Below are positions 1-48,244 of a DNA stretch of 48,244 nt, piece after piece. A program made the position numbers and the translations under genes. This DNA comes from Thermoplasmata archaeon (GTDB lineage: Archaea; Thermoplasmatota; Thermoplasmata; Lutacidiplasmatales; UBA184): positions 1 to 48,244 of the forward strand of contig JAJYWS010000026.1 of the NCBI GenBank assembly GCA_021791335.1. The letters run 5' to 3'. The notes under the pieces were generated by a model. The model was given only the letters and a program-made list of their open reading frames with translations. It did not search any database and had not been told where the DNA came from. The number at the start of each line of letters is the position of its first letter. The first letter of the stretch is position 1.

Positions 1-2
1 AG

Positions 3-2195
3 TTCACCACGGGCTACGAGACCTACCAGACGGGGGTCGGGAACTATACGGTCGTGGAACGACCGGCCGCCGGCTGGACCTTCGCGGGCTGGGGGTCGAC
101 CTCCGGCATCCGGATGATCACCTTCGGAAGCACGTCGAACTTCGTCCTCGAAGGCACGCAAACCTACTACGGGATCGTGGCGGCGTTCTTCTCCCCGGCG
201 GTCAAGATCGTCGATTCGCCGACGTCGGGAGGCGAGGTCGCCTTGGCCAGTCAGGGTGACCTACCCCAGCCGTCCGGGCTCACCTACCTCATGTCCCCGG
301 GCACGTACACGCTCGCCGCGGCGCCGAACTCCACCTACGTGTTCAGCTCCTGGTCGGTCAGCAGCCCGGCCGCGCTCTGGATCACCAGCCCCAGCCGGGC
401 GATCACCAACCTCGTGGTCAACGAGTCCGGCACGGTGACCGCCAACTTCGCCTCCATGTCCGCCGGCGGGCTGGAACTCTGGCTCAACGACACGGCCGCC
501 GCGGGGGGGCGGATTCTCTTCAACTATCAGCTCTACTCCGACGGCCAGTCGAACGGTTCGGTCGGGGCCGGGGAGTATACGGCCTTCGCGATTCCGAATG
601 TGGGGTATCTCTTCAAGGGGTGGTCGACCCATGGCGGAATCACGATCCAGGGTAACGTGGCCACCATCGCCTCGGCGAGTGGCACCGGTTCGTTGACCGC
701 CCTGTTTGTGACCCGACCGGTAATCGTCGGGATGATCGGGTACGGAACCATGGAACTCAACCACGCCGTGGTGGGGACCGGTACCTCGACCCCGCTGACC
801 CTCGGCAACTACAGCGTCTCCGTGGTCCCCCCCAACTCGACCCGCTTCCTGGGCTGGGTCGCTTCCGGAGCCGTTTCCGTGCTGAATCCCGGCGCCGAGA
901 ATACGACCGTCGAAGTGAGCGGACCGGGTACCCTGACCGCGCAGGAGCGGGGAGCCCCCCTGGTGGCCGGTGCGGTCGGCACCCTCACGGTCGGTCCCAT
1001 AACCCTCGGCACCAACCTGACCCTCTTCGTCAACGCGACCGGTTCCGGGCCGTTCAGCGTGCTCTGGGCCGGCCTGCCCGGATGCACCGGCCGCGGGGGC
1101 AGGCTGTTCACCTGCGCTCCCACCCGGTACGGCATCTACAACGTCACGGCCTACGTCACCGACGCCTTCACCAACGGGGCCTACGCGCTCCCCTTGGAGC
1201 TCGAGGTCGTCTCACCGTTCGAGATCGTGAGCTTCCTCGCGGCGCCCAGCACCGTGGACCTCGGAGCGAACCTCACCGTCCAGGTGGTCGTTTTGGGCGG
1301 CACGTCGCCGTACACCTACTCCTTCAGCGGCGTTCCGGGGTGCACGGCGATCAACGGGTCCACCGACGTCTGCGCCCCGTCGGCGGTGGGCGCCTTCAAC
1401 CTGACCGTGGTCGCCACCTCGGGGAACGGGCTCATCCGGAGCCAGAGTCTGCCCGTACAGGTGAACCCGGCACTCGAGCTCGTTTCCTTCACCGCGACTC
1501 CCCGGGCCCTCACCCTCGGCGCCCCCCTGCATCTCGCGGCGCGGCTTTCGGCCGGGACCACCCCGTACCACTTCGAATATCTCGATCTCCCGGTAGGCTG
1601 TCACACGGTGGATGCCTCGACCCTGGCGTGCGTTCCCGGGGTGGCGGGGATTTACAACATCACCCTCTACGGGAACGATTCGGGTGGGGGTTCCGTCTCC
1701 CAATCCCTGGAGGTGGCCGTCAATCCTGCGCCCTCCATATCCAGCTTCGTCGCCGTGCCCAACTCTGTGAGTGCCGGATCGCCGATCGCCCTCACGGTGA
1801 ACGTGAACGGAGGCACCGCCCCGCTGACGTACAACTATACGGGGCTCCCGACGGGCTGTGCGAGCCAGAACAGCTCGGTCCTCACCTGCACCCCCCAGAT
1901 CCCCGGCCCGTACGTGGTCCGGGTGACGGTCACCGATGCGGACGGAGTGACGGCGACCAGCATCGTCGCGATCTCGGTCTCTTCGGCACCGGCGAGCGGG
2001 TTCTCGCTCTCGGGGAGCACGCTGCTCATCCTGGGCATCGTCATCGTGGCCCTACTGGTCGCCGTGGTGGCGGTGCTCCTCTTCCGCAAGCGCAGCCCGC
2101 CCGCTGCCCGAGCAACGGGACGACCGGCATCCCCCGCCCCCGCGGTTCCCCCCCGGAGCCCTCCGGGCGCGAACCCTCCCGGCCCGAGGAGCTGA
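3..2195 (+). CDS. Secreted surface protein with InlB-like and PKD-like repeats, C-terminal anchor (5' end outside window)
   Basis: The reading frame is open from the first bases and the first residues already match the domain pattern (NYTV..RPAAGW.F.GW), so the true start lies upstream and the internal GTG at 54 is probably not the start. The first ~300 residues hold several repeats of the type 'G.Y...A.P...Y.F.GW...G', resembling Listeria-Bacteroides (InlB B-type) repeats. From about residue 310 there are four ~90-residue PKD-like units, each with a 'GLPGC...C.P...G.Y.V.V.VTD' signature containing two cysteines that could form a disulfide. The end has one hydrophobic helix (LLILGIVIVALLVAVVAVLLF) followed by RKR and a Pro/Ala-rich tail, the arrangement of an archaeal surface protein held by one membrane span. 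Asn-X-Ser/Thr sequons are frequent. The role is probably cell-surface or S-layer-associated adhesion; the substrate is unknown. Confidence 0.85.
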   Translation, partial: FTTGYETYQTGVGNYTVVERPAAGWTFAGWGSTSGIRMITFGSTSNFVLEGTQTYYGIVAAFFSPAVKIVDSPTSGGEVALASQGDLPQPSGLTYLMSPGTYTLAAAPNSTYVFSSWSVSSPAALWITSPSRAITNLVVNESGTVTANFASMSAGGLELWLNDTAAAGGRILFNYQLYSDGQSNGSVGAGEYTAFAIPNVGYLFKGWSTHGGITIQGNVATIASASGTGSLTALFVTRPVIVGMIGYGTMELNHAVVGTGTSTPLTLGNYSVSVVPPNSTRFLGWVASGAVSVLNPGAENTTVEVSGPGTLTAQERGAPLVAGAVGTLTVGPITLGTNLTLFVNATGSGPFSVLWAGLPGCTGRGGRLFTCAPTRYGIYNVTAYVTDAFTNGAYALPLELEVVSPFEIVSFLAAPSTVDLGANLTVQVVVLGGTSPYTYSFSGVPGCTAINGSTDVCAPSAVGAFNLTVVATSGNGLIRSQSLPVQVNPALELVSFTATPRALTLGAPLHLAARLSAGTTPYHFEYLDLPVGCHTVDASTLACVPGVAGIYNITLYGNDSGGGSVSQSLEVAVNPAPSISSFVAVPNSVSAGSPIALTVNVNGGTAPLTYNYTGLPTGCASQNSSVLTCTPQIPGPYVVRVTVTDADGVTATSIVAISVSSAPASGFSLSGSTLLILGIVIVALLVAVVAVLLFRKRSPPAARATGRPASPAPAVPPRSPPGANPPGPRS

Positions 2196-2257
2196 GGCGA
2201 CTCTTCCCGCACCGAGGCGCCGTGCGGCCCAAGGACAGCGTCGCGGAGTGAGGCCGG

Positions 2258-3715
2258 ATGCGCCGGGGCCGGACGGCCGAACTGGTCTACGGCTACCTCC
2301 AGCGGCATCCGAGCCTGCGCCGAGGACTCGAGGAGGGCATCATCAGCCCGACTGCTTTGGCGCAGTGGATTGGGTCGGCCCACCTCGCCCCCAGCTCCCG
2401 GGAGGCCCTCGCGGTCGGTATCCGACGCGTCGAGGTGACGCTCCGGGAGGAGCACCGGACCGCGGCCGGCCGGATCCCGCTCCGGGACGCCCGGCCGCGG
2501 CTCTATGAAGGCTACACGCTGACCCGAATCCAGGACCACCCGTCCACCTGGAGCGCGCTTGATGTCTGCGCCCCGGCGGTCGAGGCCGCCTTGGAGTCCC
2601 CCCGGGCCTTCATGGCAATCCAGCAGGGGGCCCCATCGTTGCTGATCCTCGCCCCCTCCGACCGGCTCGCCCCGCTCCTGGCCCGGATCCCGCCAGAGCT
2701 CCACCAGGGGATCTGGCCGGGGCTCACCGTGGCCGGGATCGACCTCGAGTCGGTGGCGCCCGAGACCCCGGGCGTCATCGCCGCTCTGGACGACACCCTG
2801 GCCCGGGTCAACCTGATCCCTCGGCTGATGCTCGGGGTCGGTCACGAGTTCCGATGGGTCGGCTCGTCGGAGTCGGCCCGCCAGATCGAAGAGTCGATCC
2901 GACAGCGGATGGAGGCGCCGGGCGCACTCTCTAAAGCGGCCCGGCGCCTGCCCAAGAACCGGGGGGCCGTGGTGGAGGCTCAGAACGACGCAGGGGCCAG
3001 TGCGGCGGAGGTGGCCCGGGCCTACATCGACCGGCACCCGAGTGTCGCCGACTGCCTGGCCTATGGCATCGTCAATGTGACGCTCCTCGCCCGACGGATA
3101 TCGGAAGAGACCCGGGATCCCCGGATCGACGCGTTGGAGATGGCGATCCGACGCTATCCGGTCCTGAGCGACCCGTCCAAGACCGTCGAGGGTCGGCTGC
3201 TGGAGGTCGTCGCGGCCAGCCGGGTGGAGGTCCGGACCCGGGTCGCCCTGGTCTCGATCCCGCCGTCGTCGGAGTTGTTGCGGACCATTCTCGCCCGGGA
3301 GGCGATGGAGGCCCGAAGCCAGCGTCGGCTCTTCCAGATCCTGCAGGGGCCCTCCCAGGTCACCATCCTCTGCGAGTCGGAGTACGTTCCCCTCCTGCGG
3401 GAGCACGCCCGGAGCCGTCGGGAGGTTGCGGCGATCTGGGACGGCCTCACGGCGCTCACCGTGGAGAGTCCCCGGGAGGTCTATGAGACCCCGGGGGTCG
3501 TCGCCTACCTCGCCGGGACCCTCTCCCGGCAACAGATCAACTGCGTCGAACTCATGAGCCTCAACACCGAGTCGACGTTTGTCGTCCACCAGGCGGACGG
3601 GCCGCGGGCCTTCCAGGCCCTGTCGGAACTGGTGTTCGACCTCAAGGGGAGTTCCCCGTCCCGGGAGGGGGTCACCCCCCGACGGACCGCCCGGCGCCTC
3701 CGGGGCCGGCCGTAA
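2258..3715 (+). CDS. Tandem-duplicated helical/ACT-like domain protein, function unknown
   Basis: This cytoplasmic protein of 485 residues has no signal peptide. It is built from two homologous halves. Each begins with a helical segment of the form 'Y..RHPS....L..GI.....LA..I' (residues ~11-38 and ~255-281) and ends with an ACT-like beta-alpha unit starting 'TPGV.A.L..TL....I' (residues ~170-200 and ~411-443). The second unit resembles the ligand-binding ACT domains of aspartokinases. No catalytic domain is visible, so a ligand-sensing regulatory role is an inference. The ATG is preceded by GGAGTGAGG. The gene sits between two surface-protein genes on the same strand, 62 bp after the first, which gives no functional clue. 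The C-terminal ~25 residues are Arg/Pro-rich and probably disordered. Confidence 0.75.
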   Translation: MRRGRTAELVYGYLQRHPSLRRGLEEGIISPTALAQWIGSAHLAPSSREALAVGIRRVEVTLREEHRTAAGRIPLRDARPRLYEGYTLTRIQDHPSTWSALDVCAPAVEAALESPRAFMAIQQGAPSLLILAPSDRLAPLLARIPPELHQGIWPGLTVAGIDLESVAPETPGVIAALDDTLARVNLIPRLMLGVGHEFRWVGSSESARQIEESIRQRMEAPGALSKAARRLPKNRGAVVEAQNDAGASAAEVARAYIDRHPSVADCLAYGIVNVTLLARRISEETRDPRIDALEMAIRRYPVLSDPSKTVEGRLLEVVAASRVEVRTRVALVSIPPSSELLRTILAREAMEARSQRRLFQILQGPSQVTILCESEYVPLLREHARSRREVAAIWDGLTALTVESPREVYETPGVVAYLAGTLSRQQINCVELMSLNTESTFVVHQADGPRAFQALSELVFDLKGSSPSREGVTPRRTARRLRGRP

Positions 3716-3761
3716 CGCCGCCCCGTCGGCATCCCGCCCGAGCCTTCGGCCGAGGTCGAAA

Positions 3762-3770
3762 GGAAAAATA
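3762..3770 (+). promoter_or_regulatory. Possible TATA box for the YVTN propeller gene
   Basis: An A-rich stretch (ggaaaaata), preceded by a purine-rich BRE-like cgaaa, stands out from the surrounding GC-rich sequence. It lies about 44 nt before the ATG at 3810, so a transcript would carry a short leader. The match is weak compared with the TATA box at 7420. Confidence 0.35.
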
Positions 3771-3809
3771 GCAACGGCGCGATACGTGGGACGAGGGGCC
3801 AGTTCGGGA

Positions 3810-6800
3810 ATGAGGTCGAGGCTGGGCCGGGGGGCGCCGACGACGGGGGGTCGCTGCCCTCCGTTTTCCGTACTGGCGCTGTCCGTGGTCCTGGTGATCT
3901 CGGGCCTTGCGGGGGTCCAGACCGGCCCGACCGTTCGGGCTCCGTTCCGGGGCCCTGAGTTGCCGGCCATCCCGGACTCCTCCCGTGCCGGGTCGTCTCG
4001 GCCGGCCGGGCCCGGGGCCTCGGAGGGGTCGGACGGGGAGTACCGGGTCACCGAGACGCTAGTCTTGCCGAACGATTCCCTCCGAGCGGGCGAGTTCGCC
4101 GCCTCCAACGGGCTTGGGCCGGGTGCCCTGGTCTACGACTCGGGCCGCCGCGAGGTGTTCGTCGCCAACACCAATTCGAACTCGATCACGGCGGTCAACG
4201 GCACGACGGGCGCGATCGTCGGATCGCTGGCCGTCGGTCCCGGTCCGGCCTCGCTGGCCTACGATCCCTCCTTGGGGACCATCTATATCGCCAACGGGAG
4301 CTTCGGCTCTGTGGCGACCTCCCAGAGCTCGATCTGGGAGTTCAACGACACGACCTACCAGGGGTCGGCCATTCCGACCGGGACCGAGCCGAATGCCGTC
4401 GCCTACGACCCCCAGAACGAGGAGGTGTTCGTGGCCAACTCGGGGGCCAACACGGTCAGTGTCATCAACGCCACCAACTCGAGCTTGGTTGCGACGGTCG
4501 CCGTGCCCTCCGCGGCGTGGGGGATCGCGTACGATGCGTGGCTCAACGAGGTCGTTGTGGTCCTGATGGCCACCGGCAGCGTGACCTTGATCGACGCCGG
4601 CAACCTCACGATCCGGGCGACCGTGCCGGTCGGCCTCAACCCCTACGTCGCGACCGGGGCCGGCCCGGGCGGCGCCATCGTGGTCGGCAATGAAGGGTCG
4701 GACAACGTCACCGTCCTCAACGGGACGACCGGTCGGACCGTCGCCTCGATCCCGGTGGGATCGGTCCCCGACGCCGTCCAATACGATCCCCTCAACGGGG
4801 AGGTGTTCGTGGCCAACGCCAACTCGGACAACCTCTCGGTCGTGAACATCTCCCGCGATACGGTGGTGGGTTCGATCCCGGTCGGCAGCGGACCGGACGC
4901 CTTGGCCCTCAACCCGACCCACCAAACGCTCTACGTGGCGGAGGGCAACGGCAATGCGCTCACCTTCGTCAACGCCACCACCTGGGCGACCGGGAAGAGC
5001 TACCTTTTGGGTCTCCAGCCGGTGGCCGCGACCTTCGACCCCGTCCAAAACCAGCTCTACATTGGCGATAGCGACTCGGACCTGGTCTCGGTCGTCAACC
5101 TGACGGGACCGAACCTGGTCGAGAATATCCCGCTGCCCGACGATCCCGCCGCGGGCGCGTTCGATCCGGCGCTCGATCAGATCGCCATCGCGGAGTCCAA
5201 CGGGACCGACCTCGCCCTCCTGGATGGCGCCAACCTGAGCCAGGTCGGCCAGGTCGCGGTCGGGGCCGACCCGGATGCCGTCGCCTACGCCGCCGCCCTC
5301 GGCGAGTGGATCGTGGCGAACGGCGGCTCGGGGACGGTTTCGATCCTCAATGCGACCGACGACGCACCCGTGGCCAACCTGACCGTGGGGATCTATCCCG
5401 ACTCGATCGCCCTCGTGCCCGGCCAAGACCTCGCCGTCGTCGCCAACGGCTACTCGGACAACGTAAGCGTCCTCAATCTGAGCCTCAACCGGGTCGTCGC
5501 CACCCTGGCGGGCGGGCTGGACCCGGTCGATGTCGCATACGACCCGATGACCGCCCAGGTCCTGGTGGCGGATGCGCTCTCCGGCCAGATCGAGGCGTGG
5601 AACCTTACGGGGGGAAACTTCAGCGCGGCGAGTGTGGGGGCGACCCCCATTTCGGTGGCGGTCGATCCCGCCACCGGGGCCTGGATCGCCGCCGATCAAG
5701 CCTCCAGCAGTCTGGCCATCGTGCCGCCGGGGAACCGGTCGGTCCAAGGCCGGGTGACTGTCGGATCCGACCCGACGCAGGTGCTGGTCGATCCGTTGAC
5801 CGGGACGATCTACGTGGTCGATCTGGGGAGTGCCTCGCTCTCCGTCGTCGAGCCCCAACTGTATCCGGTGAACGCGAGCGAGTTCGGGCTCCCCTTGGGC
5901 ACCGGCTGGAGCCTGAGGCTCGCCGGCGGGCCGACCGTGGATTCGACCGCCCGCACCCTCGCCTGGAACCTGACCAACGGAACCTATCGGTATCAGGTCG
6001 TCTCGCTCTACCCCGACCGGATCGACCCCGCCCCGGGCAGCTTCGTCGTGGACGGTGCGCCCCTCGAGCTTCAGTTCCTCTTCCGCCAGCCCTACACCAT
6101 CTCGGTTGCGGAGATCGGCACCCCGAACGGCTCGGCCTGGTGGTTTAACCTCTCCGACGGGCAGAGCTTCGTCTCCCGGGGCCCGAGCCTCGAGTTCCCC
6201 CTAGTGAACGGGACCTTCGCCTACCTCGCGACGACCTCGGTGCCGGACCGGGCCCCGGTCTCGGGAGAGCTGAACGTCTCCGGAGCCCCCCAGAGCCTCC
6301 GGGTGCGGTTCCGTTCCCAGTTCCCCGTGACCGTGCTCGCCGTCGGCCTCCCCCCAGGGGCCGCCTGGACCTTCAACCTGAGCGGCGGCGGCGCACGAAC
6401 GACCGACGGCCTTTCGATGAGTTTCCCCCTCGTGAACGGCAGCTACGCCTACCGGGCGGGCGCTCCGGACTCGGGACGGATGTCGGTGTCGGGTCGCTTC
6501 AACGTGAGCGGAGCTCCCTTGGCCCTCACGATCCGATTCGTACCGTTCTTGAGCCCGGTGACCCTCACCGTGTCGGGACTTCCCGCCGGCATGGGCTGGT
6601 CGATCCAGTTCGAGAATGGGACGACCCTCACCTTCAGCACCAACCCCGTGGCCCTCGACCAGCCCAACGGGAGCTACACCTTCTCCGCCTCGGCGGCCGA
6701 CCCCAACTACGGGGCTCCGAGGGTCACCTATCGGGTGGACGGAAGCCCGGTCCAGCTCAACGTGGCGTTCCGCCTTCCGGACTACTCGGTCCGTTTCGTC

Positions 6801-7391
6801 CCGGTGGGAATCCCCGCGGGGACCCCTTGGTGGCTGGCCCTTCCGACCGGCACCTGGAGCAGCCCCTCGGGAGGCCCGATCGTATTGAATCTGGCCAATG
6901 GGAGTTACGCCGTGCGGGCCGGCTCCCAAACCGGTTCGTTCGAGGCTCCCCTCCATCTGTCGGTGGTGGAGGGTGAGAATCGGACCGTGATGCTCAGCTT
7001 CTCACCGGTCCTCTTCGAGGTCACCTGGGTGGCCATTGGGCTACCCAACGGCACCCCGTGGTCGGTCGCGGTCGACGGCGTCCCGGCCGTCTCCACGAAC
7101 CTCTCCATCGAGGCGGCGCTGATGAACGGCAGTTATCCGTTTTCCATCCGCGCACCGGCCGGCTATCGCGTCGAGAACCTTACGGGCGTCGTTCAGGTCC
7201 AGGGCCGGTCGGTCGTGGTCCAGGTCGACTTCCGGGCCAACGCCCCTCCCCCGGGCCCCGGGACCTCGGGCTGGCTCGTTCCACTCCTCGCGCTACTGGG
7301 GGTCGGTGCGGTCGCGGTGGCCGCCGTATCGCTCAGCCGGTCCCGAACCCGCCGGTTCCACGAGAATTGGGAACCCCCACGCCGCCGGTGA
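3810..7391 (+). CDS. Secreted YVTN beta-propeller surface protein with C-terminal anchor
   Basis: The ATG at 3810 is chosen because it directly precedes a signal peptide (basic start, then FSVLALSVVLVISGLAG); upstream codons in this frame overlap the previous gene. Of 1193 residues, roughly 95-690 form some 13-14 beta-propeller repeats of ~43 residues (A.AYDP....VFVAN..S.NVSV.N.T...V..I.VG), the YVTN/NHL-type repeat seen in archaeal surface-layer proteins. Residues ~690-1150 are about six Ig-like beta-domains of ~75 residues marked by 'GLP.G..W...L', alternating with 'NG.Y.Y'. A final hydrophobic helix (WLVPLLALLGVGAVAVAAVSL) and a basic tail anchor it in the membrane. Asn-X-Ser/Thr sites are very dense, suggesting N-glycosylation. 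It is probably an adhesion or cell-envelope scaffold protein. Confidence 0.88.
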   Translation: MRSRLGRGAPTTGGRCPPFSVLALSVVLVISGLAGVQTGPTVRAPFRGPELPAIPDSSRAGSSRPAGPGASEGSDGEYRVTETLVLPNDSLRAGEFAASNGLGPGALVYDSGRREVFVANTNSNSITAVNGTTGAIVGSLAVGPGPASLAYDPSLGTIYIANGSFGSVATSQSSIWEFNDTTYQGSAIPTGTEPNAVAYDPQNEEVFVANSGANTVSVINATNSSLVATVAVPSAAWGIAYDAWLNEVVVVLMATGSVTLIDAGNLTIRATVPVGLNPYVATGAGPGGAIVVGNEGSDNVTVLNGTTGRTVASIPVGSVPDAVQYDPLNGEVFVANANSDNLSVVNISRDTVVGSIPVGSGPDALALNPTHQTLYVAEGNGNALTFVNATTWATGKSYLLGLQPVAATFDPVQNQLYIGDSDSDLVSVVNLTGPNLVENIPLPDDPAAGAFDPALDQIAIAESNGTDLALLDGANLSQVGQVAVGADPDAVAYAAALGEWIVANGGSGTVSILNATDDAPVANLTVGIYPDSIALVPGQDLAVVANGYSDNVSVLNLSLNRVVATLAGGLDPVDVAYDPMTAQVLVADALSGQIEAWNLTGGNFSAASVGATPISVAVDPATGAWIAADQASSSLAIVPPGNRSVQGRVTVGSDPTQVLVDPLTGTIYVVDLGSASLSVVEPQLYPVNASEFGLPLGTGWSLRLAGGPTVDSTARTLAWNLTNGTYRYQVVSLYPDRIDPAPGSFVVDGAPLELQFLFRQPYTISVAEIGTPNGSAWWFNLSDGQSFVSRGPSLEFPLVNGTFAYLATTSVPDRAPVSGELNVSGAPQSLRVRFRSQFPVTVLAVGLPPGAAWTFNLSGGGARTTDGLSMSFPLVNGSYAYRAGAPDSGRMSVSGRFNVSGAPLALTIRFVPFLSPVTLTVSGLPAGMGWSIQFENGTTLTFSTNPVALDQPNGSYTFSASAADPNYGAPRVTYRVDGSPVQLNVAFRLPDYSVRFVPVGIPAGTPWWLALPTGTWSSPSGGPIVLNLANGSYAVRAGSQTGSFEAPLHLSVVEGENRTVMLSFSPVLFEVTWVAIGLPNGTPWSVAVDGVPAVSTNLSIEAALMNGSYPFSIRAPAGYRVENLTGVVQVQGRSVVVQVDFRANAPPPGPGTSGWLVPLLALLGVGAVAVAAVSLSRSRTRRFHENWEPPRRR

Positions 7392-7419
7392 TGAGGAGCG
7401 TCAGGCCCCGGTCTAGCGG

Positions 7420-7426
7420 TATATAA
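7420..7426 (+). promoter_or_regulatory. TATA box (leaderless promoter) of the two-gene surface-protein operon
   Basis: The perfect archaeal TATA sequence tatataa is centred 26 nt upstream of the GTG at 7449, exactly the distance expected if transcription starts at the start codon. This decides the GTG start; the nearby ATG at 7439 is in another frame. Confidence 0.75.
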
Positions 7427-7448
7427 CCCCGGCCCACTATGCCGAACC

Positions 7449-10400
7449 GTGGCTCTGCAGAGGTTCCGCCCGGGCTGGGGTGGACGGAGTAGCCTTGGAT
7501 TTGGGATCGTAGTGGCCGTGACCCTCCTCATGATTGTAGGCGGGTCGGGGTGGCTCCCGACAGCGGGAACCTCGGGGGCCGGCTCGGCCGCGCCCACGAC
7601 GGCGGCGGCCATCTCCTCTCCGGGAGTTGTGGGGGCGGGATCCGGAACATCCGCCGCGCTGGTCAACGGCAGCTTCTACGGGGTCAATGATTCGGTCAAC
7701 CCGGTAGCCAAGGACCATGCTCTGTGCGGCCTGGTGGGATTTACGTCGTACAACTTTGGAACGGTGGTTGAGAATTTTACCTATCGTGATTGTGCCTCCG
7801 GTGCCCAGAACCCTTCGTTGGTCAACTTGGCCAACGGCAACGTCGGGGTCGGTTACTCGGTACTCACCAACCTGACCACCTCGACCTGCGCCGGCGCCCA
7901 GAACCACACCCTGAGCACGGTGGACTTCCGGGTTTCCGCGAACGACGGCACCACCTTCGGGCCTGCGGTGCAGATCTCGAACTCCACCTGCGACTACCTG
8001 CAGTCGATCGAGCCGGCCTTTGCCACCGGCCCCAACGGTCAGATCGACTCGGTCTTCGTGGAGGAGAACCAGAACAATTTCTCGCTCTGGAACCTCTCCA
8101 TGAACTATATCAACCGCAGCGCGGACGCTTTGGGCTTCACGGTCTCCAACAACAACGGGAGCAGCTTCCAGCCGGTCCGCACGATCCTGGCCGGCTCCAA
8201 CATCGCCCGGCCCCAGATTGCGACCTTCGGGCAATCGATCTACATCCTCTACTATGGCATCAACAACTCGACGACCAATCCATTGCCGGCCTCTCCGCTC
8301 TCGGTCGGGTCGTATAGTCTTCCCCCTACCTATCCCGTTACCCTCCGGATGATCTATTCGAACGACAACGGAGCGACTTGGAGCACCCCGATCACGATGC
8401 CCGGGCTCAACAAGGCCTACAATTACAGCGTCTCCTCCGCCTCGATGGCGGTCAACGCGACCGGCGTTGTGGGCGTGGTGTACGCCACCAACCTGAGTTG
8501 TGCCGAGTTCGTCTATTACTCCTTCAGCGGTTCGACCTACTGCGAAGCCTACGGCTATCAGCTGGTCAGCACCACCTCGTCGACCAACGGCACCAGTTGG
8601 ACACCCCTCTCGCTCATCGCGGGGCCGACCGAGGTCGGTGAGGTGCTCTGTGGTCAGTACACCACCGGGGTCGAGATCAACTTTGATTGCTACGCGAGCC
8701 CATTCCAGTGGGGGCCGTACGTCTCCTTCGAGTGGGGCGCCTCCAGTCCATCGACCATGTATGTCGCATGGAGCGGGGCGTACATCTACGACACGAACGG
8801 AACCATCTACGTCCCCCAGACCCGTGAGGGCTCGAACGAGACGGGGGCCAATGCCACTACCGCCACTTACTTCTACGGTGACGCCGGTCTCTTTTCGGGC
8901 GTCTCCTCCAACGCGGGCCGCTCCTGGAATACCACGGTTGTCGTTGCGCCCACGCCGATCGGAGGAATGGGGGACTACTACGTCAGCCCTTCCATCGCCC
9001 AAGGCAACGGCAAGTTGTACCTCACCTACGGAGTGCAGAACAACACCTACTGCTATGGGGGGTCGTGTAGCCCCGTTTCGGATGCCTATGCCTACTACAT
9101 CGCCACGGGGACGGGCGGGCTCCACTGGAACTCTCCCGTCCTCGTGACCTACGCCCCGGGAGCCTACTTCTACGGGATGGAAGGTTCCTGGGCCGGGTAC
9201 AACACCGCCAGCATTATCGACTCCAACCAGCTGGCGGTCTCGGCTTTCGCCCTTCCCCAGCCGTATCTGTTCAACTATTACTATGAGTACAAGATTATCG
9301 GAGGAATCTACTACTACAACTATTTCTACAACTACAGTGGTTCCGATAACCTGACGGTCGCCCACAGTTGGGATGGTGTGATCCACCCCATCACCTACCA
9401 GGAGGTCGGTCTGCCGACCAACAAGACCTGGTCGATTACGCTATCGGGCAATGTCTTCTCGACCAACCGGAGCTCCATTACGGTCCAGAACTTCCCGAAC
9501 AACACGGGAGTCCTCTTCTCGACCCCCGCCCTCCCCGTCGGTTTCTGGTCGCAGTATGAAGCCCTCTCGCCAACCGCGGGCTTTTATGCGTACAATCAGA
9601 CTCAGACCGTCAATGTCACCTATCAGGCCTTCTATGGGATCGAATTTTACTATAACCCCCTGTCGGTCCAGTTTGCCGACCTCTACTTTACTGTCGGGTC
9701 GGCATACTATGAGTACTATCACTACGCCACACCGGGCTACACCTACAATTATGTCTACCCCGCATTCCCGTGGTACTTCGCCAACGGGACCGCGTTGACG
9801 TTGGGCACGGCTGGGAACTTCAATGCTTATGCTCCAGTCTCCTACTATACCGGGACCGGGCAGGGATCTGTCAATGCCACCGGCGCCACCGCGACGGTGC
9901 ACACTGACGGCCCGATCAACGAGACCCTATGGTTCGGGGCGTTTGGAGTCTACAATGTGACCTTTATCCCACGCGGCCTTACGAATGGGCTCGCGTATTC
10001 GTTCCAATTCGACGGTCAGACCTACTCGGCGGTCTCCCCCGCCAACGTGACCATCCACGACGTCTATACCGGCTACTACTCGATCTCAGACCTCAAGGCC
10101 AACTCCTCGACCCCCGGGTGGATGTACTTTGGTCAGGCTTCCTCTAGCGGCCTTTTGGATGTCCCGGCCTCGCCCTACGTTTACCTGAACTTCTCCTACG
10201 CATATGTCGATGTGGCGGCCACCCCCGGGACCGTGAGCTTCCACGCGAGCCAGTTGCGGAGCGGCGATGTCTGGCGGATCGCCTTCAACGGGACCAGCCT
10301 GAGCTCTACGACGCCTTGGATCAACATTACCACTCACCCCGGTACCTTCCAGGTCACCGCGTATCCGGTCGAAGCGTCGGCCAACGATACCGTAGCCTAC

Positions 10401-11930
10401 GCACCGATCAACCTCCTGCCCGGGACTTTGCTGTCCGTCACTCCCGGAACCACGTACAATTTGACCTATGCGCTCTCGTACCACGTCATGGCGATGGGCG
10501 CGTTCGGCGGGTCGGTGAGTGGCCTCACCAACGGGTGGGTGGTCCCCGGTACCGTTCTCCACTACACCGCTTCGCCTCACGCGAACTATCAGTTTGGCGG
10601 CTGGAAAGGTGTCGGTGCTGGATCGTACACCGGGGCGAACACTACCATGAATGTTACAGTCGGAGGACCGATTACCGAGACTGCCGCCTTCACCGCGTTA
10701 CCCGCGAACCGGTTCAACCTGACGTTCGACCAGACCGGCATACCCAACGGGACGTATTGGTCGGTCCAGGTGGGCACCCAGGGGTATTCCTCGGACCAGC
10801 CCACCCTCGTCGTCCCGGACCTGTACTCCTGTTCAGCGGGCAGTTCCGGTCAGTACGCGATTGCGGTGCCCGACGCCTATCTCAATTCCAGCGTGAGCTC
10901 GGGAACCCGGTGGGTTCCGGGAACTGTGCCGTCCTCGACATGTACTTCGGGCTTTACCGTCGTCCCGATCAAGTACACGACCCAATACCTGGTGAACGTC
11001 ATTGCCGGAAACGGTGGGTCGGCCGCCCTGACCTTGAACGGCGTCACCACCGCACAGCCGACTTGGGCCAACGGGCTGGCCACGGTCAGCCTGGTCGCCC
11101 AGCCCTCGCCGGGTTACGCGTTTGCGGGATGGGTCGGCACGGGCACGGGAAGCTACTCCGGTCCAAGCCAGGTCACCAGCATCTTCCCCGGCTCGCCCAT
11201 ATCGGAGGTCGCCAGCTTTGCCGCCATCGTCATTCCACCCCCGCCGAGATATGTGGTCGAGCTGCACGATCTCTCGCCGTTGGCTGCGGGGACCAGCTGG
11301 TCGATCACCTGGGAGGGCGTCGGTTATACTTCGCTCACCCCATGGATCAACGTCACCAACCTCCTCTCGGGCACCTACTCGCTGGGGGTCCTGACCGTAC
11401 TCTCTCCGGACGGCTCGACCCAGTACGTTCCGCAGTTCTCCCAGAAGGCGATCAGCGTTAACTCGAACAGCACTGTCGGGATTTCGTTCAGCACATCGTA
11501 TCACGTCGTGATCCAGTCGACACCGGGCGGAAACATCACCTCGCCGGCCACCTCCAACTCCTTTGTGCTCTCAGGGACCTCTCTTCTTCTCAATGCCACC
11601 CCCCTGAAGGGCTACTACTTTGTGGGTTGGGTCGGAACCGGGAGCGCCTCGTATACGGGCTCTTCTCCCAACTGGACCATCGTCGTGAGCTCGCCCATCT
11701 CTGAGGTTGCCACCTTCGCCAAGCTTTCGCCGCCCGCCAGTACGAGCGGGTTCCTCTCCTCGGTCAGTTCCCCACCCGCCATCGCTGGCCTTGCCGGGGT
11801 GGGTCTGATCGTAGGGTTGGTCGTCGGACTCCTGGTCTTCCGACGCCGCAAGGCCACGCCGCCCTCGGCTCCGGGCCGCCCGAACTCCGTTCCACCGGCG
11901 AATCCATCACCGAAGGGAGGAAAGCCATGA
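7449..11930 (+). CDS. Giant secreted surface protein, sialidase/BNR-like propeller plus beta-repeats
   Basis: This protein of 1493 residues starts at a GTG fixed by the TATA box 26 nt upstream. The N-terminal signal peptide (GFGIVVAVTLLMIVGGSGW) is followed by a Ser/Ala/Gly-rich linker. Residues ~60-620 resemble a sialidase/BNR-type propeller: repeated 'S.DNG.TW..P' boxes, here as NNNGSSF, NDNGATW and STNGTSW. Then come Thermoplasmata-type beta-repeats ('EVGLP.NKTWSITL', 'GIPNGTYWSV') alternating with 'Y.F.GW.GTG.GSYTG....V.V..PI.E.A.F' repeats. The C-terminus is one membrane helix (IAGLAGVGLIVGLVVGLLVF), RRRK and a Pro-rich tail. Tyr and Asn are unusually abundant. No sialidase catalytic set (Arg triad, Tyr/Glu pair) could be assigned, so a sugar-binding or structural role is as likely as hydrolysis. 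It overlaps the next gene by 4 bp (ATGA) and is clearly paralogous to it. Confidence 0.87.
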   Translation: MALQRFRPGWGGRSSLGFGIVVAVTLLMIVGGSGWLPTAGTSGAGSAAPTTAAAISSPGVVGAGSGTSAALVNGSFYGVNDSVNPVAKDHALCGLVGFTSYNFGTVVENFTYRDCASGAQNPSLVNLANGNVGVGYSVLTNLTTSTCAGAQNHTLSTVDFRVSANDGTTFGPAVQISNSTCDYLQSIEPAFATGPNGQIDSVFVEENQNNFSLWNLSMNYINRSADALGFTVSNNNGSSFQPVRTILAGSNIARPQIATFGQSIYILYYGINNSTTNPLPASPLSVGSYSLPPTYPVTLRMIYSNDNGATWSTPITMPGLNKAYNYSVSSASMAVNATGVVGVVYATNLSCAEFVYYSFSGSTYCEAYGYQLVSTTSSTNGTSWTPLSLIAGPTEVGEVLCGQYTTGVEINFDCYASPFQWGPYVSFEWGASSPSTMYVAWSGAYIYDTNGTIYVPQTREGSNETGANATTATYFYGDAGLFSGVSSNAGRSWNTTVVVAPTPIGGMGDYYVSPSIAQGNGKLYLTYGVQNNTYCYGGSCSPVSDAYAYYIATGTGGLHWNSPVLVTYAPGAYFYGMEGSWAGYNTASIIDSNQLAVSAFALPQPYLFNYYYEYKIIGGIYYYNYFYNYSGSDNLTVAHSWDGVIHPITYQEVGLPTNKTWSITLSGNVFSTNRSSITVQNFPNNTGVLFSTPALPVGFWSQYEALSPTAGFYAYNQTQTVNVTYQAFYGIEFYYNPLSVQFADLYFTVGSAYYEYYHYATPGYTYNYVYPAFPWYFANGTALTLGTAGNFNAYAPVSYYTGTGQGSVNATGATATVHTDGPINETLWFGAFGVYNVTFIPRGLTNGLAYSFQFDGQTYSAVSPANVTIHDVYTGYYSISDLKANSSTPGWMYFGQASSSGLLDVPASPYVYLNFSYAYVDVAATPGTVSFHASQLRSGDVWRIAFNGTSLSSTTPWINITTHPGTFQVTAYPVEASANDTVAYAPINLLPGTLLSVTPGTTYNLTYALSYHVMAMGAFGGSVSGLTNGWVVPGTVLHYTASPHANYQFGGWKGVGAGSYTGANTTMNVTVGGPITETAAFTALPANRFNLTFDQTGIPNGTYWSVQVGTQGYSSDQPTLVVPDLYSCSAGSSGQYAIAVPDAYLNSSVSSGTRWVPGTVPSSTCTSGFTVVPIKYTTQYLVNVIAGNGGSAALTLNGVTTAQPTWANGLATVSLVAQPSPGYAFAGWVGTGTGSYSGPSQVTSIFPGSPISEVASFAAIVIPPPPRYVVELHDLSPLAAGTSWSITWEGVGYTSLTPWINVTNLLSGTYSLGVLTVLSPDGSTQYVPQFSQKAISVNSNSTVGISFSTSYHVVIQSTPGGNITSPATSNSFVLSGTSLLLNATPLKGYYFVGWVGTGSASYTGSSPNWTIVVSSPISEVATFAKLSPPASTSGFLSSVSSPPAIAGLAGVGLIVGLVVGLLVFRRRKATPPSAPGRPNSVPPANPSPKGGKP

Positions 11931-14900
11931 GTCTTCAGAGCCGGCTTCAGGTCTTCGGGGGGCGCCGGATCCATGGTCGCCTCCCGGACTGGGCCAGTAC
12001 GGCCGTCTTGCTCCTCTTGGTCGTCTCGATGGCGCTCGGATCGATCCAGGTTTCGGGCCCGACGGCCACCGTGGCCACAACGCCGACCGTCACGGGGAGT
12101 CACAGCCTTTCGGCTCTTTCGTCCTCCCCTCTGCCGTCCACGGGCCGCTCTCTGAGCGCCTCTCCGGGACAAGCCCCTGTCCTTTCGAACCCCTTGACCA
12201 CCGGCTTGGTCCCGAGCGGCGGCGTGGTCAATTCCACAGGCCGCGGGGTGTTCTTTACCAACCAGCAGTTGGCGAATCCAACACCCGGAAACCAGACCTG
12301 CGCCAACATCTACGTCTACTACAACGGGGTGTGCACGAACACCACGAACTCTCCCGTGATCGTACACACGTCAAACGGTTACTACGTCACCGCTTACAAC
12401 GCGATGACCAACCAGACCGGTTGCCCCACCACCCGGCCCTACACCACGAGCGAGATCGGGGTTTCGGTTTCCAAGGGATCCCCGAACAGCTGGTCGACGC
12501 CCACCTACCTAGTCGACTCTACTTGCTCCAATTCGACCCACGCTAACGACTATCCGAGCGCCTGGTCACCGACCATGGTGGCATTGCCCAACGGGACACT
12601 GGCCTTGGCGTACATCGAGTACAACTGGTCGATCGGCAACCTGACCAGTCCGACCTGCTATGACGTGTTCCCCGAACTTCAATCGCTGCAGTGCCTGACC
12701 TATGATCGCCTGGTCTTTACCGAGAGCTTCGACAACGGCACCTCCTGGACCACGCCCCAGGTGATCAACCAATCGGCCCCGAATCTGAACGGCAACAGCA
12801 CGGGGATGCAGGACCCCCAGGCTCCGAACCTGGCCGTCTTCGGCAACACCCTCTACCTCGCCTGGGAGAACCTTACCTCGCCCGATTACTACTTCATTTC
12901 GTCACAGATTCACCTTGTCGTCTCCATTAACGGCGGCCGGAGCTGGGGTTCGATGATCAATCTGCCCGTCCAGCCGGGAACCTACTACGGGACCCAGACC
13001 TCGGGTGCGACGGCCGCGAACATGCTGGTCAGCCCCTCCGGTGAGTTGTTCTTGGCGTATATCACCAACTACACATCGGCCCAGTTCTGTCAGGGATTCA
13101 GTTGTACGACCGTTTTCACCGTATCGGTGATGCTGGCGCGGTCCACCAACAACGGCAGTTCGTTCCACTATTCGCGCATCCAGGTCGTTCCCGCCAACGA
13201 CCTCATCGGCTACTGGTACCCCTTGGTGGCCACGGCGCCCAAGCTGGCCTATTCCCCGTCGACCCAGCAGCTCTACGCGGTCTACTCGGGCGGCATCTTT
13301 GGGACCTACTGCTATTACTATGCAAACCCCCCGTACTGCTACGCCGACGAGACACCGAACACCCTGTGGTTCTCCCATTCGTCCAACAACGGCTCGTCCT
13401 GGGCAACTCCGAAGCTGGTGTTCCCCGGGATTACCGACTCGAGCTATAGCGCCGAGTCGGCGATCTACAATCCCTCGATCGCGGTATCGTCCTCCGGCGA
13501 GGTGTATATCCAGGCCTCCTACCTCAATGAGACCCAATGTTTCACTCTGTTCGGCTACTCGGGCTACTGCGGGGAGACGGTCCAGCTCTTTACGACCTCG
13601 ACGACCAACGGAACCAGCTTCGGCAACCCCTACTACGTCTCTCCCGAGCTGGCCCGGGTTTCCCCGGATATGTGGGACGGATTCCAGTCCTCGATGGTTA
13701 TGGTCAATTCCACTCCGACCTTGGCATGGAGCCAGAACTCCTGTCCTGTCTGGAACATCACGGGGGGCTGTTTCTGGCCCTACAGTTACGGGAATACTCA
13801 CATTGAGATCTCTCAGTTGTTCAACGGTACCGGCGCCACGCTGACCTTCCAGGAGGCCAACCTCAAGGCTGGATTGAACTGGTCGGTCGATGTCCTCGGC
13901 AACGCCCGACAGGGCAGCGCGGGCACCCGACTGGTGATCAGTGGCGTTCCGCTGAACCAGTCCTATCCGTTTGCGCTACCTTGGGTCAATCAGAGTTACG
14001 GCGTGGCCTTCCAACCGACGGCAACGCCCGGCTCCCCGGTCAGCGTATCCTCGAACTCCACCACGGTCTCGGTGGACTTTGGTGAGGCCTATCTGGTTCA
14101 GGTGTCCACTACACCTCCGCCCATCCCGGGCGGGGATGGGTTCAACTGTCTTTATGCCACGTACAACTACGAGTGCACGAATTATATCGTCAGTCCCGAC
14201 ATCGGGAGCACCTGGATGCCGGCCAACTCCAGCATGGCCTACTCGATCACCTCGAATAGTGCGGTCATGCCGACCTGCTTCATGTGCCTCAACCTCAGCT
14301 TCCAGTCGTGGACCGGAACCGGTACCGGAAGCTTCACCACCACCAACCCCAACGGGAGCACGACCGTCCGGGGACCGATCAATGAGTCGGCCAACTTCCA
14401 GCTTCTCAGTGTGTGCGACGCCGGGGTCTGCAGTCCCATCAATTACACCTACAACTTCACCGAGTCCGGGCTCCCCAACGGGACACTCTGGGCGGTCTCG
14501 ATCAACGGAAACGTGAGCTATTCCAATCTCACTTACCTAGATTATAACGGTAGTGCGGGGCCCCTCAACTACTCTGCCTGGGCGGTCTATTACAACCAGA
14601 CCGATTCCTACATCCCGACCTCGAGTCCCGCCTCTCCGCTCAACATCATGACGGGATCGATCATCAACATCCACTACCGGCTTCAGCCGACCGCCGGTCG
14701 GACCGTGAACCTCACCATCCAATCGGCCGGGCTTCCGGCCGGAACCAGTTGGTCGGTGGGATTTGGCGGGGGCAGTTCTGGGTATGAGTTGAGCACGAGC
14801 TCGACTCTCTCCGTCTCCGTCGTGGCGGGCACTTACCTTCTCAACTCCTCGGCAATCTACACCCAGACGGGCGTGGCCTACGTGCCGTTGTTCTTCTACA

Positions 14901-16483
14901 TCGCGACCCACGAGACCGAGCTTGTCAGCGCGAACTACACGAGGGGTCCAGTCCCGACGCACTTGACCTTCTCGATCTCGTCCACTGTCGTCATCGTCTA
15001 CACGCGCGAGTATCAGGTGTCAGCCTCGGCCGGGCCGGGGGGATCGGTGTCACCGACCCTCCTCTGGGCGTCCTTGGGTCAAACGGTTAACCTTACCGCG
15101 ACCCCCTCGACGGGATACGAATTCGTTGGGTGGAGTGGGACCGGGGCCGGAGCGATCACCTCCACCAATGCTTCGATCCTCTTGGTGGTCCGGGGTGTTG
15201 TCAGTGAGACCGCCACCTTCCGACTTATCGTGCCCACCTTTACGGTCACGGTGACCGCTCAAGGACTTCCCTCGGGCACCAGCCTGACCGTCCAGCTGGG
15301 CAGCCAGACCTACAGCGGTCCGTCGCCACTTACCATCGCCAACCTGCTGAACGGCTCCTACGCCTTCTCGACGCCCACGGTCTACTCCCCAACGCTGACG
15401 GGAACTCGGTACCTGGTCAGTGCGGTCTCGACGTTGTACGGCATGACTCCCTCTGGCCTGGTCATCTCTTCGAGCGGAAACATCAGCCTGACCTACACGA
15501 CCCAGTATCTGGTCCAGGTCGGATCCGTGATCAACGGGAGTTCCCAGCCGTCCCCCGGGAGCTACTGGAACAACTCCGGGACCCAACTCAACCTGACCGC
15601 TCTCCCGAACAGCGGCTACTATGCCCTCGGATGGAACGGAACCTACAACTCGACGGGAACAGTGCTTTCTGTCACATTGCACGGTCCGATCTACGAAGTG
15701 CCGAACTTCGCGGTCTACTACCCGCCGGCACCAGCCACGTATACGCTGACCGTCAGTGAGACCGGCCTTCCCAGCGGAACCAGCTGGGGGGTCGTTGTCG
15801 GAGGCATGGGCCTGTCGACGGTTTCAGGTAGCCTGACCTACAATGGGCTCAACGGCTCCTACCCGCTCTCGGTGCCGACGGTCTCGGGAGGCGTTGGCGT
15901 CCGCTACGTCGCCGGGGCCGCCACGCCGCCGGGAGTCACGGTCGCTCAGAACGCCTCTCTGACGATCCAGTTCGTGACGCAGTACTTGGTCACCTTCCAG
16001 AGCTCCGCGGGCGGGAACCTGACCCAGGCCACCCAGTGGGTCCCTGCGGGGACCACGCTTAGCGTCTCGGCGGTCGCTCAGTCCGGATATCGGTTCAGCA
16101 ATTGGACGGGCCAGGGGGCTGGAAACTACACGGGGACCTCCTCGACGGCCAACCTGACCGTCAATGCGCCGATCACGGAGCTCGCGGCCTTTGTCCCGAC
16201 CAGTTCGGGCGGTTCCGGGGCCTCGTCCGGCACCTCCTCGTCGAGCATGGCCGCGATCTCCTTCGGACTGCTCGCCGTGCTGCTGGTCGTTGGGCTGGTG
16301 GTCGCCTTTGTGATCCGCCGTTCCCAAGGCTCGAAGCCGGGCGGAGGGGCGCCGAAGACGTCGACGACCCATGCAGCTCCGGCCAGCCCCTCCTCTGGAG
16401 CCGGTTCCAAGCCGGCCGGTGCCCCACCCGCCACTCCGAGCGAGCCGATGACGATCTACCAGGGCCCCGGGTCGAAGAAGTAG
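11927..16483 (+). CDS. Giant secreted surface protein, paralogue of the preceding gene
   Basis: This protein of 1518 residues starts at an ATG overlapping the previous stop by 4 bp, so the two are translationally coupled. The order matches its neighbour: signal peptide (STAVLLLLVVSMALGSIQV), Ser/Thr-rich linker, BNR/sialidase-like propeller (residues ~100-650, with FDNGTSW, STNNGSSF and SSNNGSSW boxes), and then alternating 'ESGLPNGTLW' and 'GYEFVGWSGTGAGA' beta-repeats. The C-terminus is a membrane helix (FGLLAVLLVVGLVVAFVI), RRS and a low-complexity Gly/Ser/Pro tail. Several cysteine pairs in the propeller could form disulfides. Cotranscription of two giant paralogues suggests they assemble together on the cell surface; this is an inference. 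The function is otherwise unknown. Confidence 0.87.
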   Translation: MSLQSRLQVFGGRRIHGRLPDWASTAVLLLLVVSMALGSIQVSGPTATVATTPTVTGSHSLSALSSSPLPSTGRSLSASPGQAPVLSNPLTTGLVPSGGVVNSTGRGVFFTNQQLANPTPGNQTCANIYVYYNGVCTNTTNSPVIVHTSNGYYVTAYNAMTNQTGCPTTRPYTTSEIGVSVSKGSPNSWSTPTYLVDSTCSNSTHANDYPSAWSPTMVALPNGTLALAYIEYNWSIGNLTSPTCYDVFPELQSLQCLTYDRLVFTESFDNGTSWTTPQVINQSAPNLNGNSTGMQDPQAPNLAVFGNTLYLAWENLTSPDYYFISSQIHLVVSINGGRSWGSMINLPVQPGTYYGTQTSGATAANMLVSPSGELFLAYITNYTSAQFCQGFSCTTVFTVSVMLARSTNNGSSFHYSRIQVVPANDLIGYWYPLVATAPKLAYSPSTQQLYAVYSGGIFGTYCYYYANPPYCYADETPNTLWFSHSSNNGSSWATPKLVFPGITDSSYSAESAIYNPSIAVSSSGEVYIQASYLNETQCFTLFGYSGYCGETVQLFTTSTTNGTSFGNPYYVSPELARVSPDMWDGFQSSMVMVNSTPTLAWSQNSCPVWNITGGCFWPYSYGNTHIEISQLFNGTGATLTFQEANLKAGLNWSVDVLGNARQGSAGTRLVISGVPLNQSYPFALPWVNQSYGVAFQPTATPGSPVSVSSNSTTVSVDFGEAYLVQVSTTPPPIPGGDGFNCLYATYNYECTNYIVSPDIGSTWMPANSSMAYSITSNSAVMPTCFMCLNLSFQSWTGTGTGSFTTTNPNGSTTVRGPINESANFQLLSVCDAGVCSPINYTYNFTESGLPNGTLWAVSINGNVSYSNLTYLDYNGSAGPLNYSAWAVYYNQTDSYIPTSSPASPLNIMTGSIINIHYRLQPTAGRTVNLTIQSAGLPAGTSWSVGFGGGSSGYELSTSSTLSVSVVAGTYLLNSSAIYTQTGVAYVPLFFYIATHETELVSANYTRGPVPTHLTFSISSTVVIVYTREYQVSASAGPGGSVSPTLLWASLGQTVNLTATPSTGYEFVGWSGTGAGAITSTNASILLVVRGVVSETATFRLIVPTFTVTVTAQGLPSGTSLTVQLGSQTYSGPSPLTIANLLNGSYAFSTPTVYSPTLTGTRYLVSAVSTLYGMTPSGLVISSSGNISLTYTTQYLVQVGSVINGSSQPSPGSYWNNSGTQLNLTALPNSGYYALGWNGTYNSTGTVLSVTLHGPIYEVPNFAVYYPPAPATYTLTVSETGLPSGTSWGVVVGGMGLSTVSGSLTYNGLNGSYPLSVPTVSGGVGVRYVAGAATPPGVTVAQNASLTIQFVTQYLVTFQSSAGGNLTQATQWVPAGTTLSVSAVAQSGYRFSNWTGQGAGNYTGTSSTANLTVNAPITELAAFVPTSSGGSGASSGTSSSSMAAISFGLLAVLLVVGLVVAFVIRRSQGSKPGGGAPKTSTTHAAPASPSSGAGSKPAGAPPATPSEPMTIYQGPGSKK

Positions 16484-16531
16484 ATGTCGTGAGGGATTCA
16501 GGGGACAATCTGGTCGGAAGGAGTTAGAACC

Positions 16532-16969
16532 ATGGATGTACCGTTGTATGCGCTCGCTCTGGTCGCTTTCGGCATCCTCTTTCTGGTTGTCGGGATGTTC
16601 CTCGTCTGGGTACTGCTGATCTGCCTGATTTTGATCTTTCTCTACCTGGCCCTCCGGTACCACCCGCTCCCAGACTCCTACCCGTTCGGGGCGGGAGATA
16701 CCTTGGTCACTGCGATCTTTGTGGGGGTGACCTGGGGGATTTTCACGCTCCTCGGTCCCAAGAGCCCTATCCCACTCATCGGGAACGGGCTGACCTACAC
16801 CTCCAGCACGGCTATCCCGTACTCCGCGATCATTGGGATCACCCTCCTGCTTTTGGTGGGATTCCTTCTGATCGGCGCCTTTGTGATTCCCCGCTTGACC
16901 TCCGGCGGGAGCTCGCAGGGCGGTGGCGATGGCGGCGGCGGCGGAACCCAGACGGTAGGGGCCCGGTAA
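16532..16969 (+). CDS. Small multi-pass membrane protein, unknown function
   Basis: This 145-residue protein has a strong Shine-Dalgarno (ggaaggag, 16516-16523) 8 nt before the ATG. Hydrophobic segments lie at about residues 5-43 (one long or two short helices), 60-75 and 96-120, followed by a Gly-rich cytoplasmic or extracellular tail. It follows the second giant surface protein by 48 bp on the same strand, so it is probably in that operon and could be an accessory membrane protein for export or assembly. No family was recognised. Confidence 0.75.
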   Translation: MDVPLYALALVAFGILFLVVGMFLVWVLLICLILIFLYLALRYHPLPDSYPFGAGDTLVTAIFVGVTWGIFTLLGPKSPIPLIGNGLTYTSSTAIPYSAIIGITLLLLVGFLLIGAFVIPRLTSGGSSQGGGDGGGGGTQTVGAR

Positions 16970-17093
16970 GATCGGGACACGCCCCCGGTGAGGTTCCGCT
17001 GCGATCCTCACCCCATACGGCCGGTAGGTTTACCTCTCGGTGGGTTCGGGGTGGGGAGAGTAATCTTCGTCCAGCGCCGACAGGTCTCCGGAG

Positions 17094-18368
17094 CTACCGG
17101 GAGATGGGGCCAGCCAGCACGATCACGGCGTGTCGGGAATCGAACCCTTTCACCCAGGCTTCCAGGAGCTCCGCTGAAGTGATGGCCCGGATCCGTTCGG
17201 GCCAATCGACCAGGTAGCTCTCGGGGTAGCCGTACCGGCCGATCTCGATGGCCCAATGATGCGCCGTGGAGGTGGTCTCCAGATCCAGGGGGATGGAACC
17301 GATGGCACTCTCCCGGATGCGGCGAAGCTCTTCCGCGTCCGGGGCCTCCCGGGCCAGCCGTTCGATCTCATCTTCGAGGAGCCGGAGGGCCCGGTCGGCC
17401 TGCCGTGGGGAGGTACCGGCCTGGAGTTCCCAGTATCCTCCCCAGGAGAGGGCCGACAGCTGGCTCGAAGCGTGGTAGGCCAACCCCTCCCGTTCCCGGA
17501 TCACCTGAAAGAGTCGGGAGAGGACCGGTCGCCGTCCGAGAAGCTCATCGGCGAGTTCCGCCGCCGGGTAGAGGGGGGAGTGCCGGGCGAGGCTCACCGA
17601 CCCGATCCGGAGCTCCACCTGGGACTGCCCGGGGAGCGAAATCCGGGCCGGCCCACGCGACGGCGGCCGGCGCTGCCCCCCTGTGGGGGGAGTCGTCGCC
17701 GGCCGATCGGCCGGCCAACGGTCCATGATCTGGGCCACCGAGCGGACCAGCCGGGCGGCCGGCCCGGGGTGGGTGACGATGACGACCCCGCCCCGGCCTG
17801 AGTAGTGCCGCCGGTGGAACGTCGCAAGGTCGGACGGTCGGATTCGGGAGACGGATCGGAACGTCCCCGCCCCGGACTCCCGGTAGGGATGGCCCGGGGG
17901 GAAGAGCCGACGGTGGAGCTCGGTCTCGGCCCGCAGCGATGCGATCTGGCGCTCCCGCAGTTGGGCCTCGACAAGCTCCCGGCGGATCCGGTCGATCTCG
18001 TGCGGCGCGAACCGGGGTGAATTCAAAACCTCCGCGAGGAGCCCGATGAGCCGGACGTACTCGTCGGCCGGACCCTCAACCTGGAGGTGGACCATCTCCG
18101 GGTCGGTCGAGACCGCCAATGCTCCGCCCCGCCGGTCGATCTCCCGGAAGAGGGCGGCCCGGTCGAGCCGGGTGGTCCCCGCGAGCAGGGCCTCGGCGGT
18201 GATCTCGGCCAGGCCCTCCTGGCCGGCGGGATCGAACCCATGACCAGCCGGGCCCAGGTAGCTTGCCGCGAACCGATGACTCCCCTCCGGGCCCGGTTGG
18301 ACGACCAGTCGGGCCCCGCCGGGAAGGTCATGGAAGGAGACCCGACGTGGGTCCCGGCGTTCAGGCAT
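17094..18368 (-). CDS. M16-family peptidase homologue lacking the zinc-binding motif
   Basis: Of 424 residues, the two-lobed M16 (insulinase/pitrilysin) fold is recognisable from 'GHGFDPAGQEGLAEI' and a C-terminal half containing 'SRLFQVIREREGLAYHASSQLS', the family's 'R..GL.Y' region. The HXXEH site is replaced by GQEGLAEI, so this should be the non-catalytic partner. The ATG at 18368 is chosen over the in-frame GTG at 18377 because a GGAGG lies 8 nt upstream of it. It overlaps the upstream active subunit by 8 bp, so the two are coupled and probably form a heterodimer, as in bacterial and mitochondrial M16 pairs. Confidence 0.82.
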   Translation of the reverse strand: MPERRDPRRVSFHDLPGGARLVVQPGPEGSHRFAASYLGPAGHGFDPAGQEGLAEITAEALLAGTTRLDRAALFREIDRRGGALAVSTDPEMVHLQVEGPADEYVRLIGLLAEVLNSPRFAPHEIDRIRRELVEAQLRERQIASLRAETELHRRLFPPGHPYRESGAGTFRSVSRIRPSDLATFHRRHYSGRGGVVIVTHPGPAARLVRSVAQIMDRWPADRPATTPPTGGQRRPPSRGPARISLPGQSQVELRIGSVSLARHSPLYPAAELADELLGRRPVLSRLFQVIREREGLAYHASSQLSALSWGGYWELQAGTSPRQADRALRLLEDEIERLAREAPDAEELRRIRESAIGSIPLDLETTSTAHHWAIEIGRYGYPESYLVDWPERIRAITSAELLEAWVKGFDSRHAVIVLAGPISR

Positions 18369-19683
18369 CCTCCGCACCTCCGATCGGTTCGTAGATCACC
18401 GTCGATCGGCCCTCAGCCACAAACAGGTGGCGGGCGGCCTCAAGGATCTCCTGTCCGGAAACCCGCTGGAACGCCCGGTAGAGGGTCCCTTCGAGCGCCC
18501 GGCCCCCGAGGGTTTCGAAGAAGCCGAGCCGGAACGCGGTCCGACTCGCCCCCTCGTAGGCGGCTTCCACCCCCCGACGGGCCCGCGTGCGGACCTCGGC
18601 CAGCTCCCGGGCCGAGGGCGGCCGGCGGGCCAGACGCTCCGTCTGGGTGAGGATGGCCTCCTCGACCTTCGCCGCCGGTACCCCGGGGGCCGCCTGGGCC
18701 TGGATCGTGAAGAGGCTCGGGTCGACCCGGGGGGGCCAGTGGCTGGTCGCCCGGACCGCGAGCCCGGAGTCGACCAGGGCCCGGTAGAGCCGGGAGTTGG
18801 GGCGGTCGGATCGGTGACCTCCGGCCCCGCCCCCCCGGAAGAGGGCCACCTCCCCGCCCAGCAGGGCGTCGAGGGCGAGCAGGGCCGGCGTGTCGGGGGA
18901 GTCGAGCGCCGGAGCCCTCCAGCCGATCTGGAGGAGCGGCGTGGTGCCGGGGCCCCGGAGCGTCGCCCGTCGCTCGCCCCGGGCCGCCGGTTCGGGCGGC
19001 AGAGGCGCGGGGATCTCCCCCGAAGCGGGCAACCCTCGGAACCGCCGCTCGATCTCCCCGCGCAGGGCGGCGGGATCGAAGGCTCCCGCGACGACCAGCG
19101 TGGCGTTCCGGGGGCCGTAGTACCGCCGGTAGTACTCCCGCAATTCGGCGGGCGTGATCCGCTCGATATCCTCCCGGCGGCCGAGGGCGTCCCAGCGGTA
19201 CGGGTGCTGCCGGAACGCGAGCTGGTAGAGTTCCTCCTCGACCCGGAACTGGGGCCAGTTCTCGTTGCCTTCCCGCTCCGACAGCACGACGGTCCGTTCC
19301 CGCTCCACCTCGGCGTCCTCGAGCTGGGCGCGGGTCATCCGGTCCGCCTCGATGTCGAGGGGGACCGCCCAGAACTCCCGCGGGACGGTACTAAAGTACG
19401 CCGTAAAGTCACTGTCGGTGAAGGCGTTCAGGGTGCCTCCGACTTCGATGATCGCCCGGTCGATCTCGCCTTTGGCGTACCGGGGGCTGCCCTGGAACAG
19501 CATGTGCTCGATCCAGTGGGAGGCGCCGGTGATGCCGGGCCACTCCTGCCGGGATCCAACCGAGTACCAGACCCAGACGCTCACCGTGGGGCTCTGGGGG
19601 ATGGGGGCCAGGAGGACCCTAAGACCGTTGGCGAGCCGATAACGGCGGGTCACAAGTGGGTGGGTCGCCAGCGCTCGCCCCAT
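18361..19683 (-). CDS. M16-family zinc metallopeptidase, active-type subunit
   Basis: This protein of 440 residues carries the inverted zinc motif HXXEH as HWIEH at residues 56-60, in the context 'GSR.E..G..HWIEHMLFQG'. A downstream glutamate about 76 residues later (E136, in VVLSEREG) fits the third zinc ligand. The typical 'K.EI...I...GG..NA.T' follows the motif. No signal peptide is seen, so it acts in the cytoplasm, probably degrading peptides. A TATA-like element centred about 25 nt upstream (19706-19711) supports the ATG at 19683 as the start of a leaderless transcript. The non-catalytic partner follows with an overlap. Confidence 0.9.
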   Translation of the reverse strand: MGRALATHPLVTRRYRLANGLRVLLAPIPQSPTVSVWVWYSVGSRQEWPGITGASHWIEHMLFQGSPRYAKGEIDRAIIEVGGTLNAFTDSDFTAYFSTVPREFWAVPLDIEADRMTRAQLEDAEVERERTVVLSEREGNENWPQFRVEEELYQLAFRQHPYRWDALGRREDIERITPAELREYYRRYYGPRNATLVVAGAFDPAALRGEIERRFRGLPASGEIPAPLPPEPAARGERRATLRGPGTTPLLQIGWRAPALDSPDTPALLALDALLGGEVALFRGGGAGGHRSDRPNSRLYRALVDSGLAVRATSHWPPRVDPSLFTIQAQAAPGVPAAKVEEAILTQTERLARRPPSARELAEVRTRARRGVEAAYEGASRTAFRLGFFETLGGRALEGTLYRAFQRVSGQEILEAARHLFVAEGRSTVIYEPIGGAEDA

Positions 19684-19705
19684 CGATCCCCCCTATCGCC
19701 GGCCC

Positions 19706-19711
19706 AGATAA
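19706..19711 (-). promoter_or_regulatory. TATA-like box for the M16 pair
   Basis: Minus-strand ttatct is centred 25-26 nt before the ATG at 19683, matching the leaderless spacing seen at other promoters here. It is a single weak hexamer. Confidence 0.45.
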
Positions 19712-19782
19712 GGAGCCGCCCGTCCTCCGTACACTCGGTCGTTCGGCGATGCCGCTCATGAGGACGCCTCTCCATCCAAACC

Positions 19783-19788
19783 GTTATG
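19783..19788 (+). promoter_or_regulatory. Possible TATA box for the lipid-synthesis run
   Basis: The sequence gttatg, preceded by an A-rich patch (ccaaacc), is centred about 27 nt before the ATG at 19813. That favours this ATG over the one at 19786, which lies within the box itself. The box match is poor. Confidence 0.35.
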
Positions 19789-19812
19789 CGAGCCGGCCTC
19801 CCACCCCGGCGC

Positions 19813-20661
19813 ATGAACCGCTGGCTTCGGCTGGCCCGGATCCCTAACGTTGCGGTCTCCGTGGTGGGTACCGTGGTCGGAGGCTGGGCCGCCCGGGGAG
19901 TGGGCTTCCAGTTGACCGGCCCGGAGTATCTCTATCTCCTACTGGCGGCCGCCTCGACGGGCCTCGTGACCGCGGGCGGCAATGCGCTCAACGACCTGCT
20001 CGACCGGGAGGGGGACCGGGCGAACCACCCCGACCGGCCGCTGGTGACCGGGGAGATCGGGGCGGCCTCCGCGCGAGGCTTTGTGATCGCGACGTTGGTC
20101 GTCGGGATCGCGGTGGTCATCCCCGTGATGCGGGCGGCCCCGGGGGTCGGCGTTCTGCTCGCCCTCGCCCTCGCGGCGGTCCTGAGCTATGAGTTCTGGT
20201 TCAAGGCGGTCGGCTTCCTCGGCAACCTGGAGGTCGCCTTCCTGACCGGCCTGGTCTTCCTCTACGGCGCGGCCAGCGTCGGCCCGGTCGGACCGGTGGC
20301 GGCGCTCGCCGGCATGGCGTTTCTGGCCACCCTCAGCCGGGAGGTGATCAAGGACATGGAGGACATGGAAGGCGACGTGGGGCGATCGACCCTGCCCCGG
20401 CGCTACGGGTTGGGCGTCTCCAGCTGGGTCGCCCGCGGCGCCATCGCGGGGGCCATCGCCCTGAGCGCCGTTCCGTTCTGGGGGCTCGTGCGCTGGGGCT
20501 CCCCCGCCGGGATTATGTACCTCGCGCTGGTCCTCGCTGCCGATGCCGTCTTTGTGGTCTCCGTCGCCGGCCTGCCCCGCCGCCTCCATGGGTGCCAGAC
20601 CGTGAGCAAGCTGGCCATGGCGATCGCCCTGCTGGCCTTCCTCGCGTTGGCGTTCCGGTAG
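19813..20661 (+). CDS. UbiA-family prenyltransferase, probable digeranylgeranylglyceryl phosphate synthase
   Basis: This 282-residue membrane protein belongs to the UbiA prenyltransferase family. The first Asp-rich motif is N60-D61-LLD-REGD, continuing 'RANHPDRPLVTG', and the second is KDMEDMEGD near residue 190; these bind Mg and the prenyl diphosphate. About eight or nine hydrophobic helices are visible. The next gene encodes GGGP synthase, which makes this enzyme's acceptor, so the likely reaction is transfer of the second geranylgeranyl group to form DGGGP, an archaeal ether-lipid precursor. Other UbiA enzymes (menaquinone or heme) are less likely in this context. The start at 19813 gives the usual family N-terminus (RLARIPN). 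Confidence 0.87.
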   Translation: MNRWLRLARIPNVAVSVVGTVVGGWAARGVGFQLTGPEYLYLLLAAASTGLVTAGGNALNDLLDREGDRANHPDRPLVTGEIGAASARGFVIATLVVGIAVVIPVMRAAPGVGVLLALALAAVLSYEFWFKAVGFLGNLEVAFLTGLVFLYGAASVGPVGPVAALAGMAFLATLSREVIKDMEDMEGDVGRSTLPRRYGLGVSSWVARGAIAGAIALSAVPFWGLVRWGSPAGIMYLALVLAADAVFVVSVAGLPRRLHGCQTVSKLAMAIALLAFLALAFR

Positions 20662-20670
20662 GTCGGGCAG

Positions 20671-21423
20671 ATGGTCGGTGCCGTCGAGCGTCAACTCCAG
20701 GTCCTCCTGACGGGGGGGCCCTTGCATTTCACCCTCATCGATCCCGAGAAGTCCCCCGGTCCCCGGGCGGCCGCGATCGCCCGGGCGGCAGCGGGGGCCG
20801 GAAGCCATGCGATCCTGCTGGGGGGATCGACCGGCATCTCCCCGGAGGGGATGGGGGCGGCGGCCCGCGAGATCCGGGCCGCGGTCCCGCTCCCGACGAT
20901 CATCTTCCCGGAGGGCCCGGGCTCACTGACCGGCGAAGCCCACGCGGTCCTCTTCATGAGCATGCTCAATTCCCGGAACCTCGGGCTGGTCATTCGGACC
21001 CACGCCCGGGCGGCTCCGGTCGTCCGACAGCTGGGGCTCGAGGCGATCCCGATGGGCTACCTCGTCATTGCCCCGGGGATGCGGGTCGGCGAGGTGGGCG
21101 AGGCCGATCTCGTCGGCCGAGAGGAGGTCGAACGGGCGCAGGGTTTTGCCCTCGCCGCGGAAATGCTGGGGATGCGGTTCGTCTATCTGGAAGCGGGTTC
21201 CGGAGCGCCGGCGCCGGTGCCCGCGCCGATGGTCCGGGCCGTCCGTTCGGTGCTCTCGATCCCCCTGGTCGTGGGGGGAGGGATCCGCAGCGGTGCGGAG
21301 GCGGCCCAGTTGCTTTCCGCCGGGGCGCAGATCCTGGTCACCGGTACCATTACCGAGGAGGAGGGAGTCGGCTCGGGCTTCCGGTCGATTCTCGCGGAGG
21401 TCCAACGTGCCCGCCGAGGGTAA
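20671..21423 (+). CDS. Geranylgeranylglyceryl phosphate synthase
   Basis: This 250-residue TIM-barrel protein belongs to the GGGP synthase/PcrB family. Characteristic stretches are 'HFTLIDPEKSP' near the start, 'AILLGGSTGIS', 'IIFPEGPGSL', 'FMSMLNSRN', 'AIPMGYLVIAPG', 'VYLEAGSGAPAPV' and the phosphate-binding 'VVGGGIRS..EA..L..AGA.ILVTGT'. It catalyses the first ether bond of archaeal lipids, from sn-glycerol-1-phosphate and geranylgeranyl diphosphate. It follows DGGGP synthase by 9 bp and overlaps the next start, so it belongs to the same operon. Confidence 0.95.
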   Translation: MVGAVERQLQVLLTGGPLHFTLIDPEKSPGPRAAAIARAAAGAGSHAILLGGSTGISPEGMGAAAREIRAAVPLPTIIFPEGPGSLTGEAHAVLFMSMLNSRNLGLVIRTHARAAPVVRQLGLEAIPMGYLVIAPGMRVGEVGEADLVGREEVERAQGFALAAEMLGMRFVYLEAGSGAPAPVPAPMVRAVRSVLSIPLVVGGGIRSGAEAAQLLSAGAQILVTGTITEEEGVGSGFRSILAEVQRARRG

Positions 21424-23257
21424 GATCCCCCCGGACCCTGTGGGCTCTCCCCGGAGCCCCCATCTTCCTCGATCGGTCCGCAGCCACTTCATGTTCCGGG
21501 CCCCGCCCCCCTGGGCGACGGCCCTACTGCTGATCCCGGTGAGCCTCCTCTTGGCGGGTCTGGTCTGGTGGCCCGGGGGGGGGTGGATCGAGCTAGCGGA
21601 GGGTTTTCTCTGGGTCTTCTTCGCCCCCGCCCTCATCGCCACGCTGCTCACCACCCCCATCGCCTCGGCCCTAGGGGGCCGGCTCGAGTGGCGCCGGGCC
21701 GCCCTCCTCGCCCTCTCGGTGCTCCTGCTCGAGCTCCCCCTCGCGGCCGTCGCCCGGCTCGCCTTCGACGGGTTCCCGCAGTACCTCCCCGCCCTCGCGA
21801 TGCTGCCGCTGTTTCTTCAGGGACCGGCCACCTGGTTCCGGCACATGACCCTCTTCGGGGTTTCCCGGGCCAGCCACCCGGCATCGATCCTCCCCACGCT
21901 GATCCAGCCGGCCCTGGCCGTTGTCGGGGTGCTCGCGATGTACGGCGTCAGCCCCGCCCTTCTCCTCGCCGGCGTCGTCTTTGTCCTGTTGGGGTTCCTG
22001 TGTTCGGCCCTGCTGCTCCGGGCGGCCGATCGTCCCCTGCAGCGGGAGTTCCACACCTCGGGGGTGGCGCTGATCCGGCCGATGCTCGATCATGTCAACG
22101 GCCGGGACCCTTCGGCGACCCGGGAGCTGGAGGCGTTCTTTTCCCGGTTCTCGATCCCCGCCAACCTGTCGGTCCGGCTCCTGACCTTTCCGGGGCCGGA
22201 CCGGGTCCGGGCCTCGATCGCCCTCCCCACCGTCCATCCGGGGCCCTTCGCCTCGCTCGGGGCGAGCGACCTGCCGCGCAAGGTGGCGGATCGGTTGGGA
22301 CCGGCGGCCGGCACGGTCTTCGTGCCCCACACCCCGTGCGATCACGATCTCGACCTCCCGAGCCGGGCGGAGATGGACCGGGTGTCCGACGCCTGCCGGG
22401 AGCTGCTCGAGGGTCTCGGCCCCGTCGGCCCGGTCGAACCCGTGCGGGCGAGCCCGCTCGTCTCCCCGTACGCCGGAAGCCTCGCCCGGGCCCAGCTGCT
22501 CGGCGATACGGCGTTGGTCCTGGTCACGCAGGCGCCCGAACCGACCGACGACATTGCCTTTTCGGTGGCCGATCGGGCGGTCCGTGAGGCCTCCGGCCGG
22601 ACCGGCCTCTCCGTGGCCCTGATCGATGCCCACAACTCCTACATCAAGGACCAGGGGGACATCAGCTACGGGACCCCGACCGCGGAGCGGTTGATCCGGG
22701 ATGTCGCTGCGGCGGTCGAGGCCGCCCGGACGGCCGCACAGCTCTCCCCGCTCGAAATCGGGACCTCGGCCCGCACCCACTACCGGATCGGAGCCGACGG
22801 CATCGGCCCCCTCGGGATTCGGGTGCTGGCGATCCGCACGGCCGGGTCGACGTCGGCCTACGTGCTCATCGACGGCAACAACCTTCTGGTCGGTCTCCGG
22901 GATCCGATCGTTCGTGCCCTGGAGACTCTGGTGGACCACGCCGAAGTGCTCACGACCGACAACCACGTCGTCCACGAGGTGGATGGGGGGATCAACCCCG
23001 TCGGCGAGCGGGCGCCGCTCGAGCGGTTGACCCGGGAATCGACGGAGCTGCTGCGGGAGGCGATCCGGGACCTGACCCCGGTCGGGGTGCGCAGTGCCTG
23101 CCGGGAGCTCCCCTCGGTGCCGGTCCTCGTCCCGTCGTTTACCGCCCGGCTCCTCACGTCCCTCAGCGACACGATGGCGATCTTCTCGAATGCCCTCCTC
23201 TCGACCCTTTTCCTCCTCCTGGCCGTCTCGACGGCCGTGCTGCTGGTGAAACCATGA
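21407..23257 (+). CDS. DUF2070-family membrane protein
   Basis: The N-terminal ~190 residues hold six or seven hydrophobic helices, and the ~400-residue soluble C-terminal part has the DUF2070 signatures 'TVHPGPF.SLGASDLP', 'FVPHTPCDHDLDLP' and 'LIDAHNSYIKD', plus a final membrane helix (LLSTLFLLLAVSTAVLLV). The His/Asp-rich blocks look like a metal or phosphate site, but no activity is established for the family. The GTG at 21407 is preferred because a GGAGG lies 6 nt upstream, overlapping the GGGP synthase end by 17 bp; the ATG at 21491 would lose 28 residues. Its place between GGGP synthase and CarS suggests a membrane or lipid-related role. Confidence 0.82.
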   Translation: MPAEGKIPPDPVGSPRSPHLPRSVRSHFMFRAPPPWATALLLIPVSLLLAGLVWWPGGGWIELAEGFLWVFFAPALIATLLTTPIASALGGRLEWRRAALLALSVLLLELPLAAVARLAFDGFPQYLPALAMLPLFLQGPATWFRHMTLFGVSRASHPASILPTLIQPALAVVGVLAMYGVSPALLLAGVVFVLLGFLCSALLLRAADRPLQREFHTSGVALIRPMLDHVNGRDPSATRELEAFFSRFSIPANLSVRLLTFPGPDRVRASIALPTVHPGPFASLGASDLPRKVADRLGPAAGTVFVPHTPCDHDLDLPSRAEMDRVSDACRELLEGLGPVGPVEPVRASPLVSPYAGSLARAQLLGDTALVLVTQAPEPTDDIAFSVADRAVREASGRTGLSVALIDAHNSYIKDQGDISYGTPTAERLIRDVAAAVEAARTAAQLSPLEIGTSARTHYRIGADGIGPLGIRVLAIRTAGSTSAYVLIDGNNLLVGLRDPIVRALETLVDHAEVLTTDNHVVHEVDGGINPVGERAPLERLTRESTELLREAIRDLTPVGVRSACRELPSVPVLVPSFTARLLTSLSDTMAIFSNALLSTLFLLLAVSTAVLLVKP

Positions 23258-24903
23258 GGCGATCCGCCCCCGAGAGTCCCCCTGCGCCGATCACCCTCCC
23301 CGAAGCCGATGCGCGGCTGGGCGGACCGACGGCCCGCGAGTGGCTGACCGAATTGGTCGCGGCCCAGCCGACCAACCTCGAGGATCCGGCCCATGGTCGC
23401 TGGGAGAAACCGAACTACCGGGAGGCGGCCCGCCTCATCGAGGCGAAGGCGCGCTCCCTCGGCCTCTCCGTACGCCGGTACGACCCGAGTGTCGAGGCGG
23501 CCGATCCCACCCCCTTCCGGGGGATCCCCCGGCCGAACCTGATCCTGGATCTGGACCGTTCGGCCCCGCGAACCCTGCTCATCCTGACCCACTTCGACGT
23601 GGTGCCGGTGCCGGCGGAGCAGCGGGATCGCTGGAAGAGCCCTCCGAACACCCTGACGTTCCGGCCGGACGGACGCTTCTACGGGAGGGGGTCAAACGAT
23701 GATCTGGGCAGCGGGGTCGTCGCGACCCTGATCGCCCTTCAGCGGCTCCGTGAGCGGCCCGAACTCGGGTGGAACATCCGGACGATCGTCGCCTGCGACG
23801 AAGAGACCGGCGGCGAGGGGGGGATCGAAGCGCTCAAGGAGCATGACCTCGAGCTGGCGCCGGACGATCCCGGCCGGTTCCTGAGGGCCGACGCGGCCCT
23901 CATCCCCGACGGGAGCCCCGAGGTCACCGCCGGCTCCTCCGGCCTGGCGTTCCTGAGCGGGGAGTGGCCCTCCGCGGCGCCGCTCACGTCGATCGTCGGG
24001 TTCGGTCGGTGCCTGATCGAACTCCATGAGTTCGTCCGTCAGTGGAAGTCGGTCTACGCCTCGCCCGACTGGCCGGATCACGGGGCCCCGGAACCGGTGC
24101 TGACCGGGCGGGCCACGCTGACCCAGTGGGATGTTGAAATGCTCCCGGCCCCGGAGGTCCGGCCGCTCCGGCTGCGCCGGGCGCATGCCGAGACCGACGC
24201 CGGAAACCAGATCCCCGGTCGCGTGACCCTGCTCTTCGAGGCCACCGAAGAGGGCCGCGCGTGGGTGGCGGCGGAAATCGATCGTCGCCGGGGAACGGCC
24301 CACCCGTTGGAGTTCGCCCGGACCAGCGCCCTCAGGATCCCGGCCGACGCTCTCGCCCTGCAGGTGGTCGGCCGCGCCGCCCATGGAGGCTACCCGCACC
24401 GGGGGGCCAACCCGGTACCGGCGGCGCTCGACCTCCTCTCGGATGCGATGGCGGCCGGCGTCCTTGACCCTCAGGCCACGGGCACGGCGACCTCCACGAT
24501 CGACCTCCGTCTGGTGCCCGAGATGGAGCTCGAAGCGGGACTTTCGGCGGCCCTGGGCCATCTGGCCCCCCAGATCCGGGCCCGATTCCCCGGAGCCCGG
24601 GTCACCGCCCCTGCGAATCGGTCCCGGTCGGGCTACGCCTTGGCCCCCGGGCATCCCCTCCTGCTTCGGCTCGGGCCGATCATGAGGGAGACCCTCGGCG
24701 CCCAGGGGGTCGTCGGGGAGTACGGCGGTACCGACGCCAGCGCGCTCCGGGGCCTGCGGACCCCCGCCGGCGAACCCCTGCCCGCGGTCGTCTTTGGGTC
24801 GATGGACCGGGACGCCCATATCCACGACGCCGAGGAGAGCGTCGACCCCCGTCGGCTCGCCGGGGTCATCGAGACGATCGTGCGGTTTGTGACCGACGTG
24901 TGA
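23254..24903 (+). CDS. M20-family metallopeptidase/deacylase
   Basis: This protein of 549 residues starts at an ATG overlapping DUF2070 by 4 bp. The dinuclear-zinc site of the M20/ArgE/DapE family is visible in order: LTHFDVVP (His, Asp), GRGSNDDLGSG (bridging Asp), DEETGGEGG (catalytic and metal Glu), ALIPDG (Asp), and near the end DRDAHIHDAEE (His). The dimerisation lid lies in the middle ('QVVGRAAHGGYPHRGANPV'). It is longer than DapE (~375 residues) because of an insertion at ~230-330. The substrate could be an N-acyl amino acid or a dipeptide and cannot be told from the sequence. It is predicted to be cytoplasmic. Confidence 0.85.
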   Translation: MRRSAPESPPAPITLPEADARLGGPTAREWLTELVAAQPTNLEDPAHGRWEKPNYREAARLIEAKARSLGLSVRRYDPSVEAADPTPFRGIPRPNLILDLDRSAPRTLLILTHFDVVPVPAEQRDRWKSPPNTLTFRPDGRFYGRGSNDDLGSGVVATLIALQRLRERPELGWNIRTIVACDEETGGEGGIEALKEHDLELAPDDPGRFLRADAALIPDGSPEVTAGSSGLAFLSGEWPSAAPLTSIVGFGRCLIELHEFVRQWKSVYASPDWPDHGAPEPVLTGRATLTQWDVEMLPAPEVRPLRLRRAHAETDAGNQIPGRVTLLFEATEEGRAWVAAEIDRRRGTAHPLEFARTSALRIPADALALQVVGRAAHGGYPHRGANPVPAALDLLSDAMAAGVLDPQATGTATSTIDLRLVPEMELEAGLSAALGHLAPQIRARFPGARVTAPANRSRSGYALAPGHPLLLRLGPIMRETLGAQGVVGEYGGTDASALRGLRTPAGEPLPAVVFGSMDRDAHIHDAEESVDPRRLAGVIETIVRFVTDV

Positions 24904-25497
24904 ATGGGGGCCGGGATGGGAATCCCCGCACCGTGGAACTCCCTCGCCGCCGTGATCTGGGTCCTCCTCCCGGCCCTGATCGCGAACGCCCTCGCGACCC
25001 TTCCGCGCGGGCGCGGACCGCCGATGGACTTCGGCCGGAGCTGGCCCGGGGACGGCCGGAGGATCCTCGGCAGCTCGAAGAGCTGGTCCGGCTTTTTTTT
25101 CGGGTCACTCGCGGCCGCTCCGTTCGGCCTCCTTGAGGCCGAACTGATCCTCCTGGCGCCGCCCTCGCTCCAGCTCGTCCCGAGCCTCGGGTCGAGTCTG
25201 GAGGCGGCGCTGCCCTTGGTCCTGATGGTGAGCTTCGGCGCGATGATCGGGGACGCGCTGGGCTCGTTCTGCAAGCGGCGTCTGGGCCGTCCGAGCGGGG
25301 CCCGCACGCTGCTCCTGGACCAGCTGCCGTTCGTGCTCCTCCCGATCGCCTTAGGGCTCCTCTTCTATCCGACCCTCTTCGGGAGCGTCTTTGGAAGCCT
25401 GACGGCGATCTTATGGCTCCTCGTGCTCACCCTCGGGCTGCACGCAGGCTTCAACTGGATCGGATTCAAGGTCGGTCTCAAGAAGGTACCATGGTAG
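24904..25497 (+). CDS. carS: CDP-archaeol synthase
   Basis: This 197-residue integral membrane protein begins directly after the preceding stop codon. Family features are 'LLPALIANALA' in the first helix, 'MDFGRSW.GDGRRILGSSKSWSGFF', 'GDALGSFCKRRLG', 'LLLDQLPFVLLP' and the C-terminus 'FKVGLKKVPW', all typical of CarS. The enzyme activates unsaturated archaetidic acid with CTP, giving CDP-archaeol, the precursor of archaeal phospholipid head groups. With GGGP and DGGGP synthases upstream, three consecutive core-lipid steps are present in this operon. An in-frame ATG at 24916 is an alternative start. Confidence 0.93.
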   Translation: MGAGMGIPAPWNSLAAVIWVLLPALIANALATLPRGRGPPMDFGRSWPGDGRRILGSSKSWSGFFFGSLAAAPFGLLEAELILLAPPSLQLVPSLGSSLEAALPLVLMVSFGAMIGDALGSFCKRRLGRPSGARTLLLDQLPFVLLPIALGLLFYPTLFGSVFGSLTAILWLLVLTLGLHAGFNWIGFKVGLKKVPW

Positions 25498-26039
25498 ACG
25501 CCGCCTCCCCCCCCAGCCCCGAAGCGATCGCCCGGACCCTGCTCGATTCGGGGTCGGTCCGGTTCGGGCAATTCACGCTCGCGTCGGGGCAGACCTCCGA
25601 TGTCTACGTGGACGTGAAACGGGCCTGGACGGTGCCCGCCCGGCTCCGCCTGCTGGCCGAGGCGTTGGCCGACCGGGTCGGGATCGCCGACCGGCTGGCC
25701 GGGATGGAGCTCGGCGCGGTGCCCCTGGTCGTCGCGACCGCGCTTCGCACCGGACATCCGTTCGTCGTCATTCGAAAGGCCTCGAAGGAGCACGGCACCC
25801 GGCAACGCTTTGAAGGAGAGATCCGGCCCGGCGAGCGTCTCCTGCTGATCGAGGATGTGGCCACCACGGGCGGAAGCTCGCTCGAGTCGATTGCGGTCCT
25901 CCGGGGCCAGGGCGCGATCGTCGACCGGGCGCTGGTCGTCGTCGACCGGGAGAGCGGCGCCGTCGACCGCCTCGCCGCGGTGGGCGTCCGTCTCGAAGCC
26001 TTGGTCACCCTGTCCTCCCTGAGGGGCCGCCAGCCGTGA
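25491..26039 (+). CDS. pyrE: Orotate phosphoribosyltransferase
   Basis: This 182-residue protein of the type I phosphoribosyltransferase fold makes OMP from orotate and PRPP. The N-terminus has the orotate-side 'GSVRFGQFTLASGQTSDVYVD', the middle has 'VVIRKASKEHGT', and the PRPP loop is 'LLLIEDVATTGGSSLES' at about residues 118-134. The ATG at 25491 overlaps carS by 7 bp, and the stop overlaps the next gene's GTG. Confidence 0.95.
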   Translation: MVDAASPPSPEAIARTLLDSGSVRFGQFTLASGQTSDVYVDVKRAWTVPARLRLLAEALADRVGIADRLAGMELGAVPLVVATALRTGHPFVVIRKASKEHGTRQRFEGEIRPGERLLLIEDVATTGGSSLESIAVLRGQGAIVDRALVVVDRESGAVDRLAAVGVRLEALVTLSSLRGRQP

Positions 26040-27100
26040 CCGGCCGCTTGCGTTCTGACGGCACCGCCGAGTGGAGCGATCCCGCCGAGGCCTCCACCCT
26101 CTATGCCCGGGGCTACTTCGGCACCCTGCAGCCGGGCGGCGGACTCCGCCTGGACCGCTACGAGACCGCGTACCTGACCGAGATGGGTCGGGCCGAGGTC
26201 CAGGGGCCGAGGGCACCGGCGACTCCCTGGCCGGAGGTGTTCCGCCGGGCCGCCCGGGCCGAACCGGGGTTCGGGGTCCGCTACCTGGTCTACCGGGACC
26301 TCCGGCAGCGCGGCTATGTGGTCCGCTCGTCGCCTCCGCCCATCGCATTTGCGGTCCTGCCGCGAGGAGGGACCCTGCACAAGACGCCGGCCCGATACTG
26401 GGTGGACGCCCTGAGCGAACGGAGTCCGTTCGACCTGGGCCATCTCCTCGGGTTGACCGACCGGGCCCAGGCGACCAAGAAGAGCCTCCTCCTCGGCGTG
26501 GTCGACGAGGAGTCGGATCTGACCTACTACCGGTTGAAGCTGAGCCAGCCGACCGGTGCGCTGACCGCTGCGCCGCTCGACACCGTCGCCACGGGCTGGC
26601 TCTCGGAGGATCGGGTCCTGCTCTTCGACCCCGGCCCGGTGGCCAGCCTCGGACGGAATCTCGCCTACGGTTCCCAGGTCGGGGCCCGCCTCGAGCTGAG
26701 CCTCCTCGAGGCCGCCTACCTGCAGGAGACCGGCCAGTTGGTCCTGCGGGATGCCCGCAGCGGGCGGGCGATCCCCCGGGCCCAGTTCGACCGGCGGGCC
26801 GCTCGGCTCGACCGACGGTTCAACGAACGGCTCGCCACCTACCGGCACCTTCGGGGGCGCCGGCTGGTCGTGAAGACGGGGTTCAAGTACGGGGCCCACT
26901 TCCGCGCCTATCCCCGGAACCCGGAGCAGGTCCACGCCCGCTACCTGGTCCAGGCGGTTCCGATGCACCATGTCGCCGCCTGGTCGGAGATCGCCGGAGC
27001 GGTCCGGGTGGCGCAGGGGGTCCGCAAGGAGTTTCTCCTGGCGGCGGTGGACTCCAATGCCCCACCCCGGTTCCTGGCGATCGAGCGGATCCGCCCGTAG
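26036..27100 (+). CDS. endA: tRNA-splicing endonuclease, fused two-unit (alpha2-type)
   Basis: This 354-residue protein is twice the size of a single EndA subunit and contains two copies of the unit. The C-terminal copy has the catalytic triad: Tyr292 in KYGAHFRAY, His300 in VHARYLV and Lys331 in VRKEFLL; the His-Lys spacing of 31 matches the M. jannaschii enzyme. The N-terminal copy (GFGVRYLVYRDLRQRGY, then TPARYWVD) lacks the triad and would be structural. This is the alpha2 form known from Archaeoglobus and some Euryarchaeota, cutting bulge-helix-bulge introns from pre-tRNA. The GTG start overlaps pyrE by 4 bp (GTGA). Confidence 0.92.
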   Translation: MTGRLRSDGTAEWSDPAEASTLYARGYFGTLQPGGGLRLDRYETAYLTEMGRAEVQGPRAPATPWPEVFRRAARAEPGFGVRYLVYRDLRQRGYVVRSSPPPIAFAVLPRGGTLHKTPARYWVDALSERSPFDLGHLLGLTDRAQATKKSLLLGVVDEESDLTYYRLKLSQPTGALTAAPLDTVATGWLSEDRVLLFDPGPVASLGRNLAYGSQVGARLELSLLEAAYLQETGQLVLRDARSGRAIPRAQFDRRAARLDRRFNERLATYRHLRGRRLVVKTGFKYGAHFRAYPRNPEQVHARYLVQAVPMHHVAAWSEIAGAVRVAQGVRKEFLLAAVDSNAPPRFLAIERIRP

Positions 27101-27132
27101 GTGGAGCCCCGGCGAGTCGCGCCGAACGGCGC

Positions 27133-27939
27133 CTAATCGGCCCGGCGCCGTGAGCGCCGGGCGACGGGCGCGGGGCGCTTGGGCGACGGTCCTTCGGGCT
27201 CGGACTCGAGCGTGCGGAGGTGTTGGAGCAGCGCATCGTGCTTGCGTTCATCCGCTTCCATGCTCTCCCAGAGGAGGCGCATCACCCCCCCGAGTTCAGC
27301 GCCGAGCCCCGCGCCGGAGGCCGCCTCCGCCCGGTGTTCCCGGGCGATCATCCGGTCGACCTCCTCCCGTCGGACTCCGGAGGGGGCGGTCCGGCTGATC
27401 CCCCGGGCCAGCTGGCTTTCGATCGAGGCGGCGATCTCGGCGTGGCGGAGGCTGTCGGAGGCGATCTGGCGGAAGACGGCCCGGGTGAGCTCGTCCCGCG
27501 ACTTCTGGGCGAGCCACATGCAGTCGGCCACGGCCCGCTGCTCCGCCCGGATCCGGGCCCGCAGCCGCTGGCGGAGGAGGCGCTCCCGGGGGCGGTCCAA
27601 CGCCCGCTCGACCGGTGCCGAACCCCGCTCCTCCAGCGCCGCGCACTTGAGCGCCGCCTCAAGGATGATCGCGGAGGCGGCCCGGGTCGGCTCCGAGCTC
27701 ATCGAAAGCTCCTGGGCGGCCTGCCGGATCAGCCGCTCCTCCTCGGGGCGGCGGGGCCGGTCGCTCAGTTCGACCTTCATCCGGTGGCCGGACAGATACT
27801 GTGAGATCGCCGAGGGGGCGATGCCCAGTCGGGCCGCCGCCCGCCGGGAGGAAAAGCGGAACCCCTCGACCAGCTCCCGCGCGACCAGGGCCTGGATCCG
27901 ATGGACCCAGAGGATGGGAGGCCGGGACGTCGGGGGCAT
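27133..27939 (-). CDS. HTH regulator fused to a ferritin-like helical domain
   Basis: Of 268 residues, 12-52 form an XRE-like helix-turn-helix (ALVARELVE...RRAAARLGIAPSAISQYLSG), as in archaeal COG2522-type regulators. A helical linker follows, and residues ~125-245 look like a four-helix bundle with ferritin-like spacing of acidic and histidine residues: E133 (RAEQ), D162-H166-E168 (DSLRHAE), E201-H202 (REHRAE) and E231-H234 (EADERKH). The second-helix ligand is not a canonical ExxH, so iron binding is uncertain. It starts opposite the ZIP transporter gene with a 113-bp shared promoter region, so it probably controls metal uptake. The basic C-terminal tail is likely disordered. Confidence 0.72.
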   Translation of the reverse strand: MPPTSRPPILWVHRIQALVARELVEGFRFSSRRAAARLGIAPSAISQYLSGHRMKVELSDRPRRPEEERLIRQAAQELSMSSEPTRAASAIILEAALKCAALEERGSAPVERALDRPRERLLRQRLRARIRAEQRAVADCMWLAQKSRDELTRAVFRQIASDSLRHAEIAASIESQLARGISRTAPSGVRREEVDRMIAREHRAEAASGAGLGAELGGVMRLLWESMEADERKHDALLQHLRTLESEPEGPSPKRPAPVARRSRRRAD

Positions 27940-27964
27940 CGGTAAGACGGAAGGGGCCCCTTGG

Positions 27965-27970
27965 GATAAA
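27965..27970 (-). promoter_or_regulatory. TATA box of the HTH/ferritin-like gene
   Basis: Minus-strand tttatc is centred ~28 nt before the ATG at 27939. It fits the leaderless pattern and lies back to back with the ZIP promoter. Confidence 0.5.
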
Positions 27971-28020
27971 GGGATTGTTCACAACGTGACGAAGAACACA
28001 GCCACGGTCACGGCCGGTCA

Positions 28021-28028
28021 TTTAAATA
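28021..28028 (+). promoter_or_regulatory. TATA box of the ZIP transporter gene
   Basis: Plus-strand tttaaata, a strong archaeal TATA match in GC-rich sequence, is centred ~28 nt before the ATG at 28053. An operator for the divergent HTH protein would be expected between the two boxes (27971-28020), where acaacgtgac and cacggtcacggccgg give no clear long palindrome. Confidence 0.65.
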
Positions 28029-28052
28029 CTGATCTGGGGTGCAAACCCCCGC

Positions 28053-28853
28053 ATGGAGGGCAGTTTCTTCCTCTTCACGGCGCTCGTGGTCGCGATGGCG
28101 CTCGCGATCTTCCTCTCGTTGCCGGTCGTCCTGAACCGTCGGGCGATGGGCGGTCGCACCCTGGTCCTCCTGAATGCGGGCGCCATCGGGATCCTTGCGT
28201 TTCTTTTGGCCGACATCTTTTCCGATGTCGCGCCGCTGCTGGCCAGCGCTTCGACCGCCTACTTGACCGATCCGGCCCTTGACCTGGTCTTCCTGGGCGG
28301 CCTCGCCCTCGCGTTCGGCCTGCTGATGTTCGCGGAGGGCCGGCCGAACGACCGACTCCGGGCTCCGGCCGGCACGGAGGTGTCCGAGTCGGCGTGGCGA
28401 CTCTCCTTCATCATCGCCTTGGGCATCGGATTCCAGAATCTGACCGAGGGCTTGGTCTTCGGGGCCTCCTGGGCGGCCGGCCAGGTGGGCCTTGTGGGGG
28501 TGGTCTTCGTCGGCTTCTTCCTCCAGAACATCACCGAAGGGTTCCCGATCGTCTCCCCGCTCCTCGGTCGGGTGGAGGCCCCGGCCCGGTGGCGGCGGCT
28601 CACGGGCCTCTTCCTGATCGGCGGGATCCCGACGATCCTCGGCGGCTTCATCGGGTTCCGGTTCAGTCCAGTCCCCCTCCTGATCTTCTTCGATGCCCTC
28701 GCCATGGGGGCCATCCTGTACGTCTTGCTCCCGATGCTCCGGGGGGCGCTCCGGTCCCAGGCAACCCCGGAGGCGACCCGGTACCGCGCCCGGCTGGTCT
28801 ACTGGGGCATCCTGGTCGGGTTCCTCGTCGGGTTCCTGGTGAACGCACTCTGA
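28053..28853 (+). CDS. ZIP-family metal transporter with altered metal-site histidines
   Basis: This 266-residue polytopic membrane protein has about eight hydrophobic helices. The two metal-binding helices are recognisable as 'FQNLTEGLVFGASWA' and 'FLQNITEGFPIVSP', corresponding to the ZIP signatures 'LHN..EG' and 'HN.TEG'. In both, the first histidine is replaced by glutamine while Asn and Glu are kept, which may change metal preference or rate. It probably moves a divalent metal (Zn, Fe or Mn) into the cytoplasm. It is divergent from an HTH/ferritin-like regulator, and its last 55 bp overlap the end of trpA on the other strand. Confidence 0.85.
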   Translation: MEGSFFLFTALVVAMALAIFLSLPVVLNRRAMGGRTLVLLNAGAIGILAFLLADIFSDVAPLLASASTAYLTDPALDLVFLGGLALAFGLLMFAEGRPNDRLRAPAGTEVSESAWRLSFIIALGIGFQNLTEGLVFGASWAAGQVGLVGVVFVGFFLQNITEGFPIVSPLLGRVEAPARWRRLTGLFLIGGIPTILGGFIGFRFSPVPLLIFFDALAMGAILYVLLPMLRGALRSQATPEATRYRARLVYWGILVGFLVGFLVNAL

Positions 28854-29635
28854 GAGCGGCCGGAGGCAAGCGCCCGGACGAGCTTCCGAGCCGGGTCGTC
28901 CCCGTCGCCGTTCGACCAGATCTCCTCCAGGGCCGAACCCACGATGACCCCGTCCACACCGAGGCGGGCCGCCTCACGGGCCGTGGTCGCGTCCCGAATA
29001 CCGAAGCCGGCCAGGATCGGGAGATCGGGGGCCGTGTGACGGACCGTCTCCACCAGGGGCTTCAAGGGCGGTGCCGGGTTCGACCCTCCGCGGCCGGTGA
29101 TGCCGTAGCGGCTGACCAGGTAGAGGAATCCCCGGGCCGAACGGGCCACCGTCCGGGCCCGGTCGGGGTCGGCGCCCGGGGCCAAAAACCGGACCAGATC
29201 GATTCGGTGGGACCGGGCGCGGTCGGACCATGCCCGGGCCTCGTCCTCGGCGAGGTCGGGGACGATCAGCGCGGACGCCCCGGCCTCGGCGAGTTCCTCC
29301 AGCGGCCTCCCCGCTCCATCCCGCAGGAGGGGGTTCACGTAGGACATCACCGCGACCGGAAGGACCGTGGCGGCCGCCTGGACGGTCGCCAGCACGTCCT
29401 TCCAGCCGGTCCCGTGTTCGAGCGACCGTGCCGCGGCCTCCGCCAGGATCGGGCCGTCGGCGATCGGATCCGAAAACGGGATGCCGACCTCGACGGCGTG
29501 GGCCCCGGCCTCGCGCAGGATCCCCAGACGGTGCCTGACGGTCGGGGTGCGCCGTCGATCGGCCAATAGGTAGGGAACGACCAGGAATTCGCCGCGATCC
29601 CGCGCTTGGCGCAGTCCCTGCGCGAGCGGGATCAT
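28799..29635 (-). CDS. trpA: Tryptophan synthase alpha subunit
   Basis: This 278-residue TIM barrel cleaves indole-3-glycerol phosphate to indole and glyceraldehyde 3-phosphate. The catalytic acids lie in '[16 protein letters not shown]' (Glu and Asp); the active-site loop is '[14 protein letters not shown]' and the phosphate site is '[13 protein letters not shown]...[11 protein letters not shown]'. It is the last gene of the aro-trp operon, overlapping trpB by 4 bp. The final ~18 residues (a [10 protein letters not shown] repeat) are encoded in the 55 bp shared with the convergent ZIP gene and go beyond the usual end of the family. Confidence 0.95.
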
Positions 29636-30780
29636 GCGGAGAGCCCCTCCAGATCCTTGTCACCGCGACCCGAGAGGGTCACCACAATGTGCTGGCCCCG
29701 GCGCCGGCGGGCCTCCCGAACCGCCGCGTACACCGCATGGGCCGATTCCAGGGCCGGAAGGATCCCCTCATCCTCGGCCAGCCAGTGGAACGCGCGCAGC
29801 GCTTCCTCGTCATGGACCGCCCGGTATCGGGCTCTCCCGCTCTCCTTGAGCTCGGCATGCTCCGGTCCGACCGCGGGGTAGTCCAGTCCCGCGGAAAGAC
29901 TCGCCGTCTCGAGGACCTGCCCGTCCGGGTCCTGCAGCAGGTAGGAGTAACTCCCGTGAAGCACGCCGGGGGTGCCGCGCGTCAGGGAGGCCGCCCCGGT
30001 CGCATGCCCGGCCGGCCCACCGGCCTCGATCCCGAGGAGTTCGGTCGGCTGGCCGAGCAGGGGGTGGAAGGTGCCGATGGCGTTGCTGCCGCCGCCCACG
30101 CAGGCGACCGCGAGATCGGGGGGGCCTCCCCACGCCGCCCGGCTCTGACGAAGGATCTCCCGGCCGATGACGCTCTGGAAGGCCGCGACGATCGTCGGGA
30201 AGGGGTGCGGCCCGACCACCGACCCGATGAGGTAGTGGGTCGTCGGGAGGTTTTCGGTCCAATCCCTCAGCGCGGCGTTGATCGCATCCTTGAGGGTCCG
30301 ACTTCCGGTGGTCACGGGGACCACCCGGGCGCCGAGGAGCCGCATCCGCAGCACGTTCGGCCGTTGGCGGGCGATATCCCGCTCTCCCATGTAGACGATG
30401 GTCTCGAATCCCAGGGCCGCCCCGACCATGGCCGTGGCCACGCCGTGTTGGCCGGCCCCGGTCTCCGCGATGAGCCGGGGCTTGCCCATCCGACGGGCCA
30501 GGACCGCCTGGCCGATCGCGTTGTTGATCTTGTGCGCCCCCCCGTGGAGGAGATCCTCCCTCTTGAGCCAGATCTCGGCCCCCTTCCCTCGAAGGGTCAG
30601 CCGGGGGGCCCGGTAGAGGGGTGTCGGCCGGCCCGCATAGGTGCGGAGACGGTCGGAGAGCTCTGCGCGGAACTTCGGGTCGCGGCGCGCCGAGCCCCAT
30701 GCCCGCTCCAGTTCGCGGAGCGCCGGAACCAGCGTCTCGGGGACGTAGGCGCCTCCGAACCGCCCGAAGCGGCTAGGCAT
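29632..30780 (-). CDS. trpB: Tryptophan synthase beta subunit
   Basis: This 382-residue PLP enzyme joins indole and serine to tryptophan. The PLP lysine is in '[20 protein letters not shown]', the catalytic Glu is in '[13 protein letters not shown]', and the phosphate loop is '[12 protein letters not shown]'. The N-terminus '[13 protein letters not shown]' and the length identify the canonical TrpB1 type that works with TrpA, not the longer TrpB2. It overlaps trpF by 8 bp. Confidence 0.97.
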
Positions 30781-31417
30781 GGTTCGCCTCCGCGGCCTCG
30801 ACGGCGTTCAGGAACGCGCGGATCCGGTCGGACGACTTGACGCCGGGGGACGATTCGATCCCGCTCGAGGTATCGACCCCCCACGGTCGGGCCCGACGCA
30901 GCGCCTCCCCGACGTTCTCGGGTGTGAGTCCTCCGGCGAGGATGAGCTTCCGTCCCGGGTGCGCCTCGCCGAGGGCGGCCGCCGCGTCCCAATGGGCGAT
31001 CTGTCCGGTACCTCCCGGACGGGCCGGGTCGTCCGAGGAGTCGAGATGGATCCGGGGGAACTCCTCGGCCGGAGGCAGCGCCGGAAGCGAGGCGGCGTCG
31101 GGCGGTAGCGGGAAGGACGGGACCAGGTGGTGCCGCTCGAGGAAGTCCAAACCGTCCGGTATCGACCCGTAGACCTGGATCCGGTCGACGCCGACCTCAT
31201 CGAAGAGCGCGTGGATCCGGTCCGCGCTGGGGCCGACCACGACCGCCCACGCCTCCGTCCCCTGGGGGACGGCCGAGACCAGGGCGGCCGCTTGCTCAAG
31301 GGAGATGCTGCGGGGAGACCCCGGCACCTCGACCACAAAGCCGGCCGCACCTCCGGCCGGGAGCAGATCCATGAAGTCGGTCGACGTGAGGCCGCACAAC
31401 TTGACAAAGGTCTTCAT
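30773..31417 (-). CDS. trpF: Phosphoribosylanthranilate isomerase
   Basis: This 214-residue TIM barrel performs the Amadori rearrangement of phosphoribosylanthranilate. '[14 protein letters not shown]' carries the catalytic Cys, '[14 protein letters not shown]' is the usual SPR motif, the C-terminal phosphate site is '[29 protein letters not shown]', and the catalytic Asp is in 'IHLDSS'. The ATG at 31417 overlaps the trpC stop by 4 bp. Confidence 0.95.
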
Positions 31418-32208
31418 CCGTGATGCCCTTCCCCCGGCCCCCGGAGGGAGGCGAGGAACCTCAAGGGGTCTTCGCTCCGGGCCACGGCGCTCCCGACCAG
31501 GATCGCGTCGGCCCCCCGGCGCCAGAACCACTCGGCGGTCTCCGGGCCGGTCACTCCGCTGAGCCCGACGACCGCCGTACGGTGCGAGAGTGCCCCGAGC
31601 GTGGCCGAGGCTGTGGCGCGGTCGATCTCCAGCGTGTCCAGGTTCCGGACGTTGACTCCGATGAGGTCGGCCGGCACCCGGTCGACCCAATCCAATTCGT
31701 CCGGTGCGTGGAGCTCCAAGAGCACCTCCAGGCCCAGCGCATGGGCCCGGTCGGCGAGTCCGGCCAAGGGGACCTCGATGCCCGCCCGGGGGAGCGAGGC
31801 CAGGAGGAGGATCGCCGAGGCTCCGCTCCGCGCCGCGCAGTCGACCTGTCGGGGATCGATGACGAAGTCCTTGAAGAGCGCCGGTCGCGGGTCGTTCCGG
31901 GTGAGCTCTCTCAGATCGCTCGGGGACCCTTGAAAGTGGGGGGCGGCCGTGAGGCACGAAAGGCCCGCAACGGGGGCACCCCGGAGACGGTCAAGAAACT
32001 CATCGATCCGGTACTGCGGGAGGGGATGACCGGAACTTCCGGGAGCAGCCCGCTTGTACTCCACTATCAGGGCCTGCCGGCCCGCCGAGTGGAGCGCCTC
32101 CCGAAGGGAGGGGTGCGGCCGGGGCTCGGTGGCCGGTGATGCGTAGCCCCCGGCCTCGATGATCGGTCGGAGCTCCCCGACCATCTGCCGTAGAAATCCC
32201 CGGGTCAT
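31414..32208 (-). CDS. trpC: Indole-3-glycerol phosphate synthase
   Basis: This 264-residue TIM barrel forms the indole ring by decarboxylative closure of CdRP. Family residues seen are the catalytic Lys in 'LIVEYKRAAPGSSG' (usually E.KR.SPS.G; the Glu-Tyr-Lys here is a mild variant), the second Lys in 'LFKDFVIDPRQV', the Glu in 'VLLELHAPDEL', 'IGVNVRNLDTLEID' and the phosphate site 'GADAILVGSAVARSEDP'. It starts at the ATG overlapping trpD by 4 bp. There is no fusion with TrpF, which is a separate gene. Confidence 0.94.
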   Translation of the reverse strand: MTRGFLRQMVGELRPIIEAGGYASPATEPRPHPSLREALHSAGRQALIVEYKRAAPGSSGHPLPQYRIDEFLDRLRGAPVAGLSCLTAAPHFQGSPSDLRELTRNDPRPALFKDFVIDPRQVDCAARSGASAILLLASLPRAGIEVPLAGLADRAHALGLEVLLELHAPDELDWVDRVPADLIGVNVRNLDTLEIDRATASATLGALSHRTAVVGLSGVTGPETAEWFWRRGADAILVGSAVARSEDPLRFLASLRGPGEGHHG

Positions 32209-33245
32209 CTCGGCTCCTCCGGCCACTCGTCGCCCGCGGCCAGTTCCCGAAGCCGGCCGAGGAGTTCCTTGGGACGCCCGGAGTCGATCAACTCCCGAGC
32301 GCGGACCACCCCGGCCTCCAGACTGGGGGAGCGTCGGGCCAGAACGAGCGCCGCGGCGGTGGTCAGGACCACCGCACCCCGTCGCGCACCGGGGGCTCCG
32401 GCCAGCAGCGCCTCGGCGGCCCGGGCCGACGCCCGGGGGCGGAGGGCTCCCCAGGCGCCCCGGCGTTCCGCAGGCTCGAGCAGGGTTTCGGGCCGGAGGG
32501 TTGCCGACCGGGGTCGGGATCCCAGAGCCCACCAGAGGGAGGTGGGGTTCTGGGGGGAGATCTCGTCGCACCCCTCCGAGGAGCTGAGACCAACCACACG
32601 TCTGACGCCGCGTCGTCGCAGCGCGTCGACCAACAACCGGGCCGACTCGGCGTCTGGGGCTCCCACCAACTGGTAGGTGGGCCGAGCCGGGGTGATGAGG
32701 GGGCCCATGAGGTTGAAGACCGTCCGCCGACCGAGGGTCCGGCGTGCGGCCGCGACCCGGGCCACGGCAGGATGGAAGAGCGGGGCATGCAAGAAGGCGA
32801 TCCGGTAGCGCCGATACGTCGCCCGTGCGAACGACCGGGAGCGGGCGACCGGGAGTCCCCAGGCCTCCAGGAGATCGGTGGAGCCGGTGAGCCCGCGGGA
32901 ACTCCGGTTCCCGTGCTTGATGACCGGGATCCCGTCGGAGGCCACCACCAGCGCGCTCACCGTCGAGACGTTGAACGAGGGGACCGGGGCTCCCCCCGAC
33001 CCACACAGGTCGATCGTTTGGTCCGTCGAGGGGACGGGAAACGGGCGCATCTCCCGGCGGAGTACCTCGGCCCAGCGATGGAGGCGAGCTCCGGTGAGCG
33101 GCAGGTCCTGGATCCGCCGGAGCAGGGCGAGCCGTTCGCCGTCGTCGGTCTCCGGCCCGATGAGCCGTTCAAAGAGACCTTGGGCGGGATGCGGCGCGGG
33201 CTCGGGGGATCTTCGTCGGGGGGGCCGGGGGCGGGGGGTATTCAC
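32205..33245 (-). CDS. trpD: Anthranilate phosphoribosyltransferase
   Basis: This 346-residue protein transfers phosphoribose from PRPP to anthranilate. The PRPP loop appears as 'IDLCGSGGAPVPSFNVST' where most relatives have D.VGTGGD....NIST, followed by 'VIKHGNRSSRGLTGSTDLLEAWG' and 'FNLMGPLITPARPTYQLVG'. The start is taken as the GTG at 33245, which overlaps the trpG stop (GTGA) and has GGAGG 7 nt upstream. The first ~25 residues are Arg/Pro-rich and non-conserved. Confidence 0.9.
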   Translation of the reverse strand: MNTPRPRPPRRRSPEPAPHPAQGLFERLIGPETDDGERLALLRRIQDLPLTGARLHRWAEVLRREMRPFPVPSTDQTIDLCGSGGAPVPSFNVSTVSALVVASDGIPVIKHGNRSSRGLTGSTDLLEAWGLPVARSRSFARATYRRYRIAFLHAPLFHPAVARVAAARRTLGRRTVFNLMGPLITPARPTYQLVGAPDAESARLLVDALRRRGVRRVVGLSSSEGCDEISPQNPTSLWWALGSRPRSATLRPETLLEPAERRGAWGALRPRASARAAEALLAGAPGARRGAVVLTTAAALVLARRSPSLEAGVVRARELIDSGRPKELLGRLRELAAGDEWPEEPR

Positions 33246-33826
33246 CGGCGCACCTCCGCCAGGAAGTTGGCCAGGATGGTGGGCCCCTCCGGAGTCAGGT
33301 ACGACTCCGGGTGGAACTGCACGCCCCAGAGCGGCCATTGAGTGTGACGGAGGCCCATCAGGATTCCCCCGCTCCCCCAGGCGGTCGGCTCGAGGGTCGC
33401 GGGCAGCCTTCGCGAGTCGACGAGGAGCGAGTGGTACCGGGCGGCCCGAAACGGGGACGGCACCCCCCGGAACAGCCGATCCCCCGCATGGACGATCCGA
33501 TCGGTGTCCCCATGCACCGGTTCGGGGGCCCGGACAATCCTCCCCCCGGAGTATTCCGCGATGAGCTGATGACCGAGACAGACCCCGAGGATCGGTCGGG
33601 ACGATCCCCATCGACGGAGGATGGCCCGGCTGAGCCGTGTCCGCCGGGGGTCGGAGGGCTGGCCCGGACCCGGGGAGAGCACGATCGCCTCCGGGTCGGC
33701 CGCTTCGGCCTCGGCCCACGGTCGGGTCGACCTCAGGCAGCTCACCCGGGCCCCTTGGCGCGATAGCTCCTGGACCAGGTTCTGGGTGAACGAATCCTCA
33801 TGGTCGACGACCAGGACCCGCGTCAT
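33242..33826 (-). CDS. trpG: Anthranilate synthase glutamine amidotransferase subunit
   Basis: This 194-residue class I glutamine amidotransferase supplies ammonia to TrpE. The triad is the Cys in 'ILGVCLGHQLIAEYSGG' and the His and Glu in 'GVQFHPESYLTPEG'; the oxyanion segment is 'VLSPGPGQPSD'. The start overlaps trpE by 4 bp. It could also serve para-aminobenzoate synthase, as TrpG does in some organisms. Confidence 0.95.
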   Translation of the reverse strand: MTRVLVVDHEDSFTQNLVQELSRQGARVSCLRSTRPWAEAEAADPEAIVLSPGPGQPSDPRRTRLSRAILRRWGSSRPILGVCLGHQLIAEYSGGRIVRAPEPVHGDTDRIVHAGDRLFRGVPSPFRAARYHSLLVDSRRLPATLEPTAWGSGGILMGLRHTQWPLWGVQFHPESYLTPEGPTILANFLAEVRR

Positions 33827-35019
33827 GGGGACCCCGCAAGGACCGACTCGACCAGGGCGAGCTTGGCGAGGGTCTCCTGATACTCCCGACGGGGTTCGGA
33901 ACGGTGGACGATGCCGGCGCCGGCGGCGGTGTAGAGGCGATTCCCCGCCGCAAAGCCGGTGCGGATCGCCAGGGCCCAATCGGCCCGGTCATGGCCCGAG
34001 ATCCAGCCGACCGCGCCGGCATACGGCCCCCTCCAGGTCCGTTCCTCGGCCCGGAGCAGCTCGGTGGCCCGGATCTTCGGCGCCCCGGAAACGGTCCCGG
34101 CGGGCAGGGTTACGGCCAGGGCCTCCCAGGCACCGACCCCCTTCGCCAACGAGGCTTCGACCCGGCTCACGAGGTGCTCCATTCGGGCGACGCGCAGCCG
34201 TCGCTCGGTCCAGCGGAGCCGTACCGTCCCCGGGCACGCGATCCGCCCGAGATCGTTCCGGGCCAGGTCGACGAGCATCCGATGTTCGGCGAGCTCCTTG
34301 GGGTCGCGCGTGAGCGGCCGGCGCCCCCGGCCCTCGCGGCCGAGGGGCCGGGTCCCCGCGATCGGGTTGACCCGTCCCCATCGACCCTCGACTTCGACGA
34401 CCGACTCCGGTGAGGCTCCGACAACCTCTCGGTCGCCGAACCGGAGATAGTAGAAGTACGCCGACCGCTCCGACGCCCGCAGTTCCCCGGCCCGGTCCAG
34501 GAGATCCGCCGGCCGGTCCCAGCCGCGCCGGTGCGACAGGACGACCTGGAACGCTTCTCCCGCCCGGATCTGTGCGACGAGGTGCCGGACCGAGCGCTCA
34601 TAGGCCGGGCGGCTCAGGGAGTCCTCCCGGGGCACCCCGGGGCGGCGGCGGGTCCGACGGAGCCGGAGCCTTCCCACCGGCAGCCGGACGGTCCGGACCG
34701 ACTCCAGCCGGGCGAACTCCCCCAGCGGAAACGGGGCCCGGCCCGGCGGGCTCCCGAGCATCGGCTCTAAGAGGCCCACCCCATCGAACCCCAGGTAGCC
34801 GGCAACGGCCCGCCGACGGTGCCCCCGAAGATACCGGTCGGAGGCGCGGCCCAGACCCTCCCAGCTGTCCTTCGGGCCCACCGGTTGCGCGGGCTCGGGG
34901 GAGATCGCCCACTGGGCCACCCCCCCATTGCCCTCGGGACCGGTCCGCTCGAAGTAGGCCACGGTTTCCGCCGTCCGGGCGCCGGCGGCCGATACAAACT
35001 CGATCCAGGGATCGGTCAT
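33823..35019 (-). CDS. trpE: Anthranilate synthase component I, short N-terminal part
   Basis: This 398-residue chorismate-utilising enzyme makes anthranilate. The catalytic core is clear: 'FQVVLSHR', 'NPIAGTRPLGREG', 'DPKELAEHRMLVDLARNDLGRI', 'RMEHLVSRVEA', 'TLPAGTVSGAPKIRATELL' and 'YAGAVGWIS'. The protein is shorter than usual (typically 450-520), and the N-terminal 'LLES' motif that forms the tryptophan feedback pocket in studied TrpE enzymes is not recognisable, so inhibition by Trp may be weak or different. It could in principle be PabB, but its place directly before trpG, trpD and trpC makes TrpE much more likely. It overlaps lysC by 4 bp. Confidence 0.92.
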   Translation of the reverse strand: MTDPWIEFVSAAGARTAETVAYFERTGPEGNGGVAQWAISPEPAQPVGPKDSWEGLGRASDRYLRGHRRRAVAGYLGFDGVGLLEPMLGSPPGRAPFPLGEFARLESVRTVRLPVGRLRLRRTRRRPGVPREDSLSRPAYERSVRHLVAQIRAGEAFQVVLSHRRGWDRPADLLDRAGELRASERSAYFYYLRFGDREVVGASPESVVEVEGRWGRVNPIAGTRPLGREGRGRRPLTRDPKELAEHRMLVDLARNDLGRIACPGTVRLRWTERRLRVARMEHLVSRVEASLAKGVGAWEALAVTLPAGTVSGAPKIRATELLRAEERTWRGPYAGAVGWISGHDRADWALAIRTGFAAGNRLYTAAGAGIVHRSEPRREYQETLAKLALVESVLAGSP

Positions 35020-36335
35020 GGTCGGGGCGGAATCTCCACGAGCGCCCGATGGAGCGCCCGAAGGGTCGGACCCAGATCGGCGGTACGGACCGCCAGCGAG
35101 AGCGCCCGGGGGGTGGCGGCGACTCCGAGGGTGGTCCGGAGGATGCTCCGCGGCAGGCGGTACAGATCCTCGAGGATCCGCTCACCGATCGCGATGACCA
35201 TCTCCACCTCCTGAGGCGGTTCGACCGTCATCTCCCGATGCTGCACCAGACGGGCCAGGGCCCTCCGGGCCGTGCCCGCCTCCCGGGATTCCACGATCGC
35301 GCAGAGCATCGTCGCCGACGTGTAGAGCTGGATGACGTTCACCTGGGCCGCGGCCAGGCACCGGGTGACCTCGGCCATGATGCCCGGCTGTTCCCGGCCC
35401 CCCGGCACGCGGAGCCCGAGGAGGCGGAGCGAAGGGAGGACGGTCAGGGCTCGGGGGGTCCCGTGGTCGATCGCCGGGCCCACGGTGGTGGTCTGCCGAG
35501 GATCCGCCAGGGATCGGACGAGGATGGGGATGCGGGCCTGCCGCGCCGGCTCGATCGCCCAGGCATGCAGGACGCGGGCGCCGAACTGGGCCAACTCCTC
35601 GGCCTCCTCGTAGGAAAGGTAGCCGAGCGGCCGGGATCGGGGGACCCAACGGGGATCGGCCGACCGGATCGATACCCGCTGCTTGAGGAGCTCGACCCGA
35701 CGCGCGCCGAGCATCGCTCCGAGGGCTGTCGCGCTGTAGTCCGAACCGCCCCGGCCGAGGGTGGTGATCGTCCGGCCCGGCCCCTGCCCGAAGAAGCCGG
35801 TCACCACCGGGATGCGATCGGCCGCCCAGACCCGATCGATCCTCCGGCGCACCGTCGCTCGCGAGGCCTCCAGCCGGATCCGGGCCGCCCCGAAGTTCCG
35901 GTCGGTCCTGAGCCCCAGCCGGTCGGCGTCCAGGGAGGTCGCGGCGAGCCCTCGAAGGTTCATCTCATGGGCCAACCACACGGCCGCCAGCCGTTCCCCC
36001 TGCGCGGCGAGTCGATCGAGCTCGGAAGGCTCGCGGGATCGGGACGCCACGATCCCCCGCAGCGTCGCGTCCACCGTCTGCAGGATCGGATCGATCCCCG
36101 GGGCGGGTACCGGATGGCGCCGGCGAAGTTCATCGAGGAGCCGTGGGATCCGAGTCGAACGGACCGGGGGCCGGGCCGATTGGAGGAGCCGGTCGGTCAC
36201 CCCCTCCCGGGCCGAGACCACCACCAGGAGTGGGTTGCCCGGACCGCCCCGGAGCCGGATCCAGCGCACGACCCTGGCGGGATCGGAAAGCGCGGCCCCG
36301 CCGAACTTGAGCACGATCGGCGCCGGATCAGTCAC
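35016..36335 (-). CDS. lysC: Aspartokinase with C-terminal ACT domains
   Basis: This 439-residue protein phosphorylates aspartate. The kinase signature 'IVLKFGGAALSDP' opens the protein, 'LGRGGSDYSATALGAMLGA' is the nucleotide/Asp site, and the ACT pair occupies about residues 300-439 ('LLGLRVPGGREQPGIMAEVTRCLAAAQVNVIQLYTS'). Start is a GTG overlapping asd by 8 bp. In this operon its product feeds aspartate semialdehyde to ADH synthase, as well as any Thr/Met/Lys synthesis elsewhere. Confidence 0.94.
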   Translation of the reverse strand: MTDPAPIVLKFGGAALSDPARVVRWIRLRGGPGNPLLVVVSAREGVTDRLLQSARPPVRSTRIPRLLDELRRRHPVPAPGIDPILQTVDATLRGIVASRSREPSELDRLAAQGERLAAVWLAHEMNLRGLAATSLDADRLGLRTDRNFGAARIRLEASRATVRRRIDRVWAADRIPVVTGFFGQGPGRTITTLGRGGSDYSATALGAMLGARRVELLKQRVSIRSADPRWVPRSRPLGYLSYEEAEELAQFGARVLHAWAIEPARQARIPILVRSLADPRQTTTVGPAIDHGTPRALTVLPSLRLLGLRVPGGREQPGIMAEVTRCLAAAQVNVIQLYTSATMLCAIVESREAGTARRALARLVQHREMTVEPPQEVEMVIAIGERILEDLYRLPRSILRTTLGVAATPRALSLAVRTADLGPTLRALHRALVEIPPRP

Positions 36336-37410
36336 GGCCCCTCCCCGCGGTGAGTTCGATCCCCCGCCGGTCGACCAGTTCGGCGTTCAAGACCGATCCT
36401 CCGGCCCCCCCCCGCACGGCGTTGTGGGTGAGGGTGAAGAACCTCAGGAACGGGGGATCCCAGCGGATCCGGCCCACGACCGCGGCCATGCCTTGGGCCC
36501 GCCGAGGCGATCCCGCCCAGCGGTCCCGCAGGGGTTGGGGACGGTCGGCTTCCCGGCGCAGCAGGATCGGGGGAGACGGCGCCGTCGGGAGCCGCTCCGC
36601 TCGAAGGGGATCGAAGTGGCTCCAGGCCCGCTCCAACTCGGCCCGTGGGGGGCGTTGGGTGGCCTCGACCGTCACGGCCAGCAGGTGCCCCTCCCGGGTA
36701 CCGACCCGGGCGCACTGGGCCAGGACCCGGCAGGGCCAGGGGCCGATCCGCCCGCCCCGGCGGCGGCCCAGGATGCGGGCCGTTTCGCGTTCGATCTTCT
36801 CTTCCTCCTCCGGGATGTACGGGATGACGTTGTCGGTGATCGCCAGCGAGGGCACTCCGGGGAGACCGGCCCCGCTCAGGGCCTGGTAGGTCGTCACCTG
36901 GATCGTCCGAGGAGCGAGCAACTCCTTCACCGGGGCGAGCGCCAGGACCAGTCCGGTCGTCGAGCAGTTGGCATTGGCCACCAGGAGGCCCCGACCCCGT
37001 GGACGTCGGTCGGCCAGTCCCAGGTGATCCGCATTGACCTCCGGGATCAAGAGCGGGATCTCCGGGTCCATCCGGTGATCGGCGGCGTTCGAGAAGACGG
37101 CCATCCCCTGGCGGGACAGCTCGCTTTCGATGGGACCGGCGATGCCGGAGGGGAGTGCGGAGAAGATCGCGCGGATGCCGCGCCGCCGGAGCGCCGACGG
37201 TCCGACCGTTTCCACGGGCCGACGGGCGAGGGCCTCCGGGGGAGGATCGGCAAGATGCCAGAGGTCCTCCAGCCGGGAGCCTCGGCGCCGGGCGGTCCCT
37301 CCCAGGACCTGAAGGTCGAACCGCGGGTGGTCGGCGAGGAGGCGGACGAACTCCTGGCCGATGTACCCGGTCGCCCCGAGCACGGCGACCGGAATCCGCT
37401 CCTCGGTCAT
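36328..37410 (-). CDS. asd: Aspartate-semialdehyde dehydrogenase (archaeal/fungal type)
   Basis: This 360-residue enzyme reduces aspartyl phosphate with NADPH to aspartate semialdehyde. It shows 'VAVLGATGYIGQEF' (nucleotide loop), the catalytic Cys149 in 'NANCSTTGLVLAL', 'YQALSGAGLPGVPSL..TDNVIPYI..EEEK' and the general-base His242 in 'GTREGHLLAVTVE'. The insertion pattern matches the archaeal/fungal subfamily. The ATG overlaps aroC by 4 bp. In archaea that lack DAHP synthase, aspartate semialdehyde is a direct substrate for aromatic synthesis, which explains its position between aroC and lysC. Confidence 0.95.
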   Translation of the reverse strand: MTEERIPVAVLGATGYIGQEFVRLLADHPRFDLQVLGGTARRRGSRLEDLWHLADPPPEALARRPVETVGPSALRRRGIRAIFSALPSGIAGPIESELSRQGMAVFSNAADHRMDPEIPLLIPEVNADHLGLADRRPRGRGLLVANANCSTTGLVLALAPVKELLAPRTIQVTTYQALSGAGLPGVPSLAITDNVIPYIPEEEEKIERETARILGRRRGGRIGPWPCRVLAQCARVGTREGHLLAVTVEATQRPPRAELERAWSHFDPLRAERLPTAPSPPILLRREADRPQPLRDRWAGSPRRAQGMAAVVGRIRWDPPFLRFFTLTHNAVRGGAGGSVLNAELVDRRGIELTAGRGRD

Positions 37411-38495
37411 GGCAGAAACCCTCCCCGGAGGGCCAGGTCGGCCAGCGCCATCGCGGTGACCGACTCCAACGCCACCACCGCCCGGGGGACGATGCAAGGG
37501 TCGTGCCGCCCGGTCACGGTGACGGTGGTGTCGGTATGGTCCCGGAGGTCCACCGTCGCCTGAGGTCGGGCGATCGAGGAGGTGGGTTTGACCGCGAACC
37601 GGACCCGCAGCGGCATGCCCGTCGCGAGCCCCCCGAGGATGCCCCCGGAGTGATTGGTCCGGGTCTCCACCCGGTCGCCGACCCAGTGGAATGGGTCGTT
37701 GTGCTCACTCCCCCGCATCCGAGCCGCCCGGAACCCGGCCCCGAACTCGACGCCCTTGACGGCCGGGACGGAGAAACCGGCGTGGGCCACCACGCTCTCG
37801 ATGGAGTCGAAGAACGGTTCGCCGAGACCGACCGGGAGTCCGGTGGCTCTCACCTCCACGATGCCCCCCAAGCTGTCGCCCTCGCGGCGGGCCGCCCCGA
37901 TCGCCTCGGCCATCGCCTCCGCTACGGCCGGGTCGGGCGTGCCGACTTCGTGGAGGTCGCGTCGGGCCCTGAGCTCGGGGATCGACCATGATTCGGGTAC
38001 CGTCGCCTCGACCCCGCCGATCGACTGGGTGAAGCCGGCGACCTGGATCCCCCGGGGACCGAGCAGCTGGCGGGCGATGCTGCCGGCGATCACCAACCCC
38101 ACCGTCATCCGGCCGGAGAAGATTCCTCCCCCGGAAAGGTCGGCCTCCTCCCCGTACCGGATCCTCGCCGGATAGTCGGCGTGCCCCGGCCTCGGCGTGT
38201 ATCGGAGTCGGTCGTACGGGCCCCGCTGGACATCCGTGTTGGCCACATGGGCCCGGATCTCCCCGCCGTCGCTGCGTCCCTGGACGATACCGGAGTCGAT
38301 CACCAGCCGATCCTCCTCCTGACGTCGGGTCGCGAGACGACGCCCGACCGGACGGCGTCGGTCCAGGTCGGCTTGGATCTGCTCGAGATCCAGCGGAGTC
38401 CCGGCGGGGATGCCCGAGATCCGGGCCCCGACCTCGGGTCCATGGCTCGATCCGAAGATGGTCACGCGCATCCGAACACCCCACTCCATGCTCAT
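37407..38495 (-). CDS. aroC: Chorismate synthase
   Basis: This 362-residue, FMN-dependent protein removes phosphate from EPSP to give chorismate. Motifs are 'VTIFGSSHGPEVGARISGIPAG' (usually FGESHG; Glu is Ser here), 'YTPRPGHADYPARIRYG', 'GGGIFSGRMT', 'MRGSEHNDPFHWVGDRVETRTNHSGGILGGLATG' and the C-terminal 'VTGRHDPCIVPRAVVALESVTAMALAD'. The start at 38495 overlaps the aroA stop by 4 bp. A second Met two codons later is an alternative. Confidence 0.95.
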   Translation of the reverse strand: MSMEWGVRMRVTIFGSSHGPEVGARISGIPAGTPLDLEQIQADLDRRRPVGRRLATRRQEEDRLVIDSGIVQGRSDGGEIRAHVANTDVQRGPYDRLRYTPRPGHADYPARIRYGEEADLSGGGIFSGRMTVGLVIAGSIARQLLGPRGIQVAGFTQSIGGVEATVPESWSIPELRARRDLHEVGTPDPAVAEAMAEAIGAARREGDSLGGIVEVRATGLPVGLGEPFFDSIESVVAHAGFSVPAVKGVEFGAGFRAARMRGSEHNDPFHWVGDRVETRTNHSGGILGGLATGMPLRVRFAVKPTSSIARPQATVDLRDHTDTTVTVTGRHDPCIVPRAVVALESVTAMALADLALRGGFLP

Positions 38496-39772
38496 CGCAG
38501 TTTCTCCATCCTGACCCCGGCCGAGCCGAAGGCCGTACGAAAGGTCGGAAACGACTTGGCGGCCGACTCGCTGGGCCCGAGGATCGACGGCTCCGGCAAA
38601 GCCAGGGCGGCCACCAATGCGCTCAGGAAGAGCCGGTGGTCGGCGAGGTCGGTGCGCCGGAGCGATCGGGGGGGACTCCGCCCGACAATCTCGATCTCGT
38701 CCCGGGTGACCCGGGTCCGGGCCCCGAGCGATCGGGCGAGCAGGGCTGTGGTCGCCCGGCGGTCCGACTCCTTGAAGGCGGCGTGGCCGGCCCCCCGCAG
38801 TCGACTCGGGCCCGGGGTCAGGGCCGCCAGGACTCCCGCCAGGGGTAGAAGGTCGGGGGAGCGGGTGAAGTCCCAGACAAAGGGACGGCGCTCGCCGGCG
38901 CCGACCGAGGCCCCGTCCGGACGCCGGGTCACGCGGGCACCCCACGCCTCGAGGAGATCCAGCACCTCCCGATCGGCCTGGGGCCACTGGGGCCCCATCC
39001 CCGAAACCGTTACCCGGCCCCCGGAGACCGCGGCCCCGGCCCACAGATAGGCGGCCGAGGAGGCGTCGGTCGGAACCGCGAACCGATCGCCCCGGTACTG
39101 TTGTGACCCGGGGGTGGTGAAGAGCCGACCGTCTCGCTCGGCGTCCACCCGGTGATAACGGAGCACCGCCAACGTCGCGTCCAAGTACGGCTCGGAGACA
39201 ATCGGCCCTTCCAGACGGACCCGGGACGGTCCGTCCAGGACGGGAAGGGTCAGGAAGAGGGCCGAAGCGAACTGGGAGCTTTCGGACATCGGCAGGGTCA
39301 CGGTCCCCGAGTGGAGAGGGCCCTGGAGCTGGAGTGGGAGACCGCCGTTCCCGGCCCGTGGGGAATGTATCCGGGCGCCCAGGCGACCGACGGCCCGAAG
39401 GAGGGGGGCCAGGGGTCGCGCTCCCAGCCGGGGAGCCCCGATCAGGCCCACCGGGGCGCCAGAGAGGGCGGCGAGGGGCACCGCGAATCGGAGGGTGGTT
39501 CCCGACTCGCCGCAGTCGACGCGTCGGAGTCGGGAGGGCCGGCTCGACCCGGGGGTCAGGGTCCAATCGGAGGCGCGCCGCTCAACGTGGGTACCGAGGG
39601 CCCGGAGCAACCGCACGGTCGCCCGCGTGTCTTCGGAGTCCAGGGGCCGGAGCAGCCGGAACCTCCGCCCGGCCAGATGAGCCGCGACCAGGGCCCGATG
39701 GGTGTAGCTCTTCGACGGCGGGCCTCGGACCGATCCGCGGAGGGATTGCGGGGTGACCCGAAGGCGACTCAT
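38492..39772 (-). CDS. aroA: EPSP synthase (3-phosphoshikimate 1-carboxyvinyltransferase)
   Basis: This 426-residue protein has the complete set of substrate-binding motifs: 'GPPSKSYTHRALVAAHLA', 'DSEDTRATVRLLRALG', 'DCGESGTTLRFAVPLAAL', 'SQFASALFLTLPVL', 'TDASSAAYLWAGA', 'PDLLPLAGVLAAL', 'AAFKESDR', 'DHRLFLSALVAAL' and 'KSFPTF'. It adds the enolpyruvyl group of PEP to shikimate 3-phosphate. It overlaps the shikimate kinase gene by 4 bp and the chorismate synthase gene by 4 bp. Confidence 0.97.
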   Translation of the reverse strand: MSRLRVTPQSLRGSVRGPPSKSYTHRALVAAHLAGRRFRLLRPLDSEDTRATVRLLRALGTHVERRASDWTLTPGSSRPSRLRRVDCGESGTTLRFAVPLAALSGAPVGLIGAPRLGARPLAPLLRAVGRLGARIHSPRAGNGGLPLQLQGPLHSGTVTLPMSESSQFASALFLTLPVLDGPSRVRLEGPIVSEPYLDATLAVLRYHRVDAERDGRLFTTPGSQQYRGDRFAVPTDASSAAYLWAGAAVSGGRVTVSGMGPQWPQADREVLDLLEAWGARVTRRPDGASVGAGERRPFVWDFTRSPDLLPLAGVLAALTPGPSRLRGAGHAAFKESDRRATTALLARSLGARTRVTRDEIEIVGRSPPRSLRRTDLADHRLFLSALVAALALPEPSILGPSESAAKSFPTFRTAFGSAGVRMEKLR

Positions 39773-40617
39773 GAACGCCCTCCGCCCATGGGGCCGCGAC
39801 CCAATCGGCCCACCGAGAACTGCCGACCCTCGGCGGGAAGGACCGCGCCGATGGAGGGAAGCCGGTCGGGCGGACCTACCGCGACCAGCGCCGGTCCCAT
39901 CCCCGAGACCCCGGCCGCGATCGCGCCCGCCCGGCCCATCGCCGCACGGATCTCCGTAAAGTCGTAGCCCATGGCAGACTCGACCAGGAGGCCGTTGGCG
40001 TCGAGGGCGGGGGCCAGGTGGCCTTCGAGGACCATCCGCTCGACCGGCTGGGCGCTCGACCGGAGCCCCGCGAACCGGGCGACCGCGGTCGGCGACGGCG
40101 GGTGGGTCCGATCGGGCACAAAGACGACCGCCCCCCAATCCGGGGGGACGGGGTGGGTGAGGAGCCAACGATCCTGCCGGTTGTCGGTCACGACGACCCC
40201 GTCCACAAGCCCCGCCAGAGCGTCGTCCAAGGCGCCGGTCGCGCTGAGGCCCACCGACCGTCCGACTCGGGCCGATAGACGGGCGATCTCGAAGGGGGTC
40301 GGGTGGGCCCCCAGGAGGTCGGCGACCGCGGCCAGCGTGGCCGAGGCCACCGCGCTCGAGCTCTTGAGGCCCCGCCCGGCGGGGATCTCGGAGCGGATCT
40401 CGACCTGAATCCGGGGCGTTTCCGACCCGCCCCACTCGGTGCGGCCCACCTCGATGGCCCGGGTCACCAGGGGGCTAGCTCCGGCGGAGGGGACGGGGTC
40501 GGCTTGGAACCTCGCCTGGACCTCGACCGCCAGCGGCAGGGCCGTGGCCGCTCCGATCCCGGTGAAGAGGGCGTTGAGGAAGGTCATCGCTCCCGTCGCC
40601 CGCCCTATGCCTCGCAC
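39769..40617 (-). CDS. Archaeal shikimate kinase (GHMP superfamily)
   Basis: This 282-residue protein is of the GHMP kinase type used by archaea in place of bacterial AroK. The N-terminus 'GRATGAMTFLNALFTGIGAA' and the ATP loop 'EIPAGRGLKSSSAVASA' (residues ~77-93) match the archaeal family. Further blocks are 'SATGALDDALAGL' and 'GVSGMGPALVAVG'. The start is the GTG at 40617, overlapping aroDE by 13 bp: it has GGAGG 7 nt upstream and restores the family's usual N-terminus, whereas the ATG at 40587 would remove it. Confidence 0.92.
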   Translation of the reverse strand: MRGIGRATGAMTFLNALFTGIGAATALPLAVEVQARFQADPVPSAGASPLVTRAIEVGRTEWGGSETPRIQVEIRSEIPAGRGLKSSSAVASATLAAVADLLGAHPTPFEIARLSARVGRSVGLSATGALDDALAGLVDGVVVTDNRQDRWLLTHPVPPDWGAVVFVPDRTHPPSPTAVARFAGLRSSAQPVERMVLEGHLAPALDANGLLVESAMGYDFTEIRAAMGRAGAIAAGVSGMGPALVAVGPPDRLPSIGAVLPAEGRQFSVGRLGRGPMGGGRS

Positions 40618-42107
40618 GGCTCTGCCTCCCGGAGCGCCTCCTCCACGAGTCGATCGGAGGGCGGCGTGCCCCACCAGATCCCGTACGAGGCGGCGGCCTG
40701 GTAGAGCAGGAGCCGCAGCCCGGATTCGTAGGAGGCGGCCCGGGCCGCGGCCGCGTTCCGAAGGCTCGGATCGGTCGCGGCGTAGACGAAGTCGAGCAGG
40801 TGACCCGAAGGGGCCAGCATCTCCCGGATCGGCAGGGCGTCTCCCGAGGGTCCGCGGCCGACCGGAGTGGCGTGGATCACCAGCGAGCTCGCCCGCCCCC
40901 GGCCGGGGGTCCAGCATTCGACTCCGAACTCACGGGCCAGTTGCTCGGCCATCAGGGCCCGGCGTCCCCAGATCGCCACCCGGGCACAGTGTTCCCGCCC
41001 CGCGACCACGGCCGACCGGGCCGCCCCTCCCGTGCCGGCCACCACCAGATCCTCCCCGCTCCAGACTCCCGAAACCTTCAGTTCGGTGAGCCTCCGCTGG
41101 ACCGCGTAAAGGTCGGTATTGTCGGCCCGGACCGTCGAGCCCTGGAAGGTCAACGTGTTGGCGCTGCCCACCGTTTCGGCGCTCGGCTGCCGCCGGTTCG
41201 CCGCCGTGAGCGCCGCCTCCTTGAAGGGCGCGGTCACATTCACTCCCCGCAGGCCTCCCTCGGCCAGCTTCGGGAGGATGCGGATCAGTTCCTGGGCCGA
41301 TTCCGGTTCGAGGGCCAAGTAGAGGCCCGCCCGGTCCTCGGCCCCCATCCAGCGGTGGTGGATCCACGGGCTCCAGGATCGGGCGGCGGGCCGCCCCACG
41401 ACAGCCAGGATCGGCGCCGGAGGTTCGGCTGCGTAGAACCGTCGAAGCCGGTCGACCGGTAGCTGGGCCGGATCGACCCGGCGGCTCACGTCGGTCGGCC
41501 GACGTTCGGGGGGCGCCGCAAACACATAGGGCAGACCGAGGCGCCGGCCCCAGGCCCGTTGGAGTGGGCCGGCCGGGCCGGTCGCCAGGAGCGTGACCCC
41601 CGAACGGGCCGCGGCCTGAGCGCGCGCCAAGATCTCGTCCAGGCCGGGGCCCAGGGTCACCGAAACGACGACTTTGCGAACCGCTCCCGAAGGGACCGGG
41701 TGCTGGAGCTCCCGCGCGAGGTCGGAGGGGGTCGCTTCCGGGGAGAGATGGGTCGACACCCAGACGGCCGGAGCCGGGCCCCCGGCGCCGCGGGCCGGGA
41801 GAGCGTCCCGGGCCGCCTCAAAGTCGATGGCGGCCCAGCCGGCCCCACCGACCCGCGCGCGAAGCCTCGCCCGCTCTGCGGGGTCGTCCGGACCTTCTCC
41901 CCCCTCCGCCCGCGAGCGCAGCGTCAGGAGGAGAGGAACAGGGCTCGGCAACAGTTCGCGGGCGCGGCTCCGATCCGGCTCCGACCATCGGTCCAGGCGG
42001 ATCTCGGCCATGTCGGCGCCGGCCCGGTGGGCGTCCGCAAGCTCCGTCCGGGCCTCGTCGAGACCCCGGGCCGTGAGCGTGACCACCAGGCGGGGAACCC
42101 CGTTCAT
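40605..42107 (-). CDS. Fused 3-dehydroquinate dehydratase (type I) and shikimate dehydrogenase
   Basis: This 500-residue bifunctional protein has two domains. Residues 1-~220 are type I dehydroquinase: 'MAEIRLDRW', the His base at 120 in 'VWVSTHLSPEATP', the Schiff-base Lys145 in 'VRKVVVSVT', and 'TGPAGPLQRAWGRRLGLPYVFAAPP'. Residues ~231-490 are AroE: 'LAVVGRPAARSWSPWIHHRWM', catalytic Lys296 in 'GVNVTAPFKEAAL', 'SANTL', Asp332 in 'ADNTDLYAV', and the NADP loop 'VVAGTGGAARSAV'. The fusion in this order resembles plant and chlamydial enzymes and would channel dehydroshikimate. It starts at the ATG overlapping the DHQ synthase gene by 4 bp. Confidence 0.94.
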   Translation of the reverse strand: MNGVPRLVVTLTARGLDEARTELADAHRAGADMAEIRLDRWSEPDRSRARELLPSPVPLLLTLRSRAEGGEGPDDPAERARLRARVGGAGWAAIDFEAARDALPARGAGGPAPAVWVSTHLSPEATPSDLARELQHPVPSGAVRKVVVSVTLGPGLDEILARAQAAARSGVTLLATGPAGPLQRAWGRRLGLPYVFAAPPERRPTDVSRRVDPAQLPVDRLRRFYAAEPPAPILAVVGRPAARSWSPWIHHRWMGAEDRAGLYLALEPESAQELIRILPKLAEGGLRGVNVTAPFKEAALTAANRRQPSAETVGSANTLTFQGSTVRADNTDLYAVQRRLTELKVSGVWSGEDLVVAGTGGAARSAVVAGREHCARVAIWGRRALMAEQLAREFGVECWTPGRGRASSLVIHATPVGRGPSGDALPIREMLAPSGHLLDFVYAATDPSLRNAAAARAASYESGLRLLLYQAAASYGIWWGTPPSDRLVEEALREAEPCEA

Positions 42108-43132
42108 CGCTCCTCGATCGACTCCTCGATCGCCTGCCCGAGATGCCGGCCCGGGGGGAACCGGCAGCCGACCAAGCGGTCGCCCGGGCGAAGACCGGTC
42201 ACCGGCGTTCGGCCGCGAGGCCCCGAAAGTCGTACCGTCTCCGCCTCCTGGACGAAAAGGGTGCGACTCCGGCCTTCGACAGTGACCTCCAGCAGCGTCA
42301 GGGGTCGACGTTCGATCTTGATCCGGCCGACCCGTACGGAACGGCCGTCCGCACGGGGGTCGCTGACGAACACCGCGTCCCCGGGGACGAGTTCGGAGAG
42401 GTATCGGGTCGTCCCGTTGGCCAGGAGGACATAGGAGTGGGCCGCGCCGGCGTTGACCCGAAAGGAGCGGGGCCGGGTGTAGGCCGAGCCCTCCGCCTCA
42501 CTGGCCACATGGAAGAGGAAGGCGGCGGTGCTGCCCACCAGCAACCCCTCCGACGGCCGCAGGATGGAGGTCGTATCCACGAGGACCCGGTCCCCCATGC
42601 CCGCCGGACGGAGGCTCCGGAGCCGGGCGAGCGTCCAGCCGGCCAGCGCAGGCGGGCGCGCCTCGAGAGCCGCCTCGACGCTGTCCACCGCGTCGAGCGA
42701 GTCGGCCGGAACCACCACGGCGTGGGCCCCATGTTCCAACGCGCCGAGTGCGGCCGGTAGCTCCGAGGGCCCATCGATCAGGGCCCAGACCCTAAACGAG
42801 GTTCCGGCATCGGCCCGGAGGTTTTCGAGGGGAATGACCCGGTCCCGGACCCACTCGACCGCCACCGCCCCCTCGCGAGCCCCGACCTCCCGAGCCCGGG
42901 CGAGGGCGGCGGGCGAATCGACCCGGACGATCGGGATCGGCGGGCCGTCCGGCCGGGGTCGCAGCTGGCGGCCGATCCGGTCGTAGATCCGGACCGTGCT
43001 TGTCGGCTGTCGGAGATCTTTCGGAGGAAGCACCAGCATCCCGAACCCGCGCCGCACCGCGTACTCGGCAATCCGTGTCCTCTCCGGGAGCGAATCGGCC
43101 GTGGGCTGGATGGCGACCCGCTCCCGCGTCAC
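42104..43132 (-). CDS. 3-dehydroquinate synthase II (archaeal type)
   Basis: This 342-residue protein converts 2-amino-3,7-dideoxy-D-threo-hept-6-ulosonate to 3-dehydroquinate with NAD, replacing bacterial AroB. Family blocks are 'VEWVRDRVIPLENLRAD', 'MGDRVLVDTTSILRPSEGLLVGSTAAFLFHV', 'RPRSFRVNAGAAHSYVLL', 'YLSELVPGDAVFV', 'VGRIKIERRPL', 'QEAETVRL' and the end 'GRHLGQAIEESIEE'. The GTG start overlaps the ADH synthase stop (GTGA). This is the second step of the aspartate-semialdehyde route to aromatics. Confidence 0.95.
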   Translation of the reverse strand: MTRERVAIQPTADSLPERTRIAEYAVRRGFGMLVLPPKDLRQPTSTVRIYDRIGRQLRPRPDGPPIPIVRVDSPAALARAREVGAREGAVAVEWVRDRVIPLENLRADAGTSFRVWALIDGPSELPAALGALEHGAHAVVVPADSLDAVDSVEAALEARPPALAGWTLARLRSLRPAGMGDRVLVDTTSILRPSEGLLVGSTAAFLFHVASEAEGSAYTRPRSFRVNAGAAHSYVLLANGTTRYLSELVPGDAVFVSDPRADGRSVRVGRIKIERRPLTLLEVTVEGRSRTLFVQEAETVRLSGPRGRTPVTGLRPGDRLVGCRFPPGRHLGQAIEESIEER

Positions 43133-43890
43133 GGAGTCGATCCGTCCCCGTGCAGGAGTGCGCCGATGCGGCGGGCCAGAGGACCCACCGGCGGGCGCTG
43201 GAAGAGTTTGCGTCCGATGCAGATGCCGGCTCCGCCGGCACTTCGGACGGCGCGGAGCGTGGCGAACAGCGCCTCCTCCGTATCGGTCTTCGGGCCGCCC
43301 CCGATCAGGATGGGGACGGGAGTCGTTGAGACCGTCCGGCCGAACTCCCCCGCATCACCCGGATACGGGATCTTCACCAGGTCGGCGCCCAGATCGGCGG
43401 CCGCCCGGGCAGCGTGCCGCACCTCGGCCGGAGCCACCGGTCCCGGCCGGACCACATAGACCATCGCCAGCAACGGGATCCCGAGCCGACGGCAGTCGTG
43501 CGCCGTGCGGCCGAGCGCTTCGATCATCTCGGGCTCCTCGGGAACCCCGAAGTTGACTTGGACCGAGACGAGGTCCGCCCCCAGACCTACGGCGTCGGTG
43601 ACGCGGCCCACTTGGACCTTCCGCTGCTGGGTCGTGCCCAGGCCGGTGGACGCCGAGAGGTGGACGCCGAGCCGGGTGGTCGGCCCGAGGAATGGGGCGA
43701 CCGTGCGCACCGCCCCCGGGGGGACGATCAGAAGGTCGGCCCCGGCGTCGGAGAGTTCCTTCGCCAACGGTGCAGTGGATTCCAGCCCCTCGATCGGTCC
43801 CAAGGTGACCGAATGGTCCAGCGGGACCGCAAAGAGGCCCCGGGCAGCGCTCGGCAAGAGGCGTCGCATCCGAATTTCGGTTCCGTTCAT
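43129..43890 (-). CDS. 2-amino-3,7-dideoxy-D-threo-hept-6-ulosonate (ADH) synthase
   Basis: This 253-residue class I aldolase-like TIM barrel condenses aspartate semialdehyde with a deoxyketohexose phosphate. Probable catalytic residues are Asp25 (PLDHSVTLGP), Tyr145 (LLAMVYVVRPG) and the Schiff-base Lys173 (LVKIPYPGD), with the phosphate site 'ILIGGGPKTDTEEA'. The spacings are close to those of M. jannaschii MJ0400. The ATG at 43890 is supported by the GAGGGAG 3-5 nt upstream. This is the first structural gene of the 15-gene operon, preceded by a structured leader (43891-44065) that may regulate its translation. Confidence 0.94.
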   Translation of the reverse strand: MNGTEIRMRRLLPSAARGLFAVPLDHSVTLGPIEGLESTAPLAKELSDAGADLLIVPPGAVRTVAPFLGPTTRLGVHLSASTGLGTTQQRKVQVGRVTDAVGLGADLVSVQVNFGVPEEPEMIEALGRTAHDCRRLGIPLLAMVYVVRPGPVAPAEVRHAARAAADLGADLVKIPYPGDAGEFGRTVSTTPVPILIGGGPKTDTEEALFATLRAVRSAGGAGICIGRKLFQRPPVGPLARRIGALLHGDGSTP

Positions 43891-43891
43891 A

Positions 43892-43900
43892 CTCCCTCTC
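43892..43900 (-). promoter_or_regulatory. Shine-Dalgarno of ADH synthase, possibly sequestered
   Basis: On the minus strand gagagggag lies directly upstream of the ATG at 43890. It can pair over 9 positions, one of them G-U, with cuccctttc at 43918-43926 in the leader, which would hide it from ribosomes. Confidence 0.6.
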
Positions 43901-43946
43901 GAAGGTTGAGCCCAATCGAAAGGGAGGCACGGGGAAGGCGGCGAGG

Positions 43947-43963
43947 GGTGGCCGTCGGCCACC
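43947..43963 (-). promoter_or_regulatory. Leader hairpin B
   Basis: The sequence ggtggccgacggccacc is a perfect 7-bp GC-rich stem with a 3-nt loop. It lies inside the long-range repeat and is compatible with both alternative folds, so it may act as a structural spacer. Confidence 0.6.
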
Positions 43964-43970
43964 GTCGGTC

Positions 43971-43987
43971 GGCACCCTCCCGGTGCC
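43971..43987 (-). promoter_or_regulatory. Leader hairpin A
   Basis: The sequence ggcaccgggagggtgcc has a 6-bp perfect stem and a 5-nt loop, starting 6 nt after the leader-peptide stop codon. A ribosome on the stop codon would cover its 5' arm. It competes with the long-range 43922-43991 pairing. Confidence 0.55.
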
Positions 43988-43993
43988 TCCCGA

Positions 43994-44065
43994 TCACCAG
44001 AGCCACGGCATGGCCGCTCCGGTGAGACCGCCTGTGAAAACAAGCCGGCTCGCCGGGTCTGCCAT
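43994..44065 (-). CDS. Candidate tryptophan leader peptide (23 residues, ends MPWLW)
   Basis: This small ORF runs from the ATG at 44065 to the TGA at 43996-43994. Its sequence begins MADPAS and ends A-A-M-P-W-L-W-stop, so two of the last three codons are Trp. A TATA box is centred ~26 nt upstream of the ATG, which means a leaderless transcript of the aro-trp operon would begin exactly at this start codon. Hairpins and alternative pairings follow directly after the stop, ahead of ADH synthase. The layout matches bacterial trp leader peptides, where ribosome position at Trp codons controls expression. Translation is not proven; a shorter version from the internal ATG at 44011 (MPWLW) is possible. 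Confidence 0.6.
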   Translation of the reverse strand: MADPASRLVFTGGLTGAAMPWLW

Positions 44066-44088
44066 CGGACCTAGGACCCTCCCGGTGC

Positions 44089-44094
44089 TATTTA
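44089..44094 (-). promoter_or_regulatory. TATA box of the aro-trp operon
   Basis: Minus-strand taaata (in cgctaaatagc) includes the TAA stop of the upstream TenA-like gene and is centred 26-27 nt before the leader ATG at 44065. No other TATA-like sequence lies between here and ADH synthase at 43890, so this should be the operon promoter. Confidence 0.6.
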
Positions 44095-44820
44095 GCGTTG
44101 ATTGGCGGCGACCGCTCGGCGGTACACTCCGTCCACCAAGAGCGCGTGGATGGAGAACCCCCGCAACATCTGGTCCCACATCTGCTTGCGCACCTCCGGC
44201 GTCGATGCAAAGGAGGCGACAATCTCGCCAATCCACTGACTGTGCTCGACGTCGGCCGTGACATGGAGCCGGTAGTATTCGAGGTTCTCCTCCGGTACCC
44301 CGTAGTGGTTCCGGAAGGCCGGGAGGAGCCGGGCACAGAGCGGGACGTTGGGGGGCTCCGAGGAACCGGCGGCCGAGACATAGAACGGATTGACCCGGTT
44401 CGTGTACAGAAAATCATCGATCGCCACCATGGTGCTGGGCAGCAGCTCGGCCGACTGGACCTTCGCCCGCGGTACGCCGAGACCCTCGCAGAACCGAAGC
44501 CAGAGTTCGGGATGGCCGGGCTCCTTGCCCTTGGGGTCCCCCGCCTCTTCCACCAGCTGATCCAGGATCATGCGTCGATACCGGTCGTTCTTGGGCTCCC
44601 AGGAGCACTGGCTGAACCGCTCCGCCATGGCGATCGGGACGCAGGCGAGCCATGGGTAGAACTGCTGGACCCACTCCTGGACGACCGGCTTGGGGATCTT
44701 GCCCTGCTCCAGTTCATGGAAGAATGGATGGGTGGCGAACGGGTGGTTCTTGAGCTTGAAGTCGGTCAGCTCATCGCGAAATCGAGCCCCTTCGTACCGG
44801 ATCCAAGGCGCCTCGGTCAT
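44092..44820 (-). CDS. TenA/PqqC-like (heme-oxygenase-fold) protein
   Basis: This 242-residue, all-helical protein resembles the PqqC/CADD/TenA superfamily. Features are 'HPFFHELEQGKIPKPVVQEWVQQFYPWL' at the N-terminus, 'LDQLVEEAGDPKGKEPGHPELWLRFCEGLG' in the middle and 'LEYYRLHVTADVEHSQWIGEIV' towards the C-terminus; the conserved Glu, His, Asp and His residues could bind a di-iron centre. The start at 44820 is supported by a TATA-like box 24 nt upstream; longer in-frame versions run into the divergent gene. It ends inside the promoter of the aro-trp operon on the same strand, so read-through is possible. Members of this superfamily make pABA from tyrosine (CADD), oxidise cofactors (PqqC) or degrade thiamine (TenA); which applies is unknown. 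Confidence 0.82.
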   Translation of the reverse strand: MTEAPWIRYEGARFRDELTDFKLKNHPFATHPFFHELEQGKIPKPVVQEWVQQFYPWLACVPIAMAERFSQCSWEPKNDRYRRMILDQLVEEAGDPKGKEPGHPELWLRFCEGLGVPRAKVQSAELLPSTMVAIDDFLYTNRVNPFYVSAAGSSEPPNVPLCARLLPAFRNHYGVPEENLEYYRLHVTADVEHSQWIGEIVASFASTPEVRKQMWDQMLRGFSIHALLVDGVYRRAVAANQR

Positions 44821-44840
44821 GGGCGAGGCAGCGGCTTCGG

Positions 44841-44846
44841 TTATTT
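44841..44846 (-). promoter_or_regulatory. TATA box of the TenA/PqqC-like gene
   Basis: Minus-strand aaataa, preceded by gacc, is centred ~24 nt before the ATG at 44820, fitting a leaderless transcript. Confidence 0.5.
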
Positions 44847-44861
44847 GGTCGGTGGGGTTCC

Positions 44862-44869
44862 TATGTAAA
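44862..44869 (+). promoter_or_regulatory. TATA box of the CoA-transferase/acyl-CoA dehydrogenase pair
   Basis: Plus-strand tatgtaaa is centred ~26 nt before position 44891, giving a short leader before the ATG at 44908. It argues against the ATG at 44881, which would lie upstream of the predicted transcription start. Confidence 0.5.
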
Positions 44870-44907
44870 CCTCCGTAGTTATGCTTCATTCCGGAGCTTC
44901 CAGCCCG

Positions 44908-46230
44908 ATGAGCGATCCCCCGCTGCGTTCCCCGTCCCTGGTTCCGCGCTACGGCCCCCTCCAGGGGGTTCGGGTATTGGATTCCGCCCGCTACGTGGCC
45001 GGCCCGTGGGCGTCCACCTACCTGGGGGAGTTCGGAGCGGAAGTGATCCATATCGAGGGGCCTCCGTACCACCGGCCCTATGCCGATCCCAGCCGCACGT
45101 TGATTCCGACCCTGCCGGAGGGCGCCCCGCCGGAGGAGAGCGTCTCCGAGTCCTGGGTCCAGTATGCCCGCAACAAGCTCTCCCTAGGGCTGGATCTCCG
45201 GCATCCCGAGGGCCGAGCGATCTTCCTGGATCTCGTCCGGCACTCGGACATCTGGATCGAGTCGTCCCGACCGGGGACCTACGATCGACTCGGCCTCGAC
45301 GATGCCACCGTCTGGGCCGCCAACCCCCGGCTCACGGTGGTGCACGTCTCGGGGTTCGGCCGGACCGGGCGACCGGAGCGGGTGGGGGCCCCTTCGTTTG
45401 ATCTCATCGGTCAGGCCTACAGCGGGTACCTCTCCCTCCAGGGCGAGCCGGACCCCGCCCCACCGATGCGGGCGGGCACCGCACTCAACGACACGGTGAC
45501 CGGTCTCGCCGCCGCGGCGGCGGCGCTGATGGGCTACATCTCCGCCCAGCGAACCGGCCGGGGCCAGGCCGTCGACGTAGCCCAGTACGAGGTGTTCTTC
45601 ACGCTGCTCGAGAACCTGGCGCTCGACTACTTCGTCCGGGGGGTGGTGCGGGGCCGGTACGGGCGGGGCCATGCCCGCCTCCATCCCTATGATGTGCACG
45701 AGGCCCGCGACGGGTGGGTGGTATTTGCCGCACCGACCCCAGAGACTTGGCGCCGGACCAAGGAGCTGATAGGATTCACCGATCCCGGGTACGACGATCC
45801 GCAGTACCGCGCCAGCCACCGGGCGGTGGTGGACGCCGCGATCGCGCGCTTCTGCAGGGAACGGAGTCGGCAGGAGCTCGAGGAGCTCGGCAAAACCCAC
45901 GACATCGCCATCTCCCGGATCTACGATATCGCGGAGATTGCGCGGGATCCGCACTATCGGGCCCGGGAGATGTTCGTTGAGTGGGTCGACCCGGTCGCGG
46001 GCCGGGTGAAGGGCGCGGGGGTGGCGCCGAAATTTTCGGTGACCCCGGGGGGGGTCTGGCGGGGAGCCCCCTGGCTCGGGCAGGACAACCAGGCGGTGCT
46101 GGAGCACCTCTTGGGGCTCTCCCCTGAGGCTGTGGGCCGTCTGGAAGCGACCGGGGTCATCGGGGAGGACCCTCCTCGCACCCCCCCTCGGCCGATGGCG
46201 GCACCCTTCTTTGAGCGGGAGGGTCTATGA
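44908..46230 (+). CDS. Family III CoA-transferase (CaiB/BaiF type)
   Basis: This 440-residue protein moves CoA between carboxylic acids. Family motifs are 'GPLQGVRVLDSARYVAGPWASTYLGEFGAEVIHIE' (N-terminal Rossmann part), 'RNKLSLGLDLRHPEGR', the catalytic Asp (residue ~195) in 'AGTALNDTVTGLAAAAAALMG', 'RTGRGQAVDVAQYE', and a C-terminal 'REMFVEWVDPVAGRVKGAGVAPKFS'. The ATG at 44908 is chosen from the TATA position and a GGAG 11 nt upstream. It overlaps the acyl-CoA dehydrogenase gene by 4 bp, a pairing also seen in carnitine (CaiA/CaiB) and aryl-propionate pathways. The substrate is unknown. Confidence 0.9.
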   Translation: MSDPPLRSPSLVPRYGPLQGVRVLDSARYVAGPWASTYLGEFGAEVIHIEGPPYHRPYADPSRTLIPTLPEGAPPEESVSESWVQYARNKLSLGLDLRHPEGRAIFLDLVRHSDIWIESSRPGTYDRLGLDDATVWAANPRLTVVHVSGFGRTGRPERVGAPSFDLIGQAYSGYLSLQGEPDPAPPMRAGTALNDTVTGLAAAAAALMGYISAQRTGRGQAVDVAQYEVFFTLLENLALDYFVRGVVRGRYGRGHARLHPYDVHEARDGWVVFAAPTPETWRRTKELIGFTDPGYDDPQYRASHRAVVDAAIARFCRERSRQELEELGKTHDIAISRIYDIAEIARDPHYRAREMFVEWVDPVAGRVKGAGVAPKFSVTPGGVWRGAPWLGQDNQAVLEHLLGLSPEAVGRLEATGVIGEDPPRTPPRPMAAPFFEREGL

Positions 46231-47384
46231 GAGCCACTCCTCCCCCGTTGCCGACTGACCCCTTGGTTCCGGATCTGGTCGAATTCTGCGAACAGCACCG
46301 ACTGGCCGAGTTGGCCGCTCGCCTGGATCAGAAGCCCGAGTTTCCCTGGGAGATTTTCCGGCAAATGGGCCGGGCCGGCTATCTGGGGCTCACGGTCCCC
46401 TCCGACCGAGGGGGAAGGGGACTCACGGCCGGGCGGGCCGCCATTCTCCTCTTCCACCTCGCCTACCGGTCGGGAACCACCTTCGCCAAGCTGAGCCTCC
46501 AGCCGGAGTTCGCGAGCGTCCTGGGCGAGCACGGTAGCCCGGAGCTTGTGGCCGAGTACTTTGAACCGATGCTCCGGGGGGAATCCTTGGTCGCCAACCA
46601 GGTGACCGAGCCGGCCGCGGGCTCCGACGCGGGGGGCATCCGGCTCGCCGCCGTCCGGCAGGACCGGGAGTACCGTCTGGATGGGGTGAAGACGGAAGCC
46701 GCCTTCGCGATCGATGCTCCCGCTGCCATCGTCTACGGTCGCAGTTCCTCAGATCCCGGAACCCGTGGGATCTCGGCCTTCTTGGTCGAACAGGACCGGA
46801 CCGGGATCCGGCGGAGCTTGAGCTTGCCGGACCTCGGCGAGCGCTGGATGCGCCGAGGGCAAATCGAATACCAGGGGGTCCGGGTGCCGGACGACCACCG
46901 GCTCGGTCCCGAAGGGAGCGGATTCAAGTTGGTGCGCACTGAACTCACGCGGGAGCGGGGACTTCTGGCGGCGATCTACCTCGGCGTGGCCCGGGCCGCC
47001 TGGGACCGGACTCTTCTCCACGCCGCCCAGCGAAGCGCCTTCGGCGAGCCTCTGGCTCGCCAATCGGCGGTGCGGGATCGGCTGGTCGATGCGTGGGCGG
47101 AGCTGCAGTCGGCTTGGCTCCTGGTCCTCTGGGCCCTTGAACGGTTCGATCGAGGCGAGCGCGCCGACGCACATACCGCCCTGGCGAAGGCCACAGCCAC
47201 CCGCGTCGCCCTGGAGGTCATCGACACCGCCCTCCAGTTCCATGGAGGTCGGGGATACTCCTCGGAACTTCCGTTCGAGCGCTGGTGGCGCGATGTCCGA
47301 AGCGGGGGGATCGCGCACGGGCCCACCGAAATCATGCGGCGTATCGCCGCCCAGGGGCTGTGGCGCGAGGATGAACCGCACTGA
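46227..47384 (+). CDS. Acyl-CoA dehydrogenase family protein
   Basis: This 385-residue FAD enzyme has 'GYLGLTVPSDRGGRGL', the FAD/substrate motif 'NQVTEPAAGSDAGGIRL', 'RGISAFLVEQDRTGIRR', 'RGLLAAIYLGVARAAWD', 'AFGEPLARQSAVRDRLVD' and 'LQFHGGRGYSSELPFERWWRDVR'. At the usual catalytic glutamate site (IYEGT in typical enzymes) the sequence reads 'IAHGPTEI', so His occupies the Glu position; related ACAD10/11-like enzymes have Asp here. It may use another base or do an unusual oxidation. Its start overlaps the CoA-transferase stop (ATGA), so the two are coupled. Confidence 0.9.
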   Translation: MRATPPPLPTDPLVPDLVEFCEQHRLAELAARLDQKPEFPWEIFRQMGRAGYLGLTVPSDRGGRGLTAGRAAILLFHLAYRSGTTFAKLSLQPEFASVLGEHGSPELVAEYFEPMLRGESLVANQVTEPAAGSDAGGIRLAAVRQDREYRLDGVKTEAAFAIDAPAAIVYGRSSSDPGTRGISAFLVEQDRTGIRRSLSLPDLGERWMRRGQIEYQGVRVPDDHRLGPEGSGFKLVRTELTRERGLLAAIYLGVARAAWDRTLLHAAQRSAFGEPLARQSAVRDRLVDAWAELQSAWLLVLWALERFDRGERADAHTALAKATATRVALEVIDTALQFHGGRGYSSELPFERWWRDVRSGGIAHGPTEIMRRIAAQGLWREDEPH

Positions 47385-47481
47385 GACTTTCCGTGGGCCT
47401 TCGACCTTGGTTGCTGGGGTGCGGGAAGGCCCGTCCGGGCCGTGGCCGCCGCAAACCCCACCCGTTCGGCGCGGCGCGGGC

Positions 47482-47928
47482 TCAGCGCACCCGACGCCTG
47501 CGCCTCGGCGTCGTCCGCCCAACCTTGGCCGCAGCCTGTCGAGGGGCCCGCAACTTGAGGGTGGCCCGGACCATGGCGGTCGGCACTTCAAGCAGCCAGA
47601 AGATGTTGCCGTCCGGGTCCTCAAACTTCGCCATTGACCCCCACGCCTGCTTCTGGGGAGGCGAGGGGAAGCGAACGCCGTGCTTGGACATCCGGGTGGC
47701 TAGGGTGGTCAGATCATCGGTAATGAAGGCGATGCCGGTGTCCCCGGGCTCCAGCGGCGCAAAGCCTTCGCAGAGGTGGAGGATCAATCGCTCTCCCGGC
47801 GGCCCGACCAGGATCGCGTGCCCCTTTCCTCCAATGGTATGCGAAGCAAACCCGACCGCCTTCTGCCACCATCGGGCGGAGGCCCGAGCATTGGAAACGA
47901 CTACAGCAACGTCCGCCAGTGCTAGCAT
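47482..47928 (-). CDS. VOC-superfamily (glyoxalase/dioxygenase-like) protein
   Basis: Of 148 residues, the first ~115 form one vicinal-oxygen-chelate domain: 'DVAVVVSNARASARWWQKAVGF', 'GHAILVGPPGERLILHL', 'GIAFITDDLTTLATRMSKHGVRF' and 'AKFEDPDGNIFWLLEV', the typical C-terminal motif with a metal-ligand Glu. The last ~30 residues are a basic, Ala/Arg-rich tail not typical of the family. Likely a small-molecule lyase or resistance-type enzyme; the substrate is unknown. It is convergent with the acyl-CoA dehydrogenase gene. A TATA box lies ~29 nt upstream of the ATG. Confidence 0.85.
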   Translation of the reverse strand: MLALADVAVVVSNARASARWWQKAVGFASHTIGGKGHAILVGPPGERLILHLCEGFAPLEPGDTGIAFITDDLTTLATRMSKHGVRFPSPPQKQAWGSMAKFEDPDGNIFWLLEVPTAMVRATLKLRAPRQAAAKVGRTTPRRRRRVR

Positions 47929-47954
47929 CGGCTTCGTCTACCCAACCCCCGGGC

Positions 47955-47960
47955 TATAAT
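47955..47960 (-). promoter_or_regulatory. TATA box of the VOC gene
   Basis: Minus-strand attata is centred ~29 nt before the ATG at 47928. The surrounding 47951-48030 stretch is clearly more AT-rich than the rest of the window. Confidence 0.5.
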
Positions 47961-48054
47961 ATCATCTACAATACCATCTCGGAACACTTTACTAGTGTAG
48001 TGTCCTCTAATTGACTATGCTTATATCCGGGCAGACCTATGGCGCTCTGTGCGC

Positions 48055-48244
48055 GTGGCCCCGCCCCTCTCCCTAACCTCGGAGGAACGTCAGCGGCTCG
48101 AGAGCTGGGCACCCTGGGCAACACCTGCGCCCTCTGGCGGAACCGATTCCACCGCCTTCGACTCGCGGGCATCGAGCAAGACGCCCCGCGTCCCGGTGGC
48201 CCTCTTCGTCTCCCCGATGCCACGATCCGCGCGATCGTCCACGA
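48055..48244 (+). pseudogene. Broken IS630-family transposase N-terminus (runs off the window)
   Basis: The frame from 48055 reads 'PLSLTSEERQRLESWA', the typical opening of IS630-type transposases. From about 48103 the homology continues in a different frame: 'ELGTLGNTCALWRNRFHRLRL', then 'AGIEQDAPRPGGPLRLPDATIRAIVH' up to the window edge. Between the two, the ~25-30 residues that form the first helices of the HTH are missing. This is an out-of-frame internal deletion, so the gene is inactive unless the start differs. A TATA-like cttatat at ~48020 and the motif tagtgtagtgtcc near 47995 may be the element's left end, with low certainty. Confidence 0.6.

Follow-up and report, generated by a model that had tools for sequence, protein, structure and literature searches.

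A probable tryptophan leader peptide and Shine-Dalgarno switch upstream of the aromatic amino acid operon in a family of Thermoplasmata

The window, meaning the whole stretch of 48,244 nucleotides that was analysed, corresponds to contig 8 in an archaeal MAG of 1.4 Mb; one close named relative (L032) is a Thermoplasmata archaeon with an ADH synthase 87% identical to that of the window. Its minus strand carries an aromatic/tryptophan operon of 15 genes. The top NCBIfam matches of the first gene were two models of ADH synthase (2-amino-3,7-dideoxy-D-threo-hept-6-ulosonate synthase), both below their curated cut-offs, and these best matches, together with its leading position in an aro operon, make ADH synthase its probable identity. 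The genes that follow are, in order, DHQ synthase II, AroDE, shikimate kinase (GHMP type), EPSP synthase and chorismate synthase, then Asd (aspartate-semialdehyde dehydrogenase), aspartate kinase, TrpE, TrpG, TrpD, TrpC, TrpF, TrpB and TrpA. Several operon genes overlap by a few bases, from which we infer that the whole operon could respond to control of gene 1. The features between the upstream gene and the operon, and the operon itself, are listed below.

44089..44094, minus strand: TATA box TAAATA, identified from the sequence, sharing bases with the stop codon of the TENA/haem-oxygenase-like gene that lies upstream
43994..44065, minus strand: leader ORF of 23 codons, MADPASRLVFTGGLTGAAMPWLW followed by a stop, based on conservation of the frame in homologues
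43997..44005, minus strand: regulatory codons TGG CTC TGG (Trp-Leu-Trp), adjoining the stop, based on conservation of WxW-stop
43982..43991, minus strand: segment B, GGGAGGCACC, with B' or C as its partner
43971..43981, minus strand: segment B', GGGAGGGTGCC, loop and 3' arm of a local hairpin, with B or C' as its partner, based on conservation of the hairpin with one compensatory pair and on the long hairpin in the fold
43932..43940, minus strand: segment C', CGCCTTCCC, partner of B' in the long hairpin, based on the stall-state fold and matching changes in L109 and L110
43918..43930, minus strand: segment C, GTGCCTCCCTTTC, with B (ON) or the Shine-Dalgarno (OFF) as its partner
43892..43900, minus strand: segment D, the Shine-Dalgarno region of ADH synthase, GAGAGGGAG, identified from the sequence, with a 16S 3' end containing CCTCC present in the genome
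43129..43890, minus strand: probable ADH synthase, operon gene 1 (ATG at 43890-43888), based on NCBIfam, the DeoC/LacD fold family and the aro-operon position
28799..43132, minus strand: remaining operon genes, DHQ synthase II through TrpA

In the window and relatives alike, the leader ATG follows the TATA box (in most cases TAAATA) at a distance of about 29-30 nt, and the message is therefore probably leaderless, beginning with the ATG at 44065. The initial annotation had proposed a leader peptide with Trp codons at this site and had placed the first Trp codon (44005-44003) correctly, but the ORF, whose stop is at 43996-43994, is longer than it had assumed, with 23 codons from 44065; a minimal leader, MPWLW, was dropped in favor of this ORF. 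An ORF ending in WxW and a stop precedes the element in 48 loci from the genus of the window and also in further genera, and this terminus was found in 59 of 60 leaders from five genera, the exception being L030 (GSW and stop). The residue between the Trp codons varies (L, S, P, A or G) whereas the codons themselves are fixed, which is as expected for codon sensing and not for a sequence-specific arrest peptide. Among the 57 of 60 leaders that could be tested, i.e. those with a recognisable TATA box and ATG, the ATG was in frame in all 57, internal stops occurred in none, and the length was exactly 23 codons in 49. This length is constant in those 49 of 57 homologues despite varying N-terminal residues. 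In L028 and L030 the aligned start codon of ADH synthase is ACG and TTG, respectively, with the leader otherwise intact. The interval between TATA box and leader ATG contains GGAGG-like words in some relatives, and in the window a 13-mer (GCACCGGGAGGGT) is present both there (44088-44076) and within B/B' (43986-43974).

Segment B follows directly after the leader stop. Its positions 43991-43983 (GGGAGGCAC) pair with 43930-43922 of C (GTGCCTCCC) over 9 bp with zero mismatches, while 43926-43918 of C (CTCCCTTTC) can pair with D (43900-43892) over 9 bp including one G-U. The two alternative pairings of C that had been described initially, with B or with the Shine-Dalgarno, are thus all present in the sequence at the coordinates given for them. 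This exchange stood, but the scheme was incomplete: it had missed a local hairpin B:B' (43987-43982 with 43976-43971), which competes with B:C and is kept in relatives, as well as B':C' (43981-43973 with 43940-43932), which stacks onto B:C to give a single long hairpin. Within the RNA, conservation is highest in the B:B' hairpin, and a block of 36 nt that is almost invariant within the genus contains an inverted repeat.

The B:C duplex of the window has an energy of -20.5 kcal/mol compared to a shuffled mean of -13.8 (z -3.6), and none of 200 shuffles equalled it. For 48 loci together the mean z against dinucleotide-shuffled downstream sequence was -1.9, and 54% of the loci individually reached p<=0.05. 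The covariation check suggested with the initial annotation was run and found covariation in B:C, where G-C and C-G of the relatives give way to A-U in the window lineage (B position 8) and to U-A in L109 (position 7). In the B:B' helix one compensatory pair is seen, G-C to A-U in the window lineage, and B':C' shows the matching changes in L109 and L110 listed above. About 96% of B:C cells pair across 54 sequences, a count that is biased towards pairing because the partner was picked by energy. When partners were permuted among 60 sequences, the real mean energy was never reached in 5000 trials for B:C and likewise for C:D, without correction for relatedness; an earlier swap test of C:D with 48 sequences had given only p 0.02, and the larger set was clearer. 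In several lineages B has no preference for its own C, since G-U pairs tolerate changes.

To follow the pairings in different ribosome positions, the ribosome was modelled by deleting the RNA that it covers, with a 3' footprint assumed from bacteria. Mean predicted accessibility of the Shine-Dalgarno in 48 loci was 0.53 for a ribosome stalled at the first Trp codon and 0.37 for one at the second Trp codon; it was 0.33 with the ribosome at the stop and 0.47 without a ribosome. Accessibility at the first-Trp stall exceeded that at the stop in 45 of the 48 loci, so folding agrees with the sign proposed initially, in which a first-Trp stall frees the Shine-Dalgarno; the response to Trp itself is inferred. 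The difference between stall and stop was 0.198 for real and 0.001 for shuffled leaders (sd 0.014; shuffling limited to the middle region), i.e. the proposed control with shuffled leaders did not reproduce the switch. Held-out loci of other genera, which were not used in forming the model, gave 0.22 compared to 0.025 for shuffles (sd 0.029). For one leader of this kind, upstream of trpE in G216, the switch was -0.07 or 0.23 depending on which of two candidate start codons was used, and the lower value entered the mean. A scan of the ribosome edge placed the change in accessibility exactly where the edge crosses B, and from stall to stop the expected base pairs went from 7.6 to 1.2 for B:C and from 4.0 to 7.6 for C:D.

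Several outcomes of this model speak against the reading that we prefer below. The predicted switch is weak in the window itself (0.24 versus 0.08) and in L003, which like the window showed little switching, and small in L110 (0.07), and the footprint is bacterial. In the stall state B:B' would be a competitor of B:C, and it was favored there in 9 of 54 sequences; for a ribosome stalled at the second Trp codon, the accessibility of 0.37 predicts a nearly OFF state.

A covariance model built on the leader end together with B:B' matched 53 of 78 genus genomes at 57-73 bits and otherwise nothing above about 26 bits. In a sample of 293 genomes of the phylum, further strong matches were limited to two genera of the same family and lay, in both, upstream of ADH synthase. 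The next-best matches in this wider search (L111 and L112) lie within a presumed gyrA coding region without a nearby ADH synthase and were discarded. A TATA-ATG-WxW pattern added a fourth genus (five genomes, WSW and stop, before ADH synthase) as well as G216 of a fifth genus; a second match in G300 (C61) was rejected as the start of a thioredoxin-like gene. Pattern matches outside the family were scattered and of the same kind that the backward control yields. Directly before their ADH synthase, other Thermoplasmata (L066, L067, L071 and L072) share another conserved word, similar to GTGTTAACACGTAGCACGGT, which is perhaps an operator or a different RNA element.

TrpC was searched as PF00218 across the same 78 genomes. 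Among genomes with ADH synthase, 43 had leader and trpC, 10 the leader only (all incomplete MAGs), none trpC only and 13 neither (Fisher p 5.6e-8). The 25 genus genomes that are at least 90% complete divided into 17 with both and 8 with neither, without a mixed case. Two incomplete genomes, G013 and G049, had trpC and no leader, and a clear ADH synthase gene was not found in their assemblies. A tree built on ADH synthase and DHQ synthase places the leader in the ancestor of the sampled family, and three changes are enough for each trait. A single loss was rejected (p-AU 7e-8), with G071 having independently lost both leader and trpC; co-loss thus comprises at least two independent events. Three independent pairs were concordant, a number too small for a sign test. 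In genus g36, ADH synthase and the trp genes lie apart, and in G216 of this genus the leader (MAAGPCHVSYDARPAMSSCAWGW and stop) is located directly before trpE, with none before ADH synthase. The presence and loss linked to trp genes and the G216 leader before trpE indicate that the leader follows the trp genes. Against this, G161 and G396, also of g36, carry trpC without such a leader.

Thirteen genomes of the same genus as the window (L008, L010, L013, L031, L046, L049-L051, L053, L054, L059, L060 and L065) have kept ADH synthase and lack both leader and trpC, which suggests that they are Trp auxotrophs retaining shikimate genes. HisG, considered with regard to a His leader, was found in just 3 of the 78 genus genomes, and most members of the genus look like His auxotrophs.

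Taking these data together, we consider a Trp-responsive translational attenuator the probable function of this archaeal element, although its translation, the stalling of ribosomes, the response to Trp and the sign of that response are inferred without expression or probing data. The computational analysis shows the ORF, the conservation of its frame and of WxW, alternative pairings that depend on the ribosome edge, and the linkage to trp genes. In the proposed mechanism the leaderless mRNA would start at the ATG of the 23-codon leader ending in Trp-Leu-Trp and a stop. With charged tRNA-Trp scarce, the ribosome would stall when the first Trp codon occupies its A site and leave B unmasked, so that B:C and B':C' could form one long hairpin, the Shine-Dalgarno of ADH synthase would remain open and the operon would be translated (ON). 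With ample Trp, the terminating ribosome at the stop codon is inferred to mask B, and C would pair with the Shine-Dalgarno (OFF). B:B' probably re-forms fast behind each ribosome and would make OFF the default without a ribosome, a role that is likewise inferred. The overall interpretation of the initial annotation is in this way largely supported, with stalling, masking and the Trp response remaining inferences.

Several properties expected of an attenuator are present. A short ORF rich in codons for the end product precedes its pathway, here the WxW leader before the aro-trp operon or trpE, and it is under coding constraint as in amino-acid attenuators (in frame in 57 of 57). Mutually exclusive structures that depend on ribosome position are supported by folding only, and an alternative pairing that hides or frees the Shine-Dalgarno (C:D versus B:C), as in translational attenuators, by folding and permutation. 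A hairpin terminated by a U-run before gene 1, as in trpL, is missing: no T-run longer than 4 occurs between leader stop and gene, with the longest being 1-4 in 54 sequences. A search of Rfam returned no family match for the leader, only two sub-threshold miRNA matches. The lack of a U-run and of an Rfam match favors translational control, as had been proposed from the missing U-run.

The same leader might act by transcription attenuation, with alternative hairpins setting termination of RNA polymerase (intrinsic or by FttA/aCPSF1) before ADH synthase. Its anatomy matches bacterial trpL as far as the last hairpin, and the polymerase might be paused or released by the GC-rich B:B', which immediately follows the leader stop; the short T-runs and a conserved pairing exchange that terminates on the Shine-Dalgarno nevertheless render this unlikely. 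We regard as just as unlikely a Trp attenuator with B:B' as its regulatory core and a different sign or output, e.g. one in which passage of the ribosome melts B:B' and alters mRNA stability or ribosome queuing. The conservation of B:B' and the ribosome-free fold of the window, in which B:B' forms together with C:D, would suit such a device, but it leaves unexplained the conservation and placement of C as well as the own-partner advantage of B:C and C:D. A role of the conserved block as a DNA operator, bound by a repressor at GGCGCC-N5-GGCGCC, appears very improbable: the near-invariance of the 36 nt with their inverted repeat and the control of archaeal trp operons by DNA-binding proteins elsewhere (PMC6737238) are compatible with it, but it predicts neither an in-frame WxW ORF nor the distant partner C with its compensatory changes. 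Chance complementarity, against which the initial annotation urged caution in view of the GC-rich leader, is contradicted by shuffle controls, held-out loci, five-genus conservation and trp-gene linkage and is hardly tenable.

Leader-peptide attenuation is a textbook mechanism of bacteria. Ribosome-mediated transcription attenuators of the trpL type are found in enterobacteria as well as in Corynebacterium and Streptomyces (PMC1262725). The archaeal element shares with them a short leader ORF with Trp codons close to the stop, RNA pairings that exclude each other according to where the ribosome stands, and a position before trp genes, but differs in that it has no U-run terminator, its last pairing hides the Shine-Dalgarno, its message is probably leaderless, an additional hairpin (B:B') competes, and it sits on a joint aro-asd-lysC-trp operon. 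In ermC/ermCL and the actinobacterial LEU element before leuA (PMC1262725), a stall in the leader ORF is likewise proposed to free the Shine-Dalgarno of the next gene. The archaeal signal, unlike that of ermC, would be uncharged tRNA-Trp and not a drug, and in contrast to the LEU element, whose leucine codons pair with the Shine-Dalgarno (PMC1262725), a separate segment, C, is used.

Archaeal Trp regulation is little known beyond TrpY (PMC6737238). TrpY of Methanothermobacter and Tar/TK0271 of Thermococcus are DNA-binding regulators of trp/aromatic genes (PMC6737238); control of such an operon by amino-acid supply would be common to them and the element described here, whereas in the latter the signal would be read by the ribosome on RNA. 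The uORF4u paper states in general terms, in passages that give no example, that leader peptides act in archaea too (PMC10219788). An archaeal leader-peptide attenuator was not found in the open-access literature, with subscription literature outside the scope of the search, and a first archaeal case is accordingly a lead and not a finding.

The switch can be tested directly with a reporter. We find it likely that this family of Thermoplasmata uses ribosome-mediated amino-acid attenuation, with a leaderless 23-codon Trp leader and a Shine-Dalgarno switch that are lost with the trp genes. If true, ribosome position and RNA folding would serve amino-acid control in a second domain of life, and would do so on a probably leaderless message, at translation and not at termination.
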